A stretch of 64,000 nt of DNA from NCBI RefSeq assembly GCF_025128095.1, contig NZ_JAHLYT010000011.1, forward strand, positions 1 to 64,000. Reading direction: 5' to 3'. This document shows positions 1 to 64,000 of this stretch, piece after piece. The notes below the pieces were generated by a model. It saw only the letters and a list, made by a program, of their open reading frames with translations, did not search any database and had not been told where the DNA came from. The stretch comes from Synechococcus sp. CS-1328. GTDB taxonomy: Bacteria > Cyanobacteriota > Cyanobacteriia > PCC-6307 > Cyanobiaceae. The number at the start of each line of letters is the position of its first letter. Within the stretch, counting starts at the first letter, position 1. The translations under genes were made by a program, and so were the position numbers.

Positions 1-55
1 GGCGTCGCCGGCGACGCCGGGGGGGGCAGGGCGTCACCTGGCCGCGGCTCTGCTG

Positions 56-841
56 ATGCTGGCGGTGGCGCTGGCCCTGATTCTGTTGCTGCCCCTGCCT
101 GCCCTCGCTGTCACTCAGAGCTCAGCCCGGTCCGGCGTGAGCCTGCCCGAGCAGTTCGAACAGGCCATGGCCGCCAGCCGCGACGGCCGCTTCAGCGAAG
201 CCCTGCCCCTCTGGGATGGAGTGCTGGAGCAGGACCCCAGCCAGGCCGCGGCCTGGAGCAACCGCGGCAATGTGCGGCTGGCCCTGGGCGATCCGGAGGG
301 TGCCATCGAAGACCAGGGCCGGGCCATGGCGCTCGATCCGCTCAATCCCGATCCCCACCTCAACCGGGGAACTGCCGAGGAGGCATTGCAGCGCTGGCAG
401 GCCGCCGCCGACGACTACACCTGGATCCTGGAGCGGGATCCCGCTGACGCCTCGGCGCTCTACAACCTTGGCAACGTGCGTGGGTCCCAGGGCGACTGGA
501 CAGAGGCGCGCCGCTGTTACGACGCGGCAGACCTGGCCCGTCCCGGTTTCGCCATGGCCCGCTCCAGCGCCGCCCTGGCCGCCTTCCAGCTGGGGGATCT
601 CGAGACCGCCGAACGCCAGTTCAGGCAGCTGATCCGCCGCTACCCCCTGTTCGCCGATGCCCGCGCCGGTCTCACCGCCCTGCTCTGGCGGCAGGGGGCG
701 CAGGGGGAGGCCGAGAGCCACTGGGCGGCGGCCTCCGGTCTCGATCCGCGCTATCGCCAGGAAGAATGGCTGTTGCGGATACGGCGCTGGCCACCCGTGC
801 CCGTGCAGGCTCTGGCCCAGTTCCTGGCCCTGGCCTCCTGA
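56..841 (+). CDS. TPR-repeat secreted/lumenal protein
   Basis: The protein begins with a hydrophobic stretch ending in a plausible signal-peptidase site (PALA, about residue 18), followed by about five tetratricopeptide-type helical repeats between residues 30 and 240. One repeat has the typical ALYNLGN core. TPR proteins are usually scaffolds, so a periplasmic or thylakoid-lumen protein-interaction role is inferred. The frame stays open to the left edge of the window and codes further hydrophobic residues (HLAAALL) before this ATG, so the real start may lie upstream and the entry may be partial. It ends 11 bases before the next gene. The specific partner is unknown. Confidence 0.8.
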   Translation: MLAVALALILLLPLPALAVTQSSARSGVSLPEQFEQAMAASRDGRFSEALPLWDGVLEQDPSQAAAWSNRGNVRLALGDPEGAIEDQGRAMALDPLNPDPHLNRGTAEEALQRWQAAADDYTWILERDPADASALYNLGNVRGSQGDWTEARRCYDAADLARPGFAMARSSAALAAFQLGDLETAERQFRQLIRRYPLFADARAGLTALLWRQGAQGEAESHWAAASGLDPRYRQEEWLLRIRRWPPVPVQALAQFLALAS

Positions 842-852
842 CAACCACCTCG

Positions 853-2130
853 ATGCCCCTGCCCCTTGCCACCGGATCCGACACCACCCGTTCCACGACG
901 GATGGTTGCGGTGCCCATCCGCTGGCCGACTGGCAGGGTCTCGGCCTCGAGGCCAGCCTGGCCGAGGTGTTGCCGGAGCTGATTCAGCTGCGCCGTCACA
1001 TCCACCGCCATCCCGAGCTCAGCGGCCATGAGCAGCAGACCGCTGCCCTGGTGGCCGGCGAGCTGCGCCGCTGGGGCTGGCGGGTGCGTGAGGGGGTGGG
1101 CCGCACCGGTGTGCTGGCCGAACTGGGGCCTGAGGGGCCGGAGGTGCCTCTGGTGGCCCTGCGGGTCGATATGGACGCCCTGCCGGTGGAGGAGCGCACC
1201 GGCCTTGACTACGCCTCCACCCGCCAGGGGTTGATGCATGCCTGCGGCCACGATCTGCACACTGCCGTGGGGCTGGGGGTGGCGCACGTGCTGGCCCCCC
1301 TTGCCGGGCTGCTGACGGCGCGGGTACGGCTGCTGTTCCAGCCCGCCGAAGAGACGGCCCAGGGTGCGACCTGGATGCGGGCCGATGGCGCCATGGAGGG
1401 GGTGCAGGCCCTGTTCGGCGTGCACGTCTTCCCCAGCCTGGCGGTCGGTTCGATCGGGGTGCGCTGCGGCAGCCTCACCGCCGCAGCCGGAGAGCTGGAG
1501 GTGGAGGTGCTCGGGGAAGGGGGGCATGGCGCCCGCCCGCACCAGTCCACCGATGCCATCTGGATCGCGGCGCGGGTGGTGAGTGGTCTGCAGGAGGCGA
1601 TCAGCCGCCGGCTCGATGCCCTCCATCCTGTGGTGGTGAGCTTCGGCCGGATCGAGGGGGGCAAGGCCTTCAACGTGATCGCCGATCACGTGCGTCTGCT
1701 CGGCACCGTGCGCTGCCTCGATCTGGAGCTCCATGCCCAGCTGCCCGGCTGGATCGAGGACACGGTCCAGGCGCTCTGCCGGGGCCATGGCGGCGAGGCC
1801 CGGGTGCGCTACCGCTGCATCTCGCCGCCGGTGCACAACGATCCTGAACTCACCGAGCTGGTGGCGGAGGCCGCCACCGAGCTGCTGGGCCGCGACCAGG
1901 TGCGCTGGTTGGAGCAGCCCTCGCTGGGGGCGGAGGATTTTGCCGAGCTGCAGCAGGGCACCCGCGGCACCATGTTCCGCCTCGGGGTGGCGGGTGCCAC
2001 GGGGTGCACGCCCCTGCACAGCAACACCTTCGCGCCGGATGAAGCAGCCCTGGCGGTGGGGGTGAAGGTGCTCACCCTCAGCCTGCTGCGCTGGATGGAG
2101 CGCCAGGCCAGTGCCGGCCCGTTGGCATGA
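853..2130 (+). CDS. M20 family amidohydrolase (hippurate/IAA-amino acid hydrolase-like)
   Basis: A 425-residue zinc amidohydrolase of peptidase family M20, subfamily D. The family signatures are visible: HRHPELS near residue 35, DMDALPVEE, the metal-binding CGHDLHT, the catalytic FQPAEE and a C-terminal AEDF. It is expected to hydrolyse an N-acyl or aminoacyl amide; the natural substrate cannot be told from sequence. The reading frame extends upstream to 766, but that part overlaps the TPR gene, so the ATG at 853 is chosen. The stop overlaps the start of the next small gene by four bases (ATGA), implying translational coupling. Confidence 0.9.
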   Translation: MPLPLATGSDTTRSTTDGCGAHPLADWQGLGLEASLAEVLPELIQLRRHIHRHPELSGHEQQTAALVAGELRRWGWRVREGVGRTGVLAELGPEGPEVPLVALRVDMDALPVEERTGLDYASTRQGLMHACGHDLHTAVGLGVAHVLAPLAGLLTARVRLLFQPAEETAQGATWMRADGAMEGVQALFGVHVFPSLAVGSIGVRCGSLTAAAGELEVEVLGEGGHGARPHQSTDAIWIAARVVSGLQEAISRRLDALHPVVVSFGRIEGGKAFNVIADHVRLLGTVRCLDLELHAQLPGWIEDTVQALCRGHGGEARVRYRCISPPVHNDPELTELVAEAATELLGRDQVRWLEQPSLGAEDFAELQQGTRGTMFRLGVAGATGCTPLHSNTFAPDEAALAVGVKVLTLSLLRWMERQASAGPLA

Positions 2131-2360
2131 CGCTTCCTCCCGCTGGCTCGCCTGCCCGAACGGTCCGCCCGTTGCTGGCGCTGTCATCGCTTCTGCTGAT
2201 CCTGCTCGCTCTGGTGGCGCTGCTGCTGCGCCAGGGGGCAGACCGGATGCAGGCGATCCCGGCCCTGTTGATCGGGGTGGGGCTGCAGGCCTCCAGCCTG
2301 GTGGGCCGCCGCCGGCGTCGCGCCCAGCTGCTGGGTGACCTAAGACAGGACAATGGCTGA
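2127..2360 (+). CDS. Small two-helix membrane protein (DUF3188-like)
   Basis: A 77-residue protein with two hydrophobic helices, about residues 15-34 and 42-58, separated by a short polar turn, then an arginine-rich stretch (RRRRR) that should stay cytoplasmic. It resembles the small cyanobacterial DUF3188 proteins by size and pattern; this is recalled and was not searched. It overlaps the M20 gene upstream and the HEAT gene downstream by a few bases, so all three are probably one transcript. Function unknown. Confidence 0.65.
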   Translation: MTLPPAGSPARTVRPLLALSSLLLILLALVALLLRQGADRMQAIPALLIGVGLQASSLVGRRRRRAQLLGDLRQDNG

Positions 2361-2979
2361 CCCGATCGATCTCAATGCTCTGCGCCAGGCCATTGCCTCC
2401 GGCGATCCCAGCCGGGCGATGCCGGCACTGGCGGGGCTGAGGCAGGTGCCTGCTGAGCAGGCGATCCCCCTGCTGCTGCTGGGTCTGGAGCAGACCACCT
2501 TCATGATCCGCTCGCTCAGTTGCGCCGGCCTGGGGGTCAAACGCAACGATGCCGCCCGCCAGGCCCTGGTGCAGGCCCTTCAGCATGATGAGGATGCCAA
2601 TGTGCGCGCCGAAGCCGCCAATTCCCTGGTGAGCTACGGCCACGTTGAGGCCTGGCCTCTGGTGCGCCAAGCGTTTGTGGTGGATCACCAGTGGCTGGTG
2701 CGCTGCAGCATCCTCTCGGCCCTGGCGGAACATCCGGAGATGCCGGATGCCTGGCTGCTGGATCTTGCCCAGCTGGCGATCGCCGATGGCGACGGCACCG
2801 TGCGGGTGGGGGGTGCCGAGATCCTCGGACGGCTGGTGCAGAAGCCGGGCTTGCCATTGGCACCGGCCCCCTCTGCGGCCCAGTCCAGCGACGTGGCCCG
2901 TCGTCTGCTGGTGGAACTGCAGCAGGATCCCGACCATCGGGTCGTCGCGGCGGCCCTCAACGGTCTGCAGGGCAGCTGA
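2353..2979 (+). CDS. HEAT-repeat protein (PBS lyase HEAT-like)
   Basis: A 208-residue, mostly helical protein with about four HEAT-like repeats. Units such as NVRAEAANSL and TVRVGGAEIL have the D-x-x-V-R-x-x-A pattern of PBS-lyase HEAT repeats. In cyanobacteria such proteins include phycobilin lyase subunits and NblB-like factors for phycobilisome turnover, but many have no known role. No catalytic residues are recognisable, so only a protein-binding scaffold is proposed. Its start overlaps the preceding membrane-protein gene by 8 bases. Confidence 0.8.
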   Translation: MADPIDLNALRQAIASGDPSRAMPALAGLRQVPAEQAIPLLLLGLEQTTFMIRSLSCAGLGVKRNDAARQALVQALQHDEDANVRAEAANSLVSYGHVEAWPLVRQAFVVDHQWLVRCSILSALAEHPEMPDAWLLDLAQLAIADGDGTVRVGGAEILGRLVQKPGLPLAPAPSAAQSSDVARRLLVELQQDPDHRVVAAALNGLQGS

Positions 2980-3042
2980 TCAGCCGTGGCTCCGGCGCAG
3001 GACGCAGCGCCACTTCGTTTCAGCCTTGCTAGGTTTCCAAAG

Positions 3043-4612
<1,570 letters not shown>

Positions 4613-4634
4613 ATCAGGTCGATAGACCTTGCAG

Positions 4635-4657
4635 ACCCGGGTTTCCCCCGGGTTTTT
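4635..4657 (+). terminator. Intrinsic terminator of thiC
   Basis: A perfect 7-bp stem (ACCCGGG / CCCGGGT) with a 5-base loop is followed by a short T run, 22 bases after the thiC stop. Confidence 0.85.
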
Positions 4658-4841
4658 GATTGTCCCTGGATTTGTTGGCTATGAGCCAGAATTGGTTTTC
4701 TGTGCTCGTAGAGGTGAAGGGCACTGATCCGTTGTTGATGGGTTGGCCTGAATGATTGTCGTGACAGTTCTGCTTCCTGTTGGTCGATCAATGTTCATCG
4801 ATGGCGCTACCTGCGCCCTGCCTCCTGTTAGTGATGCCTTA

Positions 4842-4870
4842 CAAAAAAAGCCCCGCCTGAAGGCGGGGCT
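4842..4870 (-). terminator. Intrinsic terminator of tkt
   Basis: Read on the minus strand, a GC-rich hairpin (AGCCCCGCC / GGCGGGGCT) is followed by a run of seven or more T, 24 bases after the tkt stop. The 281 bases between thiC and tkt hold only this terminator and the thiC one; I see no gene between them. Confidence 0.9.
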
Positions 4871-4893
4871 GGGGGCTGGTCGGGGAAGAAAGA

Positions 4894-6900
4894 TCACCCC
4901 AGAGCTTTGGCCTTGGCCACCACGTTATCGACGGTGAAGCCGAACTTCTCCAGGCACACAGGCCCGGGGGCCGAGGCGCCGAAACGGTCGATCGAGACGG
5001 TGTCGCCATCGAGGCCCACGAATTTGTGCCAGCCAAAGGAGCTGGAGGCTTCCACCACCAGGCGTTTGCGCACGGCGGCAGGCAGCACGGTTTCGCGATA
5101 GGCGGCGTCCTGCTCCTCAAACAGTTCGACGCAGGGCATCGACACGACGCGCACGTTCTTGCCGTCGGCACGCAGCTGGGCGGCGGCCTTGGTGCAGAGC
5201 TCAAGCTCGGTGCCGGAGCCGATCAGGATCAGCTCGGGGGTGCCGTCGCTGTCTTCCAGGATGTAGCCACCCTTGGCCACAGCGGCGAGGCTGGAGCCTG
5301 CCTGGTTGGCCATGGCCTGACGGCTGAGGGCAAGCACGGTGGGGCGGTTGCGGTTGGTCACAGCCACCTGGTAGGCGCCGCTGGTTTCGTTGCCATCACC
5401 AGGGCGCATCACCAGCAGGTTGGGGATCGAGCGGAGGCTGGCGAGCGTTTCCACGGGCTGGTGGGTGGGACCGTCTTCGCCGAGGCCGATCGAATCGTGC
5501 GTCAGCACGTAGATCACACCCAGTTCACTCAGGGCCGAGAGGCGCATGGCGCCCACCATGTACCCCGCGAACACCAGGAAGGTGCCGCCATAGGGGATCA
5601 GACCACTGCCGTGATACGCAATGCCATTCAGGATCGCGGCCATGGCGTGCTCGCGCACACCGAAGTGGAGGTAGCGATTGCCTTCGCCGCCCTTCTGGAA
5701 GCTGGCCTCACCCTTGATGTCGGTGAGGTTGGAGTGGGTTAGGTCGGCGGAACCGCCGATCAGTTCGGGCAGGGCAGGGCCGATCGCGTTGAGGCAGTTG
5801 TAGGAGTGCTGCCGCGTGGCCAGACCCTTGTCGGCCACGGTGTAGGTCGGCAGCTTGGCGTCCCAGCCTTGGGGCAGTTCACCGCGCAACATCCGCTCGA
5901 ACTCGGCGGCTTCAGCCGGGTACTGGCTGCGGTAGTCGCTCAGGTTCGCGGTCCACTCCGCTTCAGCGGCTTCACCGCGGCTGATCGCCTGGCGCCAGTG
6001 GTCGTAGGCCTCTTGAGGTACTTCGAAAGCGCCGTAGCTCCAGTCGAGGGCCTTGCGGGTCAGCTCGGCTTCGTCGGCGCCGAGGGCTGCGCCGTGAACA
6101 CCGGCGGTGTTGGCCTTGTTGGGAGAGCCATAGCCGATCGTGGTGGTCACCTTGATCATCGACGGCTTGTCGGTGACCGCCTTGGCCTCTTCAATCGCCT
6201 TGGCGATGGCGGCCACATCGGTGTTGCCGTCGGGCACGTGAATCACATGCCAGCCATATGCTTCGTAGCGCTTCAGCACATCCTCGGTGAACGACACCGC
6301 GGTGTTGCCGTCGATGGTGATGTGGTTGTCGTCGTAGAGGGCAATCAGCTTGCCCAGGCCCAGGTGGCCGGCCAGGGAGGCGGCTTCGCTGCTGACGCCC
6401 TCCTGATGGCAGCCATCGCCCATGATCACGTAGGTGGTGTGATCAACAAGCGTGCAGCCGGGCTTGTTGAACTTGGCGGCCATATGAGCTTCGGCGATCG
6501 CCAGGCCCACCGCGTTGGAGATGCCCTGGCCCAGGGGGCCGGTGGTCACCTCAACTCCGGGAGTCTCGAAGGTTTCGGGGTGGCCCGGAGTCTTGGAGCC
6601 CCACTGGCGGAACTGCTTGATGTCGTCAATGCTCACCGAGTCGTAGCCGGTGAGGTGCAGCAGCGCGTACAGCAGCATGCAACCGTGGCCGGCCGAGAGC
6701 ACGAAGCGATCCCGGTTGAACCACTTCGGATTCCGGGGGTTGTGCTTCAGCACCTTGTCCCACAGGGCGAAGGCCATCGGTGCGCAGCCCATGGGCAGGC
6801 CGGGGTGGCCTGAGTTGGACTTGTTGATCGCGTCGACCGCCAGGAAGCGGATGCTGTTGATGCAGAGGCTTTCGACCGACGTGGGGGTGGCGACGACCAT
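4894..6900 (-). CDS. tkt: Transketolase
   Basis: A thiamine-diphosphate enzyme of the Calvin cycle and pentose phosphate pathway that transfers two-carbon units between sugar phosphates. At 668 residues it is full length. The TPP/Mg binding motif runs from GDGCHQEG to DDNHI around residues 155-190, and the pyrimidine-domain motif [15 protein letters not shown] lies near residue 470. It starts with [13 protein letters not shown]. It lies downstream of acpP and fabF on the same strand and ends at its own terminator. In a photoautotroph it works mainly in regenerating ribulose bisphosphate. Confidence 0.97.
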
Positions 6901-6961
6901 GGGTGGCAGCTGAGGGATAAGGGGGAGAGGAATCCGTGGGCCGAGCCCGGGAGAGCTGGGA

Positions 6962-8212
6962 TCAGCTCATCCGACGGAAGGCGAGACAGACGTTGTGACC
7001 ACCGAAACCGAAGGAGTTCGAGAGCACCACGTTCAGCTTCTGTTCCCTGGCCTGATTGGGAACGACATCCAGATCACAGGCTGGATCCGGATTTTGGTAA
7101 TTGATCGTAGGGGGTACGAGGTCGTGGCCAATCGCCAGCACCGCCGCCACGGCTTCGATGCCGCCGCTGCCGCCGAGCAGATGGCCGGTCATCGACTTGG
7201 TGGAGCTCACCGGAATCCGGTAGGCGTGATCACCGAGGGCCGCCTTGATGGCCGAGGTCTCGTTGCTGTCATTGGCCTGGGTGCTGGTGCCGTGGGCATT
7301 GACGTAGTCGACCTGCTCGGGCTCGAGGCCGCCATCGCGCAGGGCAAGCCGCATGGCCTCGGCGCCACCGACGCCACCCGGAGATGGGGAGGTGATGTGA
7401 TGGGCATCACAGGTCATGCCGTAACCCACGACCTCGGCCAGGATTTCGGCGCCCCGGGCTTTGGCGTGTTCGAGGCTTTCCAGCACCAGGATGCCGGAGC
7501 CTTCGCCGATCACGAAACCGTTGCGCTCGGCGTCGAAGGGGCGGCTGGCGGTGGCGGGATCATCGTTGCGGAACGAGAGCGCCTTGGCGCTGGCAAAGCC
7601 AGCCACTCCCAGGGGAGTGATCGCCGATTCGGCGCCACCGCAGATCATCACGTCCGCCAGGCCCATCTGGATCAGGCGGTAGGCATCGCCGATGGCGTTG
7701 GAGCCGGCGGCGCAGGCCGTGGCCACGGCGCTGCTCGGACCCTTGGCCCCCAGGGCGATCGCCGCCAGGCCGGTGGCCATGTTGGGGATCATCATCGGCA
7801 CGCAGAAGGGGCTGACCCGATCCGGGCCGCGATCCTTGAGCACGTGCGCCTGGGTCTCCATCATCAGCAGACCGCCCACGCCGGAGCCGATCGCAACGCC
7901 GACGCGGTGCTGATTGCTCTCGTCGACCACGAGGCCGGCATGGCCCACGGCCTGTTTGGCCGCCACAACACCGAACTGGCAGAAACGGTCCCAGCGCTTG
8001 ACTTCCTTGGGCTCCAGCCAACCTTTGGAATCGAAGTTCTTGACTTCCGCGGCGAAGCGGCAGGCATGGCGCGCCGCATCGAACAGGGTGATCGGTGCCA
8101 CCCCATTGCGCGCTGCGCTCAACCCTTCCCAGTACTGGGAAACGTCATTACCGATCGGTGTGACCGCGCCGAGACCTGTGACGACGACGCGGTGGAATCC
8201 CTCCACCATCAA
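6962..8212 (-). CDS. fabF: 3-oxoacyl-ACP synthase II (KAS II)
   Basis: A condensing enzyme of fatty-acid elongation that joins malonyl-ACP to acyl-ACP. At 416 residues it has the thiolase-fold catalytic triad: Cys in TACAAGSNA (about residue 170), His in [11 protein letters not shown] (about 310) and His in KSMTGHLLG (about 345). The start is one of two adjacent ATG codons. It follows acpP with a gap of 5 bases, the classic acpP-fabF pairing, and precedes tkt. Confidence 0.97.
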
Positions 8213-8217
8213 TCGCC

Positions 8218-8460
8218 TCAGGCTTGCTTGTCCAGGATGTACTTGACCGCATCACCAACGGTGGTGATGCCTTCAGCAGCCTCGTCGGGAATCTCGATGT
8301 CAAAGGCCTCTTCCAGGGCCATGACCAGCTCGACGGTATCGAGTGAGTCGGCGCCCAGATCGTTCTGGAAGTTGGATTCGGGCTTCACCTCGCCGGCGTC
8401 GACGCTGAGCTGCTCGGCAACGATCGAACGGACTTTCTCGAAGATCGCTTCCTGGGACAT
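8218..8460 (-). CDS. acpP: Acyl carrier protein
   Basis: An 80-residue acidic four-helix protein that carries growing acyl chains on a phosphopantetheine arm. The attachment serine sits in the canonical [10 protein letters not shown] motif near residue 39. The frame opens earlier (8484), but [11 protein letters not shown] at 8460 matches the usual N-terminus and length. It is the first gene of acpP-fabF-tkt and lies divergent from psaC. Confidence 0.97.
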
Positions 8461-8501
8461 GGCCGCTGGGGAGGGAGGCCGCATCCTACGGGTCGCCCTG
8501 A

Positions 8502-8870
<369 letters not shown>

Positions 8871-9023
8871 GTCGGGCTGGTCTGGGCGTGCCGCTGCGGC
8901 GACTCTGCCTTCCATTTCTGTTGCGACCACTCAGCTCTACAGCTGAATGAGTCACTTTCCAGCACTGCAGCAGAGGGGCTGCTCTTGCAGTGATGGATCA
9001 GAAGAATCGGCTCCCATAAGCTC

Positions 9024-9051
9024 AGCTCGGCCCATCGCCGGGCTTTTTTTT
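9024..9051 (+). terminator. Intrinsic terminator between psaC and glmS
   Basis: The stem AGCTCGGC / GCCGGGCT with a 5-base loop is followed by eight T residues. It ends psaC transcription and lies 24 bases before the glmS start codon, so glmS should have a promoter elsewhere or depend on read-through. Confidence 0.85.
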
Positions 9052-9075
9052 GCCCTTCCCGCTGCAGACGCCCCT

Positions 9076-11088
<2,013 letters not shown>

Positions 11089-11101
11089 GTCATCAAGTCA
11101 G

Positions 11102-12619
11102 TCAGCTGACCACGCGCAGATCGCTGCGGCCATAGCGATCCTCGAAGCGGACGATGTCGTCTTCCCCCAGGTACGGGCCGCTCTGCACCTCGATCAGCTC
11201 CACCGGGATCTTGCCCGGGTTGGTCAGGCGGTGCTTCGCACCCAGCGGGATGTAGGTGCTCTGGTTCTCCCCCACCAGCTCCTCCACGCCGTTTTTCTCC
11301 ACCATCGCCGTTCCCTGCACCACCACCCAGTGCTCGGCCCGGTGGTGGTGCATCTGCAGCGACAGGCTCGCGCCGGGCTTCACCTGGATCTTCTTCACCT
11401 GCCAGCGCTCCCCTTCCGTGACCCCGTCGTAGTGCCCCCAGGGGCGGTAGATGCGGCGGTGGGCCTTGCTTTCCGGCGCACCGGCCCGCTCCAGTAGTCC
11501 CACCACCGCTTTGACCTCCTGGGCCCGGTCCCGATGGGCCACCAGCACCACATCGTCCGTTTCCACCACCACCAGGTCGTCCACCCCCAGCCCCACCACC
11601 AGCCGGTGTTCGCTGCGCAGATAGCAGTTGCGGCTGTCCTGGCTGATCACCCGGCCCCGCAGCACGTTGCCGGCCTCGTCCTGGTCTCCGGTTTCCCACA
11701 GGGCGCTCCAGCTGCCCACATCGCTCCAGCCCGCCGCCAACGGCAGCACCGCCCCCAGCTTCGTCTTCTCCATCACCGCCACATCGATCGCCACGTTTGG
11801 GCAGCCGGCGAAGGCTTCCCGCTCCAGCCGCAGGAATTCCAGGTCGCTGCTGTCGTGCTCCAGGGCGGCCCGGCAGGCGCTCACCACCTCAGGGGCCAGC
11901 CGGTCCAGTTCCGCCAGGATCGAGCTGGCGCGGAACAGAAACATGCCGCTGTTCCAGGTGAAGTGGCCGCTGGCCAGAAACTGCTCGGCGGTGGCCCGAT
12001 CCGGCTTCTCCACGAACCGCCGGATCGGCAGGGGGGCCAGAATCGCCCCTGCCCCGCTCGCTTGGGTGGCGCTGGAGGTCCCAGCCGTGGCGTTGGACGG
12101 CATCGGCTCCTGGACCTCGGATTCGATATAGCCGTAGCCGGTTTCCGGAGCGCTCGGCACGATCCCGAAGGTGACCAGCTGGCCCGCCGCCGCCGCCGGC
12201 AGGCCCGCCAGCACCGTGGCGCGGAAGCGGACCGGATCACGGATCACATGGTCGGCCGCCAGCACCAGCAGCAGGGGGTCCTCTCCCCGGCTGGTGGCCT
12301 GCAGCGCCGCCACCGCCACCGCCGGTGCCGTGTTGCGTGCCACCGGTTCCAGCAGGATCGCCGCCGGCTCCACACCGATCTGGCGCATCTGCTCGGCCAC
12401 GATGAAGCGGTGGTCTTCGTTGCAGATCAACAGCGGCGCTGCCAGGCCCGGCAGACCCGCCAGCCGCTGCTGGGTCTGCTGCAGCAAGGTCTCCTCGGCA
12501 TCCCCAGCCAGGGCCCAGTACTGCTTGGGATAGCTCGCCCGCGACAGCGGCCACAGCCGCGTGCCCGTGCCGCCGCAGAGGATCACCGGCACGAGGGGGG
12601 CTGAGGAGGAGGGCGCCAT
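11102..12619 (-). CDS. Mannose-1-phosphate guanylyltransferase / mannose-6-phosphate isomerase
   Basis: A bifunctional type II enzyme supplying GDP-mannose for surface polysaccharide. The nucleotidyltransferase signature GGTGTRLWPLSR is near the N-terminus and FVEKPD lies in the middle. The C-terminal cupin (about residues 385-500) has the isomerase residues in YRPWGHYDGV and QMHHHRAEHW. The ATG at 12619 leaves a short leader before the catalytic loop; an ATG at 12655 is also possible. Homologues are called ManC, CpsB or XanB. It probably feeds the glycan genes further right in this window. Confidence 0.93.
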   Translation of the reverse strand: MAPSSSAPLVPVILCGGTGTRLWPLSRASYPKQYWALAGDAEETLLQQTQQRLAGLPGLAAPLLICNEDHRFIVAEQMRQIGVEPAAILLEPVARNTAPAVAVAALQATSRGEDPLLLVLAADHVIRDPVRFRATVLAGLPAAAAGQLVTFGIVPSAPETGYGYIESEVQEPMPSNATAGTSSATQASGAGAILAPLPIRRFVEKPDRATAEQFLASGHFTWNSGMFLFRASSILAELDRLAPEVVSACRAALEHDSSDLEFLRLEREAFAGCPNVAIDVAVMEKTKLGAVLPLAAGWSDVGSWSALWETGDQDEAGNVLRGRVISQDSRNCYLRSEHRLVVGLGVDDLVVVETDDVVLVAHRDRAQEVKAVVGLLERAGAPESKAHRRIYRPWGHYDGVTEGERWQVKKIQVKPGASLSLQMHHHRAEHWVVVQGTAMVEKNGVEELVGENQSTYIPLGAKHRLTNPGKIPVELIEVQSGPYLGEDDIVRFEDRYGRSDLRVVS

Positions 12620-12722
12620 GGGGAGGATCCCGCTGCAGTCGTGGGTTCGTTCCATTCAATCGGACCCGATGGCGTCTTGCCGCCCCGGCTGGCATCAGCC
12701 GTGCAGCCTCAGAGGTGCCGTC

Positions 12723-13265
12723 TCAGAGATCGAGCAGGCCCGGGGGCGGGGTAAGGCCGATCCAGCCCTGGGCGAGGTTCACCTCCGGAACGATCGCCTC
12801 CACGAAGGGAATCAGCAGGGGGCGAGCCGCCGTGTCTCCACCAGTGGTGCGTTCCACCTCGAGCAGATCGTTGCCGGCATGGATCAGGTCGCGCACGGTG
12901 CCGATCACCTCCCCGCTCGGCAGCAGCCGCACCTCCAGCCCCACCAGATCGAGCACGTGGAACTCGCCCTCCTCCAGCGGCGGACGGTCGCTGGAGGGCA
13001 CCAGCATCTCTTCGCCCACCAGCGCCTCGGCGGCTTCGCGGCTGTGGATGCCCTCAAAACACACCACGAACAGCTCCTTGCCCGGTAGCTGCCGGCCCCG
13101 TTGCAGCACCAGCTGCCGTGGCTGGCCCTGGCGGCCCTTCATCCAGCGGGCACCGGGGCGGGTGAATCGCTCCGGGAAATCGCTCAGGGGCAACACCCGC
13201 ACCTCCCCCTGCAGGCCCTGGGCGGCCACCACCCGACCCACCACGAGCATCTCGGTTTCGCTCAT
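12723..13265 (-). CDS. rimM: 16S rRNA processing protein RimM
   Basis: A 30S-subunit assembly factor. The N-terminal RimM barrel starts with [19 protein letters not shown] and carries the typical FPERF segment. A PRC-barrel follows, with DLVGLEV, GTVRDL and LLIPFV and a C-terminal [18 protein letters not shown]. The ATG at 13265 (MSETEM) is chosen because upstream in-frame codons run into the divergent ndhS promoter area. Length 180 residues, normal for the family. Confidence 0.93.
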
Positions 13266-13329
13266 CGCCTCTCTTGCCCCCGAACCCCCGATAATGACGC
13301 CACGCGCCGGCCCGATCCGGGCTTCTTCC

Positions 13330-13509
13330 ATGGCTGACCTTCCGATCCTGCCCGGCTCCACCGTGGTGGTGAACGATGCCCGCTCGATCTACAACGGCTA
13401 CCGGGGCTTTGTGCAGCGGATCAGCGGCAGCCGGGCGGCAGTCCTGTTTGAGGGCGGCAACTGGGACAAGCTCGTGACCATGCCCCTCACGGCCCTGGCT
13501 CAGGCCTGA
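13330..13509 (+). CDS. ndhS: NDH-1 subunit S (ferredoxin-binding, SH3-like)
   Basis: A 59-residue protein made of one SH3-like barrel. [23 protein letters not shown] and the highly conserved [11 protein letters not shown] match the NdhS/DUF3252 family. In cyanobacteria NdhS sits on the peripheral arm of the photosynthetic NDH-1 complex and helps dock reduced ferredoxin for cyclic electron flow. The frame is open further upstream, but [10 protein letters not shown] fits the family. It is divergent from rimM. Confidence 0.87.
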
Positions 13510-13581
13510 CGCCTGCGCTCTGCCTGAGCCTCCCAGCCTGAACCTCCGTGTCGTGATCTGAGTGTCCTGCGGGCCGTGCCT

Positions 13582-14367
13582 TCAGGACGGTTGTTGACGA
13601 ATGTGCTCCAGGGCAGCTCGGGCGGCCTGTTGCTCGGCTTCGCGGCGGGAACCCCCCCAGCCCTCACCCAGGGGCTGCGCTACCGGCTTGGCTTCATGGG
13701 TGGCAGGCAGGCTGACGCGGCAGTGGAAGCGTCGGGGGTCGGCGTGGCGGCGGTTGCGCTCCAGGCAGCGGTAGACGGGCAGGCCCAGGCCCTGGCCCTG
13801 GCTCCATTCCTGCAGGGCGGATTTCCAGTTGTGCTGATCCGGATCAGCCAGCAGCTCGGCGGTGGTCTGCCGCCAGTGGGAATCCAGCCAGAGATGCACG
13901 GGCACGAGGCTCCCTCCCCAGCTGTCGTAGAGGCCGCCGATCAGGGCCTCGCAGGTTTCGGCCAGCACGGTGCGGCGGCCGGCGAGGTCGCCCTCGGCCA
14001 TGGCGCCGATCCGCACCACATCCGCCAGGCCGCAGCGCTCCGCCAGGTCTGCCAGCCAGCGGTCGCTCACCAGCTGGGCGCGCAAGGCCGAGCACTGACC
14101 CACGCTCAGATTGGGATGCTGCCGCTGCAGGTATTCCGCCGCAGCCAGCCGCAGCACCGCATCGCCAAGAAACTCCAGCCGGTCGTGGTGATGCGCCAGA
14201 CCGGCGGAGGTGTGGGTCAGGGCTTCATCGATCAGGGCCAGCGCCTCGGGGCCGTCACCGGGACCGCCGGCAGCGGTGGGATCCAGGCCGAGCCTCTGCA
14301 GCAGGGCCAGCAGCTGGTGCCGTCGTTGCGGCGCAAGGGCGGGCTGCGGCCGGGGCGTCGCAGGCAT
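13582..14367 (-). CDS. rnc: Ribonuclease III
   Basis: A double-strand-specific endoribonuclease that processes rRNA precursors and regulatory RNAs. The signature DRLEFLGDAVLRL lies near residues 62-74, the second acidic site in ETCEALIGGLYDSWG, and a double-stranded RNA-binding domain covers about residues 175-258. At 261 residues it is slightly longer than usual. It lies 36 bases downstream of the RNase P RNA gene on the same strand, so two RNA-processing genes are in tandem and may be co-transcribed. Confidence 0.93.
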   Translation of the reverse strand: MPATPRPQPALAPQRRHQLLALLQRLGLDPTAAGGPGDGPEALALIDEALTHTSAGLAHHHDRLEFLGDAVLRLAAAEYLQRQHPNLSVGQCSALRAQLVSDRWLADLAERCGLADVVRIGAMAEGDLAGRRTVLAETCEALIGGLYDSWGGSLVPVHLWLDSHWRQTTAELLADPDQHNWKSALQEWSQGQGLGLPVYRCLERNRRHADPRRFHCRVSLPATHEAKPVAQPLGEGWGGSRREAEQQAARAALEHIRQQPS

Positions 14368-14403
14368 GTGCGGGCGTCAGGGCTTGGGCGGGATCGGGGG
14401 CAA

Positions 14404-14826
14404 GGAGGGAAAGCAGGACATAAGCCGGGTTCTGTTCTCCACCGCCCGGAGGCGGGGAGGGTGATCATCTGTCTGGGACCGCCGTTACCGGCGGCCTCGA
14501 GCGGCGCACTTGGGGCGGGACGGGTGCCATGGCCAACCGTTGTCCCTGGGCCTTGCTCCCAGCCGGGGTTTACCGAGCCAGCACCTCTCGATGCTGCTGG
14601 TGCGCTCTTACCGCACCTTTGCACCCTTACCTGTGCACGGGTCGGGTTGCCCCGGTGCCCGGCCATCGGCGGTGTGTTTCTGTGGCACTCTCCTCACGGT
14701 CACCCGCACTGGGCGTTACCCAGCAAGCCTGGCCATTGGGGAGCCCGGACTTTCCTCAACCGGACGCCACCGCACCCCGAAAGGCCCAGCGTCTCCGATC
14801 GCGACCACCTCGCCTGCTTTCCGCCG
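14404..14826 (-). ncRNA. rnpB: RNase P RNA (M1-type)
   Basis: The catalytic RNA of RNase P, which cuts 5' leaders from tRNA precursors. On the minus strand the conserved blocks appear in order: GGAGGAAAGTCCGGGCTCC-like sequence (14740-14755), ACAGAAAC, GGTAAGGGTGCAAAGGTG, CGGTAAGAGC, AGACAGATGATC (14463-14474) and ACAGAACCCGGCTTA (14421-14435). Helix P1 is formed by CCTGCTTTCC at 14408-14417 (RNA sense) and GGAAAGCAGG at 14813-14822, fixing the ends to within a few bases. Short ORFs here are spurious. Confidence 0.95.
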
Positions 14827-14922
14827 CGACTCTAGGCACCGCCATGTCTGAGGCATTGCCCTTTCTGAGGCACAGCCCTGTCGGGGGGCGTTGCCGATAA
14901 TGGGGCTCCCAGGTCAACCCCT

Positions 14923-14996
<74 letters not shown>

Positions 14997-15094
14997 TTCA
15001 GGACCTGGTCCGTTGCGCTTGGCAGCTCTCGCCCTGCCGGGCCCGTTCTTCGAGCTGCCTAGGGTTCGAGCTCATCCAGGCAATCAAGGTCTTC

Positions 15095-15898
15095 ATGCAA
15101 GGTTCGATGCGACCGGCCGGTGGTGATGGGCTTGGGACAACGTTTCAGCTGATCCTGGCCGGGCTGGTGGCCCTGCTGATCCTGTTGAGCCAGACGATTT
15201 TCATCGTGCCCGCCGGCAATGTGGCGGTGGTGACGACCCTGGGCCGGGTGACCGGTGGGGAGCGCCGGCCAGGCCCCAACCTGAAGATTCCCCTGATCCA
15301 GGCCACGTCGTTCTTTGATGTGCGCACCCAGGTGCGGCCGGAGCAGTTCTCCACCCTGACCAAGGATCTGCAGGTGATCGAGGCCACGGCCACGATGAAG
15401 TACGCGATCCGGCCCAGCGAAGCGGGCCGGGTGTTCGAGACGATCGCCACCGACAACCAGCAGATCTACCCGCGGGTGATTCAGCCCTCGCTGCTCAAGG
15501 CCCTCAAGTCGGTGTTTTCCCAGTACGAGCTGGTCACGATCGCCACCGAGTGGAACAGCATCTCCGCATTGGTGCAGGACAAGGTGGCGGAGGAACTCAA
15601 GAAGTTCGATTACGTGACGGTGCAGGGCCTGGATCTCACCGGCCTGCAGATCGCCGAGGAATACCGCGCCGCCATTGAGCAGAAGCAGATCGCGGATCAG
15701 CGGTTGCTGCGCTCCCAGACCGAGGTGAAGATCGCCGAGCAGGAGGCCCTCCGCTACGAGATCCTCAACAAGAGCCTCGATGACCAGGTGCTCTACAAGC
15801 TCTTCCTCGACAAGTGGGACGGGCAGACCTCCGTGGTTCCGGCTCTTCCGGGAACTGCGGGCGGTACCCCGCCGGTGATCGTGCAGGGCCGGCGCTGA
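15095..15898 (+). CDS. Prohibitin/stomatin-like SPFH membrane protein
   Basis: A 267-residue protein with one N-terminal membrane helix (about residues 15-37), an SPFH/band-7 domain (about 38-190, opening VPAGNVAVVTTLGRVTGGE) and a charged coiled-coil-like tail (EEYRAAIEQKQIADQRLLR). SPFH proteins build large rings in the membrane and often partner with proteases. An AAGG ribosome-binding site precedes the ATG at 15095; 15107 is a second option. Its stop codon shares one base with the start of an aspartic-protease gene (TGATG), strongly implying joint translation and function. Its C-terminus is Gly/Pro-rich. Confidence 0.85.
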   Translation: MQGSMRPAGGDGLGTTFQLILAGLVALLILLSQTIFIVPAGNVAVVTTLGRVTGGERRPGPNLKIPLIQATSFFDVRTQVRPEQFSTLTKDLQVIEATATMKYAIRPSEAGRVFETIATDNQQIYPRVIQPSLLKALKSVFSQYELVTIATEWNSISALVQDKVAEELKKFDYVTVQGLDLTGLQIAEEYRAAIEQKQIADQRLLRSQTEVKIAEQEALRYEILNKSLDDQVLYKLFLDKWDGQTSVVPALPGTAGGTPPVIVQGRR

Positions 15899-16914
15899 TG
15901 CTGCAGGCGGCGGGGCTGGCCTCGGGGCTGGGGGCGGGGTTGGTTGCGGCCCTGATTCAGCTCCAGGGCCCGGCACTGAGGCCTGGAATCCTGGCGGGCT
16001 CGGTGACCCTGCCGCTGGAGCGCGCCGCCGGCGGTGACACACCGGTGCTCAGCCTGCGCAGCGATGGGCGGCCGGTGCGCTTCCTGGTCGATACCGGCGC
16101 CTCGTCCACCCTGGTGTCGCCGGATCTGGTGAAGCGGCTGGGTCTGGCCAGCACCCCGATCCCGCCGGCCGATTTCGGCCTTGCCGGCGCTGGCAACGGC
16201 TGCGGCACTCTGCAGCCGCGGCGCACGTCCCTGCCGCCTCTGAGCCTGTCGACACAGTCCCTGGCAACGCAGCGTCTGCCCACCCAGAGCCCGCCTTCCG
16301 AGGCGCCGGGAACCCTCAGCCTCATCGGCGCCGAGGCCCTGGTGTTGCCGGTGGGGGGCCTGCCGCCGGACGTGGACGGCGTGCTGGGGGCCCCACAGCT
16401 GCGCCAGTTGCCTCTCTGGATCGATCCCCGCGGCAGTGTGCTGGCCTTCGGTCGCAGTGCCCTGCAGGCTGCGGATCAGGCCTCTGATGGTCGGGCATCG
16501 AATCGGGGCTCCGGGGCCTCAGGCGAGGTGACGCTCCCCCTCCGCTGGCACCGCGGCGTGCCGCTGCTGTCCCTGGTCACCGGCAGCCGGGCCGGCACGG
16601 TCCAGGCCCTGGCCGACACCGGCGCCGAGGGGTTGTTCGTCACGCCGGAGCTGGCCATGGTGCTGCCGGCCCTCGGATCCAGCCAGCCCCTGCGGGTGGC
16701 GGGCTTCTGCGGCGAGCAACCGGCCAGCTGGACGCGGGTTCAGGGACCGAGCCTCAGCGGCCGCAGGCCAGCCGCACCGGTGCAGGCCATCCTCACGGCC
16801 AACCCGGTGTTCCAGGCCCTGGGGGTGGAGGCGATCGTGGGGCAGGAGCTGCTCCGCCCCCATCGCCAGCTCTGGCGCCTTGAAGCCACGCCGCCGACGC
16901 TGCGCCTCTGGTAA
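15898..16914 (+). CDS. Retropepsin-like aspartyl protease with two DTGA motifs
   Basis: A 338-residue protein with an N-terminal hydrophobic segment (about residues 5-22, likely signal or anchor) and two aspartic-protease half-sites: FLVDTGASSTLV with Asp65 and ALADTGAEGLFV with Asp240. Each half is retropepsin-like, so the single chain could fold as its own pseudo-dimer, as pepsins do; this is inference. The middle (about residues 100-145) is Ser/Pro/Gln-rich and likely a linker. It starts within the stop codon of the prohibitin-like gene. The substrate is unknown; the location is probably periplasmic or lumenal. Confidence 0.8.
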   Translation: MLQAAGLASGLGAGLVAALIQLQGPALRPGILAGSVTLPLERAAGGDTPVLSLRSDGRPVRFLVDTGASSTLVSPDLVKRLGLASTPIPPADFGLAGAGNGCGTLQPRRTSLPPLSLSTQSLATQRLPTQSPPSEAPGTLSLIGAEALVLPVGGLPPDVDGVLGAPQLRQLPLWIDPRGSVLAFGRSALQAADQASDGRASNRGSGASGEVTLPLRWHRGVPLLSLVTGSRAGTVQALADTGAEGLFVTPELAMVLPALGSSQPLRVAGFCGEQPASWTRVQGPSLSGRRPAAPVQAILTANPVFQALGVEAIVGQELLRPHRQLWRLEATPPTLRLW

Positions 16915-17004
16915 CGGCCCGCTCCAGTCCGGAGCCAGTCCGGAGCGAGGCCAGAGTCTGCCGGAAGCTGCAAGGCTTGAGGCCCACGTGAGCTCCCGAC
17001 GCGA

Positions 17005-17967
17005 ATGGTGGCACTGCTGGTCTATGTGGTGCTGAAGGGTCTGGAGAGCACCGTCGTGCGGGCGCTGCAGCTCCAGGGCGCCCGCCATCCGGTGGATGGC
17101 ATCAACCCGATCAGTGCCTGCAATCTGTTTTTCTTCGCCCTGGTGGTGGTGGGTACGAGTCTGGTGCTGGCCGACCGGAGCACCCTGCAGCGGCAGCTGC
17201 CGCTGCTGCATCGCCGCCAGTGGCAGCTGCTGGCTCTCGACATGCTGGCCGGCAGCCTGCTGGGCCCCCTCGGCAGCTTCATGGCCATCGAGGCTCTGGC
17301 TGTGATCGAGAAGACCCTGGTGTTCAGCCTGGTGCTGCCTGCTTCGGCGCTGCTGTCGTGGCTGTGGCTGGGCGAGCCGCTGCCCCGCCGCTTCTGGCTC
17401 ACCACTGTCGTGATCGGCCTGGGGCTGGGATTGGCCTCCCTCGGCAGCGGGGTGCCGAGGGGGATGGACCGGTTGTCGGGCCTGGCCTGGGGGGGCGTGG
17501 GTGTGGCGGGGTTCTCCTGCAGTGCGGTCACGGCCCGGCGGCTGAATCGGGACGGCCTCGGTATCGGGCTCACCACCGGTCTGCCGTCGCTGCTGGCGGC
17601 GCTGCTGTTTCTGCTGATCGGTCTGGTGCTCTACGGCCCAGGGCACTTCATGCATCTGCAGCTCTGGTGGGTGGCTGGGGTGATCGGGCTCTATGCCATC
17701 ACCGTGGTGCTGGGCAGTGAGTGCAGCCTGCGCCTCTGTTACCGGCGCTTCAGCGTGGCCACCGTGGCCATCGTCGGGTCGTTGAGCCTGGCAGTTTCGG
17801 TGGTCAGTGCGGCGGTGGTGCTGGCCGAGCCGCTGCGCATGCCGGTGCTGCTGGGCTCGGGGCTGGTGCTGCTGGGCGTGATGCTGGCGGTTCGCGCGGC
17901 TCCGATCGCGGCTGCATCCAGCGCGGCCTCCTCCAGTGGGGCGGCAACCCTGCGGACAGACGGCTGA
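17005..17967 (+). CDS. EamA/DMT-superfamily permease
   Basis: A 320-residue integral membrane protein with about ten hydrophobic helices arranged as two five-helix EamA repeats. The conserved glutamate after the fourth helix of each half is visible (WLGEPLP near residue 123 and VLAEPLR near residue 275). The family exports or imports metabolites such as amino acids or nucleotide sugars; the substrate cannot be assigned. It has its own ATG about 90 bases after the protease gene and is followed by an ABC pair on the same strand. Confidence 0.82.
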   Translation: MVALLVYVVLKGLESTVVRALQLQGARHPVDGINPISACNLFFFALVVVGTSLVLADRSTLQRQLPLLHRRQWQLLALDMLAGSLLGPLGSFMAIEALAVIEKTLVFSLVLPASALLSWLWLGEPLPRRFWLTTVVIGLGLGLASLGSGVPRGMDRLSGLAWGGVGVAGFSCSAVTARRLNRDGLGIGLTTGLPSLLAALLFLLIGLVLYGPGHFMHLQLWWVAGVIGLYAITVVLGSECSLRLCYRRFSVATVAIVGSLSLAVSVVSAAVVLAEPLRMPVLLGSGLVLLGVMLAVRAAPIAAASSAASSSGAATLRTDG

Positions 17968-18035
17968 CCAAGCCGGCCTGAGGCGCGATCATCGAGGGGC
18001 TGCGGCCGGTGCATCACCACCCAGCAGGACGGGGG

Positions 18036-18689
18036 ATGGGCAACGACGACACGCTGCTCCTGCAGGCCCAGGGGCTGGATCGACAGCTGGGGCCACGCTG
18101 GCTCTGGCGGGATCTCGCGCTGCAGTTGCAGCCCGGTGACCGCTTGGCCCTGGTGGCACCCTCCGGTGCGGGCAAGACCCTGCTGCTGCGCAGCCTGGCC
18201 CTGCTGGATCCGCTGCAGCAGGGTGAGCTTTTTCTTCGGGGCCGCACGCCTGCGGCCTGGGGCCTGCCCGTGTGGCGTTCACGCCTGATCTATCTGGCCC
18301 AGCGGCCGGTGCTGTTTCCCGGCACGGTGCGGGACAACCTGCAGGCGGTGTTTCAGCTGGCCGTGCATCAGCAACGCCACTGGCAGCCGGAGACCCTGGC
18401 GGGCTGGCTGGAGAGCCTGGGGCGCGACGAGACGTTTCTCGACCTCGATGCCGAGCGGCTCTCCGGTGGCGAAGCCCAGCTGCTCAATCTGCTGCGGGCT
18501 CTGCAGCTCGATCCCGACATCCTGCTGCTGGATGAACCCACCGCCTCCCTGGATCCGGCCTCCACGGCGGCGGTGGAGGACCTGCTGGCCGGCTGGCTGG
18601 AGGCGGGCGACCGGGCCTGCGTGATCACCAGCCACGACGGCGAGCAGCTGCGCCGCTTCGGCAACCGCCGCCTGGAGCTGGCCGTATGA
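18036..18689 (+). CDS. ABC transporter ATP-binding protein, FetA-like
   Basis: A 217-residue ATPase with Walker A APSGAGKTLL (about residue 40), Q-loop LAQRPVLFPG, signature LSGGEAQLLNLLRAL and Walker B ILLLDEPTASLD. The FPGTVRDNL stretch and the short length fit the FetA/YbbL group. It overlaps the next gene, a FetB/UPF0014 permease, by four bases (ATGA). In E. coli FetAB is linked to iron export and oxidative-stress resistance; the same role here is inferred. The start at 18036 has an upstream AGGA. Confidence 0.85.
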   Translation: MGNDDTLLLQAQGLDRQLGPRWLWRDLALQLQPGDRLALVAPSGAGKTLLLRSLALLDPLQQGELFLRGRTPAAWGLPVWRSRLIYLAQRPVLFPGTVRDNLQAVFQLAVHQQRHWQPETLAGWLESLGRDETFLDLDAERLSGGEAQLLNLLRALQLDPDILLLDEPTASLDPASTAAVEDLLAGWLEAGDRACVITSHDGEQLRRFGNRRLELAV

Positions 18690-19504
18690 CGCCGATCACC
18701 AGCGGGGCTCTCACCATCAGCGACGGCCGCCTCGCCCTGGCGACCCTGCTGATCCTGGTGAATGTGGGTCTGTCCGCCTTGCTGCGGCTGGGCCTGGGCC
18801 GCACGTTGCTGATCGCCTCCACCCGGATGGTGGTGCAGCTGCTGCTGGTGGGGTCGGTGCTGGAGTGGCTGTTCCGCCAGGACAATGCCCCCGCCATCCT
18901 GCTGCTGGCTCTGGTGATGGCCGTGATCGCCGGCATCTCGGCTGTGCAGCGCACCCGGCGGCGCTTTGCCGGGATCTATCGCAACAGCCTGGTTTCCGTG
19001 ATTGGATCCTCGGCCCTGGTCACCGGTCTGGCGATCGTGGCGATCATCCAGCCCGAGCCCTGGTTCACCCCCCAATATCTGATCCCGCTGCTGGGCATGG
19101 TGCTGGGCAACACCCTCAACGGCATCTCCCTCGGCCTGGATCGCCTGATGGAGGGGTTGCTGAGCCGGCGGGAGCAGGTGGAGGCGTGGTTGGCCCTGGG
19201 CGGCAGCCGCTGGGAGGCCTGTAATTCCGTGGTGCGGGATGCGATCCGCATCGCCATGATCCCCACGATCAATTCGATGATGGTGATGGGTCTGGTCAGC
19301 CTGCCCGGCATGATGACCGGCCAGATCCTGGAAGGTGCCGCACCTGCGGCTGCCGTTCGTTATCAGATCGTGATCCTGTTCATGATTTCCGCTGCCACCG
19401 CCCTTGGGGTGTTCGGGGTGGTCTTGCTGGGCTACCGCAGCCTCACCAGCCAGGACCATCAGTTGCGGCTGGACCGGCTCTCATCCCTGCGCGAGCGCCC
19501 CTGA
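18686..19504 (+). CDS. ABC transporter permease, FetB/UPF0014 family
   Basis: A 272-residue membrane protein with about seven hydrophobic helices. Family-typical stretches include MVVQLLLVGSVLEWLF near residue 48, LLGMVLGNTLNGISLGLDRL in the middle and SLPGMMTGQILEGAAP in the C-terminal third. It forms the membrane part of the transporter whose ATPase is encoded immediately upstream with an ATGA overlap. The substrate is probably iron or another divalent metal by analogy with FetAB. Confidence 0.88.
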   Translation: MTPITSGALTISDGRLALATLLILVNVGLSALLRLGLGRTLLIASTRMVVQLLLVGSVLEWLFRQDNAPAILLLALVMAVIAGISAVQRTRRRFAGIYRNSLVSVIGSSALVTGLAIVAIIQPEPWFTPQYLIPLLGMVLGNTLNGISLGLDRLMEGLLSRREQVEAWLALGGSRWEACNSVVRDAIRIAMIPTINSMMVMGLVSLPGMMTGQILEGAAPAAAVRYQIVILFMISAATALGVFGVVLLGYRSLTSQDHQLRLDRLSSLRERP

Positions 19505-19590
19505 TCGGCCCGCCTGATCAGCGCCTCTGATCAGCACAGTGGTCGGCATGAAGAGCCGGCATGAAGAAATGACCCGCCTGTGCCAGCTCT

Positions 19591-19848
19591 TTGGGCGGCC
19601 ATCCGATCGTAGATCAAAAGGCTGTGATCGCCATGGCTCGCAACACGACGAACCGAAGCTCAGCGGAGGGCTCCAGCTGCGGTTTTCTGGTGGCGATGTA
19701 TGAACGCTGCTCGATTCTGCGTAACGAACAGGGCGGCTATCTCGTGCATCACGACGCCTTCCCAGAAGGTCAATGGAACGCCGCCAATCTTCCGGCGGCC
19801 CATGCCCTCTGCTCCTCCCTGGGCCGCCGCGCTGAGCCGGATGGGTGA
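19591..19848 (+). CDS. Small hypothetical protein
   Basis: An 85-codon frame (or 71 residues from an internal ATG at 19633) in the gap between the fetB-like gene and the leftward acyltransferase. It is polar with several Cys and a CGFLVAMYERCSILR stretch, and no family is recognised. Local base composition is slightly less GC-rich than the neighbours and no convincing ribosome-binding site is seen. It may be a real small gene or chance; nothing else is recognisable in the 356 bases between 19504 and 19861. Confidence 0.35.
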   Translation: MGGHPIVDQKAVIAMARNTTNRSSAEGSSCGFLVAMYERCSILRNEQGGYLVHHDAFPEGQWNAANLPAAHALCSSLGRRAEPDG

Positions 19849-19860
19849 AGGGGGCAGCGG

Positions 19861-20373
19861 TTATGGGCTGGGGCGGGCCTGTGGCGTGCTCGCGACCCGG
19901 GTCAGGGCGCTTTGGAGGCGCAGGCGATTGAACCGCTGCAGCCAGATGCAGGGAAGGTTGAAGGCGGTGGCGAACAGCAGATTGATCAGCACCCCCCAGG
20001 GCGGCATCCAGGCCAGCGTGGCCAGCCAGAAGGGCCACACGCTCAGATGCACCAGCTCGGCACGGCGGGTTTCGGCGATCAGACGCTCCAGCCGGGCCGG
20101 ATCGCGGCTCACCAGGCTGGCCTTGCGCACGCCCCCTGGAAACGCGTTGCCCGCATCGGGCAGCCAGCCCTTCCAGTGCCGGATTCCCAGCCGCTTCTCG
20201 TAAGCCCCAGCCGCCTCGCCCCAGGGCCGCGGCCGGGTCAGCAGGTTGTCGTGGCGCAGCAGCGGCATCGGCAGACGGTGCCCGATCCAGCCGATCAGCA
20301 CGCACCAGCCCATCCAGCCAAGGGCACAGGCCAGCGCTGCCATCAGGGGGTGGGAAAGTGCTGGCCCTGTCAT
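19861..20373 (-). CDS. CrtO-like glycosyl-carotenoid acyltransferase family protein
   Basis: A 170-residue membrane protein with hydrophobic segments near the N-terminus and at about residues 105-145. HWKGWLPDAGNAFPGG, LIAETRRAELVHL and NLPCIWLQRFNRLRL match the signature blocks I recall for the glycosyl-4,4'-diaponeurosporenoate acyltransferase family, named after staphylococcal CrtO. That enzyme acylates a glycosylated carotenoid. In a cyanobacterium the acceptor is unknown; a glycolipid or glycosylated carotenoid is conceivable. The start is the ATG giving MTGPALSHPLMAAL. Confidence 0.7.
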   Translation of the reverse strand: MTGPALSHPLMAALACALGWMGWCVLIGWIGHRLPMPLLRHDNLLTRPRPWGEAAGAYEKRLGIRHWKGWLPDAGNAFPGGVRKASLVSRDPARLERLIAETRRAELVHLSVWPFWLATLAWMPPWGVLINLLFATAFNLPCIWLQRFNRLRLQSALTRVASTPQARPSP

Positions 20374-20542
20374 GTCCGCGTGCCCCGTTCCAGTTTCAGG
20401 ATCGCCAGAACGGCCCCCGGCCGGAAGCGGGTCTGGCACTGCCACCGGTAGCGTCGGCGCCAGCCGTAGCAACCACTACAGGTAGCGCACTGGATGTTTC
20501 CGGGCACCGGGGCTAGCGTGTTTCGAGTCGTGCGTCGCACCC

Positions 20543-20881
20543 ATGACCCAGCTCCACGACCTGCGCCTACGCCTGCTCGTGCAGCAGGAAAGCGAAAGGA
20601 TCGCCGCGTCCCAGCCCGACGAGCTGGATCTCTCGATCGTGCAGGCCCGCTGCCTCTGCTGGCTGGCGTTGCTGGCCGAGGCCCATGAAGACCAGGCCAC
20701 CGATGCCGAGCGCCGCTGCGATCTGGAGCAGGCCATGGGTTGGTTCGCCGATTCGATGCGGCTGCGCGATGTGATCCACGTGGTGTCGTCGATCGAGATC
20801 CCGCTGCCCGGCATGGCCGATCTCGAGATCGACGATGGGCCCCTGGGGGACTGGGGTGCCGGGGAATTGCCCTCGATCTGA
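20543..20881 (+). CDS. Conserved hypothetical protein (112 aa)
   Basis: A soluble, acidic, mainly helical protein of 112 residues, starting MTQLHDLRLRLLVQQESER. No domain is recognised and there is no signal peptide or membrane segment. The sequence has normal codon use for the window and stands alone between a divergent neighbour and another small hypothetical gene. Function unknown. Confidence 0.7.
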   Translation: MTQLHDLRLRLLVQQESERIAASQPDELDLSIVQARCLCWLALLAEAHEDQATDAERRCDLEQAMGWFADSMRLRDVIHVVSSIEIPLPGMADLEIDDGPLGDWGAGELPSI

Positions 20882-20957
20882 GCCTCCAATGAGGCTGAGA
20901 TCGTCCGCTTCGGCAGTCCGGTGCCATGATGGACGTTGATGAGCCCTGGGGAGTGCG

Positions 20958-21422
20958 GTGCCGGAAGAGCCCTGCCAATGCCCTGATTGCCAGCGTTTCT
21001 ATCGGGAACACGACCGATTGATCCGCGAGAATCCGACCCTGCGCCAGCAGCAGGAGCTGAACTGGGCGGCCCTGCAGTCGTTCCGCACCCTGGCGGGCCG
21101 GGTGCTCGAAGACCTTCAGAAGCAGTACGGCGACCTGGAGCCCCCTGCGGCCCCGGCGGTGGAGGCCGGCGGCGGTACGGCGCCGGTGGCCGAGAACGAA
21201 GCCATCCAGCAGGCCATGGCCGATCTGGAGAACATCAACGCCCATCTGTTCTCGATCGAGGCCCTGATGGAGCGCATTTTCGATGTGCGCGTGCCTGAGG
21301 AAGTGGAGCGCAAGTTCCGCGAATTGGCCGGTGAGCTGGCTCCAGACCCCCTCAATGCCGATCGTCTGCGGCTGAACCGCTTGCTGCATCAGACCCCCGA
21401 CCTCCCCGATCACCGGGGCTGA
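20958..21422 (+). CDS. Conserved hypothetical protein with N-terminal CxC-x2-C motif
   Basis: A 154-residue acidic protein that starts at a GTG preceded by a good GGGGAG ribosome-binding site. Near the N-terminus CQCPDCQRFY holds three closely spaced Cys, possibly a metal site. The rest is predicted helical with coiled-coil character (residues 20-60 and 80-130) around an Ala/Pro/Gly linker. No family is recognised. It lies 76 bases after another hypothetical gene on the same strand and converges on glgP. Confidence 0.7.
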   Translation: MPEEPCQCPDCQRFYREHDRLIRENPTLRQQQELNWAALQSFRTLAGRVLEDLQKQYGDLEPPAAPAVEAGGGTAPVAENEAIQQAMADLENINAHLFSIEALMERIFDVRVPEEVERKFRELAGELAPDPLNADRLRLNRLLHQTPDLPDHRG

Positions 21423-21460
21423 GCTTCGGGCATCCATCCCCTTGCTCGAGCCCCCGTCGA

Positions 21461-23983
21461 TCAGTCCAGCTCACAGCTGATCGTGACCGGGAACGGTTCG
21501 GCCTTCCAGATGGTTGCGGCGTATTCGCCCACGGAGCGATCCGACGAGAAGTAGCCGCTGCGGGCAGCGTTCAGCAGGGCCATGCGATTCCAGCGGCCCG
21601 GATCAGCCCAGGCCTGGCTCACTGCAGCCTGCGCCTTGAGGTAGGCCTCGAAATCGGCCAGCACATAGAACGGGTCGCGGCCGGTGAGGTTCTGCAGCAG
21701 GGGGCGGAACAGATCGGTGTCACCGCTGCTGAAGTGGCCCTGTTCCACCAGGCGCAGCACCTCGGGCAGTTCGACGATGTCGTTCACCAGCTCCCAGGGG
21801 CGGTAGCCGCGATCGTGCAGCTCGGCCAGCTCCTCGGTGGTCTTGCCGAACAGGAAGAAATTAGCGGCGCCAACCTGCTCGCGGATCTCCACATTGGCAC
21901 CATCGAGAGTGCCGATCGTGAGGGCTCCATTCATGGCGAACTTCATGTTGCCCGTGCCGGATGCTTCCTTGCCGGCGGTGGAGATCTGCTCGGAAAGATC
22001 TGCGGCTGGATAGACCTTTTCCCCGAGTTTGACGTTGTAATCAGCCAGGAAGATCACCCGCAGGCGTCCCTGCATGTCGGGATCGGCATTCACGGTCTCG
22101 GCGATGGCGTTGAGGAAGCGGATGATCAGCTTCGCCATGTAGTAGCCCGGTGCCGCCTTGCCGCCGAAGATGACTGTGCGCGGTGCTTCGCCATCGGCGG
22201 TGCCGTTCTTGATGCGCAGGTACAGAGCAATCACCTGCAGGGCATTGAGGTGTTGGCGCTTGTACTCATGGATCCGCTTCACCTGCACGTCGAACATCGA
22301 GGCCGGATCCACCAGTACGCCGGTGTGGCGGTGGATGTAGTGGGCCAGGTGATGCTTCACCGCCAGCTTGGTGGCACCCCAGCGCTCCAGGAAGGCGGTG
22401 TCGTCTGCGAAGCGTTCCAACTCCTGGATGCGGCTGAAGTCACGGATCCAGCCTTCGCCGATCGCCTCGGTGATCAGTTCCGAGAGCTGGGGATTGGAGA
22501 GGGCCACCCAGCGACGTGGTGTGACGCCATTGGTGACATTGGTGAACTTCTCCGGCCAGAGGGCGGCGAAATCCGGGAACAGCTGGGTCTTCACCAGGCT
22601 GCTGTGTAATTTCGCCACGCCATTGACATGGTGCGAGGCCACGGTGGCGAGATGGGCCATGCGCACGGCCTTGGGGCCGTCCTCGTCGATGATCGACACC
22701 CGACGCAGGATGTCATTGTCGCCGGGGTAGCGCAGCCGCACCTGCTGCAGGAAGCGGCGGTTGATCTCGTAGATCAGCTCCAGGTGGCGGGGCAGCAGGG
22801 AGCCGAACAGATCAATGCCCCATTTTTCGAGGGCTTCCGGCAAGAGGGTGTGGTTGGTGTAGGCCACCGACTGGCTGGTGATGCGCCAGGCCTCCTCCCA
22901 CTCGAGCTGTTTCTCATCCAGCAGAAGCCTCATCAGCTCGGCCACGGCGATGGCTGGATGGGTGTCGTTGAGCTGCACAGCCCAGTGGACCGGAAACTCC
23001 TGCACCGGAATGGCGCGGGCCTCAAGGGAGCGCAACATGTCCTGCAGGGAGCAGCTCACAAAGAAGTGCTGCTGTTTGAGGCGCAGACGGCGACCCTCGT
23101 CGGTGCCGTCGTTGGGATAGAGCACCTTGGAGAGATTCTCCGAGCCCACCTTCTCTTCCACGGCGCCGTAATAGTCGCCGATGTTGAAGGCGTAGAAATC
23201 GAAGGTCTCGGTGGCTTCGGCGCGCCAGAGGCGCAGGCGATCGCAGGTGTTGACCCGATACCCGAGCACCGGTACATCGTGGGGAACCCCGATCGCGGTT
23301 TCCTCGGGCACCCAGCGCACCCTGGAGGAGCCGTTGGTGTCGCGGTAGCTCTCGGTGTGGCCACCGAAGCCCACGAAGCAGGCCTGATCGGGGTGGGGGA
23401 TCTCCCAGGGCCAGCCGCCCTTGAGCCATTTGTCGGTGATTTCGACCTGCCAGCCATCGCGGATGATCTGATCGAAGATGCCGAATTCGTAGCGGATGCC
23501 GTAGCCGGTGGCCGGGATCTCCAGGGAGGCGAGCGATTCAAGGAAGCAGGCCGCCAGGCGGCCGAGGCCACCGTTACCAAGGCCGGGCTCCTCCTCCACC
23601 TCCAGGATGTCTTCAAAGTCGTCGATGCCGAAGCGACGCAGGGCTTCGGCGGCCTCCTCTCGGATGCCGAGCATCAGCAGGTTGTTGCCGAGCTGGGGTC
23701 CCACCAGGAACTCGGCCGAGAGATAGGCCACCACCCGGGCGGGGCTGGCGCCGATCGCCTCGATGCCGGCCAGGTAGCGGGTCATCAGCCGGTCGCGCAC
23801 CGCGTAGCTCAGGGCCATGTAGAGGTCATGGCGGCTGGCTGTAGGCGCGAGCTTGCCGAGCGTGTAGAAGAGGTGCTCGGTCATGCCGTCGAACACGTCG
23901 TCAGCGGTGAGGCCGCTGCGATCCGGGTCGGCGTAGCAGCCCGGGGTCGGGAGACGCAGGGTCAGGGGCTGGTGCTCGGTCAT
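21461..23983 (-). CDS. glgP: Glycogen phosphorylase
   Basis: It releases glucose-1-phosphate from glycogen, the carbon store used in the dark. The protein is 840 residues long. N-terminal GNGGLGRLAACFLESLASL and NDTHPAIAVAELMR and C-terminal EASGTGNMKFAMNGA, which holds the pyridoxal-phosphate lysine, are intact. The frame opens at 24130 but the ATG at 23983 (MTEHQPLTL) gives a family-like N-terminus. It is divergent from the antiporter gene with about 180 bases between starts. Confidence 0.96.
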   Translation of the reverse strand: MTEHQPLTLRLPTPGCYADPDRSGLTADDVFDGMTEHLFYTLGKLAPTASRHDLYMALSYAVRDRLMTRYLAGIEAIGASPARVVAYLSAEFLVGPQLGNNLLMLGIREEAAEALRRFGIDDFEDILEVEEEPGLGNGGLGRLAACFLESLASLEIPATGYGIRYEFGIFDQIIRDGWQVEITDKWLKGGWPWEIPHPDQACFVGFGGHTESYRDTNGSSRVRWVPEETAIGVPHDVPVLGYRVNTCDRLRLWRAEATETFDFYAFNIGDYYGAVEEKVGSENLSKVLYPNDGTDEGRRLRLKQQHFFVSCSLQDMLRSLEARAIPVQEFPVHWAVQLNDTHPAIAVAELMRLLLDEKQLEWEEAWRITSQSVAYTNHTLLPEALEKWGIDLFGSLLPRHLELIYEINRRFLQQVRLRYPGDNDILRRVSIIDEDGPKAVRMAHLATVASHHVNGVAKLHSSLVKTQLFPDFAALWPEKFTNVTNGVTPRRWVALSNPQLSELITEAIGEGWIRDFSRIQELERFADDTAFLERWGATKLAVKHHLAHYIHRHTGVLVDPASMFDVQVKRIHEYKRQHLNALQVIALYLRIKNGTADGEAPRTVIFGGKAAPGYYMAKLIIRFLNAIAETVNADPDMQGRLRVIFLADYNVKLGEKVYPAADLSEQISTAGKEASGTGNMKFAMNGALTIGTLDGANVEIREQVGAANFFLFGKTTEELAELHDRGYRPWELVNDIVELPEVLRLVEQGHFSSGDTDLFRPLLQNLTGRDPFYVLADFEAYLKAQAAVSQAWADPGRWNRMALLNAARSGYFSSDRSVGEYAATIWKAEPFPVTISCELD

Positions 23984-24162
23984 GGGGGGCTGCCGGGGAC
24001 GGACGACCGGGTGGCGGGCTTTGCCAAGTCCGCAGGGACCGACACAGGTCCTCCACAAGACGGTAGCGATGACTGCCATAGCCAGTCCTGATGGTTCGGT
24101 AGAGATCCGCAAACCCACATGCCCTGGCATTCGGCTTAACGTCGCGCCACTTCAGTCCTTCC

Positions 24163-25500
24163 ATGCCTTTTCCACCGCTGCTGATCGAGATCGGCAACCA
24201 CCAGATGGAGGTGGCGGAAACCCTGATCTCCGTCGGACGTTTCCTGGTGATCTTTGTGGCCGCCCGCGCCCTGGCCGAGCTGATGGTGCGGCTGCAGTTG
24301 CCCACCATCCTCGGCGAGCTGGTCGCGGGGGTGCTGGTGGGCGTGTCCGGCCTGCATCTGATCGTGCCCCCCGAAACGCACGCGCAGCTGAGCGATTTCG
24401 GCGTCAATCTGCTCAGTTCCTTGGCGGAGGTGACCCCCGAGCAGATCCGGGAGATCTACGCCGAGACCTTCCCCAATCTCGCGGCTGTCTCCCAGATCGG
24501 CCTCTATGCCCTGCTCTTCCTCACCGGCCTCGAGAGCGAGCTCGATGAACTGGTGGCTGTGGGCATGCAGGCCACCACGGTGGCCGTGACCGGCGTGGTG
24601 CTGCCCTTTGCCCTTGGCACTGCTGGCCTGCTCTTTTTCTTCCATGTGCCGCTGATCCCGGCGGTCTTCGCCGGCGCGGCCATGACAGCCACCAGCATCG
24701 GCATCACCGCCAGTGTGTTCGGCGAACTCAAGTACCTCAAGACCCGCGAAGGGCAGACGGTGATCGGAGCCGCCGTGCTCGACGACATCCTCGGCATCGT
24801 CATCCTGGCGGTGGTGGTGGCCGTGGCCGGTGGCGGCACCCTCTCGATCGGCCCGATCCTCAAGCTTGTGGTGGCGGCTGGGGTGTTCGTGGCAGCGGCC
24901 CTGTTCCTCAGCCGCACCGCCGCTCCCCTGTTCGACTGGTTGCTGGATCAGCTCAAGGCCCCAGGAGAAGTGGTGGTGGCCTCCTTTGTGGTGCTCTCCC
25001 TGTCGTGCTTCGCGGCCCAGGCGATCGGCCTGGAAGCTGCTCTTGGAGCGTTTGCGGCCGGCCTGATCCTGAGCAGCTCCAAGCACACCCATGCCATTCA
25101 GGAAACGGTGAAGCCGCTGGTGGCCCTGTTCGCCACCATTTTCTTCGTGCTGATCGGCACCGGCATGGATCTTTCGGTGCTCAACCCAATGAACCCCGAA
25201 AATCACGAGGGTCTGATCGTGGCAGCCTTCCTGCTTACGGTGGCGATCCTCGGCAAATTGGCCTCCGGCTGGAGCTACTTCAGCAAGGAGAAGACCAATC
25301 GCCTCGTGGTGGGTATCGGCATGATGCCGCGCGGAGAGGTGGGTCTGATCTTCCTGGGGCTCGGTACCCAGGCCGGTCTGCTGACACCAGCACTCGATGC
25401 TGCCATCCTGTTGATGGTGATCGGCACCACCTTCCTGGCTCCGATCCTGCTGCGCTTTGTGCTCGCTGCCAAACCAGAAACGGCTGAACAGCCGGCCTGA
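24163..25500 (+). CDS. Cation:proton antiporter, CPA2/NapA family
   Basis: A 445-residue protein with about 12-13 membrane helices. The ion-binding Asp-Asp pair is in GAAVLDDILGIVIL near residue 207, typical of electrogenic CPA2 antiporters. There is no C-terminal RCK/TrkA domain. Other family-like stretches are TILGELVAGVLVG near the N-terminus and GMMPRGEVGLIFLGLG in the last quarter. It probably exchanges Na+ or K+ for H+ at the cytoplasmic or thylakoid membrane. Confidence 0.9.
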   Translation: MPFPPLLIEIGNHQMEVAETLISVGRFLVIFVAARALAELMVRLQLPTILGELVAGVLVGVSGLHLIVPPETHAQLSDFGVNLLSSLAEVTPEQIREIYAETFPNLAAVSQIGLYALLFLTGLESELDELVAVGMQATTVAVTGVVLPFALGTAGLLFFFHVPLIPAVFAGAAMTATSIGITASVFGELKYLKTREGQTVIGAAVLDDILGIVILAVVVAVAGGGTLSIGPILKLVVAAGVFVAAALFLSRTAAPLFDWLLDQLKAPGEVVVASFVVLSLSCFAAQAIGLEAALGAFAAGLILSSSKHTHAIQETVKPLVALFATIFFVLIGTGMDLSVLNPMNPENHEGLIVAAFLLTVAILGKLASGWSYFSKEKTNRLVVGIGMMPRGEVGLIFLGLGTQAGLLTPALDAAILLMVIGTTFLAPILLRFVLAAKPETAEQPA

Positions 25501-25557
25501 TTCAAGCGATCAGAAGCTGGCTCATCGGCGACTGTCTGCGATGCGGGGAATCTGTTG

Positions 25558-26082
25558 ATGGATTCTTTCCTGCGGCGCTGGGGCTTCAGCTGGAGAGGCT
25601 GGCTTGATAACCGTCACGGCGAGTGGTGGCTGATTGCCCAGCTCGTCCTGATCGCCGCCCATGCCTTGCCAGCCTGGCCTGCTCCGGCCAGGTTGGGTCT
25701 GGTCTGGCCCTGGCACCTGCAGTTGCTGGGCTGGGGTCTGTTCATCCTGGGCCTGGCCCTCGCCGCCCAGGCTTTCTGGCGTCTGGGGTCGAGCCTCAGC
25801 CCCCTGCCCGATCCCATCCCCGGCGCCGCCCTGGTGATCAGCGGGGCCTACGCCCGCTGCCGCCATCCGATGTATCAGGCCGTCTTGGTCTGTTCCCTCG
25901 GGGTGACCGTGGCCCTGGGCAGCCTGCTGCACCTTGGACTGCTGCTTGCCCTCTGCGCCGTGCTGGGCGGCAAGGCCCGGCGGGAGGAGCGTCAGCTCCT
26001 GTCCGTGCATTCCGACTACGCCGCTTACCGCGCCTCGACCGCAGCAATCGTGCCGCACCTGCCTTGGCTGGACTGGCGCTGA
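25558..26082 (+). CDS. Isoprenylcysteine carboxyl methyltransferase-family membrane protein
   Basis: A 174-residue protein with about four hydrophobic helices. The C-terminal half has the ICMT/PEMT signature GAYARCRHPMYQAVLV followed by ARREERQLLSVHSDYAAYRAST, which forms the SAM-binding site in this fold. Bacteria do not prenylate proteins in this way, so the substrate is unknown; a lipid or quinone-like methyl acceptor is possible. ATG at 25558 is preferred over the adjacent TTG at 25555. Confidence 0.82.
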   Translation: MDSFLRRWGFSWRGWLDNRHGEWWLIAQLVLIAAHALPAWPAPARLGLVWPWHLQLLGWGLFILGLALAAQAFWRLGSSLSPLPDPIPGAALVISGAYARCRHPMYQAVLVCSLGVTVALGSLLHLGLLLALCAVLGGKARREERQLLSVHSDYAAYRASTAAIVPHLPWLDWR

Positions 26083-26097
26083 TCGCTGCCTGGGCCC

Positions 26098-26451
26098 TCA
26101 GGGGCTGGGTTCATCGCGACGGCTGGCCAGGGTCCAGAACAGGCCGGAGAGCACGCCCATCAGACCGAGGCTCGTGGCCCAGCTGGGTCCCAGGGCCCAG
26201 CCCAGCCCCAGTTCCGTGAGCAGGCCCACCGCCAGGGCCAGGACCAGGCTGCTGAGGGCGAGCACGACCTGTTGCGCAATCTCGCCCAGGGGGCCCTCCG
26301 CCAGGGCCTGCTCGAACCGGGCCAGGGGCCGGCTGAGCGGGAGATAGAGGGCCAGGGCCCAGAGGGCGATGCCGGGCAGCAGGCCACCCCAGTCGAATCC
26401 TGGGCTGTACACCGCGGCGGCGATGGGGACCGGCGCAAGGAAGGAGTGCAA
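26098..26451 (-). CDS. Hypothetical membrane protein
   Basis: A frame on the minus strand coding about three hydrophobic segments (GLLPGIALWALALYLPL; VVLALSSLVLALAVGLL; SLGLMGVLSGLFWTLA). The frame is open far upstream, but sequence above about 26455 is arginine-rich shadow of the hydrolase gene, so a TTG start at 26451 is proposed, giving 117 residues. No family recognised. It is tail-to-tail with the methyltransferase gene and divergent from the hydrolase gene. Confidence 0.55.
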   Translation of the reverse strand: MHSFLAPVPIAAAVYSPGFDWGGLLPGIALWALALYLPLSRPLARFEQALAEGPLGEIAQQVVLALSSLVLALAVGLLTELGLGWALGPSWATSLGLMGVLSGLFWTLASRRDEPSP

Positions 26452-26530
26452 CGGGCAGGCAATCAGGGGGAAGGCAGGCAGAGCGTGAGCCTGTCGGTGC
26501 TGCCTAGCATCGACCACCCAACGCCTTGCC

Positions 26531-27493
26531 GTGGTGTTCTCTCCGGCCGAACCCGAGCGGTCTTGCCCGTCGCCTTGGTCGTTCCGCGGCCATGCGATCC
26601 ATTGCCTGCGCCGCTCTCCAGCCAGGCCGCAGGGGCCGGCGATCCTGCTGGTGCATGGCTTCGGGGCTTCCACCGATCACTGGCGCCACAACATCCCGGT
26701 GCTGGCGGAGCAGTACGAGGTGCATGCCATTGACCTGCTGGGCTTCGGCCGCAGCGCCAAGCCGGCCGGGCCGGAATACGGCGGCGCCCTCTGGCGCGAC
26801 CAGCTCTGCGCCTACGTGCAGGAGCGCATCGGACGCCCCACCGTGCTTGTGGGCAACTCGCTGGGTGGCTTCGCGGTCCTGGCGGCTGGGGTGGCCCTGG
26901 GGGATCAGGCCGCTGGAGTGGTGCTCCTGAATGCGGCAGGCCCCTTCAGCGACGAGCAGGTCCCCCCCGCCGGCTGGGGCGCGATTGCCCGCCGCACCAT
27001 CGGCGGCGCCCTGCTGCGCAGCCCCGTGCTGCAGCGCCTGCTGTTCGAGAATCTGCGGCGACCGTCCACGATCCGCCGCACCCTGCGGCAGGTGTATGTG
27101 GATCGCACCAACGTCGATGAGGAGCTGGTCGAAGCGATCCGGCGCCCGTCACTCGATCCCGGTGCCTTCGGCGTGTTCCGCACCGTGTTCGACATCCCCC
27201 GCGGTCAGCCGCTGGATGAGCTGTTCGCCCAGCTGGAAGCACCCCTGCTGCTGCTCTGGGGCATCCGCGATCCCTGGATCAACGCCGCCGGTCGCCGCGC
27301 GGCCTTCCAGCGCCACGCGCCTGCGGCCACCAGCGAGGTGGTGCTGGAAGCCGGCCACTGCCCCCACGATGAGGTGCCCGAGCAGGTGAACCGGGCCCTG
27401 CTCGAATGGCTGGCCTCGCTGCCGGCAGCGCTGGCTCCGCCTACGGTCTGTGAGCCCGCGGATCCCCGGCCGGATGCTGCGCCCGTGCTCTGA
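26531..27493 (+). CDS. Alpha/beta hydrolase (pheophytinase-like subgroup)
   Basis: A 320-residue alpha/beta hydrolase. The oxyanion region is LVHGFGAS, the nucleophile Ser110 lies in VGNSLGG, the acid in LLLWGIRDPW and the histidine in AGHCPHDEVPEQVN. The last block is very like plant pheophytinase, so dephytylation of a chlorophyll derivative is one possibility, but many uncharacterised cyanobacterial hydrolases share it. The start is GTG (26531 or 26534). Its 3' end overlaps the start of the epimerase gene by about 20 bases. Confidence 0.85.
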   Translation: MVFSPAEPERSCPSPWSFRGHAIHCLRRSPARPQGPAILLVHGFGASTDHWRHNIPVLAEQYEVHAIDLLGFGRSAKPAGPEYGGALWRDQLCAYVQERIGRPTVLVGNSLGGFAVLAAGVALGDQAAGVVLLNAAGPFSDEQVPPAGWGAIARRTIGGALLRSPVLQRLLFENLRRPSTIRRTLRQVYVDRTNVDEELVEAIRRPSLDPGAFGVFRTVFDIPRGQPLDELFAQLEAPLLLLWGIRDPWINAAGRRAAFQRHAPAATSEVVLEAGHCPHDEVPEQVNRALLEWLASLPAALAPPTVCEPADPRPDAAPVL

Positions 27494-28367
27494 GCCCTAT
27501 CCCCACTGGCTCCTCACCGACCCGATCAGCGGCGATGCCCTGCGCCTGGTGCCGGAACGGGGTGGTCTGCTGACCGGCTGGCTCTGCCATGGGCCCTGGG
27601 GCGACCGCGAGATCCTCTACTTCGACGCTGAACGGTTCGCCGATCCCGCCCTGTCGGTGCGTGGAGGGATGCCGGTGCTGTTCCCCATCTGCGGCAACAT
27701 GGCCGGCAACGAACTGGTGCTGCCCCAAGGGTGCTATCCGCTCTCCCAGCATGGCTTCGCCCGCGATCTGCCCTGGAGCCTCGATCCCCTGCCGGATGGC
27801 TGCGGTGTTCGCCTGACCCTGGCGGATGGGCCCAGCACCACCCGAGCCCACTTTCCCTTTGCCTTCGAGCTGGCGTTGGAGCTGCGGCTGCAACCAGGAG
27901 CCCTGGCGATCGAGGTCACGATCACCCACACGGGCGGGCCCCTGGAGCCGCCCATGCCCTTCGCCTTCGGGCTGCACCCCTATCTGGCGGTGCCGGCCCT
28001 GGCCCAGGCGAGCCTCACGGGCCTGCCACCCCGTTGCCGCGACCAGGCGGCCGGCGCCGAGGCCAGCACCGAGGCCCTGCTCGGCCGGATGGCGGCCGGG
28101 GTGGATCTGTTGGCCCATCCCGCGGGGCCGGTGACGCTCCACCCCGGCGGCGGCGCGCCGGCGGTGGTGCTGGAGGCCGAGCCGCCCTTTGATCTGGCGG
28201 TGGTGTGGAGCGATCCGCCGCGAGCGATGGTCTGCCTGGAGCCCTGGACGGCGGAGCGCGGCGCCCTGGAGCCCGGCCATCCGGCCTCCCAGCGGCGGCT
28301 GGACCTGGCGCCCGGCACCTCCCAGACGCTGCGCTGCCGCTATGTGGTGCAGCCGGCGGCTACCTAG
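27474..28367 (+). CDS. Aldose 1-epimerase family protein (GalM-like)
   Basis: A 297-residue beta-sandwich epimerase-like protein. Family features include GGMPVLFPICGNM near residue 65, PLSQHGFARDLPW with the putative catalytic His, and FAFGLHPYLAVP. It may interconvert anomers of hexoses or hexose-6-phosphates. A GTG at 27450 is a longer alternative start. It overlaps the preceding hydrolase gene and meets glcE tail to tail: the two stops share one CTAG palindrome at 28364-28367. Confidence 0.87.
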   Translation: MLRPCSEPYPHWLLTDPISGDALRLVPERGGLLTGWLCHGPWGDREILYFDAERFADPALSVRGGMPVLFPICGNMAGNELVLPQGCYPLSQHGFARDLPWSLDPLPDGCGVRLTLADGPSTTRAHFPFAFELALELRLQPGALAIEVTITHTGGPLEPPMPFAFGLHPYLAVPALAQASLTGLPPRCRDQAAGAEASTEALLGRMAAGVDLLAHPAGPVTLHPGGGAPAVVLEAEPPFDLAVVWSDPPRAMVCLEPWTAERGALEPGHPASQRRLDLAPGTSQTLRCRYVVQPAAT

Positions 28368-29545
28368 GCCTGGGGCCTCACCCCCGGCAGGCGGCCGCGG
28401 GCCAGCAGCTGTCGGGGGTCGAACTGGCGCTTCACCGCTTCGATCAGGGGGCGGGAGGCGGCATCTTCCCAGGCGGCCAGGCCGGCGCCGGGAGGTTGCA
28501 GCAGCACCGTGAGGTAACCGCCCAGCTCCTTGCAGAGGCGGCGCAGCTCCTCGACCCGATAAGCGGGCAGGCACGCGTCTGGTGCGGCCCAGGCCAGGCC
28601 GAGTCCGCTGCCGGCGCCCAGCACCAGGGGCAGCTGCCGCAGGCAGGGGGCGGCCAGGAGCTGCTCCGCCTGTGCGGGCAGCACCCCCAGCCGCAGCAGC
28701 CAGGCCGGTTCGGCGGCGGTCTGGCCCTGGCCGATCGCCTGCAGGGCCTCGAGCCGCTCGCCATCGAGGGGCTGGCAGTGCAGTGGGCCGGCCTGCAGGG
28801 CCTGCTCGCTCAGGCAGGCGATCTGCTCCTCCAGGGTCTGGGGGCTGACGCTGGCCAGGCAGAGCAACAACAGCGGTTGATCGGCCAGGCCGGCCTGGGC
28901 GGCCAGGGGGCCGCTCCACCAGTCGACCCGCTCGGGGGTGAGGCTGGAGCGCAGCAGCCAGCGGCTCAGCCGCCCCAGGGCCGCCAGATCCCCCTGGATC
29001 CAGAGCCCGCGGCGCTGGGGCGGCAGGGGCAGGGTGCGCAGGGTGAGCTCCGTGATCAGGCCGAGGGATCCCCAGCTGCCGCAGAACAGCCGCATCAGGT
29101 CGTAGCCGGCCACGTTCTTCACGACCTTGCCGCCGGCCCGGGCCGCCACCCCATCGGCCCGCAGCAGGCCGATGCCGATCAGTTGGTCGCGGATGCCGAG
29201 GTAGCGGTGGCGGAAGCCGCCGGCCAGGCCGCGGGCCACCAGGCCCCCGATCGAGCCGGACGAGCCTCGGCCCCAGGGTGAGTCGACGGCCAGCCACTGC
29301 CGGTGGTGGTTGAGTGCCTCCTGCACCTCCATCAGTGGTGTGCCGGCCTGCACGGTGATGGTGAAATCGCCGGGGTTGTGCTCCAGCACCCGGTTCAGCC
29401 GCCGGCAGCTCAGCACCGTGCTGCCCGGCTCTACCGCTGGCCCCCAGCTCAGCCGGCTGGCCTGGCCCGCCGGCAGCCACGGCAACGCCCGCTGATGCAG
29501 ATCCCGCACCAGATCGGGCAGCTCGTGGGGCTCAGGACTGATCAC
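28364..29545 (-). CDS. glcE: Glycolate dehydrogenase FAD-binding subunit GlcE-like
   Basis: A 393-residue FAD-binding type 4 (PCMH/VAO) protein. FTITVQAGTPLMEVQ and SPWGRGSSGSIGGLVA form the flavin-binding site and GGKVVKNVAGYDLMRLF is characteristic of GlcE. Glycolate dehydrogenase oxidises photorespiratory glycolate to glyoxylate. The GTG at 29545 (ISPEPHELPD) is chosen because upstream codons overlap the divergent kinase gene. glcF lies 2.5 kb away on the same strand; a GlcD-type catalytic subunit is not in the window. Confidence 0.85.
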   Translation of the reverse strand: MISPEPHELPDLVRDLHQRALPWLPAGQASRLSWGPAVEPGSTVLSCRRLNRVLEHNPGDFTITVQAGTPLMEVQEALNHHRQWLAVDSPWGRGSSGSIGGLVARGLAGGFRHRYLGIRDQLIGIGLLRADGVAARAGGKVVKNVAGYDLMRLFCGSWGSLGLITELTLRTLPLPPQRRGLWIQGDLAALGRLSRWLLRSSLTPERVDWWSGPLAAQAGLADQPLLLLCLASVSPQTLEEQIACLSEQALQAGPLHCQPLDGERLEALQAIGQGQTAAEPAWLLRLGVLPAQAEQLLAAPCLRQLPLVLGAGSGLGLAWAAPDACLPAYRVEELRRLCKELGGYLTVLLQPPGAGLAAWEDAASRPLIEAVKRQFDPRQLLARGRLPGVRPQA

Positions 29546-29559
29546 GGCACGATGGTGCC

Positions 29560-31056
29560 ATGGCGGACGCACCCCTGAAGATCGTTGTGCTCGACGACGA
29601 TCCCACCGGATCCCAGACGGTGCACAGCTGCCCCCTGCTGCTGCGCTGGGACGCCGAGACTCTGCGGGCCGCGCTGGCTCACCCCTCGCCGCTGCTGTTT
29701 CTGCTGGCCAACACCCGCGCCCTGGATCCCGAGGCGGCGCGGCAGCGCGTGACGGAGCTGTGCCGCTGCCTGCGGCCGCTGCTGGCGGAGGCGGTGGCTG
29801 CCGGCCGGATCGGTGCCTGGCTGATCGTGAGCCGCGGCGATTCCACCCTGCGCAGCCATTTCCCCCTGGAGGTGGAGGTGATCGCGGCGGAACTGGGTCC
29901 CTTCGATGCCACGCTTCTGGCACCCGCCTTTCTGCCGGGGGGACGCACCACGGTGGATGGGGTGCATCTCCTGCATGGGGAGCCGGTGCACCGCACGGCC
30001 TTCGCCCGCGATGGCCTGTTCGGCTATGGCACCAGCGACCTGCCGGCCTGGGTGGAGGAGAAGAGCGCCGGGCGGATCCGTGCTGATCAGGTGGAGCGCA
30101 TCGGCTGGCGGGAGCTGGAGGCGGCGGCAGGAGCTCAGGCAGCAGAGGGTTCTGCAGAAGAACTTGATGCAGAAGAACGTGATGCAGAGGATGGTGCTGG
30201 GCATGGAGGAGACGAGGCCCTGCTGCGGAGGCTTGCGGCGTTGCAGGGGAATCCGGTGGTGGTGGTGGATGCGGAGCGGCCGCAGCACCTGTTGGTCCTG
30301 GGAGCCGCGGTGCGGGAGCTCACGGCTCCAGCCGCGGCAGAGCGTTGGGGGCGGCCGCGGCGGTTCCTGTTCCAGTCGGCCGCCAGCCTGCTGAACGGAC
30401 TGGCGGAGCTGCCGCCGCCACCACTCGATGCCGCCGGCCTGGCGGCCCTGCGCCGCTGCGATCGCGCCGGCACAGCGCTGCCGGGGCTAGTGCTGGTGGG
30501 CTCCCACGTGCCCCTGGCCGATGCCCAGCTGGAGCGGTTGCTGGCGGATCCGGCCTGCGCCGGTGTGGAGGTGGAGGTGCGCCGCCTGGCCCGTGTGCTG
30601 GAGGGGCCGCTGCCGGCGCCGCTGCTGGCCTCGCTCGAGCAGGACTGGCACCAGGCCTTGCGGCGGATCCTCGCCAGCGGTCGCACGCCGGTGCTGTTCA
30701 GCAGCCGCGGGGAGCTGGTCTGCCGCAGTGCCGCCGAGCGCCGCGCCTTCGGGCTGGCGCTGGCGGCCCTGATGGCCCGGCTGGCAGCGGCCCTGGCGCC
30801 GGATCTCGGCTATCTGATCAGCAAGGGCGGCATCACCACCCACACCCTGCTGGCCGATGGACTGGATCTGGCGGCGGTGGACCTGCGCGGCCAGCTGATG
30901 CCGGGGTTGTCCCTGGTGCAGCCGGCGGGTGCCTGTGGTCCACTGGCGGGGCTGCCGCTGCTCACCTTCCCGGGCAATCTCGGCGACGCGGACACCCTGC
31001 ACCTCAGTTGGCTGTGGATGGAGGGGCGAGCCTCTCCCTTCCATGGGGAGCCGTGA
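29560..31056 (+). CDS. Four-carbon acid sugar kinase family protein (DUF1537/OtnK-like)
   Basis: A 498-residue two-domain kinase-like protein. The N-terminal domain starts with VVLDDDPTGSQTVHS, the DUF1537 signature, with SRGDSTLRSHFPLE following. The C-terminal nucleotide-binding domain has LVLVGSHVP and LISKGGITTHTLL. Characterised members phosphorylate threonate, erythronate or tetronate-type sugar acids. An unusual acidic insert (about residues 195-215) is coded by a 15-bp tandem repeat. The gene diverges from glcE by 14 bases and its end overlaps the GST gene by 53 bases tail to tail. Confidence 0.85.
   Translation: MADAPLKIVVLDDDPTGSQTVHSCPLLLRWDAETLRAALAHPSPLLFLLANTRALDPEAARQRVTELCRCLRPLLAEAVAAGRIGAWLIVSRGDSTLRSHFPLEVEVIAAELGPFDATLLAPAFLPGGRTTVDGVHLLHGEPVHRTAFARDGLFGYGTSDLPAWVEEKSAGRIRADQVERIGWRELEAAAGAQAAEGSAEELDAEERDAEDGAGHGGDEALLRRLAALQGNPVVVVDAERPQHLLVLGAAVRELTAPAAAERWGRPRRFLFQSAASLLNGLAELPPPPLDAAGLAALRRCDRAGTALPGLVLVGSHVPLADAQLERLLADPACAGVEVEVRRLARVLEGPLPAPLLASLEQDWHQALRRILASGRTPVLFSSRGELVCRSAAERRAFGLALAALMARLAAALAPDLGYLISKGGITTHTLLADGLDLAAVDLRGQLMPGLSLVQPAGACGPLAGLPLLTFPGNLGDADTLHLSWLWMEGRASPFHGEP
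30152..30196 (+). repeat. Three-copy 15-bp tandem repeat in the kinase gene
   Basis: The unit GCAGAAGAACTTGAT is repeated almost exactly (GCAGAAGAACGTGAT) and a third time degenerately, coding AEELD, AEERD and AEDGA. It is in frame and adds a charged linker to the kinase. Confidence 0.8.
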
Positions 31057-32002
31057 AATCGATGGATGGACCCAGGGGCACCACGCCGGAGGGATTGATC
31101 GTGGCGTGGCTCTGGTAGTAGTGCCGCTTGATGTGATCGAAGTCCACCGTGGCGGCGATGCCGGGCATCTGGTAGAGCTCGCGCACGTAGGCGAAGAGGT
31201 GGGGGTAATCGACCAGGCGGCGGCGGTTGCACTTGAAGTGCCCCACGTAGACCGGATCGAAGCGCACCAGGGTGGTGAACAGGCGCCAGTCGGCTTCGGT
31301 GCATTCGGTTCCGAGCAGATAGCGGTGCTGGCTGAGGTGCTGCTCCAGCCAGTCGAGCGTGGCGAACAGGGGCTCGAATGCCTCCTCGTAGGCGGCCTGG
31401 CTGGTGGCGAAGCCGCACTTGTAGACGCCGTTGTTCACGGTGTCGTAGATCCGGGCATTGAGCCGGTCGATCGCGGGGCGCAGGGGCTCGTGGTAGTAGT
31501 CGCCTGGCCGGGCCCCGAGCTGGTCGAAGGCGGAGTTGAGCATCCGAATGATCTCGGACGACTCATTGCTGACGATCGTGTCCCGCTGCCGGTCCCACAG
31601 CAGCGGCACCGTGACGCGGCCGCTGCAGTGAGGATCGGCCTGGGTATAGAGCTGGTGCAGGAAGCGCGCCTGGCGCACAGGGTCGGGGATGACGCCGGGG
31701 CCTGGATCGAAGCTCCAGCCGTGCTCGCCCATGTACCAGTGCACCACCGAGATCGGCAGCAGATCTTCAAGGCCCTTCAACGCCCGGACGATCAGGGTGC
31801 GGTGCGCCCAGGGGCAGGCCAGCGAGACGTACAGGTGGTAGCGGCCCGCTTCGGCGGGGAAACCGCCCTCACCGCTCGGGCCGGCGGAACCGTCCGGTGT
31901 GATCCAGTTGCGAAAACGGGCGCTGTCCCGCACGAAGTGGCCGCCGCTGGCACTGGTGTCGTACCAGCGATCCTTCCACACCCCATCCACCAGAACGCCC
32001 AC
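31004..32002 (-). CDS. Glutathionyl-hydroquinone reductase-like glutathione S-transferase
   Basis: A 332-residue Xi-class GST. The catalytic Cys lies in LACPWAHRTLIVR (CPWA motif, about residue 63). VTVPLLWDRQRDTIVSNESSEII completes the glutathione site, and the helical C-terminal domain carries VNNGVYKCGFATSQAAYEEA. Such enzymes reduce glutathionyl-hydroquinones back to hydroquinones; a role in quinone detoxification is inferred. It starts MGVLVDGVWKDRWY and its 3' end overlaps the kinase gene by 53 bases. Confidence 0.92.
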   Translation of the reverse strand: MGVLVDGVWKDRWYDTSASGGHFVRDSARFRNWITPDGSAGPSGEGGFPAEAGRYHLYVSLACPWAHRTLIVRALKGLEDLLPISVVHWYMGEHGWSFDPGPGVIPDPVRQARFLHQLYTQADPHCSGRVTVPLLWDRQRDTIVSNESSEIIRMLNSAFDQLGARPGDYYHEPLRPAIDRLNARIYDTVNNGVYKCGFATSQAAYEEAFEPLFATLDWLEQHLSQHRYLLGTECTEADWRLFTTLVRFDPVYVGHFKCNRRRLVDYPHLFAYVRELYQMPGIAATVDFDHIKRHYYQSHATINPSGVVPLGPSIDFTAPHGRERLAPPSTAN

Positions 32003-32071
32003 GTGCTGCTCCGTCTGCTTGATCGGGGAGGTGAAAGCTAGGCGGGTTGCAGCCGCCCAGGCCGAGCCGTG

Positions 32072-33454
32072 TCAGGCAGGGGTGGCGCGAAAGCTCCGCT
32101 CCAGCAGTTGCACCGGATGGAGCACCGGCAGTGGGGCCGCCTCACCGGGTGTGTCGTCGAGGTGACGGCGGATCTGGAGGCTGCAGCCGATGTTGGCGCT
32201 CACCACCAGATCGGCCCCGGTGCCGCGCAGGTCGTCGGCCTTGATCCGTCCGAGGGCGGCGGCCTCCTCCGGTTGGACCAGGTTGTAGATGCCGGCGCTG
32301 CCGCAGCACACCCCCGCCTCCACCGCCTCACGGATCTCCACATGGGGGATGGCGCGCAGCAGGGCCCGGGGCTGCTCGCGGATGCCCTGGCCATGGAGCA
32401 TGTGACAGGCATCGTGATAGGCCAGTCGCAGGGGACGATCGGCGCTGGCCCGGCTGCCGTCGGCATGGTCCAGGGGCTGCAGGCCTTGCCGGAACGCCTC
32501 GCTCAGGCCCACCCGTTCGAGGAACTCCTGCAAGTCGGCCACACCGGCGGCGAAGGCGGAGCCACGGGCGGCCCAGGCCGGTTCGCTGGCCAGCAGCGCG
32601 TCGTAGTGCTTGAGGGTGTGGCCGCAGCCGGAGGCCGCCACCAGCACCGCATCAAGCGGCTCGGCTCCGGCGGGCCGCCCTGGGCCCACCACCGCCGCGA
32701 AACTGTCGATCAGGGCCGTGGCATGGCTGCGGGTCAGCACTTCTTCGCCCTGGTGTTGGGTCATGGCGCCGCAGCAGCCCTGGGCCGGCGGGATCACCAC
32801 CTCGATGCCGTTGGCACGCAGCACCCGCACCGCCGCCGCATTCACCGCCGGATCAAAGAGGCGTTGCACACAGCCGAGCACCAGCCCCACCCGGTAGCGG
32901 CGCTGACCGATCGCCGGCACCACCACCGGGAAGCCGTCCGCGAAGCCTTCGGCGGGCAGGGGCGGCAGCAGCCGCTCCATCGCCTCGATCTGGGGGCCCA
33001 GCAGGCGGAGCAGGCCACTGCGGCGCGCCATCGCCTGCAGGGGGGTGCCGGCATAGGCCCGCAGGGGCGTGAGCAGGGCCCGCAGCCGTTGGGGGTAGGG
33101 CAGCAGGGCGAACAGCAGACGACGGAAGCTGCGCTGGGCCGGTGTGCGCAGCTCCGGGGCGTTGAGCTGGGGCCGGGTCGCCTCGATCAGCTCGTCGTAG
33201 CGCACGCCGGAGGGACAGGCGCTGACGCAGGCGAAGCAGCCGAGGCAGCTGTCGAAATGGCTCGCCACCGTGGCATCGAGCTCCAGTTCTCCGGCCGCGA
33301 TCGCCTTGAGGGCGTGGATGCGACCCCGCGGTGAATCCATCTCCGTGCCCAGCACCCGGTAGCTGGCACAGGTGGGCAGGCAGAAGCCGCAGTGCACGCA
33401 GGGGTCGGTTACGGCCGTCAATCGACTGGTCTGCGCAGGGGATGGGAGCATCAT
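32072..33454 (-). CDS. glcF: Glycolate dehydrogenase iron-sulfur subunit GlcF-like
   Basis: A 460-residue protein with two 4Fe-4S motifs near the N-terminus (CVHCGFCLPTC and CLGCFACVSACPSG) and two CCG domains (QGCCGAM mid-protein and AGVCCGSAG towards the end). This is the architecture of GlcF, the electron-transfer subunit of glycolate dehydrogenase. The start follows MMLPSPAQTSRL. It is upstream of the GST gene on the same strand, 69 bases apart. Confidence 0.9.
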   Translation of the reverse strand: MMLPSPAQTSRLTAVTDPCVHCGFCLPTCASYRVLGTEMDSPRGRIHALKAIAAGELELDATVASHFDSCLGCFACVSACPSGVRYDELIEATRPQLNAPELRTPAQRSFRRLLFALLPYPQRLRALLTPLRAYAGTPLQAMARRSGLLRLLGPQIEAMERLLPPLPAEGFADGFPVVVPAIGQRRYRVGLVLGCVQRLFDPAVNAAAVRVLRANGIEVVIPPAQGCCGAMTQHQGEEVLTRSHATALIDSFAAVVGPGRPAGAEPLDAVLVAASGCGHTLKHYDALLASEPAWAARGSAFAAGVADLQEFLERVGLSEAFRQGLQPLDHADGSRASADRPLRLAYHDACHMLHGQGIREQPRALLRAIPHVEIREAVEAGVCCGSAGIYNLVQPEEAAALGRIKADDLRGTGADLVVSANIGCSLQIRRHLDDTPGEAAPLPVLHPVQLLERSFRATPA

Positions 33455-33489
33455 TGCTTGGTCCTGACTCGCAAGGTCTTGCGAGGTGC

Positions 33490-34203
33490 TTAGTAGGTAT
33501 AGCCCGCTAAGGCGATTTCACGGTCAAAGATGGTGGCTATCCTGGCCGCCTGATTGTCATTGAGCACCTCGCGGTAATGGCGACGGTCACTGCGGAATTG
33601 GCGCTTGGTCTCGGGTAGAAGAGGATTACCGCTGAGATTGAGCTCCTCAAAAATCCGATTGACCTCTGACTGGGCGTTTTCGAACTGGCAAAGACGATGT
33701 ACCGCAATTTCTCCGTTAAGGCTATAGATGGCACGGCTTTTCTCCGCGGCGTTGCGCAGTTGCTTTCCTTCGATGAATTGATCAAGGCTGATGGGCTCGG
33801 GTTGAGAGCGGGTGGTCCAGAAATAGTGAGAGATTGCTCGATCCCAGGGATTCCGAACAAAGCAGAATCTGAAACAGGAGTCCCAGTGCCGCCGCGGGAG
33901 GTACTCGAGAACCTGTGCGGCCGTGATGTGGGTGTGATAGCTGATCTTTTTCAAGTCCCTTTCGATAGGCTTTCCGGCCAGCTTCCGGCGCAGTCTTAAT
34001 CCTATGTGGGCGGGTAGGCTCTGCCATGGTATGTAGTTTCGTGGGCAGGGATAGCCAAGCTCTCTGCGGATTTTTTCGTCGCGGCCCAGCGGTGCGATCA
34101 CGTCTTTCTGGCTGCAGCAGCTGGAAAAGGCGATCCCGATCGAGGTGGATGCCGTCTTGCGGTTGGCGAGGAAGATAAAGCGATTGCTATGAGAAATGAT
34201 CAT
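33490..34203 (-). CDS. Sulfotransferase family 2-like protein
   Basis: A 237-residue sulfotransferase-fold protein. The 5'-phosphosulfate loop of PAPS is FLANRKTASTSIG near residues 10-22 and the 3'-phosphate site is FCFVRNPWDRAISHYFW near residues 113-129. Proteins of this type sulfate carbohydrates. Base composition is much less GC-rich than the neighbours (around 50% in sampled stretches against well over 60%), suggesting acquisition. No partner gene adjoins it, but two other sulfotransferase genes lie about 8-10 kb to the right. Confidence 0.82.
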   Translation of the reverse strand: MIISHSNRFIFLANRKTASTSIGIAFSSCCSQKDVIAPLGRDEKIRRELGYPCPRNYIPWQSLPAHIGLRLRRKLAGKPIERDLKKISYHTHITAAQVLEYLPRRHWDSCFRFCFVRNPWDRAISHYFWTTRSQPEPISLDQFIEGKQLRNAAEKSRAIYSLNGEIAVHRLCQFENAQSEVNRIFEELNLSGNPLLPETKRQFRSDRRHYREVLNDNQAARIATIFDREIALAGYTY

Positions 34204-34721
34204 CGGCTCTGCAGGCTTGCTGTTGGAGTCTGATGGGTCGCTTTTGAGGATGGTGGCTTAGATGGAAGGTGGTGAGGCAGGGGGCTCTCTCGTTCGCGGT
34301 TGAAGTGGCGCCGCTCTGGTTGGTCACAAGATGAGGTCCTGTCGGATTGTGCCCATCGGATGGATGGTGGATCGCTGAGCCTGGTGCGCCTGGCGGGCTT
34401 CCTCCATGCCTCCGCTGTGATGTTGGCCAGCAATTCCGGGGATTCTGCTCGGATTGATTTCGAGGCCCGATGGGCAATCAGGACCCCCTGATCTGCGCCA
34501 CGGAAGGTCTGGAATCCTTGGGATGCTCGATGCTTCTTCCTTTCGCCTGAGTTTCGGTGACGCTCGCTCTTGATGCAGCAGCTGCGATTGGCAGGCTGTT
34601 GCGCCTGAGATCCAGGGGGTGATTGATCGTCAACACGATCCTGGGGCCAAGGATGGCCCAGTGCTTTTGTAGCCTCGGCCAGGACGCGATTGGCGAACCT
34701 GGCTGATCTGGCCTGCCCGCT
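34204..34721 (-). other. 518-base AT-richer gap with no recognised gene
   Basis: No convincing coding region on either strand; the short frames present have no family resemblance or ribosome-binding sites. Composition resembles the adjacent sulfotransferase gene more than the flanking chromosome. The only structure seen is a perfect 6-bp stem with a 4-base loop (GATCGT CAAC ACGATC, 34625-34640), which lacks a T tract. It may hold the promoter of the sulfotransferase gene and the 3' end of the icd transcript. Confidence 0.5.
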
Positions 34722-36152
<1,431 letters not shown>

Positions 36153-36290
36153 GCGCGAGGGGGTGAGGGGAGCGGGGTTGATGGGGATCAGCCCACCATG
36201 GCTGGCGCGACCGTCCGGGGCGCAGCAGCATGGACCGACCGGCTGAGCCTAGGTTTTGGCCATGATTTGGTTCTGCTCCCGGGGAACGGC

Positions 36291-36800
36291 ATGAACGCCG
36301 CCGATCAGGCACGATCGCTGGAACTGGCTCAGGCGATCGCCTCGGTGGTCACCCTGGTGCGGGGCCATTTCCCCGCGGCCCGCGCCAACCTCACCCCCTG
36401 GCGGGACGATCCCCTCACCCGTGCCTTCGACGAGCGGGAGTCGCTGGATCTCTCCTTCCATTTCCCCGGCTGGAGCCCCCGCACCCAGTGCCGCTCGCTG
36501 CTGCTGCAGCTGCGGCTGGAGCGGGCGCCGGAGGCGGCGGTCGCCCGCAGCCGACCGCGGTTGCTGGGGGTGCTGATCCGCGGCCTCACCTATGAATCGG
36601 AGCGCTGGCGACTGGCCACGCTGGGGGCGTGGCAGCCCTCCGGCAGCCACCTGCCCAGTCCTGAGGTGGTCCAGACCCTGCAGCTGCTCTGCCGCGAACT
36701 GTTCGATCTGTTCGGTGGTGGCGCTCAGGCCCTGGGCGGCAGCGACTCCGATGCCGATGGCGGCTCTCCGGAAGCCGGTGACGATCGCCAGGCCGCCTGA
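36291..36800 (+). CDS. Conserved hypothetical protein (169 aa)
   Basis: A soluble protein starting MNAADQARSLELAQAIAS, with an Arg/Leu-rich middle (RCRSLLLQLRLERAPEA-like) and an acidic, Gly/Asp-rich tail. No known domain is recognised. The frame is open on the left through the icd region, but that is shadow; the ATG at 36291 is the first plausible start. It lies between divergent icd and the heme oxygenase gene. Function unknown. Confidence 0.7.
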   Translation: MNAADQARSLELAQAIASVVTLVRGHFPAARANLTPWRDDPLTRAFDERESLDLSFHFPGWSPRTQCRSLLLQLRLERAPEAAVARSRPRLLGVLIRGLTYESERWRLATLGAWQPSGSHLPSPEVVQTLQLLCRELFDLFGGGAQALGGSDSDADGGSPEAGDDRQAA

Positions 36801-36932
36801 TCCACGCTGGGTTTGGGGCTGCGGCGCAGGGCTGGGGCAGGTGCTGTTCACGTAATCCTTCGCAACCTTGTCGCCACCGCTGGGAAGGCTGCGCCTAACT
36901 TGCTTGGTCTGGCTATGCAGCTTTCCGGATCG

Positions 36933-37646
36933 ATGTCTGTCGCGCTTGCTTCTCAGTTGCGTGAGGGAACCAAGAAGTCCCACACCATGGCCGAGAACAC
37001 CGGTTTCGTGAGCTGCTTCCTCAAGGGGGTGGTCGACAAGATGAGCTATCGCCGGCTCGTCGCCAACCTCTACGTCCTCTACAGCGCCATGGAAGAGGAG
37101 ATCGGCCGCCTCAAGGACCATCCGGTGGTGGGCCCGATCGCCTTCGACGCTCTCAACCGCAAGGCGGTGCTGGAGCAGGACATGGCCTTCTACTTCGGCT
37201 CCGATTGGCGCCAGCAGCTGCAGCCCACCCCCGGCGCCGTGGAGTACGTCAACCGGGTGCGTCAGGTGGCTCGGGAGACCCCCGAGCTGTTGGTGGGCCA
37301 TCACTACACCCGCTACATCGGTGATCTCTCCGGTGGGCAGATCCTCAAGAACATCGCCCAGAAGGCGATGAACCTGGGCGAGCACGACGGCCTCCGCTTC
37401 TACGAGTTCGACGCCATCGACGACGAGAAGGCCTTCAAGGTCAATTACCGCGCCACCCTGGATCATCTGCCGATCGATCAGGCCACGGCCGATCGCATCG
37501 TCGAGGAGGCCAACCATGCTTTCCACCTCAACATGGTGATGTTCCAGGAACTGGAGGGCAACCTCATCGCCGCCATCGGCAAGGTGCTGTTCGGCTTCCT
37601 CACCCGCCGCCAGCGCAGCGGCAGCACCGAAGTGGTGGCGGCCTGA
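36933..37646 (+). CDS. ho1: Heme oxygenase (biliverdin-forming)
   Basis: It opens heme to biliverdin IX-alpha, the first step to phycobilins. The 237-residue protein has the proximal heme His in LREGTKKSHTMAEN (about residue 17) and the distal-helix motif HHYTRYIGDLSGGQ (about residue 130). The start MSVALASQLREG at 36933 gives the normal cyanobacterial HO1 length; an upstream ATG at 36915 is less likely. Presence agrees with a phycobilisome-containing host. Confidence 0.96.
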   Translation: MSVALASQLREGTKKSHTMAENTGFVSCFLKGVVDKMSYRRLVANLYVLYSAMEEEIGRLKDHPVVGPIAFDALNRKAVLEQDMAFYFGSDWRQQLQPTPGAVEYVNRVRQVARETPELLVGHHYTRYIGDLSGGQILKNIAQKAMNLGEHDGLRFYEFDAIDDEKAFKVNYRATLDHLPIDQATADRIVEEANHAFHLNMVMFQELEGNLIAAIGKVLFGFLTRRQRSGSTEVVAA

Positions 37647-37704
37647 GGCTCGGCTCAGAGCGGGCCCTGCCGCTGGGCGGGGCCTGGATGCGACACACTC
37701 GCCC

Positions 37705-38817
37705 TTGCTGGAGCCCGTGCGCTTGCGTCCCCTGAGATTCCTGCTGCCCGGCACCACCGGCCGGTTCCGCTGCGGCGGCCTGCTGGTCGAGCTGCAGACC
37801 CTGCGCCTGCTGCAGGAGATCGTGCCGGCGGAGGTGGTGACCTACCGCAAGCGGGAGGAGGGTCTGGCCTTTCTGGATGATCTGCTGGCGGCAGAGGAGC
37901 CACCCGGTGAGGCCCTCTGGATCGTGAGCTGGGGGTTCGAGGTGCCGCGCCAGTTGCGCCAGCTGCGCGGCCGGCCTGTGGCCTATCACGCCCACAGCAG
38001 CGGTTACGGGTTCTCCTTGCCCGCCGCCGTGCCGGTGTTGGCGGTGAGCCGAAACACGCTCGGCTACTGGGGCGATGCGGCGCCGCGCCAGCCCCTGTTT
38101 CTGGTGCCGAATGCCCTCGAGGGCGACTGGATGGCGCGCGGCCTCCGGCCAGGCGGCCCTGCCGCTGGCGGCGATCGGACCGGTGCTGACGGGACCGAAG
38201 GCAATGGGCTGGAGGGCCGCCGCCCGATTGATGTGCTGGTGCAGCAGCGCAAGAGCAGTGCCTACGTGCTCACGCAACTGGTGCCGGCCCTGCGCCGCCA
38301 GGGGCTGCGGGTGGAGGTCCAGAGCGGCTGGGTGGACGATCTGGTGGATCTGTTCAACCGGGCCACGGTGGTGCTCTACGACTCGGCCGACTACTGGCGG
38401 GGGCGGGGCGTGACCGAAGGGTTCGGGCTGCCGCCGCTGGAGGCTCTGGCCTGCGGCTGTGTTGTGTTCAGCAGCCTCAACCACGCCCTGGCCGACAGCC
38501 TCGATCCCGGGCTGATCGCCCATCAGATCGGCGCCGGCAGCCTGGCCGCTGACCTGGAGCGGATCACTGCCGCCGTGCAGCATCCCACGACCTGGCGCGC
38601 TGACCCTGCCCGCCTCCAGCCCCTGCTGGAGGCCTGCAGTGAGCCGGTGCTGCGGCAGCGCTGGCGCCATGCCCTCGAGGAGATCAACCGCCACTGGGAC
38701 CGGATCGGCGCCGGCGAGCCGCCGCTACTGGCTCCACCCCGCTGGCAGCTGCGCTGGCGACAGCGGGCGGATCGCTTGCGGCGCCTGCTTTCCCGCCAGC
38801 TTGGGTCGATCGGTTAA
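37705..38817 (+). CDS. Glycosyltransferase (GT4-like)
   Basis: A protein of up to 370 residues. The C-terminal domain has the retaining-GT pattern GVTEGFGLPPLEALACGCVV (about residues 237-256), in which two glutamates usually contact the donor sugar. The N-terminal domain has GTTGRFRCGGLLVELQ. The start is uncertain: TTG at 37705, or GTG/TTG at 37717 and 37723. Middle residues 145-172 are a Gly-rich insert. It is the first gene of the surface-glycan region and precedes the ABC exporter by 71 bases. Confidence 0.8.
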   Translation: MLEPVRLRPLRFLLPGTTGRFRCGGLLVELQTLRLLQEIVPAEVVTYRKREEGLAFLDDLLAAEEPPGEALWIVSWGFEVPRQLRQLRGRPVAYHAHSSGYGFSLPAAVPVLAVSRNTLGYWGDAAPRQPLFLVPNALEGDWMARGLRPGGPAAGGDRTGADGTEGNGLEGRRPIDVLVQQRKSSAYVLTQLVPALRRQGLRVEVQSGWVDDLVDLFNRATVVLYDSADYWRGRGVTEGFGLPPLEALACGCVVFSSLNHALADSLDPGLIAHQIGAGSLAADLERITAAVQHPTTWRADPARLQPLLEACSEPVLRQRWRHALEEINRHWDRIGAGEPPLLAPPRWQLRWRQRADRLRRLLSRQLGSIG

Positions 38818-38888
38818 GTGGCTGGCCCGTTGCCTGGGGGCTGGGCAGGAGAGCTCCCATAGGCTGAACCGGATCAAAGGTCTTCCCC

Positions 38889-40745
38889 GTGCGGCTGCCG
38901 AAAAGCCAGACACTCGATCAGCTTCGGCAGCTCCTTCTGACCCTCCCGAAATCACTCAGGCGGCAGTTTTATTGGCTGCTGCCGTTGGCAGTGTTGCCGG
39001 GCGTTCTTGATATCTTGTCGGTGGGCATTCTGGCCCAGCTGATGTCTTCGCTGTTGATGTCGAAGGCGAAGCGGCAGATTATTCCGATACATATTCCCGG
39101 CTCAGATCGCTTTGAGTTTGTCCTCTTCCTGATCGGCGCCTTCATCCTGATCTCATGGCTACGCTCTCTGGCGCGTCTGTGGCTGGTGATTTCGCAGGAG
39201 CAGTATATCGAACGCATGTGGCTCTATCTGACCGATCATCTCTATCGCGGCATTCTCTACCTTCCCTACGAGTTTCATCTCGCCCAGGATGACTCCAAGC
39301 TGGCGACGCAACTGCTCACCAATGTCACCAAGGTGACACGCGGTATTCTGCGGCCCTGTCTGCCGTTGTTTTCGTCGTTCTTCTCGGTGGTGTTGCTCAC
39401 TGGCGGCATCCTCTACGTGGGGCGCTGGTATGCGCTCGGTTTGTTCGCTGGCCTCACGCTCGCCTACGGCCTGTTCTCGGTGTTCATGACGCCCTATCTG
39501 CGCCATGCCGAGCGGCAGAAGCTCTACCTGGCTTCTCAGATGAAGCAGACGTTCATCGACTCGATGACGATGATCCGCGAGATCCAGCTTTACGCCGCCG
39601 AAGATTTCTATGGCGATTCCTTCCGCGACAAGGCTCAGGAGGCCAAGAAGTTCGAGTTCCTCAATACTCTGCTGCCTTGGTTCCCCAAGCTCACGATTGA
39701 GCCGCTTGGCATCACGCTGATTTTTTCCTTCGCCATCTTTCCGGCCCTGCTTGGCGGTGGTTTCTCTGATCTGAAGCAGGTCATCCCCTTCCTGGCCACC
39801 CTGGCCCTGGCCTCGCTGCGCCTCACCCCAGCCCTGCAGGAAACCTTCGCCTCGATCACCAAGCTCCGCTCCGGTCTGCCGAACATCTCCAGCCTGCTGA
39901 AGCTGATGAAGATCGCCGATGAGGGCAGTGAGATCCCCGCGGCGGTTCTGGGGCCGGGAGGCACCCCCATGAGCCGGCAGGCCTTCATTCCCCGCCGCAC
40001 GATCCGGCTGGATCGGATCACCTACGCCTATCCCGCAACCAACCACTCCACAATCACCGACCTCACCCTCACCATTCCGGTGGGGTCCCGCGTGGCCTTC
40101 GTGGGGTCCACCGGCAGCGGCAAAACCACCACGGGCCTGCTGTTGCTCTCGCTGCTCACGCCCCAGAAAGGACAGCTGCTGATCGATGGCACCCCCCTGG
40201 ATGCGCAGGATCGGCGTGCCTGGCAGTCCTGCTGTTCCTACGTGCCCCAGATCGTCAGCTTCACCCGCGGCAGCGTGCTGGAAAACATCGCCTTCGGCGA
40301 AGATCCCGATCAGGTGGATCTCAACCTGGTCTGGGAGTCGCTGGAATCGGCCCAGCTCGCCGAGGTGGTGGCCGAACTGCCCTATGGCCTCTACACGCCG
40401 ATCGGTCGCGATGGCCTGCGGCTCTCAGGCGGCCAGCGCCAGCGGCTTGCTCTGGCGCGGGCCTTCTACCGACGCACCGAGGTGCTGCTGCTCGATGAGG
40501 CGACCAGTGCCCTCGACAACAAGACGGAATCGGAGGTGATCGAGGCGCTCGAGATCATCGGCCGCCGCTGCACCACGATCGTGATCGCCCACCGCCTCTC
40601 CACCATCGTGCGCTGCGATCGGATCTACGAATTCGAGGCGGGCCGGATCAAGGCAGCCGGCAATTTCGAACAGCTGCGGGCTGCTTCCGCCAGCTTTGAA
40701 GAGCTGGTGGCCACCCTGGAGCGCAGCCTCGCGGCCGCCTCGTGA
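38889..40745 (+). CDS. ABC exporter, fused permease-ATPase (MsbA/PglK-like flippase)
   Basis: A 618-residue half-transporter. Six membrane helices cover about residues 25-330, followed by an ATPase with Walker A STGSGKTT (about 408-414), Q-loop PQIVSFTRGSVLENI, signature LSGGQRQRLALARA and Walker B LLLDEATSALD. The homodimer would flip a lipid-linked or amphipathic cargo. Its place at the head of glycosyltransferase genes suggests a glycan or glycolipid. It starts at GTG with an upstream AAAGG. The first few hundred bases are less GC-rich than the rest. The next gene starts inside its stop (GTGA). Confidence 0.92.
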   Translation: MRLPKSQTLDQLRQLLLTLPKSLRRQFYWLLPLAVLPGVLDILSVGILAQLMSSLLMSKAKRQIIPIHIPGSDRFEFVLFLIGAFILISWLRSLARLWLVISQEQYIERMWLYLTDHLYRGILYLPYEFHLAQDDSKLATQLLTNVTKVTRGILRPCLPLFSSFFSVVLLTGGILYVGRWYALGLFAGLTLAYGLFSVFMTPYLRHAERQKLYLASQMKQTFIDSMTMIREIQLYAAEDFYGDSFRDKAQEAKKFEFLNTLLPWFPKLTIEPLGITLIFSFAIFPALLGGGFSDLKQVIPFLATLALASLRLTPALQETFASITKLRSGLPNISSLLKLMKIADEGSEIPAAVLGPGGTPMSRQAFIPRRTIRLDRITYAYPATNHSTITDLTLTIPVGSRVAFVGSTGSGKTTTGLLLLSLLTPQKGQLLIDGTPLDAQDRRAWQSCCSYVPQIVSFTRGSVLENIAFGEDPDQVDLNLVWESLESAQLAEVVAELPYGLYTPIGRDGLRLSGGQRQRLALARAFYRRTEVLLLDEATSALDNKTESEVIEALEIIGRRCTTIVIAHRLSTIVRCDRIYEFEAGRIKAAGNFEQLRAASASFEELVATLERSLAAAS

Positions 40746-41923
40746 GCCCCGGCCTCGATATCACCCTGCTGGCCACGGCCGACTGGGACCATCCCTTCTG
40801 GACCAACAAACAGCACGTGGCTGTGAGTCTGGCGGAGCTGGGGCATCGGGTGCTCTACGTGGATTCCCTCGGCCTGCGGCCCCCCACCCTGGGGCAGCGG
40901 GATCGGGGCCGGCTGTGGCGGCGCCTGCGGTTGGCCTTTCCCAGGCCGCGGCCTGTGCGCCCTGGAATCTGGGTGATCTCGCCGCTGCAGTTGCCCCTGC
41001 CAGCGGGTCCATGGGTGGACCGCCTCAACAGCCTGGTGCTGCGCGCCACCCTGGCCCTGGCCCGGCTGCAGCTGGGCCTGCGCCGCGACCTGCTCTGGAC
41101 CTACAACCCCCGCACGGCGACTGTGCTGCCGGTGCAGGCCTACCGGCGTTCGCTCTATCACTGTGTCGATGCGATCGATACGCAGCCGGGGATGGATGGC
41201 CCCCGGATCCGGCGCGACGAACAGCAGCTCTGCCGCCAGGTGGATGGGGTCGTTGCCACCACCCCGGTGTTGCTGGAACGCTGCCGGCCGCTGGCTCGGC
41301 GCTGCACCTTGCTGCCCAATGCGGTGGATGTGGAGCATTTCCGCCAGGCGCTGGATCCCGCCTTGCCCCTGCCGGCCGATCTGGCCTGCATCCCGGCACC
41401 GCGGCTTCTGTTCGTGGGGGCGATCGCGGCCTACAAGATGAACATGGAGCTGCTGGCGGCAGTGGCCCGCTGCCATCCGGACTGGTCGATCGTGCTGATC
41501 GGGGCGGTGGGTGAAGGGGATCCCGCCACGCTGATCACCCCCCTGCTGGATTGCCCCAACATCCACCGCCTCGGCCCGCGGCCCTATGGGGCCTTGCCGG
41601 CCTATCTCAAGGGGGCGGCGGTGGGGTTGATCCCGGCGCGGATCAATGCCTATACCCAGGCCATGTTCCCGATGAAGTTCTTCGAGTACCTGGCGGCTGG
41701 CCTGCCCGTGGTGGCCACGCCGCTGCCGGCCCTCGCTCCCTACGACGGTGTGGTGGCCCTGGCGGCCGAGGCCGAAGCCTTTGCCGCAGCGGTGGCGAAG
41801 GCTCTGGTGCCGGATCCTGTGGCTGCCGCCGAGCGCCTGCGGCTTGCCGGTACCGTCACCTACAGCGAGCGCAGTCGCCGCATGCTGGCGTTTCTGGAGA
41901 GCGAGCCGCAGGGGCACTGCTAG
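40742..41923 (+). CDS. Glycosyltransferase, GT4-like
   Basis: A 393-residue protein starting at GTG within the stop codon of the ABC exporter gene, so the two are translationally coupled. The N-terminal half has TADWDHPFWTNKQHVAVSLA, typical of the TuaH-like glycosyltransferase group. The C-terminal half has FEYLAAGLPVVATPLPAL near residue 318. A nucleotide-sugar donor is expected; the acceptor is unknown. It is 50 bases before the first of two paralogous sulfotransferase genes. Confidence 0.87.
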   Translation: MSPGLDITLLATADWDHPFWTNKQHVAVSLAELGHRVLYVDSLGLRPPTLGQRDRGRLWRRLRLAFPRPRPVRPGIWVISPLQLPLPAGPWVDRLNSLVLRATLALARLQLGLRRDLLWTYNPRTATVLPVQAYRRSLYHCVDAIDTQPGMDGPRIRRDEQQLCRQVDGVVATTPVLLERCRPLARRCTLLPNAVDVEHFRQALDPALPLPADLACIPAPRLLFVGAIAAYKMNMELLAAVARCHPDWSIVLIGAVGEGDPATLITPLLDCPNIHRLGPRPYGALPAYLKGAAVGLIPARINAYTQAMFPMKFFEYLAAGLPVVATPLPALAPYDGVVALAAEAEAFAAAVAKALVPDPVAAAERLRLAGTVTYSERSRRMLAFLESEPQGHC

Positions 41924-41973
41924 CCTCCACTGCTGTCGATTTCCTGTTCATTCGTTCTGTTACTGGCGCGTCG

Positions 41974-42789
41974 ATGCCCCCGTTAAAGCTGATCTACATC
42001 ACCAGCAATAGCCATAGCGGTTCCACCTTGCTGGACATGTTGATCGGCTCCCATTCCGCCTGCCTGACGCTGGGTGAAATCCATAAGCTCACCGCCAAAT
42101 CGGAAGGGGAATGTGCCTGTGGGGCATCCAGTTTTGCCACCTGCCTATTCTGGCAGGACGTGTCCAGCCGGCTTGAGGCCTCCGGCTCGCCACCCTTGGC
42201 CGACCTGCAGATTCATGCCACCGATCCGGTTGCGTTTCGTGATGCCAATCGTTGCCTGCTCACGGTGTTGCAGCAGAAGACAGGCTGCGCGGTGTTCGTC
42301 GATTCCTCCAAGAAACTCTCCCGCCTGAAGCTGCTGCTTCAGGATCCCGATCTGCAGGTGCTGCCGGTGCACATCGTGCGGCGGCCGGAAGGCGTGGTGT
42401 GCTCCAACATCGCCAAGGGACGCCCCTGGGGTGAGGAGCTGGAGATCTACCACCGCAATCTCTGGCCCCGCTACGACCTGCTCCGCCATCACCCCCATCT
42501 GCTCGTGTCCTACGAGAGCCTCTGCCGCCAACCGGAGCAGGTGCTGGGACGGATCATGCAGGCGGCCGGACTTGCCTTTGAGCCCGACCAGCTGGACTGG
42601 ACCCGGCACGAGCATCACAACGTCAACGGCAACAAGCGCACCCGCACCAGCCGCGCCTCCACGATCCGTCTGGATGAGCGCTGGCGTCGTCAGCTTTCCC
42701 GCCGCCAGCGCCTGGCGATCCGGCTGGCCCAGGCGCGCTTCCGCCTGCGGTTGCTGCTGCGGTTCGGGCTCTGGCCGCGGCCCCTCTGA
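41974..42789 (+). CDS. Sulfotransferase (PAPS-dependent), paralogue A
   Basis: A 271-residue sulfotransferase-fold protein. The PAPS loop is ITSNSHSGSTLLD (about residues 9-21). The 3'-phosphate region holds VDSSKKLSRL and VHIVRRPEGVV. Between them is CACGASSFATCLFW, a CxC-x7-C-x2-W motif also present in the second paralogue downstream. It probably sulfates a sugar built by the surrounding glycosyltransferases; that target is inference. The stop is followed after 1 base by the start of the next gene. Confidence 0.85.
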   Translation: MPPLKLIYITSNSHSGSTLLDMLIGSHSACLTLGEIHKLTAKSEGECACGASSFATCLFWQDVSSRLEASGSPPLADLQIHATDPVAFRDANRCLLTVLQQKTGCAVFVDSSKKLSRLKLLLQDPDLQVLPVHIVRRPEGVVCSNIAKGRPWGEELEIYHRNLWPRYDLLRHHPHLLVSYESLCRQPEQVLGRIMQAAGLAFEPDQLDWTRHEHHNVNGNKRTRTSRASTIRLDERWRRQLSRRQRLAIRLAQARFRLRLLLRFGLWPRPL

Positions 42790-42790
42790 G

Positions 42791-43819
42791 ATGGGTGTGA
42801 GGCCCACCGGCATGCGGCGCCTGGCCCCCTGGAGCTGGGCACTGGCCTGGCTGCGGCTGGCTGCGGTGATCGTCTGCGAGCGGCTGGATCAGCCGCGCCG
42901 GGGCCGGCGTTGGCTGGAGCGCTGGTGCTGCGCCCCCGCTGCTGCCCCCCTGTTGCTGGAAGCCCTGGCCTTGCGCTGTTGCGCTGATGGCGACGTCGAA
43001 GTGGCTCTGGATCTGTTCATCCGCCTCTGGTGCGACTGGGGCAGCAGCGAGCTGTTGTATCGCCTGCTGTTCCGCCGCCGCTTCCGCTCCGCCCACGCCC
43101 GTGACCATGCCCTTCTGCTGCAGAGGATCGCGGCGGCTGAGCCCCTGCCGGCCCACTTCCGCGCCTATGGCGCCATCGCCTGGGCCTACCGCACCCTGGA
43201 AGCCCAGGATCCCGAGTCGATGGCGGCGGCAGTGGAGCCGATCGCCCGGCTGGCCGAAGAGCTGGAGGCGGATCCCGGAACGCCCAGCTGTGGGCGGGCG
43301 GATCGGGAGAACAGGGCCAAGCTGCTGATCTCCTGTTACACGGTGCTGGGGCGGCTGCACTTCTCCCTGGAGGATTTTCCGGCCTTTTCATCTGTGGCGC
43401 GGCGTTCTGCCCAGTTGGCGGAGCAGCTCGATCCCGATCGGATCGACGCCGATGTGAGCTACCGCCTGCTCAGCAATTTGCTGCGCTGCCTGGGCTGTGC
43501 CTGGCTGGAGGCCTGGTCGCGCCAGGACGCAGCGGCTCTGGCCCAGGTGACGGCCCGCATCGAGGCGGTGGTGCGGGAGGCCCAGTCGCCCCGGCACCAG
43601 GACTCCTCAGCCCGCGAAGACCATGCCGGTTTCGCGCGCCAGGTGGCAGCTGCCCTGGAGGGGCTCAGCCTGGAGGACCGGCGACTGGAGCCCCTCTATC
43701 CCCTGGTGGCGCTGCTGTTCAAGAAAAAAGTGGATGGCCACGGCTTTCGCACCCGGATCGCCCCGGCGCTGCAGCGCTACCGCGATGCCGCTCTGCCCGG
43801 GTTGCCCGCTTCGTCCTGA
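42791..43819 (+). CDS. Unknown helical protein between two sulfotransferases
   Basis: A 342-residue protein, alpha-helical throughout with TPR-like spacing but no clear repeat consensus. It has an Arg/Trp/Cys-rich N-terminal third (RRWLERWCCAP), an acidic middle and the tail KKKVDGHGFRTRIAPALQRYR. No signal peptide is obvious; one weak hydrophobic segment lies near residues 15-30. It is coupled on both sides: 1 base after paralogue A, and its stop overlaps the ATG of paralogue B. Its position suggests a partner or scaffold for sulfation. I do not recognise it. Confidence 0.75.
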   Translation: MGVRPTGMRRLAPWSWALAWLRLAAVIVCERLDQPRRGRRWLERWCCAPAAAPLLLEALALRCCADGDVEVALDLFIRLWCDWGSSELLYRLLFRRRFRSAHARDHALLLQRIAAAEPLPAHFRAYGAIAWAYRTLEAQDPESMAAAVEPIARLAEELEADPGTPSCGRADRENRAKLLISCYTVLGRLHFSLEDFPAFSSVARRSAQLAEQLDPDRIDADVSYRLLSNLLRCLGCAWLEAWSRQDAAALAQVTARIEAVVREAQSPRHQDSSAREDHAGFARQVAAALEGLSLEDRRLEPLYPLVALLFKKKVDGHGFRTRIAPALQRYRDAALPGLPASS

Positions 43820-44751
43820 TGACGGTTTCGTTGATGCCGCCTCTGTCGCCGCCTTCGCCACGGCTCTCGGTCCCGCCCCTGCGGGTGCTCTACATCACCA
43901 GTCGCGGCCACAGCGGTTCGACGCTGCTGGATCTGCTGCTCAGTGGGCACTCCGGCCTCACCAGCGTGGGCGAGATCAAGATGCTCACCGCCGCCGATCG
44001 CAGCCGCAAGCGCTGCAGCTGCCACGGCCTCGATCCGCTGGAGTGTCCCTACTGGAGTTCGGTGCAGGACCAGCTGCAGGCCAGCACCGGCCTGCGTTTC
44101 GCCGACCTGCGGCTCGACAGCGTCGACCCCTGGGTGAACCATGGCCACAACCTGGCGCTCTACGAGAGTGTGGCGGCGGTGAGCGGTTGCCGAATCATCG
44201 TGGATTCCTCCAAGAGTCTGCCGCGGTTGCGTGATCTTCTCCAGGGCCAGGAGCTCTACGGCGGCTATGCGCTGCTGCCGATTCATCTGCTGCGGGGGCC
44301 GCTGGGGCTGGTGCACAGCTATGTCAGGAGGGGGGATGATCTGCGCGAGGTTTGTTACAACTACGCCAATGGCTATTTTCGTGCTGATGATCTGCTCCAT
44401 CGCCGCCGCCATCTGTTGGTGCACTACGAGCGCCTCGCCGGCCAGCCGCGCCGTGAACTGCAGCGGCTGATGGCGGCGATCGGCCTGCCCTTCGAGCAGG
44501 CCCAGATGGACTGGGGCCGCGGACCGCGCCGCAACATCCATGGCAACGACATGCGCTTCAAGGCGGGCGGACCGATCCGGCTCGATCGCTCCTGGAGGCT
44601 TGGCCTCACCCCGCTGCAGATCCTGCAGGTGCTGTGGTTCACCTTGCCGGTGCGCCTGCGGCAGCGGCGGCTCACCAGTCGGCGCCTGATGCGGCTCTGG
44701 CGGCTGCGTTACAAGCCCACTGCCATGGCCTCAGGCAGCCGGCCGGATTGA
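43819..44751 (+). CDS. Sulfotransferase (PAPS-dependent), paralogue B
   Basis: A 310-residue sulfotransferase sharing the same order of motifs as paralogue A: PAPS loop ITSRGHSGSTLLDLLLSGHS (about residues 26-45), CSCHGLDPLECPYW, VDSSKSLPRLRDLLQ and a HLLRGPLGLVHS 3'-phosphate region. It is longer at both ends. The ATG overlaps the preceding stop and its own stop overlaps the start of the next glycosyltransferase gene, so translation is coupled. It likely adds sulfate to a second position or sugar. Confidence 0.85.
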   Translation: MTVSLMPPLSPPSPRLSVPPLRVLYITSRGHSGSTLLDLLLSGHSGLTSVGEIKMLTAADRSRKRCSCHGLDPLECPYWSSVQDQLQASTGLRFADLRLDSVDPWVNHGHNLALYESVAAVSGCRIIVDSSKSLPRLRDLLQGQELYGGYALLPIHLLRGPLGLVHSYVRRGDDLREVCYNYANGYFRADDLLHRRRHLLVHYERLAGQPRRELQRLMAAIGLPFEQAQMDWGRGPRRNIHGNDMRFKAGGPIRLDRSWRLGLTPLQILQVLWFTLPVRLRQRRLTSRRLMRLWRLRYKPTAMASGSRPD

Positions 44752-45923
44752 TGGGCGATCCCCCGTTGCAGCCGTCGCCCGGGCCGGTGGTGCTGTACAT
44801 CGATGCGCTCAAGGCCGGTGGTGCCGAGCGGATCACGCTGCAGTGGGCCCAGTGGTTGCAGCAGGCCGGCCGGCCGGTGCTGCTGCTCACCCGCCACGGG
44901 CCGGAGCGTGATTTCTACCCCCTGCCCGCCGGGCTTGATCGCCGCGTCGAGCCGCCCGAGCCCCGCTGGCTCAAGGCCCTCGGCTGGTGGGGCTTCCCGT
45001 GGCGATTGCTGCGGCTGCGCAGGCTGCTGCGCCAGCTGCGCCCCTGCCTGGTGCTTGGGATCACCACCCTGCCGGCGATCAAGCTGCTGCTGGTCAGCGC
45101 CGGTCTGCCCTGGGCCGTGGTGGTGTCGGAGCGCAACTATCCGCCGGCCAAGCCGCCCGCCCTGCCCTGGCGCTGGCTGCGCCGGCTCACCTATCCGCGC
45201 GCGGCGGCCCATCTCGTGCAGACCCGCCGCACCCTGGCCTGGCTGGTCTCCACCCAGGCCGTGCCGGAGTCGCGCTGCCATCTGGTGCCCAACCCGATCG
45301 GCTGGCCCCTGGCCGATTTCCCGCCACGGCTCGCCCCCGCCGCCCTGATCCCCGTCGGCGCCTCGCTGATGCTGGCGGTGGGCACCAAGCCCCACCAGAA
45401 GGGATTCGACCGGCTGCTGGCGGCCTTTGCCCGCCTGGCGCCGCGCCATCCCAGCTGGCATCTGGTGATCCTCGGCCTCGATCCGGCCAGCGGCAGCCAT
45501 CGCCGCGCCGTGGCGGATCTGGTGGCGCAGTGGCAGGCCGACCCGCTGCTGCGCCAGCGGGTGCATCTGCCGGGCCCGGTGGGCAACGTGGCCGATTGGT
45601 ACGGGGCCTGCGATCTGTTTGTGCTCAGCTCCCGCTACGAGGGGTTTCCGAACGTGTTGCTTGAGGCCATGGTGAGCGGCTGTGCCTGCCTGGCCTGCGC
45701 CTGCCCCACCGGACCGGAGGAGATCGTGCGCCATGGGCAGGATGGCTGGCTGGTGCCGGCCGAGGCCGATGCGGCGTTGCTGGAGCGTGAACTGGAGCGG
45801 CTGATCGACGATCCCCTTGTGCGGCGCCGCCTCGGCAGCGAGGCCGGCGCCGTGCGGCAGCGCTACGGCGACGCCACGGTGCGTGAGCAGTTTCTTGCAG
45901 CCCTTCAGCCCCTGATGCCCTGA
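44751..45923 (+). CDS. Glycosyltransferase family 4-like
   Basis: A 390-residue GT-B glycosyltransferase. The N-terminal domain begins VVLYIDALKAGGAERIT, where GGAE is typical of GT4 acceptor-side loops. The C-terminal donor domain has LAVGTKPHQKGFDRLLAAF and the E-x7-E motif in SRYEGFPNVLLEAMVSG (about residues 295-311). It starts on the last base of the preceding stop and is 14 bases before the next glycosyltransferase gene. Confidence 0.92.
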   Translation: MGDPPLQPSPGPVVLYIDALKAGGAERITLQWAQWLQQAGRPVLLLTRHGPERDFYPLPAGLDRRVEPPEPRWLKALGWWGFPWRLLRLRRLLRQLRPCLVLGITTLPAIKLLLVSAGLPWAVVVSERNYPPAKPPALPWRWLRRLTYPRAAAHLVQTRRTLAWLVSTQAVPESRCHLVPNPIGWPLADFPPRLAPAALIPVGASLMLAVGTKPHQKGFDRLLAAFARLAPRHPSWHLVILGLDPASGSHRRAVADLVAQWQADPLLRQRVHLPGPVGNVADWYGACDLFVLSSRYEGFPNVLLEAMVSGCACLACACPTGPEEIVRHGQDGWLVPAEADAALLERELERLIDDPLVRRRLGSEAGAVRQRYGDATVREQFLAALQPLMP

Positions 45924-45937
45924 GCCGCGCCTCCGCC

Positions 45938-47269
45938 ATGTCCGCGCCCCTACCGATCACCGCGCCCCCGTCGTCGCAGGGTGACGATCTCTGGATCGTG
46001 CTGCCCCATCTGGGCCCCGGCGGTGCCCAGAAGGTGGCGGTGCTGGCGGCGGGCCACTTCGCGGCCTGCGGTCTGCGGGTGCGGCTGATCACCCTGCTGC
46101 CCGATCAGCCGGCCGTGCTGGAGCCTCCGCCCGGGGTGGAGCACATCGACCTGGGCCCGCTGGTGGCCAGCGACCGGCAGCGGCAGGGCCCCTGGGTGGA
46201 TGTCTCGGATCGCTCGCCGCTGGCGATCGCTCGGCGGGTGGCGGTCCTCTGGATCGGCCGGATCCGGCGCCGCCTTTCGCCGCTGGGCCTGCGCCTGCTG
46301 CTCGGGCTGCAGCTTCCCCTCTGGCCGCCCGCGACGGGTTGGCGTGGCGGCCTGCAGCGCCTGTTGCTGCGGCTGACCCGCAACGTGGGAGGCCCCCAGG
46401 GGGCTCGCCTGCGCCAGCTGGTGCAGCGGCAGCGGCCCCAGCGGCTGCTAGCCCTGCTGAGCCGCACCAACATGTTGTCCGCTCTGGCGGTCTGGGATCT
46501 GCCGATCCATCTGGTGGTGTCGGAGCGGAACGATCCCCGCCTGCAGCACCTGCCCTTCCCCTGGAACCGGCTGCGGCCTCTGCTCTATGGCCGCGCCGAT
46601 GTGGTGACCGCCAACACCAGCGGGGTGCTGGCGGTGCTGCGCCAGTTCCCGCAGCCGTTCCGGCGGCTGGAGCTGCTGGCCAATCCCCTGCCCCAGACCC
46701 AGCGCCCCGGTGAGCGGCTGCCCCTGGCGGAGCGCTCGCGCGAGTTCCTCACGGTCTGCCGGCTGGTGCCCCAGAAGGGGGTGGACGTGCTGCTGGAGGC
46801 CTTTGCCCTGCTGCCGCTGCCGATCCGTCAGGAATGGCGGTTGCGGATCGTGGGCGATGGCCCCGAGCGCGCCGCCCTGGAGCGGCAGGCCCGCCAGCTG
46901 GGGATCGCCGCGCAGGTGAGCTTCGAGGGCTTCTGCAGCGATCCGCCCCGCTTCTTTCGCCAGGCGCCGATCTTCGTGCTGCCCTCCCGCTTCGAAGGCA
47001 TGCCCAATGCCCTGCTGGAGGCGATGGGCTTCGGCTTGGCGTCGGTGGTCACCGATGCCTCGCCCGGCCCCCTGGAGCTGGTGGAGCCGGGTGTCACCGG
47101 GCTGGTGGTGCGCAGCGGCGACGCGGCGGCTCTGGCGGCGGCTCTGCAGCAGCTGGTGGAGGATCCGGAGCTGCAGCAGCGCTGCGGCGCGGCGGCGGCG
47201 GAGCTGCTGCGCCGGCACGACTGGCCGGTGCTCGAGCCGGTCTGGCGCGACCTGCTCAACCTCGCCTGA
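45938..47269 (+). CDS. Glycosyltransferase family 4-like
   Basis: A 443-residue GT-B enzyme with LPHLGPGGAQKVAVLAA near the N-terminus, VCRLVPQKGVDVLLEAF at the start of the donor domain and the E-x7-E motif in SRFEGMPNALLEAMGFG. It is somewhat longer than the other family members because of an Arg/Leu-rich insertion at about residues 85-155. It is head-to-tail between two similar genes, but the sequence is diverged enough to suggest a different linkage rather than a recent copy. Confidence 0.92.
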   Translation: MSAPLPITAPPSSQGDDLWIVLPHLGPGGAQKVAVLAAGHFAACGLRVRLITLLPDQPAVLEPPPGVEHIDLGPLVASDRQRQGPWVDVSDRSPLAIARRVAVLWIGRIRRRLSPLGLRLLLGLQLPLWPPATGWRGGLQRLLLRLTRNVGGPQGARLRQLVQRQRPQRLLALLSRTNMLSALAVWDLPIHLVVSERNDPRLQHLPFPWNRLRPLLYGRADVVTANTSGVLAVLRQFPQPFRRLELLANPLPQTQRPGERLPLAERSREFLTVCRLVPQKGVDVLLEAFALLPLPIRQEWRLRIVGDGPERAALERQARQLGIAAQVSFEGFCSDPPRFFRQAPIFVLPSRFEGMPNALLEAMGFGLASVVTDASPGPLELVEPGVTGLVVRSGDAAALAAALQQLVEDPELQQRCGAAAAELLRRHDWPVLEPVWRDLLNLA

Positions 47270-47270
47270 G

Positions 47271-48461
47271 GTGGCCGCCCCTACGCCCCTGCGCCTGCTG
47301 GTGTTCGCCCCCTCGCGGCGGGCGCCCTCGGAGACCTTCATCCGCGCCAATCTGGCCGGCCTCGCCTGCGACACGGTGGCCTACTGCGGCGACGAACGGC
47401 CCTGGGGTGGCCCGCCCCTGCGCCTCGCCTACGGCCTGGCGATCCTGGTCAGCAAGGCCTGCTACCGCCTGGCCGCCCTGGTGCCGCTGGAGGTGTTGCA
47501 GCGCTTCGGCACCTGGCTGCCCTCCCGGGTGGCGATCCGCATCTGCCGCTACGAGAGGCCCGATCTGGTGCTGGCCGAATTCGGCTTCCACGCGGTGCGG
47601 GTGATGGAGCTGGTGCCGGCCACCGGCCTGCCTCTGATCGTCCATTTCCGTGGCTCCGATGCCTCCTCCCGCCGCTACCTCGACACGCTGCGGCCCCGCT
47701 ATCGCCGCCTGCTGCAGCTGGTGGCGGCGGTGGTGGTCAAGTCGGAGCCGATGCGCGTCACCTTGCTGGCCCTGGCGACGCAGCGCCAGCGACCCCTGCC
47801 GGTGCTGATCAGTCCCTCGGGGGCCGATCCCGCCCGCTTCGCCGGCGCCGATCCCGCCGCGGCCCCGCCCCACTTTCTGGCGGTGGGCCGGTTCGTGGCC
47901 AAGAAGGGGCCGCTGCTCAGCCTCGAGGCCTTCGCCCGCGCCAGCTCAGGCCATCCCGACTGGCGGCTGGAGATGGTGGGAGAGGGGCCCCTGCTGGCCC
48001 TGGCCCGCCAGCGGGCCAGCGACCTCGGCCTCGGCGATCGGGTGATTTTCGCCGGCCTGCTGCCGCCGGCGGCCATCGCCGAGCGCCTGCGGGGGGCGCG
48101 GGCCTTCCTGCAGCATTCGCTCACCGCACCGGACGGGGATCAGGAGGGATCGCCGGTGGCGGTGCTGGAGGCCCAGCTCAGCGGCCTGCCGGTGGTGGCG
48201 ACCCGCCACGCCGGCATCCCTGAGGTGGTGCAGCACGGGGTGACGGGCCTGCTGGTGGAGGAGGGCGACGTGGCGGCGATGGCGGAGGCGATCCGCCGTC
48301 TGGGGGAGGACCCAGCCCTGGCCGGCCGGCTGGGGGCGGCGGGGCAGCGCCGTTGCCAGGAGCACTTCACGGTGCAGCACCACCTGCAGGCCCTGCAGGG
48401 CCTGATCGAGCAGGTGGCTGCCGCGCCGACGTCGCCGCCCGGCGATAGCCTCAGCCCGTGA
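47271..48461 (+). CDS. Glycosyltransferase family 4-like (WcaL-like)
   Basis: A 396-residue GT-B enzyme starting at a GTG one base after the preceding stop. LVFAPSRRAPSETFIRANL at the N-terminus and IVHFRGSDASSR match the exopolysaccharide GT4 group that includes WcaL. AVGRFVAKKGPLLSLEAFA and EGSPVAVLEAQLSGLPVVATRHAGI form the donor site. The end overlaps the helicase gene by four bases (GTGA). Confidence 0.92.
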   Translation: MAAPTPLRLLVFAPSRRAPSETFIRANLAGLACDTVAYCGDERPWGGPPLRLAYGLAILVSKACYRLAALVPLEVLQRFGTWLPSRVAIRICRYERPDLVLAEFGFHAVRVMELVPATGLPLIVHFRGSDASSRRYLDTLRPRYRRLLQLVAAVVVKSEPMRVTLLALATQRQRPLPVLISPSGADPARFAGADPAAAPPHFLAVGRFVAKKGPLLSLEAFARASSGHPDWRLEMVGEGPLLALARQRASDLGLGDRVIFAGLLPPAAIAERLRGARAFLQHSLTAPDGDQEGSPVAVLEAQLSGLPVVATRHAGIPEVVQHGVTGLLVEEGDVAAMAEAIRRLGEDPALAGRLGAAGQRRCQEHFTVQHHLQALQGLIEQVAAAPTSPPGDSLSP

Positions 48462-50857
48462 GCTTTCTTGCCGGCCTCAACGACGCCCAGCGCCGGGCGG
48501 TGGACCACCACACCGGTCCCCTGCTGGTGGTGGCGGGGGCCGGCAGCGGCAAGACCCGCGCCCTCACCCATCGCATCGCCCACCTGATCGGCCACCACGG
48601 CGTCGATCCGGCCGATCTGCTGGCGGTGACCTTCACCAACAAGGCCGCCCGGGAGATGAAGGAGCGGCTGGAGCTGCTGCTGGCCCAGAAGCTGGCCCAG
48701 AGCCAGTTCGGCCAGCCCTGGAGCACCCTGCCACTGGTGCAGCAGAAGCAGCTGCGCAGCCGCATCTACCGGGAGGTGATCAAGGAGCTGTGGATCGGCA
48801 CCTTTCATGCCCTGTTCGCGCGGCTGCTGCGCTTCGATATCGACAAGTTCCACGACCCCGAAGGCCTGCGCTGGACGCGGCAGTTCTCGATCTACGACGA
48901 GAGCGACGCCCAGACGCTGGTGAAGGAGATCGTGACCCAGGAGCTGGGGCTGGACCCGAAGCGCTTCGAACCCAAGAAAGTGCGCTGGGCGATCAGCAAC
49001 GCCAAGAACCAGGGCTGGCTGCCGGAGCAGCTGGAGGCCAAGGCGGAGGGGGTGCGGGGCCGCAAGGAGGCCGAGGCCTATCGCCTCTATCGCCGCGCCC
49101 TGGCCGCCAACAACGCCCTCGATTTCGATGATCTGCTGCTGCTGCCGGTGCAGCTGCTGCGCCAGAACGAGCAGGTGCGGAACTACTGGCACCGTCGCTT
49201 CCGCCATGTGCTGGTGGACGAATACCAGGACACCAACCGCACCCAGTACGACCTGATCAAGCTGCTGGTCACCAATGGTCGGGACCCTGCCGCCTATGAC
49301 GACTGGGCAGGCCGCTCGGTGTTCGTGGTGGGCGACGCCGATCAGAGCATCTACAGCTTCCGCGCCGCCGACTTCACGATCCTGATGGGTTTTCAGGACG
49401 ATTTCGGCGACGGCGCTGCCGATGAGGCCACCAGCACCATGGTGAAGCTGGAGGAGAACTACCGCTCCACCGCCACGATCCTGGAGGCGGCCAACGCCCT
49501 GATCGCCCACAACAGCGAGCGGATCGACAAGATCCTCCGCCCCACCCGCGGCGAAGGGGAGTTGATCACCCTCACCCGCTGTGACGACGAGATCGCCGAG
49601 GCCGAGGCGGTGGTGCACCGCATGCGCATGCTCGAGGCCGCCCATCCCGATCTGCGCTGGGGCGACATGGCGGTGCTGTATCGCACCAATGCCCAGAGCC
49701 GGGCGATGGAGGAGGCCCTGGTGCGCTGGGGGATTCCTTACATCGTGGTGGGTGGGCTGCGCTTCTACGACCGGCGCGAGATCAAAGATGTGCTCGCCTA
49801 CCTGCGGCTGCTGGTCAATCCGGCCGACACGGTGAGCCTGCTGCGGGTGCTGAATGTGCCCCGCCGCGGCATCGGCAAGACCACGATCGAGCGGCTCACT
49901 GATGCCTCCAATCAGCTGGGGATTCCGTTGTGGGAGGTGGTGAGCGATGCCGAGGCGGTGCGCTCCCTCGGCGGGCGTTCGGCCAAGGGGCTGCTGCAGT
50001 TCCATGAACTGATCAGTGATCTGCAGCGCCGCGTCCAGGACGCTCCACCCTCTGAGCTGGTGCAGCGGGTGCTGGAGCAGAGCGGCTATCTGGCCGAGCT
50101 GATCGCCGCCGGCACCGATGAAGCCGAAGACCGGCGCCGCAACCTCAACGAACTGGTGAATGCCGGTTTGCAGTATCAGGAGGAGAACGAGGAGGGGGAT
50201 CTGGAGGGGTTCCTGGCCTCGGCCGCCCTGGCCAGCGACGCCGACAGCAAGGACACCGACCAGGACCGCGTCACCCTGATGACCCTGCACGCCAGCAAGG
50301 GGCTGGAGTTCCCGGTGGTGTTTCTGGTGGGGATGGAGCAGGGCCTCTTCCCCAGCTACCGCTCTCTGGAGGATCCCGCCGCCCTGGAGGAGGAGCGCCG
50401 CCTCTGCTACGTGGGCATCACCCGTGCCAAGGAGCGTCTGTTTCTCTCCCATGCCAGCGAAAGGCGCCTCTGGGGCGGCATGCGCGAGCCGGCGGTGCCC
50501 TCGGTGTTTCTCTCGGAGCTGCCTGAGGAACTGGTGCAGGGCGACATCCCGCGCTCCGGCGGTGCGGCCCTGCGCCGGGAGCAGCGGCTTGATCGGCTCA
50601 CCCGTGTCGATCGAGTGGAGTCCCGCCGCGTGGAGGGTGGTGGGGAGGCCGGCGTCGCCGCCAATGCGGTGCGGCGCCGCGCCGGTGTGGCCCGGAGCTG
50701 GGTGGTGGGTGACCGGCTGCGCCATGCCGCCTTCGGGGACGGCCATGTGACCCATCTGTTCGGCAGTGGCGAGAAGATCTCGATCGCCGTGAAGTTCGAA
50801 GGCATGGGCCCGAAGATCCTCGATCCGCGCCTGGCGCCGATTGAGCCGCTGGTCTGA
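48458..50857 (+). CDS. pcrA: ATP-dependent DNA helicase, UvrD/PcrA type
   Basis: A 799-residue superfamily 1A 3'-5' helicase. Motif I is VVAGAGSGKTRALTHR (about residues 24-39), then TFTNKAAREMK, motif II VDEYQDTN, motif III VGDADQSIYSFR, motif IV NYRST, motif V TLMTLHASKGLEFPVVF and motif VI YVGITRAKERL. It acts in DNA repair and in clearing replication blocks. It starts at GTG inside the stop of the glycosyltransferase gene, an unusual coupling of a repair gene to a glycan operon. Confidence 0.93.
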   Translation: MSFLAGLNDAQRRAVDHHTGPLLVVAGAGSGKTRALTHRIAHLIGHHGVDPADLLAVTFTNKAAREMKERLELLLAQKLAQSQFGQPWSTLPLVQQKQLRSRIYREVIKELWIGTFHALFARLLRFDIDKFHDPEGLRWTRQFSIYDESDAQTLVKEIVTQELGLDPKRFEPKKVRWAISNAKNQGWLPEQLEAKAEGVRGRKEAEAYRLYRRALAANNALDFDDLLLLPVQLLRQNEQVRNYWHRRFRHVLVDEYQDTNRTQYDLIKLLVTNGRDPAAYDDWAGRSVFVVGDADQSIYSFRAADFTILMGFQDDFGDGAADEATSTMVKLEENYRSTATILEAANALIAHNSERIDKILRPTRGEGELITLTRCDDEIAEAEAVVHRMRMLEAAHPDLRWGDMAVLYRTNAQSRAMEEALVRWGIPYIVVGGLRFYDRREIKDVLAYLRLLVNPADTVSLLRVLNVPRRGIGKTTIERLTDASNQLGIPLWEVVSDAEAVRSLGGRSAKGLLQFHELISDLQRRVQDAPPSELVQRVLEQSGYLAELIAAGTDEAEDRRRNLNELVNAGLQYQEENEEGDLEGFLASAALASDADSKDTDQDRVTLMTLHASKGLEFPVVFLVGMEQGLFPSYRSLEDPAALEEERRLCYVGITRAKERLFLSHASERRLWGGMREPAVPSVFLSELPEELVQGDIPRSGGAALRREQRLDRLTRVDRVESRRVEGGGEAGVAANAVRRRAGVARSWVVGDRLRHAAFGDGHVTHLFGSGEKISIAVKFEGMGPKILDPRLAPIEPLV

Positions 50858-50879
50858 GCGGCGATTGCGGAGATCTGGC

Positions 50880-52183
50880 CATGCACTCGGATCCGCCTGT
50901 GCCTGCCACCCGCCCCTCTATTACGGCCTGCTCTGGCTCTTGGGCCAGTTGGTGCCCGGCACGGCCCGGTTCCTGCGGCTGTTCTCCTGGGGGGCCTACC
51001 TGTTGGGCGAGGGGGTGATCGTGGCCCAGGTGGCTCAGATGGCCCGGCCCCTGGCGCCCCCACGGCGCCATCTGGCTGTGGGGTTGGTCGTGATCCTGGC
51101 CTTCTGCAGTCCCTTCCCGATTCGCTTCTCGATCGAGGCCAAGGGCTATGCGCTGCTGGTGCTCTGGATCGCCCTGGCCCTTCTCTGCCGGCGCCGCTGG
51201 CACCAGGAGGGCAAGCTGGCTGATGGCATCGGCTACGGACTGGCCCTGGCCGCTGCCGGCCTTACCCACTACTACGGCCTCTTCTACGGGATCGCCCTGG
51301 CGCTCACCGAGCTGGCGGCGACCTGGCGGCCCCTGCGACTGCGGTTGCAAAGTGTGGGAAGTCTGCCTGTTGACAGCGCTGCCCTGCCTGGCCTGGATCT
51401 GGCACAGCCGCCGCTATCTGCTGGAGGGATCGGAGGCCGGTGACTGGATCGGCAGGCCCGATGGCGGCATGGCTGAGGAGGTGCTGGCGCGGGCCCTGGG
51501 ACCCTGGCCGCTGCCGAAGCTGGCCCTGCTCCTGGTGATGGGAGCGTTTGATCTGGTGCTGTGCCGCCGGCGTGTCACGGCGGAGGTTGGCCTTCCAGTT
51601 GGCAACCAACGCCCCTGGCTGGCCTGGCTGGACGGGTCTGTCCTGCTCTCCGGCGGCGTGCTGGTGTTGATGGTGGTGGGGGTGTCGTTTGGCCCTGGCT
51701 GCAGCCCTGGTGCTCTCCTTCTGGGCCGATTCCTTCCCCCCCTTGCAACCGGGCGGGGTGTTCCAGGGATCGCGCGAGACGAACGACTTTCGCCTGCTGG
51801 TGCTGGCCAGTCAGGACACGGCCGTTCGGATCAGCCCACGGGCCCATCATTTCCGCACGGCCGAGCGGCTGCTGCGCAACGCCGGCACGGTGAATCCAGC
51901 CCAGGTGTCACCAGGCCCCGTGCTGTCCAGTGCTGCCCCGCCGGGCCTGGACTCCTGGGGCGATCTGCGCGATCTGCGCCGCCTGCTGCGCCGCCAGCAC
52001 CCTCCAGATCGCCTAGTGCTGGCCGAGACCGGGGGCCCGGACTCGGTGCAGCGCCGCATCGATCCGGCCCTGGCCTGGGTCGAGGAGCTGGGCTATGCCT
52101 GCCGCCGCGATCTGCCCGGCCGGCCCCACCTGCGCCTCTATCGCTGCCGCTGGCCCGCAGCCGCTCAGAGGCTGGAGGGCTGA
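50880..52183 (+). pseudogene. Remnant of a GT39-like membrane glycosyltransferase
   Basis: Three overlapping frames continue one another: first to about 51345 (PPLYYGLLWLLGQLVPG, a GT39-like HPPLYY segment, then membrane helices), then from about 51347 to 51685 (VWEVCLLTALPCLAWIW, more helices), then from about 51689 to the stop at 52181-52183 (soluble tail with LVLAETGGPD). The first coding stretch begins at the HPPLYY-like region, so the N-terminal part with the catalytic Asp-Glu loop of this family is missing. Two +1 frame changes are needed. The end overlaps kdsA by 19 bases tail to tail. Confidence 0.7.
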
Positions 52184-52974
52184 AAGCCTGCCGCTACCGC
52201 CGCACGGATCGCCAGCAGCTGCTCCAGCAGCGGCTCAAGGCGGTGTAGCGGCACCATGTTGGGCCCGTCGCTGAGGGCCTGATCGGGGTCGGGATGCACC
52301 TCCATGAACAGCCCATCCACTCCAACGGCCACCGCCGCCCGGGCCAGGGGCGCCACGAACTCCCGCTGCCCGCCGGTGCTGCTGCCCCGGCCGCCGGGCT
52401 GCTGCACCGAATGGGTGGCATCGAAGATCACCGGGCAGCCCAGCTCCCGCAGCTGGGGCAGGCTGCGGTAATCCACCACCAGCGTGTTGTAGCCGAAGCT
52501 GGTGCCGCGCTCGGTCAGCCAGAGGTTCTCCACGCCGGCCTCCCGCAGCTTCCGCACCACCTGGGCCATGTCCCAGGGGGCGAGGAACTGGCCTTTCTTG
52601 ACGTTGATTGTCTTGTCTGTGCCCTGCACCGCGGCGGCGGCGGCCAGCAGCAGGTCGGTCTGGCGGCAAAGAAAAGCGGGGATCTGCAGCACGTCCACCA
52701 CGGCGGCTACGGGCGCGGCCTGGTGGCTCTCGTGGATGTCGGTGAGCAACGGCAGGCCAAAGCGTTGCTTCACCTCCGCCAGCACCTCCAGGCCATCGCC
52801 CACGCCGGGACCGCGGAAGGAGCCGCCGGAGCTGCGGTTGGCCTTGTCGTAGCTGGCCTTGAAGATGTAGCGGATGCCCAGCCGGTCGGTGATGGCCTTC
52901 ACCTGCTCAGCGATCTCCAGAACCAGCTCGCGGCTCTCGATCACACAGGGGCCGGCGATCAGGGTGAAGGTCAT
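52165..52974 (-). CDS. kdsA: 3-deoxy-8-phosphooctulonate synthase (KDO-8-phosphate synthase)
   Basis: It condenses arabinose-5-phosphate and phosphoenolpyruvate to KDO-8-phosphate. The 269-residue TIM barrel has [19 protein letters not shown] at the start, [25 protein letters not shown] and [19 protein letters not shown], and ends with [14 protein letters not shown]. The ATG at 52974 fits; the frame is open further right but that is shadow of the next gene. It is divergent from the GT8-like gene by 57 bases. Confidence 0.96.
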
Positions 52975-53031
52975 GGCGGCAGGGGCGGGCCTCAGGTCGG
53001 GCCAGGTGGATGATCGCCCTAGCCTCGCCCC

Positions 53032-53742
53032 ATGACCCAGCCCATCCCGATCTTCATCGGCGTGGATCCGCGGGAGCGGGCCGCCGTGACTGTGCTGATC
53101 GACAGCCTGTATCAGCACAGCTCGGCTCCCTTGGCGATCACGCCGCTGGTCACGCCGCAGCTGGAGGCCCAAGGGCTCTACTGGCGCGCCCGGGATTCGA
53201 AGCAGAGCACCGCCTTCTCCTTCAGCCGCTTCCTGGTGCCGCGGCTGATGGACTATCGCGGCTGGGGGATCTTCATGGACTGCGACATACTCTGCCGCGG
53301 CGACATCGCCGAACTCTGGGCGCTGCGCGACGAGCGCTATGCCGTGATGTGTGTGCAGCACGAGCACGTGCCGGCCGAAACCCGCAAGTTCCAGGGCGAA
53401 GTGCAGAGCGCCTACCCGAAGAAGAACTGGAGTTCGCTGATGCTGTTCCAGGCCGGCCGCTGCACCGCCCTCACGCCCGAGTACGTGAACACGGCCACGG
53501 GCCTCGACCTGCACCGCTTCCACTGGCTGGCCGGTGACCACGAGATCGGCGCCCTTCCCGATCGCTGGAACCATCTGGTGGCCGTGCAGCCGCCGCCGCA
53601 GCGATCGGCCGGCGAGGGGGGACCTGTGCTGCTGCACTGGACCCTGGGCGGTCCCTGGTTCCGGGAGCAACGCACCATGGGAGAGGCCCTGGCGGCGGAG
53701 TGGTTCGCGGCCCGCGATGCCGCCTCCCGTCTGTGGGAGTGA
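53032..53742 (+). CDS. Glycosyltransferase-like protein (GT8-like fold)
   Basis: A 236-residue protein. [19 protein letters not shown] at the N-terminus and the metal-binding-type [18 protein letters not shown] (DxD-like, about residues 79-96) look like a GT-A, GT8-related transferase; HWTLGGPWF near the C-terminus resembles the closing H-x-x-G-x-x-W motif. It sits between kdsA and kdsB and overlaps kdsB by four bases (GTGA), so it may transfer KDO or act on a KDO-containing acceptor. That is inference. Confidence 0.75.
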
Positions 53743-54626
53743 TCCGCGTGCCTCGTTCCGTCAGTCCTGATCCCGCCTCACCGCTGCCCACGATCGTGGC
53801 GGTGCCGGCCCGGCTCGCCTCCAGCCGCCTGCCCGGCAAGGTGATGGCCGACATCGGCGGCCAGCCGATGCTGCGGCGGGTGCTGGAGCGCTGCGCCGCC
53901 GCCGAGACCCCCGCCGCCGTGGTGCTCTGCACCGACAGCCAGGAGCTGGTGGAGGCCGCCGCCGCCTGGGGCTTCCCGGCGCTGCTCACCGCCGCCGACT
54001 GCCCCTCCGGCAGTGACCGGATCGCCTCGGTGGTGCAGACCCTGTTGACCATGGCCGGCACCGAGACGGCGCCCCTGAACGCCGAAACCGCCCTGGTGAT
54101 CAATGTGCAGGGCGATCAGCCCTTCCTCGATCCCGCCGTGATCGATGCCATGGCGGCCGAGTTCGGCCGGCGCCGGCCGCTGCCGCAGGTGCTCACGCCC
54201 GTCTATCGCCTCAGCGCCGCCAAGGTCCACAATCCCAACGTGGTGAAGACCCTGCTGGCCGCCGATGGCCGGGCCCTTTACTTCTCCCGCTCGGCGATCC
54301 CGCACGTGCGTGATGTGGATCCCGCCGCCTGGCCCGACCACGCCCCGTACTGGGGGCATGTGGGCCTCTACGGCTACCGCGCCGATGTGCTGGCCGGTTG
54401 GGCGGCGCTGCCCCACTCGCCGCTGGAGCAGTTCGAGAAGCTGGAACAGCTGCGGCTGATCGAAGCGGGCATCGGCATCGGCACCTTCCCGGTGGAGGGC
54501 GACTCCCTGTCGGTGGATACGGCCGAGCAACTCGAACAGGCGCGCCAGATCGCCGCAGGAGGCCTCGCGGCTCAGGGGATCGCGGCTCAGTCGTTGCGGT
54601 CGCGCCAGCCCTCGGCACAGAGCTGA
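53739..54626 (+). CDS. kdsB: CMP-KDO synthetase (3-deoxy-manno-octulosonate cytidylyltransferase)
   Basis: It activates KDO with CTP. The nucleotide-binding stretch [21 protein letters not shown] lies near residues 19-38; later come [14 protein letters not shown] and [15 protein letters not shown], and [19 protein letters not shown] is typical. The GTG at 53739 overlaps the previous stop; GTG at 53748 is an alternative. Length about 295 residues, including a C-terminal tail. Its 3' end overlaps kdsC by 40 bases tail to tail. Confidence 0.95.
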
Positions 54627-55162
54627 CGCCACTGCGGTCGCCGCCCCAGGATCCGCTCCACCAGCTCCCGCACGGCGCCGTTGCCGCCGCAGCGTTCCAG
54701 CACGGCATCGGCTTGCCGCCGCAGGGGCGGGGCCGCATCGGCCGGGGCCAGCAGCAGCCCCACGCAGGGGCGCACCGCCAGGTCGTTGAAGTCGTCGCCC
54801 ACAAAGGCGGTGCTGGCCGGCTCCAGGTCGAGCTGCTCCAGCAGCCGCGTCAGGGCGGCGGGTTTGTCCTTCACCCCCACCAGGCAGTGGCGGATGCCGA
54901 GATGGCGCGCCCGCGCCTCGGTGGCACCGCCCATGCCGCCGCTGAGCAGGGCCACCTCCAGCCCCGCCTGTTGCAGCAGGCGGATCCCCAGTCCGTCCCG
55001 CACATCGAAGCGCTTGAACAGCTCGCCGTTGGGGCCGTACCAGAGGCCGCCGTCGGTCAGCACCCCGTCCACATCGAGCACCACCAGGCGCAGCTGATCC
55101 AGGCGGGGCCCGAGCTGCCGCCAGCGCCGCCGCTGCCGCATCCTGTCGAGGGCGGCGATCAT
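54587..55162 (-). CDS. kdsC: KDO-8-phosphate phosphatase (HAD family)
   Basis: It removes phosphate from KDO-8-phosphate. The 191-residue cap-less HAD protein has motif I VLDVDGVLTDGGL (about residues 27-39), motif II LLSGG, the Lys of motif III in GVKDKP and motif IV VGDDFNDLAV. It starts with ATGA overlap on the end of kdsD, so the two are coupled. The tail-to-tail overlap with kdsB is 40 bases. Confidence 0.93.
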   Translation of the reverse strand: MIAALDRMRQRRRWRQLGPRLDQLRLVVLDVDGVLTDGGLWYGPNGELFKRFDVRDGLGIRLLQQAGLEVALLSGGMGGATEARARHLGIRHCLVGVKDKPAALTRLLEQLDLEPASTAFVGDDFNDLAVRPCVGLLLAPADAAPPLRRQADAVLERCGGNGAVRELVERILGRRPQWRQLCAEGWRDRND

Positions 55163-56181
55163 GGCTGGGGGCTCCGGCCACTGGTGAGGCCGGCCTGCAC
55201 CAGATCGTGCAGCCGCAGCAGCCCCTGCAGCTGCCTGTCCTCATCGGCGCCGGTGTTGGCCAGCACCGGCAGGATCGAGATCGGTTTGCGGCGGTTCCGC
55301 TCCATCCGCTCCAGGGCCTCCACCGCCAGCAGGCCCGGCCCCACCGTGATCGGATCGGCGGTCATCAGGTCGCGGGCCGTGAGCGTGGCCCAGGTGCCGG
55401 GGCCATGGGCCTGCAGGGCGCGGCGCAGGTCACCATCGGTGATCAGCCCCGCCAGCCGTTCGGGTTCGTCCGGGTGGGCGACCCAGCAGGCGCCGATCGC
55501 GTCCTGGGTCAGTTGGGCAATCACCGCCGGCAGGTCCGCCGATGGAGCCAGGGGGTGGAGACGGGCGGCCGGCACCATCAGATCGCTGACGCGCAGGGTG
55601 AGCTGGCGGCCGAGGCTGCCGGCCGGATGGTTGAGGGCGAAGTCCTGGGGGGAGATGCCGCGCCGCTCCATCCACACCGCCGCCAGGGCATCGCCGATCG
55701 CCATCGCCACCGCCGTGCTGGCGGTGGGGGCAAGGTTGAGCGGACAGGCCTCCCGGTCCACCGAGCCATCCAGCACCACATCGCAGCCCCGGGCCAGGCT
55801 GGAGGCCAGCCGGCCCACCAGGGCGATGCGGGCGCTGCCGCGGCGCTGCAGATGGGGCAGGATTTCCAGCAGCTCCTGGGTTTCGCCGCTGTTGGAGAGC
55901 AACAGGACCACGTCCTGCGGAGCCACCACCCCCAGGTCGCCGTGCAGGGCATCGAGGGGGCTGAGGTAGATCGCCATCAGGCCGATCGAGGAGAAGGTGG
56001 CCGCGATCTTGCGGGCCACGATGCCACTTTTGCCCACGCCGGTGATCACCAGCTTGGCCCGCTGCTCGGCGCAGCGATCAAGCAGCTCGAGGGCCGCCTC
56101 CACCTGGCCGGCATCGAGGCGACCGGCCGCGGCGGCGATCGCCCCGGCCTCCTCCTCCAGACAGCGCGTCAGGGCCGACAC
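55159..56181 (-). CDS. kdsD: Arabinose-5-phosphate isomerase (KpsF/GutQ family)
   Basis: It converts ribulose-5-phosphate to arabinose-5-phosphate for KDO. The N-terminal SIS domain has VITGVGKSGIVARKIAATFSS and LLSNSGETQEL, and two CBS repeats cover about residues 200-335 with ITDGDLRRAL. The start is uncertain: a GTG at 56181 gives 340 residues near the family norm, while an ATG at 56247 would overlap the divergent tRNA nucleotidyltransferase start. Its stop overlaps kdsC. Confidence 0.92.
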   Translation of the reverse strand: MSALTRCLEEEAGAIAAAAGRLDAGQVEAALELLDRCAEQRAKLVITGVGKSGIVARKIAATFSSIGLMAIYLSPLDALHGDLGVVAPQDVVLLLSNSGETQELLEILPHLQRRGSARIALVGRLASSLARGCDVVLDGSVDREACPLNLAPTASTAVAMAIGDALAAVWMERRGISPQDFALNHPAGSLGRQLTLRVSDLMVPAARLHPLAPSADLPAVIAQLTQDAIGACWVAHPDEPERLAGLITDGDLRRALQAHGPGTWATLTARDLMTADPITVGPGLLAVEALERMERNRRKPISILPVLANTGADEDRQLQGLLRLHDLVQAGLTSGRSPQP

Positions 56182-56245
56182 CGGCGCAGTTCCACCATGA
56201 TGCGCCCATTCTCCCCATCTCCATCCCGGACGGAGCTTGCGCGTC

Positions 56246-57634
56246 ATGGAGATCCCGGGCCTGCCGCCCCAGTTGCTGCCCCTGCTGCGCCAGGCCGCCG
56301 CCCACCATCGCCTCGCCCTGGTGGGCGGTGCCGTGCGCGATCTGCTGCTGCACCGGGTGCACCACGATCCCTGGCGGGGCCTGCCCGATCTGGATCTGGT
56401 GGTGGAGGAGGCCAGTCTGGACAACGTTTCCCAGCCGGATCAGGATTCCGGCGAGGAGCCTCAGCCGCCGGCGGCCCATCGGCTCGCCCGCCGGTTGCGG
56501 CAGCAGCTGGGGCCGCGGCTGGTGCCCTATCTCCAGGAGCACGGTGCCTACGGCACGGTGGAGCTGGAGCTGGATCTCGGCGCCTTTCACGGTGCGGCCC
56601 TCCAGGCGGTTGACCAGCCGCTGCTGCTTGATCTGGCCAGTGCGCGGCGGGAGAGCTATCCCGTGCCTGGCGAGAACCCCCGGGTGCGCTACGGCAGCCT
56701 CGACGACGACCTGGCCCGGCGCGACTTCACGATCAACGCGATGGCCCTGCTGCTGGTGCCCTGCCGAGGTGATCCCGCCTGCCCGCCGGATGTCAGCTGT
56801 CTGCTGGATCCCCATGGCGGCCAACGGGATCTGGCTTTGCGCCAGCTGCGCTTCCTCCACGCCGCCAGCGTCCGCGATGACCCCACCCGGGTGCTGCGCG
56901 GTGCCCGCTACGTGGCCCGCCTCGGTTTCACGCTGGCCCCGGAGAGCCTGCAACAGCTGCAGAGCACCCTGGCCACCTGGCCCTGGGGGTGGCGGCCGGG
57001 TGATCCGCCGGGGCAGGCTCCCTCGGCCCTGGGCACCCGGCTGCGCATGGAACTGGAGCTGCTGCTGGAGCGGGAGGCCTGGAGCCGGGCCCTGGCGGCG
57101 CTGCAGGGGTGGGGGGCGTTGCTGCTGTTCGATGCCCGGATCCAGGCGGATCGAACCTGGCCGCGGCGGCTGGCGTGGGCCCAGCGCTTCGGGTTGCCCC
57201 TGCCGGCGGCCCTGGTGGCCGGCGCCGCCGATCCGCTCGCCCTGGCGGAGCGGCTGCAGTTGCCCCATCGCCAGCACAAGCTGCTCAGTCAGTGGCTGCT
57301 GTTGAGGCAGCGGCTGGCGGATGCAGCAGCGTCTCTGGCGGATGGCCCAGCGGCGGCATCCCAGTGGACCCAGCTGCTGGAGAGTCCGGGTCTCTCAGCC
57401 GAGGCGGTCGCCCTGGCCCTGGCCTGCGGCAGTACCCAGCGGCGGCCGCTGTTGTGCTGGTGGCTGCGCTGGCGCCATGTCAGGTCGCCGTTGTCAGCGG
57501 AGGATCTGCTGGCTCAGGGGGTGAGGCCTGGTCCCCAGCTGGGGATGCGGTTGCGCCAGGCTCGGCTGGAGGCCATCGACCAGCTGGAGCAGGCTCGGGT
57601 GCAGCGGCGGCTGGCAGCCCCCACAGGGCGGTGA
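56246..57634 (+). CDS. CCA tRNA nucleotidyltransferase / poly(A) polymerase family
   Basis: A 462-residue class II nucleotidyltransferase. The fold starts ALVGGAVRDLLLHRV (about residues 27-41), the catalytic acidic pair follows in DLDLVVEE and the ribose/substrate motif is RRDFTINAMAL; DPTRVLRGARYVARLGF is conserved. It adds or repairs the 3' CCA of tRNA, or only part of it in some cyanobacteria. ATG at 56246 is preferred. Its end overlaps the O-antigen ligase gene antiparallel by 155 bases. Confidence 0.9.
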   Translation: MEIPGLPPQLLPLLRQAAAHHRLALVGGAVRDLLLHRVHHDPWRGLPDLDLVVEEASLDNVSQPDQDSGEEPQPPAAHRLARRLRQQLGPRLVPYLQEHGAYGTVELELDLGAFHGAALQAVDQPLLLDLASARRESYPVPGENPRVRYGSLDDDLARRDFTINAMALLLVPCRGDPACPPDVSCLLDPHGGQRDLALRQLRFLHAASVRDDPTRVLRGARYVARLGFTLAPESLQQLQSTLATWPWGWRPGDPPGQAPSALGTRLRMELELLLEREAWSRALAALQGWGALLLFDARIQADRTWPRRLAWAQRFGLPLPAALVAGAADPLALAERLQLPHRQHKLLSQWLLLRQRLADAAASLADGPAAASQWTQLLESPGLSAEAVALALACGSTQRRPLLCWWLRWRHVRSPLSAEDLLAQGVRPGPQLGMRLRQARLEAIDQLEQARVQRRLAAPTGR

Positions 57635-58901
57635 CGGCCAGATAGCCGATCAGGCACTGGCTGGCGGGATTGATCAGGAACACCGTGGTGGCCAGGGCGT
57701 TGAACAGCAGCAGCAGATCCAGGGCGATCGCCGCTTCCGTGAGGGTGGTGCCTTCGCGCCCCCAGGCGAGTCGCAAGGGTGTGTGCCGCAGCCGCAACCG
57801 GATCGCCATCGCCAGGATCACCAGCAGCAGCACCAGCGCCAGCAGGCCGAGACTGCCGGTTTCGCCCAGGATCTGAGCGACGCTGTTGTGGGCATGGCCC
57901 ATCGGCCGCCAGCCGTCGCCGCGCGCCTGGGCGGTGGCTGCGGTGCAGAACTCCCGTGCCCGCGTGCCGAAGCCGATGCCGTACAGGAAGCGATTCTGGC
58001 CGGAAAAGGCGATGCCGCCGTAGCACGCAGCTGCTTTGAGGCGGCCCAGGTCGGAGAGAAGATTGCGGCCGCTGCTGGGGGCCAGCACGAACCACCACAG
58101 GCTCATCACGGCGGCCAGGGCCGCGGAGCCACCAAGAGCCAGCAGCGCTGCCTGGCCGGCCTTCAGCCGTCCCCTGGCCCGGCTGATCAGATACGCCATC
58201 GCCATGGCCAGCAGCGGTGCCAGCAGGGCCAGGCGTGATCCCGTGCGCAGGCAGAGCCCGTAGCCCAGCAGCGCCGTCGCCAGGAGTGCCAGGCGCTTCC
58301 AGCCCGTTTTTTCCAGCAGCCCGCCATAGGCGGCACAGACACTGAACAGCATCGCCAGGGTGGCGAGGCGATTCAGCCCGCCGATCCCCACCTTCTTCTG
58401 TTGGATCACGACGTCCAGGGGGGTGCTGAAGTCGAGGCTGCCGGGCCAGTGCAGGGCCAGCAGCAGCACCACCGGCACGGTCGCCAGGCCGATCCACTGC
58501 AGCGAGGCCCGCCAGGAGGCTGGCCGCCGACCGGCACCGGCGGCCAGACCCAGCACCACCATCAGCATGTCGCTGGGACCGGAGGGGCTGCTCTCCTCGC
58601 CGAACAGCACCACCCGCACGTTCACCAGCAGCAGCCCGAGCATGAGCGCCGCCCAGGGGGTTCCGGCCGGCCTCTGCCGCACCTGCCGCACCGCCTGGCT
58701 GACCAGCCGCAGGGCCAGCCAGATCAGCAGCAGGCCGGTGGCGAGCAGCTCCTGGGAGCGGAACAGTTGCAGGGCGAAGATCAGCGGCAGCAGGGCATCC
58801 AGCCAATCCGTCGCCCCCTCGCCCGGCCAACCCCACCGGCGTGGACTCCTGCCGTGCGGAGCGGCGTCCCGGGACGCGATCGCGGCAGTCGTCGTGGCCA
58901 T
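57480..58901 (-). CDS. O-antigen ligase/polymerase-like membrane protein
   Basis: A protein of about 473 residues (ATG at 58901) with ten or more membrane helices. A large loop contains NRFLYGIGFGTRAREFC and GHAHNSVAQILGETGSLG, the conserved H-N-x-x-L/V-type motif of the Wzy_C/O-antigen ligase superfamily. It probably joins or polymerises lipid-linked glycans in the periplasm. The last roughly 50 residues are Pro/Ala/Glu-rich and are coded entirely antisense to the tRNA nucleotidyltransferase gene. Confidence 0.83.
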   Translation of the reverse strand: MATTTAAIASRDAAPHGRSPRRWGWPGEGATDWLDALLPLIFALQLFRSQELLATGLLLIWLALRLVSQAVRQVRQRPAGTPWAALMLGLLLVNVRVVLFGEESSPSGPSDMLMVVLGLAAGAGRRPASWRASLQWIGLATVPVVLLLALHWPGSLDFSTPLDVVIQQKKVGIGGLNRLATLAMLFSVCAAYGGLLEKTGWKRLALLATALLGYGLCLRTGSRLALLAPLLAMAMAYLISRARGRLKAGQAALLALGGSAALAAVMSLWWFVLAPSSGRNLLSDLGRLKAAACYGGIAFSGQNRFLYGIGFGTRAREFCTAATAQARGDGWRPMGHAHNSVAQILGETGSLGLLALVLLLVILAMAIRLRLRHTPLRLAWGREGTTLTEAAIALDLLLLFNALATTVFLINPASQCLIGYLAVTALWGLPAAAAPEPAPAGRWPPAEPGATASPAGDQASPPEPADPPLTTAT

Positions 58902-58982
58902 AGGCGGAGCTGCGCGGAGATCAGGTCTGGACGCTTCGATCTCGGAGGATTCCAGCACAGGCCCTGGGCGCCGCTTCTGCGG

Positions 58983-61187
58983 TCACATCTGCTCGGGAGC
59001 CTGGGCTTCGATCACTTCGCCGATCACGCTGGCCTGGCCAAAGCCGGCTGCTGCCAGGTCCTCGAGGGCATCGGCGGCCTTTGCGGCCGGCAGAGCGGCC
59101 AGGAGGGGACCACAGGTCTGCGGATCGATCAGCAGCCCCAGCCGGGAGCCTGGGGCTGGCTGGTCCAGCCGGATTGGGCCGTCGAGCGCGGCTAGGGCGG
59201 CCGCATTGGCGGGGGCGAGGCTGCTGGCGAAGCCCTGCTCCAGCAGCTCCAGGGCTCCGGCCAGGGCCGGCACCGCGGTGGCCCTCAGCCGCACGGCCAG
59301 GGGGAGAGGCGAGGCGCCACGACCGAACCCGAGCATCTCGCCCAGATGCCCCAGCAAGCCGAAGCCGGTGATGTCGGTGCAGGCCCGGCAGCCGTGGCGC
59401 GCCAGCAGTGGCACCAGATCCGCCTGGCTGCGCTGCATCTCGGCCAGGGCCGCGGCGATCCACTCCGGCCGGGCCGCGCCGGCCATGGCGGCGGCAAACA
59501 GCACGCCACTGCCGATCGGACGCGTCAGCAGCAACCGATCGCCAGGGCGCAGGCCGCCCTTGGGCCACAACCGCTCCGGCGGCGCTGAGCCGTTCACGGT
59601 GAGCACCAGGGTGATCTGCTGGCTGGGCGGGCCGTTGGTCTGCGGCTGCCCCGTCCCAGCGGCCCTGCTGGCAGGCATCTGGCGCTCCTCAAGGGTGTGG
59701 CCGCCGATCAGACAGGCTCCCATCGGCTCCAGCACCGAACGGATCCCGGCCAGAGACTGGACCAGCAGCTCCTCCTGCAGGGTCGACCCCACAGCCGGCA
59801 GGGTCACGGCCGCCTGAACACTGCGCACCGAAGCACCGCAGGCCCAGAGATCGCTGCAGGCATGCAGGGTGGTGAGTCGGGCATTCAGCCAGGGGTCACT
59901 CAGCAGGGCCGGGAACCCATCCACGCTCTGCAGCCAGTGCTCACCGTTGGCGCCGCGGCCCAGCTCCGCCGCATCCTCCGGGGCCGGTGGATGGCGGCTG
60001 CCGCTGACACGGGCCAGGGCGGCGGTCAGTGGTGCGGCGGCCAGCTTGGCGGCGCAGCCGCGACAGGCCATCGGCTCGCCATCAGCGGTCTGCATCGGCT
60101 GCAGGGCCGTGAACAGATCCAGAAATCGCCGGTCGATCTGCTCCTTCCCGCGCCAGAGCCACCCCGCCGGCCCGATCGCAAGAGGGCCCCACAGCGCCAC
60201 GGCCTGGGGGGGAGGCCCGGGCAGCCCCAGCAGCTGCAGCGCTCGCCGCTGGGGTCGCCAGGGCCGTAGGGGCCGCCCGCGCAGGGCGCGTTCCAGGTTG
60301 GTGGCCAGCACCGGCGCGGCCCGCACGGCCCAGACCCCCGAGGCCGCGCGCGGATCCGCTCCGATCAGGCCGCAATCGCCGCTGGCGAAAATTGCCGCCT
60401 CATCGATCACCTGCAGGCAGGCATTGGTGATCACCCGTCCCGAGGTCGGCTCCACCGGCAGTCCCGCGGCAGCCAGCCAGGCCGGAGCCCGGCTGCCGGT
60501 GCAGGCCAGATCGGCCGGGGCGTTCTCCGGCTGATGGCGCTGCACGCCGATGCCGGCGGCCGCCAGCAGCCGTTCGCCCAGACGGTTGGCGGCGCCTGAG
60601 CCGAGATGGAGCTCCGTTCCGCGCAGCAGCAGTGAGCAGGCGATCCCCCGCCCTCGCAGCGCCAGGGCCAGCTCCACGGCGGCGGCACCACCGCCGCGAA
60701 TCCGTAGGGTGCCCCCGGCGCTGGGGGTCAGGCCGTCGCAATAGTCGAGAAAGGGCTCCAATGGTTTCACTGGCACGGGAGCCTCTGTCACCCCTCCATC
60801 GACAGCCTCCACGCCTGCCGCTGATGCGGTCACGGCTCCCACATCGAGGCTGAGCCGGTCCCAGCGCAGCGCCGGCCGGCCGGCCAGTTGCACCTCCTTC
60901 TTCTGGAGATCCAGCCCTGTGATCTCCGCCTCCACGAAGGCCGCCCCCGCCAGGTAGCAGAGTCGCCGCAGGTCGATGGCACAGGCGTGGCGGTCGTACC
61001 AGCCGGCCACCAGCCCCGGCACCATGCCCGAATAGAAGGCCGTGCCGGAGCGGCTCACCAGGGTGACCAGGGCGGCCGGTCGCCGCTCGGGCCGCATCGC
61101 CCAGCTCCGCAGCACCAGGGCATGGCTGTGGCCGCCGCCGGCCATCACCAGGTGCTGCTGCGGGAGTCTGCGGCTCTCAGGGGCCAT
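58983..61187 (-). CDS. selD: NAD(P)H-dehydrogenase-like domain fused to selenophosphate synthetase
   Basis: A 734-residue fusion. Residues about 12-370 form an FAD/NAD(P)-binding module (VMAGGGHSHA, IRGGGAAAVELALALRGRG, FASGDCGLIG). Residues about 395-730 are SelD with the catalytic site MACRGCAAKL (Cys instead of selenocysteine, followed by Lys) and ACTDITGFGLLGHLGEM. SelD makes selenophosphate; the N-terminal domain may handle selenium redox. The ATG at 61187 overlaps galE by 11 bases. No SelA, selC or MnmH gene is in the window. Confidence 0.92.
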   Translation of the reverse strand: MAPESRRLPQQHLVMAGGGHSHALVLRSWAMRPERRPAALVTLVSRSGTAFYSGMVPGLVAGWYDRHACAIDLRRLCYLAGAAFVEAEITGLDLQKKEVQLAGRPALRWDRLSLDVGAVTASAAGVEAVDGGVTEAPVPVKPLEPFLDYCDGLTPSAGGTLRIRGGGAAAVELALALRGRGIACSLLLRGTELHLGSGAANRLGERLLAAAGIGVQRHQPENAPADLACTGSRAPAWLAAAGLPVEPTSGRVITNACLQVIDEAAIFASGDCGLIGADPRAASGVWAVRAAPVLATNLERALRGRPLRPWRPQRRALQLLGLPGPPPQAVALWGPLAIGPAGWLWRGKEQIDRRFLDLFTALQPMQTADGEPMACRGCAAKLAAAPLTAALARVSGSRHPPAPEDAAELGRGANGEHWLQSVDGFPALLSDPWLNARLTTLHACSDLWACGASVRSVQAAVTLPAVGSTLQEELLVQSLAGIRSVLEPMGACLIGGHTLEERQMPASRAAGTGQPQTNGPPSQQITLVLTVNGSAPPERLWPKGGLRPGDRLLLTRPIGSGVLFAAAMAGAARPEWIAAALAEMQRSQADLVPLLARHGCRACTDITGFGLLGHLGEMLGFGRGASPLPLAVRLRATAVPALAGALELLEQGFASSLAPANAAALAALDGPIRLDQPAPGSRLGLLIDPQTCGPLLAALPAAKAADALEDLAAAGFGQASVIGEVIEAQAPEQM

Positions 61188-62247
61188 AGCCGCGGGGGTT
61201 GGCGCTCTGCCAGGCCCAGCCATCCCGGCAGATGTCCGCCAGGCTGCGGCGGGTGCGCCAGTCAAGCCGCGCGCTGGCCAGGCCTGGATCCGCCACCGTG
61301 GTGGCGGCGTCTCCCGGTCGGCGATCGACCAGCTCATAGGGCAGGCGATGGCCGCAGGCCGCCTCGAAGGCGTGCACCACGTCCAGCACCGAATGGCCCT
61401 GGCCACTGCCGAGGTTCACCGTGAGCAGCTGGGGCTCCTCCCGCAGCAGCGTGTCGAGGGCGGCCCGGTGCCCATCCGCCAGATCCATCACGTGGATGTA
61501 ATCGCGCACGCCGGTGCCGTCCGGGGTGGGCCAGTCGCTGCCGAAGATGTGCAGGGCCTGGCGCCGGCCCACCGCCACCTGGCTGAGGTAGGGGAAGAGG
61601 TTGTTGGGGATCCCTTCGGGGTCCTCGCCGATGCGGCCGCTGGGGTGGGACCCCACCGGGTTGAAGTAGCGCAGCCGGGCGATGCGCCAGCCCGCCTCGC
61701 TGGCGGCCACATCAGCCAGCACCTGCTCCACCGCCGCCTTGGAGTGGCCGTAGGGGTTGATCGGCTGGATCGGGGCCGTTTCCGGGATCGGCACCGTGTC
61801 CGGATAGCCGTAGAGGGTGGCGCTGCTGCTGAACACGATCGTGCGGCAGCCATGACGGCGCATCGCCTCCAGCAGCCGCAGGCTGCCGCCCAGGTTCGTG
61901 TCCCAGTAGCGCAGGGGCTCCGCCACCGATTCCCCCACCGCCTTGAGGCCGGCGCAATGCACCACGGCCCCGATTCCCTCCGGGCTGGTGGTGAAGGCCG
62001 CGTCCAGATCGTCGGCACAGCGCACATCCCCTTCCACCAGCTGCAGTCGCACCGCGCCGTGGCCATCGCGCCAGGGTCCGCGCGCCTCTCCCTGCAGGCC
62101 GCCCAGCTCCGCTACCCGCCGCAGTGCTTCCGGCGAGCTGTTGTCGAAGTTGTCGAGCACCACCAGCCCATGCCCCGCCTCGAGCAGGGCCACGCAGCAG
62201 TGGCTGCCAATGAAGCCGGCGCCGCCAGTGATCAGCAGATGGGCCAT
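61177..62247 (-). CDS. galE: UDP-glucose 4-epimerase
   Basis: An extended short-chain dehydrogenase of 356 residues that interconverts UDP-glucose and UDP-galactose. The NAD-binding motif is [13 protein letters not shown]. The catalytic Ser region is [13 protein letters not shown] and the Tyr-Lys pair lies in [12 protein letters not shown] (Y-x3-K). The C-terminal YNLG-type site is [14 protein letters not shown]. It supplies UDP-galactose for glycans and shares its 3' end with the start of selD. It is divergent from hisS by 92 bases. Confidence 0.96.
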
Positions 62248-62339
62248 GGCGGGCAGGGGAAGCGGGCCTGTCTTCAGGGTACGGACAGCCGGTGATCCCG
62301 CAGACTGGCCGCAACGACGGGGCGGGCCGGCAAGGGGCG

Positions 62340-63656
62340 ATGGCGGAGAAGCTGCAGAGTCTGCGGGGCATGGTTGATCTGCTGCCCGCTTCCATCGCCT
62401 TGTGGCAGCACGTGGAGGCCACGGCCCGCGACCATTTCCGCCGCGCCCGCATCGCCGAGATCCGCACCCCCCTGCTGGAGGTGACGGAGCTGTTCGCCCG
62501 CGGCATCGGCGAGGCCACCGATGTGGTGGGCAAGGAGATGTACACCTTCCTCGACCGGGGCGAGCGCAGCTGCACCCTGCGTCCCGAGGGCACTGCTTCG
62601 GTGGTGCGCGCCGCGATCCAGCACGGCCTGCTTAGCCAGGGGCCGCAACGTCTTTGGTATGGCGGCCCGATGTTCCGCTACGAACGCCCCCAGGCGGGCC
62701 GGCAGCGCCAGTTCCATCAGATCGGCGTGGAGCTGCTCGGCTTCGCCGACGCCCGCAGCGACGTGGAGGCGATCGCCATCGCCTGGGATCTGCTCGCCGC
62801 TCTGGGGGTGGGGGGTCTGGCCCTGGAGCTCAACACCCTTGGAGCCCCCGAGGACCGGACCCGCTACCGCACCGAGCTGGTGGCCTGGCTGGAGGCCCAT
62901 CGGCAGCAGCTCGATCCCGACTCCCAGGCCCGCATCCAGACGAACCCCCTACGGGTGCTCGATTCCAAGCACCCCGGTACCCAGGAGCTGCTGGCGGGTG
63001 CTCCGGAACTGGCCGACGCCCTCAGTGGTGAGAGCCATGAGCGCTTCAGCCAGGTGCGCCATGGGCTCGAGGCGCTCGGGATTCCCTTCACCCTCAACCC
63101 GCGGCTGGTGCGCGGCCTCGATTACTACAGCCACACCGCCTTCGAGATCACCAGTGACCAGCTGGGCGCCCAGGCCACCGTCTGTGGCGGCGGCCGCTAC
63201 GACGGCCTGGTGCAGCAACTGGGCGGGCCGGCGACGCCGGCGATCGGCTGGGCCCTCGGCATGGAGCGGCTGGTGTTGTTGCTGCAGCAATCGGAGGCCC
63301 AGCCCTGGATGGCGGCCGCAGCGCCGCAGGTGTATCTGGTGAACCGCGGCGAGCGGGCCGAGGCGGTGGCGCTGCAGTTGTGCCGTGAACTGCGCCGCAC
63401 GGGAATTGCGGTAGAGCTCGATGCCAGTGGCTCTGCTTTCGGTAAGCAGCTCCGCCGGGCGGATCGTCAGGGAGCCGCCTGGGCCTTGGTCATCGGCGAC
63501 GAGGAAGCGGCCGGCGGTGTGGCCCTGCTCAAGGACCTGCGGCGCGCAGAGGAGACTGGAGACGAGGGTGGAGCGGCGCCAGATCGGGCGGGTCCGGGTC
63601 AGCGGCTGGACCTGGCCGAGATTCCAGCGCAGTTGGCGCATCTGCTGGCTGGCTGA
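62340..63656 (+). CDS. hisS: Histidyl-tRNA synthetase
   Basis: A class II synthetase of 438 residues charging tRNA-His. Motif 1 region is [17 protein letters not shown], motif 2 is [20 protein letters not shown], the histidine-binding [14 protein letters not shown] is intact and motif 3 is in [12 protein letters not shown]. The C-terminal anticodon-binding domain has [17 protein letters not shown] at 62340 ([13 protein letters not shown]) is preferred to the longer frame from 62292. Confidence 0.97.
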
Positions 63657-63705
63657 GCTCCGGGCCTCAGCTCCCCTTAACCTCGCCCCACCGCGAACCG
63701 CTGCG

Positions 63706-64000
63706 ATGACTGCCGCTTCAGGGATCCGCACCATCTGCTGCATCGGTGCGGGCTACGTGGGCGGCCCGACCATGGCGGTGATCGCCGATCGCTGCCCCCA
63801 CCTGCAGGTCACGGTGGTGGATCTCAACGCTGCCCGCATCGCCGCCTGGAACGATGCCGATCTCAGCCGGCTGCCCGTCTATGAACCGGGTCTCGATGCG
63901 GTGGTGGGCCGCGCCCGCGGCCGCAACCTCCACTTCAGCACCGAGGTGGACGCCGCGATCGCGGCGGCGGACATGGTGTTCCTCTCGGTGAACACCCCCA
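63706..64000 (+). CDS. UDP-glucose 6-dehydrogenase, 5' part (runs off the window)
   Basis: The first 98 residues of a nucleotide-sugar dehydrogenase that makes UDP-glucuronate. The NAD-binding site is [16 protein letters not shown] and [12 protein letters not shown] and VFLSVNTP follow. The GGPT variant of the loop and the preceding C match the eukaryote-type UGDH subgroup rather than the usual bacterial Ugd. It starts at the ATG at 63706, 49 bases after hisS, and continues past the right edge. Confidence 0.93.

Follow-up and report, generated by a model that had tools for sequence, protein, structure and literature searches.

HflK/HflC with FtsH and stomatin with NfeD are known pairs of an SPFH protein and a protease, in which the two stand next to each other as they do in the window analysed here (a stretch of 64,000 nucleotides from Synechococcus sp. 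CS-1328, contig NZ_JAHLYT010000011.1). In contrast to these pairs, the protease of the window is of a different class, the adjacency is not conserved and the scores of the SPFH gene for HflC and HflK lie far under the cut-off. Aspartic proteases of the pepsin family A1, including the bacterial shewasins (PMC2761423, PMC4814920), are likewise single chains of two lobes, each with a DTG-type Asp and a hydrophobic-hydrophobic-Gly motif; the window protease differs from them in matching the Asp_protease_2 and gag-asp_proteas profiles and no A1 profile, and in having lobes that keep detectable sequence similarity, while in pepsin inter-lobe sequence similarity is confined to the motifs (PMC2761423). 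APRc (PMC4140852), RloA and RimB (PMC12239564, PMC11957791), which are retropepsin-like proteases of bacteria, share with it the DTG site of clan AA, but these are described as retropepsin-like enzymes with one such site, whereas the window protease fuses two lobes; among the RloA proteins, which are exported, one has its gene in the same operon as a membrane protein gene (PMC12239564). The solved structure closest to the window protease over both lobes is 9iy9, a putative endopeptidase from Bacteroides fragilis (PDB, released in 2025) of 420 residues, the match being confined to its residues 141-437 at 15% identity; our literature search found no paper describing this structure. Finally, CPBP/CAAX (Rce1-like) membrane proteases (PF02517) are a recurrent downstream neighbour of the protease gene in relatives, and in the genome of the window (G000) such a gene lies outside the window.

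The initial annotation proposed that a prohibitin-like gene and the following gene for a membrane-anchored aspartic protease with two DTGA sites form a new SPFH-protease module. The features of the locus are as follows.

14406-14820, - strand: gene for RNase P RNA (RF00010, 220.9 bits), flanked by RNase III and tRNA-Arg (CCT)
15095..15898, + strand: prohibitin-like gene of the SPFH/Band 7 superfamily, encoding 267 aa with a single hydrophobic segment at the N terminus
15898..15898, + strand: base in which the TGA stop of SPFH and the ATG start of the protease overlap, the shared A of TGATG
15898..16914, + strand: bilobed (tandem retropepsin-like) aspartic protease gene, 338 aa, assigned from two stretches for each Pfam profile, a structure model and a fold search
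16090..16101, + strand: catalytic motif DTGA of lobe 1 (Asp65); D, G and A invariant with T or S between in 34 relatives
16258..16308, + strand: Ser/Pro/Thr/Gln-rich insertion inside lobe 1, residues ~121-137, a gap in most relatives, with low pLDDT
16375..16389, + strand: hydrophobic-hydrophobic-Gly (psi-loop) motif DGVLG of lobe 1, invariant in 34 relatives
16615..16626, + strand: catalytic motif DTGA of lobe 2 (Asp240), the Asp invariant in 34 relatives
16828..16845, + strand: psi-loop motif EAIVGQ of lobe 2, with G315 and Q316 unchanged across the 34 relatives
17005..17967, + strand: EamA/DMT-family transporter gene, 3' of the protease (EamA E 1.7e-10)

Upstream of the SPFH gene lie RNase III (-), RNase P RNA (-) and tRNA-Arg, and the open reading frames listed within the RNase P RNA gene (14406-14820) are spurious; downstream of the protease the EamA/DMT transporter is followed by a FetAB-like ABC transporter. 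The stop of the SPFH frame (15095-15898) and the start of the protease frame (15898-16914) do have one base in common (TGATG), as first annotated. Genes on one strand commonly overlap by a few bases, and since the fetA/fetB-like genes of the same window also overlap, by 4 bases (18686-18689), the one-base overlap carries little weight alone.

The SPFH gene belongs to the SPFH/Band 7 family by its Pfam match (Band_7 E 7.4e-30, 104.7 bits against a cut-off of 23.6). Its best solved-structure match is Prohibitin-2 (8rrh_B, E 2.6e-18), and Prohibitin-2 and Prohibitin 1 are its best PDB sequence matches. It scored below the NCBIfam equivalog cut-offs for both hflC (41.9 vs 134.4 bits) and hflK (25.2 vs 159.4).

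The 338-aa protease frame carries the two annotated DTGA sites, at Asp65 (nt 16090) and Asp240 (nt 16615). It matches Asp_protease_2 (E 1.2e-13) and gag-asp_proteas (E 6.7e-13) in Pfam over two stretches each, the PF13650 score being 52.0 bits against a cut-off of 24.3 over two stretches; with matches taken up to E 1, the pepsin (A1) profile did not appear, and PF13650 and PF13975 match instead. An alignment of 34 relatives showed no variation at Asp65, Gly67, Ala68, Asp240, Ala243, Gly315-Gln316 or within the DGVLG motif, and showed that ALADTGAEGLF surrounds Asp240 in 30 of the 34. Each lobe thus has the D[TS]G and the hydrophobic-hydrophobic-Gly psi-loop that define clan AA, and both are kept in the 34 relatives. 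The two lobes are homologous, since their profiles align with a probability of 95.8 over 109 columns (32% identity). Having two homologous lobes in one chain, the protein is not of the retropepsin (A2-like) type, in which a single lobe works as a homodimer. In both lobes Ala directly follows DTG, the residue tied to activity at neutral pH (PMC2761423), from which a neutral pH preference of the predicted protease may be inferred.

When the protease alignment was searched against the sequences of solved structures, the matches were weak only; the best was ankyrin-2 (E 0.008), a chance-type match, followed by DDI1 and retroviral proteases. A fold search was therefore needed. The AlphaFold model built with 34 sequences is confident (mean pLDDT 86.6, pTM 0.86), and with VIA-align its best structural match is 9iy9 (Z 20.6, rmsd 3.1, 257 residues, model 25-338). 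Bilobed proteases align across both model lobes at Z 15-20 and pepsins at Z about 15-16; rhizopuspepsin 8fxq, for instance, aligns at Z 16.1 (rmsd 3.6, 246 residues, model 33-338), so that at the level of the model the single-chain bilobed fold of pepsin A1 is found over residues 33-338. Foldseek gives moderate TM-scores, no higher than 0.55 on the query, and the lobes may therefore sit at a somewhat different angle. Because one superposition covers both lobes, Asp65 and Asp240 are expected to face each other in one active site as in pepsin. Modelling whether the two Asp can meet had been suggested beforehand, and the superposition of a confident bilobed model on pepsins supports that they can; with the invariant Asp, the homologous lobes and the bilobed fold, the single-chain, two-site protease first described is borne out at model level.

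Two further details of that description need correction. The Ser/Pro-rich stretch, taken for a linker between the two DTGA sites, is an insertion within lobe 1 (~121-137); residues 121-140 have a pLDDT of 54-68, and most relatives lack the stretch. A membrane anchor on the protease is not supported either, the hydrophobic AALIQL segment being the first beta strand of the model. Several relatives have apparent ordinary export signals that end just ahead of the segment equivalent to AALIQL, and the export signal of the window protease is weak, with no basic residue near the ATG. Judged from the signals of the relatives, the protease is likelier an exported soluble enzyme than an anchored one.

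To place the pairing in its lineage, we surveyed 151 genomes, one per species, sampled from a larger family. The protease was found in 23 of them, one having a weak, interrupted match only. Two-lobed relatives also occur in other cyanobacterial families (six genomes, E about 1e-48 to 1e-51). Direct adjacency of SPFH and protease is restricted to G000 and G023, two species of one genus, among the 151 family genomes; the pairing is therefore very nearly confined to one strain, an outcome named beforehand as one that would refute a module. In the sister species G023, a complete chromosome in a single contig, the same TGATG overlap joins the two genes, and the protease is broken: a deletion of 140 nt has eliminated about residues 37-83, the first DTGA among them, and put the sequence out of frame. 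Its stop codon has been lost as well. We considered a sequencing or assembly error unlikely, given the 140-nt length of the deletion, the single-contig genome and the additional loss of the stop codon. Over the 241 remaining codons dN/dS between G000 and G023 is 0.30, close to that of the transporter (0.29) and RNase III (0.34), which argues that the protease was under selection for most of the time since the two species split. The loss in G023 is probably recent, and the copy in the window is probably functional. In G098 (locus L083) the EamA/DMT transporter homologue stands directly behind SPFH with no protease between.

The most recurrent neighbour of the protease is another gene. In 21 of 39 loci a CPBP/CAAX-type (PF02517) membrane protease gene lies 3' of the protease on the same strand, next or next but one; 13 of these have a long form of CPBP (about 830 aa) and 8 a short form (about 187 aa), with the odd contig L114 not counted. 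The protease and CPBP genes overlap by ATGA in L096, L101, L106 and L107 and by GTG..TGA in L100 and L119. Long CPBP was found in 18 of 22 protease carriers against 13 of 129 other genomes, a co-occurrence inflated by shared ancestry as the genomes are not independent. On the protease tree the linkage is clustered: clades that have it appear at several points. It is absent in many clades, including the nearest protease relatives of the window (G071, G120 and CACIAM 14), absence of CPBP being judged by similarity to the queries used, so that CPBP is not an obligate neighbour. From gene order and co-occurrence, the best-supported partnership of the aspartic protease would be with CPBP, not with SPFH.

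Several CPBP loci show peculiarities of their own. In most g35 genomes a zinc-ribbon gene lies between protease and CPBP (L067 5903-7231, -), and residues 1-650 of the long CPBP (L075 5583-8072, +) form a large N-terminal region without Pfam match at E 0.01. In Synechococcus sp. SynAce01 (complete chromosome; L119/L080) the protease is little more than its second lobe, with the downstream CPBP intact. In Synechococcus sp. WH 5701 (L094 10362-14340) the CPBP coding sequence is apparently interrupted at residue 217 by about 1.7 kb of DNA, which may be an inserted element. The L114 contig, labelled as a Bifidobacterium breve MAG, bears a cyanobacterial protease-CPBP pair and is for this reason probably misbinned.

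The long CPBP gene of the window genome is found on another contig (contig 6; L085 5898-9433, -), beside RodZ-like and polyprenyl synthetase-like genes. The order in G048 (L071) is polyprenyl synthetase, RodZ-like, protease, CPBP, and contig 6 of G000 has the same order minus the protease, the flanking genes of the two genomes being 88% identical (polyprenyl synthetase-like) and 49% identical over 75 residues (RodZ-like). No protease remnant was found in the 143-nt gap between the RodZ-like and CPBP genes of G000 contig 6. The simplest reading of these gene orders is that the protease left the RodZ-like/CPBP slot in the genus of the window.

These data bear on the meaning of the pairing in different ways. 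If SPFH and the aspartic protease formed a true module, a ring or cage of SPFH would recruit, confine or regulate the protease as HflKC does with FtsH, and the overlap would match the amounts of the two proteins. Both sampled species of the genus do share the gene order and the one-base overlap, and SPFH lies 2.9-4.3 kb from the protease in two other genera, g35 and g48; in these genera, however, the two genes are convergent with CPBP between them. Moreover, SPFH is present in 125 of the 151 genomes against only 23 for the protease. In G023 the protease copy is a pseudogene, whereas the SPFH gene remains strongly constrained (dN/dS 0.07, G000 vs G023). SPFH was near the protease in 0 of 11 loci outside the family. 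With adjacency restricted to one genus and the protease broken in one of its two species, the pair is not supported as a conserved unit: the neighbourhood survey proposed at the outset found no adjacency across distant lineages, and we regard such a module as very improbable. The opposite view, that the window protease is already being lost and that nothing should be read into where it stands relative to SPFH, would agree with the broken G023 copy and with the retention of the second lobe only in SynAce01 (L119/L080), but the window copy has intact catalytic motifs, psi-loops and a full frame, and its dN/dS of 0.30 over comparable codons is like that of neighbouring functional genes, which leaves this view improbable.

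A looser arrangement has somewhat more in its favour, and is still unlikely in our estimation: SPFH, CPBP and the bilobed protease would make up a three-part membrane-proteolysis neighbourhood, reshuffled yet kept by cooperation of the products. In 16 genomes of g35, g48, g37 and g6 the distance between SPFH and CPBP is 0.4-1.8 kb, and the protease is beside CPBP in g35, g48 and g51 and beside SPFH in g1. The SPFH-CPBP pairs are, however, convergent or divergent and never close same-strand neighbours, the genes are far apart in g30, g51 and g54, and the proximity is accounted for by a gene order inherited in common. Taken further, the three could be one cooperating system in Cyanobium-like cyanobacteria, in which the two proteases would cleave shared membrane substrates one after the other under an SPFH scaffold, a suggestion to which we give little credence.

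We therefore favour, as probable, a joint reading in which an exported bilobed protease, usually linked to CPBP, moved behind SPFH in one genus. The protease would be an exported, pepsin-shaped enzyme of two homologous retropepsin-like lobes in one chain, with Asp65 and Asp240 as the predicted single catalytic dyad, and as the dyad would form within one chain, no homodimer would be needed. It would probably work alongside the CPBP/CAAX-type membrane protease that is most often its genomic companion, and its role may be to cleave exposed regions of envelope or thylakoid-lumen proteins, either ahead of the intramembrane action of CPBP or following it. Its place behind SPFH would be a rearrangement derived in one genus from the slot between the RodZ-like and CPBP genes, and at the new site it probably borrows the SPFH transcript, with which it would be co-transcribed, and translational coupling.

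The proposal that SPFH and the protease make up a new module is thus not upheld. A cyanobacterial single-chain family with lobes that are still alike in sequence offers a bacterial case for the transition from dimeric retropepsin-like to bilobed pepsin-like enzymes, which in pepsin itself is too old for sequence tracing. Furthermore, the recurrent linkage of the protease to CPBP by overlapping genes suggests a testable partnership of two protease classes; we found no description of it in the literature searched, where nothing directly relevant turned up on CPBP with aspartic proteases or on cyanobacterial retropepsins.

In the 11 loci of other cyanobacterial families, neither this SPFH nor CPBP was found within about 5 kb of the protease. 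In three of them (L155 4088-5904, L156 3867-5686 and L159 4058-5907) the protease directly follows a gene read by eye as YebC-like, and the ends of the two genes overlap in two of the three.

Follow-up and report, generated by a model that had tools for sequence, protein, structure and literature searches.

A 342-residue protein encoded between two sulfotransferase genes of Synechococcus sp. CS-1328, here called B, is best described, from sequence comparisons, as the free-standing version of a helical domain that elsewhere is mostly the tail of a glycosyltransferase. We favor the view that glycosyltransferases of a Cyanobiaceae surface-glycan operon use it as an accessory domain, most likely for docking, in keeping with its fusions, gene order, the variable content of the adjoining slot, conservation, purifying selection, taxonomic range and predicted fold. 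On this view B most likely takes part in assembling the cell-surface glycan and is not dedicated to the flanking sulfotransferases, A and C. The stretch of DNA analyzed (the window, 64,000 nucleotides) carries B, which is single-copy in this genome, among the following genes.

37705..38817, + strand: gt32, a group 1 glycosyltransferase and conserved operon partner (26.1 bits against a cut-off of 26.4)
38889..40745, + strand: MsbA/PglK-like ABC transporter, conserved operon partner (profile matches, gene order, sequence similarity)
40742..41923, + strand: X, a GT4-type glycosyltransferase of 393 residues, fused to B in 31 of the 58 B genes (partial similarity to TuaH)
41974..42789, + strand: A, a sulfotransferase of 271 residues with PAPS-type motifs, occupying the slot between X and B (motifs, orthologues)
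42791..43819, + strand: B, a helical protein of 342 residues, the unfused form of a C-terminal domain associated with glycosyltransferases
43819..44751, + strand: C, a sulfotransferase paralogue of 310 residues, between B and gt38 (Pfam, phmmer)
44751..45923, + strand: gt38, a GT4-type glycosyltransferase (Pfam, gene order)
45938..47269, + strand: gt39, a GT4-type glycosyltransferase and operon partner (Pfam, gene order)
47271..48461, + strand: gt40, a GT4-type glycosyltransferase and operon partner (Pfam, gene order)

Fusions and neighbors were counted for 58 B genes from 56 genomes. In 31 of these B makes up the C-terminal half of a larger protein, about 740 residues long, the N-terminal half of which is orthologous to X, and in five more it is joined to a second, unrelated enzyme with weak GT2 and GT7C matches. 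Glycosyltransferases of two families are therefore fused to B in 36 of the 58 genes, the remaining 22 being unfused; a fusion to a sulfotransferase was seen in none of the 58. Within this one operon, B is a movable piece of glycosyltransferases. The separate X and B of the window tile the larger protein in both length and order, and residues 16-313 of the window B align with residues 416-717 of one such fusion (L011). In a tree of 54 B domains the window copy and that of its genus-mate (G023) join a clade of X-fused and Wzy-adjacent forms (36 rows, support 100/99), sitting just outside the 34-row X-fused and Wzy-adjacent clade (97/92), a placement that leaves room for two histories: the window form may predate the X-B fusion, or it may represent an early split. 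In another genome (G266, contig L122), B-like sequences lie between X and gt38, and also after gt40, broken by stop codons, which suggests that the domain is in the course of loss there.

The order gt32, ABC transporter, X, B, gt38, gt39, gt40 is seen again across genera. In 50 of the 58 cases the gene directly after B is gt38, either by itself or fused to gt40; in three it is gt39 and in two C (the window and G023), and in the other three no scored gene lies close downstream. For the 22 unfused copies, the closest scored gene on the upstream side is of GT2 type in eight (two of them more than 900 nt off), X in five, TupA-like in four, Wzy-like in three and sulfotransferase A in two. Because these neighbors differ, the X-B junction appears to act as a slot for different tailoring genes, its contents being a GT2-type enzyme, a Wzy-like, TupA-like or sulfotransferase gene, or nothing. 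Three of the four TupA-like cases (G070, G155 and G290) form a TupA-like/B/gt39 group apart from X, so that the TupA-like gene is there a neighbor and not a slot filler; TupA stands between X and B only in G248. In the X-B slot of G149 a 378-residue gene with no Pfam match (L047, 7511-8647) separates the GT2-type gene from B. Most neighborhoods with X and no B are also devoid of gt38-gt40, a pattern that counts against our preferred explanation and would fit a B that works for the later enzymes and not for X. One genome (G238, L127) has kept X, gt38, gt39 and gt40 with B missing from the 460-nt gap between X and gt38, where tblastn revealed no clear remnant of it (best E 0.012); B thus seems to be dispensable there.

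No match to B was obtained in Pfam and NCBIfam at E<=1, nor in PADLOC and PHROGs at E<=0.01, which bears out its initial description as unrecognised, and a B profile run against the sequences of the PDB returned only two designed helical proteins, at chance level (best E 0.018). The viral contigs scanned held no relative. A single-sequence scan of genome contigs was likewise empty, because one B sequence is too divergent for a pattern search. With B as query the protein was found in 56 of 300 genomes of the same family, and in 57 with a profile built from 30 relatives; among 292 genomes sampled across the phylum, 13 had a match, all 13 in the window's own family. The range of B, as judged by similarity searches, is Cyanobiaceae-restricted, and its carriers include Prochlorococcus sp. 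MIT 0701 and Synechococcus sp. ATX 2A4, CS-1325 and UW105. Three contigs titled as Gammaproteobacteria MAGs (L095, L096 and L102) carry a cyanobacterial X-B fusion, that of L095 being 92% and that of L096 81% identical to the fusion of MIT 0701; these contigs are probably mis-binned. Searches of the literature found no paper on the B domain, by which absence from print is not implied, and locus-tag searches for a link to the swimming-motility glycosyltransferases of marine Synechococcus gave no match. An unannotated protein present in about one-fifth of the sampled family genomes thereby gains a family, a range, a fold prediction and a pathway. It joins the helical accessory domains on glycosyltransferases, a kind already known, of which B itself is an unnamed and lineage-restricted member.

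An AlphaFold2 model of B, built from nine sequences, is all-helical, as the sequence-only reading had proposed, with 16 helices, pLDDT 82 and pTM 0.81, and the predicted fold is a TPR-like alpha-solenoid. The term "TPR-like" describes appearance and not family membership: Pfam TPR models gave no match to the window B at E<=1, each model (TPR_19, TPR_14, TPR_4) matches only one or two of 30 relatives, weakly, and profile libraries found no repeat consensus. What B may share with TPR proteins is its predicted solenoid of helical hairpins; what sets it apart is that the window B matches no TPR model. Foldseek of the B model against solved structures gave no match at E<=0.001, and structure comparisons (Foldseek, VIA) gave a varied set (PCI, TPR, 14-3-3 and retromer proteins, designed solenoids) with no clear leader; the best structural Z, at most 11.2, is uninformative for helical repeats and within the range of noise. 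When the fused X-B of MIT 0701 was modeled, two good domains resulted (pLDDT 82) in an uncertain mutual arrangement (pTM 0.54), with no interface between glycosyltransferase and B confidently predicted, a result that weighs against the preferred explanation.

Conservation follows the helices of this model. Nineteen alignment columns are invariant in 30 B sequences, among them R99, C167, R172, N174, K177, S181, R225, N229, R232, E276 and H278. Conservation is higher in a helix than in the next long helix at 86-94 (0.50 versus 0.34), 121-138 (0.38 versus 0.28), 175-192 (0.54 versus 0.27), 223-243 (0.50 versus 0.25) and 278-290 (0.41 versus 0.31). Such alternation would be expected of a solenoid that binds, along its inner wall, something that all members of the family have in common, and we infer that the conserved helices form that wall. 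An active site would explain the invariant polar residues equally well.

The sequence-only reading had suggested that B could be a scaffold, recruitment factor or regulator of the sulfation pair, and had taken tight translational coupling as a frequent mark of a complex. Coupling on both sides of B is real, in that the stop codon of A is followed after 1 nt by the ATG of B (an alternative B start being possible at ATG 42812) and the stop codon of B has one base in common with the ATG of C (TGATG). Both junctions are identical in G023, although at 94% identity this is weak independent evidence. Tight coupling, however, runs through the whole operon: the gaps at the six other junctions, from the ABC transporter gene through to pcrA, lie between -4 and +50 nt (among them abc/X -4, C/gt38 -1, gt39/gt40 +1 and gt40/pcrA -4), and because four of the six are +1 or tighter, coupling is a trait of the operon and not of A-B-C alone. 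Values of dN/dS between the window genome (G000) and G023 are 0.16 for X, 0.05 for A, 0.19 for B and 0.20 for C, and all four genes are under purifying selection between these genomes.

That B might be a dedicated scaffold or regulator of both sulfotransferases, in an A-B-C complex, would fit the coupled junctions and also the joint occurrence of the genes, scored for sulfotransferases similar to A (in a search with the A sequence). Of the 74 X-bearing genomes, 42 have both a sulfotransferase and B and 19 have neither; B occurs without a sulfotransferase in 13, the reverse in none (Fisher, 1.6e-9). As evidence of a functional link this association was rejected, since its significance is lost on a tree of X covering 70 of the 74 genomes, where correction for descent leaves three well-supported independent contrasts, with none in the opposite direction, and significance is out of reach. 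Across all the genomes, moreover, 15 of 57 with B are devoid of any A-like gene and 12 of 54 with a sulfotransferase are devoid of B. Within 10 kb of B, 39 of the 57 B genomes have an A-like gene, mostly some 3.5 kb downstream and after gt40; one lies within 200 nt only in G000 and G023, and actual contact of sulfotransferases with B, in 2 of the 58 B genes, is confined to the window's genus, both sampled genomes of which have A-B-C. Two other genomes (G221 and G130) have orthologous A/C pairs side by side with no B between them, B being there the tail of X about 4 kb upstream; a sulfotransferase pair without the middle gene is what had been named beforehand as refuting such a complex. Taken with the lack of any sulfotransferase fusion among the 58 B genes, these distributions make an A-B-C complex quite unlikely. 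Scaffolding or recruitment is still the best guess for what B does, but the sulfation pair as its client gives way to glycosyltransferases, to which B is fused in the majority of cases, and what survives of the tie to sulfation is a glycan locus held in common. The neighborhood observed at the outset was real and its partner wrongly named, so that the present analysis corrects a reading based on guilt by adjacency.

Two further explanations do without sulfotransferases. B could be a ligand-binding or catalytic helical domain acting on a lipid-linked glycan, for example by binding (pyro)phosphate or modifying the glycan, and not a protein scaffold at all; the occurrence of the same invariant residues in fusions to two glycosyltransferase families is more readily explained by a small ligand in common than by a common protein partner, yet B resembles no enzyme family, and conserved grooves occur in helical-repeat scaffolds too, so we regard this as possible but improbable. 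Still harder to credit, and indeed very unlikely, is a role as a spacer governing chain length or termination, comparable to the helical parts of O-antigen terminators. It would be favored by the TPR-like helical bundle reported for the chain-terminating Kdo transferase (GT137) of Klebsiella pneumoniae O4 (PMC11231755). That enzyme resembles fused B in architecture, with the alpha-helical bundle C-terminal to a surface-glycan glycosyltransferase, and differs in adding a coiled-coil ruler, whereas B is without a ruler, is also free-standing and occurs on two types of glycosyltransferase. The model of B shows short helices in a row and lacks the long coiled coil that serves as the ruler in published terminators; the fusions of B involve glycosyltransferases of two families, and nothing resembling a terminator gene was recognised in the operon. 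The operon transporter is, in addition, MsbA/PglK-like, whereas the published terminators work with ABC-transporter-dependent O-antigen export.

Under the docking explanation that we prefer, the inner face of the solenoid, with its invariant set of Arg, Asn, Lys, Ser, Glu and His, would grip a common anionic ligand or an acidic partner in the pathway, an anionic ligand being the simplest guess because the invariant residues are mainly basic and amide. Docking by B would tether the enzymes that act in turn (X, the GT2-type enzyme, gt38) to one another or to the lipid-linked glycan. The stretch separating X from B would serve as a plug-in slot into which lineages insert different tailoring genes; in the window's genus the gene in the slot would be sulfotransferase A, with a second one, C, placed between B and gt38. 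The position of two sulfotransferases around a free-standing B suggests that the finished product of the operon is probably a sulfated surface glycan, and sulfation is best read as one optional step of a conserved surface-glycan operon. A bolder version, which we offer tentatively and do not expect to hold in full, is that B is the first member of a so far undescribed class of helical ligand-recognition domain, in which an invariant basic groove would read a common phosphate- or sulfate-bearing glycan intermediate shared by unrelated glycosyltransferases, and that X-B is a plug-in site where GT2, Wzy-like, TupA-like and sulfotransferase genes are swapped to alter the cell surface. The conserved operon with its variable slot marks a likely place where picocyanobacteria diversify their surface glycan, which plausibly matters for grazing and for phage attachment.

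The two sulfotransferases are paralogues, as initially noted, with 39.6% identity over 265 residues and a common order of motifs. Both contain HSGSTLLD, which we take to be the 5'-phosphosulfate loop, CxC-x7-C-x2-W (with the x7 spacing in both), VDSSK, and V/I-H-x-x-R-x-P-x-G-x-V-x-S, presumably the 3'-phosphate motif. C exceeds the Pfam Sulfotransfer_3 cut-off of 27 with 29.6 bits; A, at 23.6, falls below it though 40% identical to C. The solved structures closest to C in sequence are the CurM-type and olefin-synthase sulfotransferases 4gbm and 4gox (phmmer E 1.7e-5 for the CurM enzyme 4gbm), which act in polyketide chain termination and not in glycan sulfation. A recent duplication around B was considered and rejected, for C is nearer to its counterparts in G221 and G130 (46-47% identity) than to A (about 40%); with A 61% identical to its own orthologues in those genomes, the paralogy of A and C appears to be older. 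A third sulfotransferase is encoded 8 kb upstream on the opposite strand (33490-34203, - strand; Sulfotransfer_2, 26.9 bits against 22).

Among known systems, the Synechan (xss) cluster of Synechocystis PCC 6803 contains two sulfotransferases and many glycosyltransferases and makes a sulfated product (PMC8205485). It and the window operon, compared by description, are both cyanobacterial glycan clusters with two sulfotransferases; the window operon differs by its MsbA/PglK-like ABC transporter and by the lack of a recognised Wzx/Wzy set within it. Farther along the window, a membrane glycosyltransferase-like gene with a weak PMT_2 match (50841-52183, + strand) is split over three reading frames, whereas its counterpart in G023 is open for 454 residues to the end of the fetched stretch; the split copy is either a pseudogene or an assembly error. 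Beyond it (53796-56181) a cytidylyltransferase, a HAD hydrolase and a SIS+CBS protein are clustered, presumably as a kdsB/kdsC/kdsD set for Kdo synthesis.
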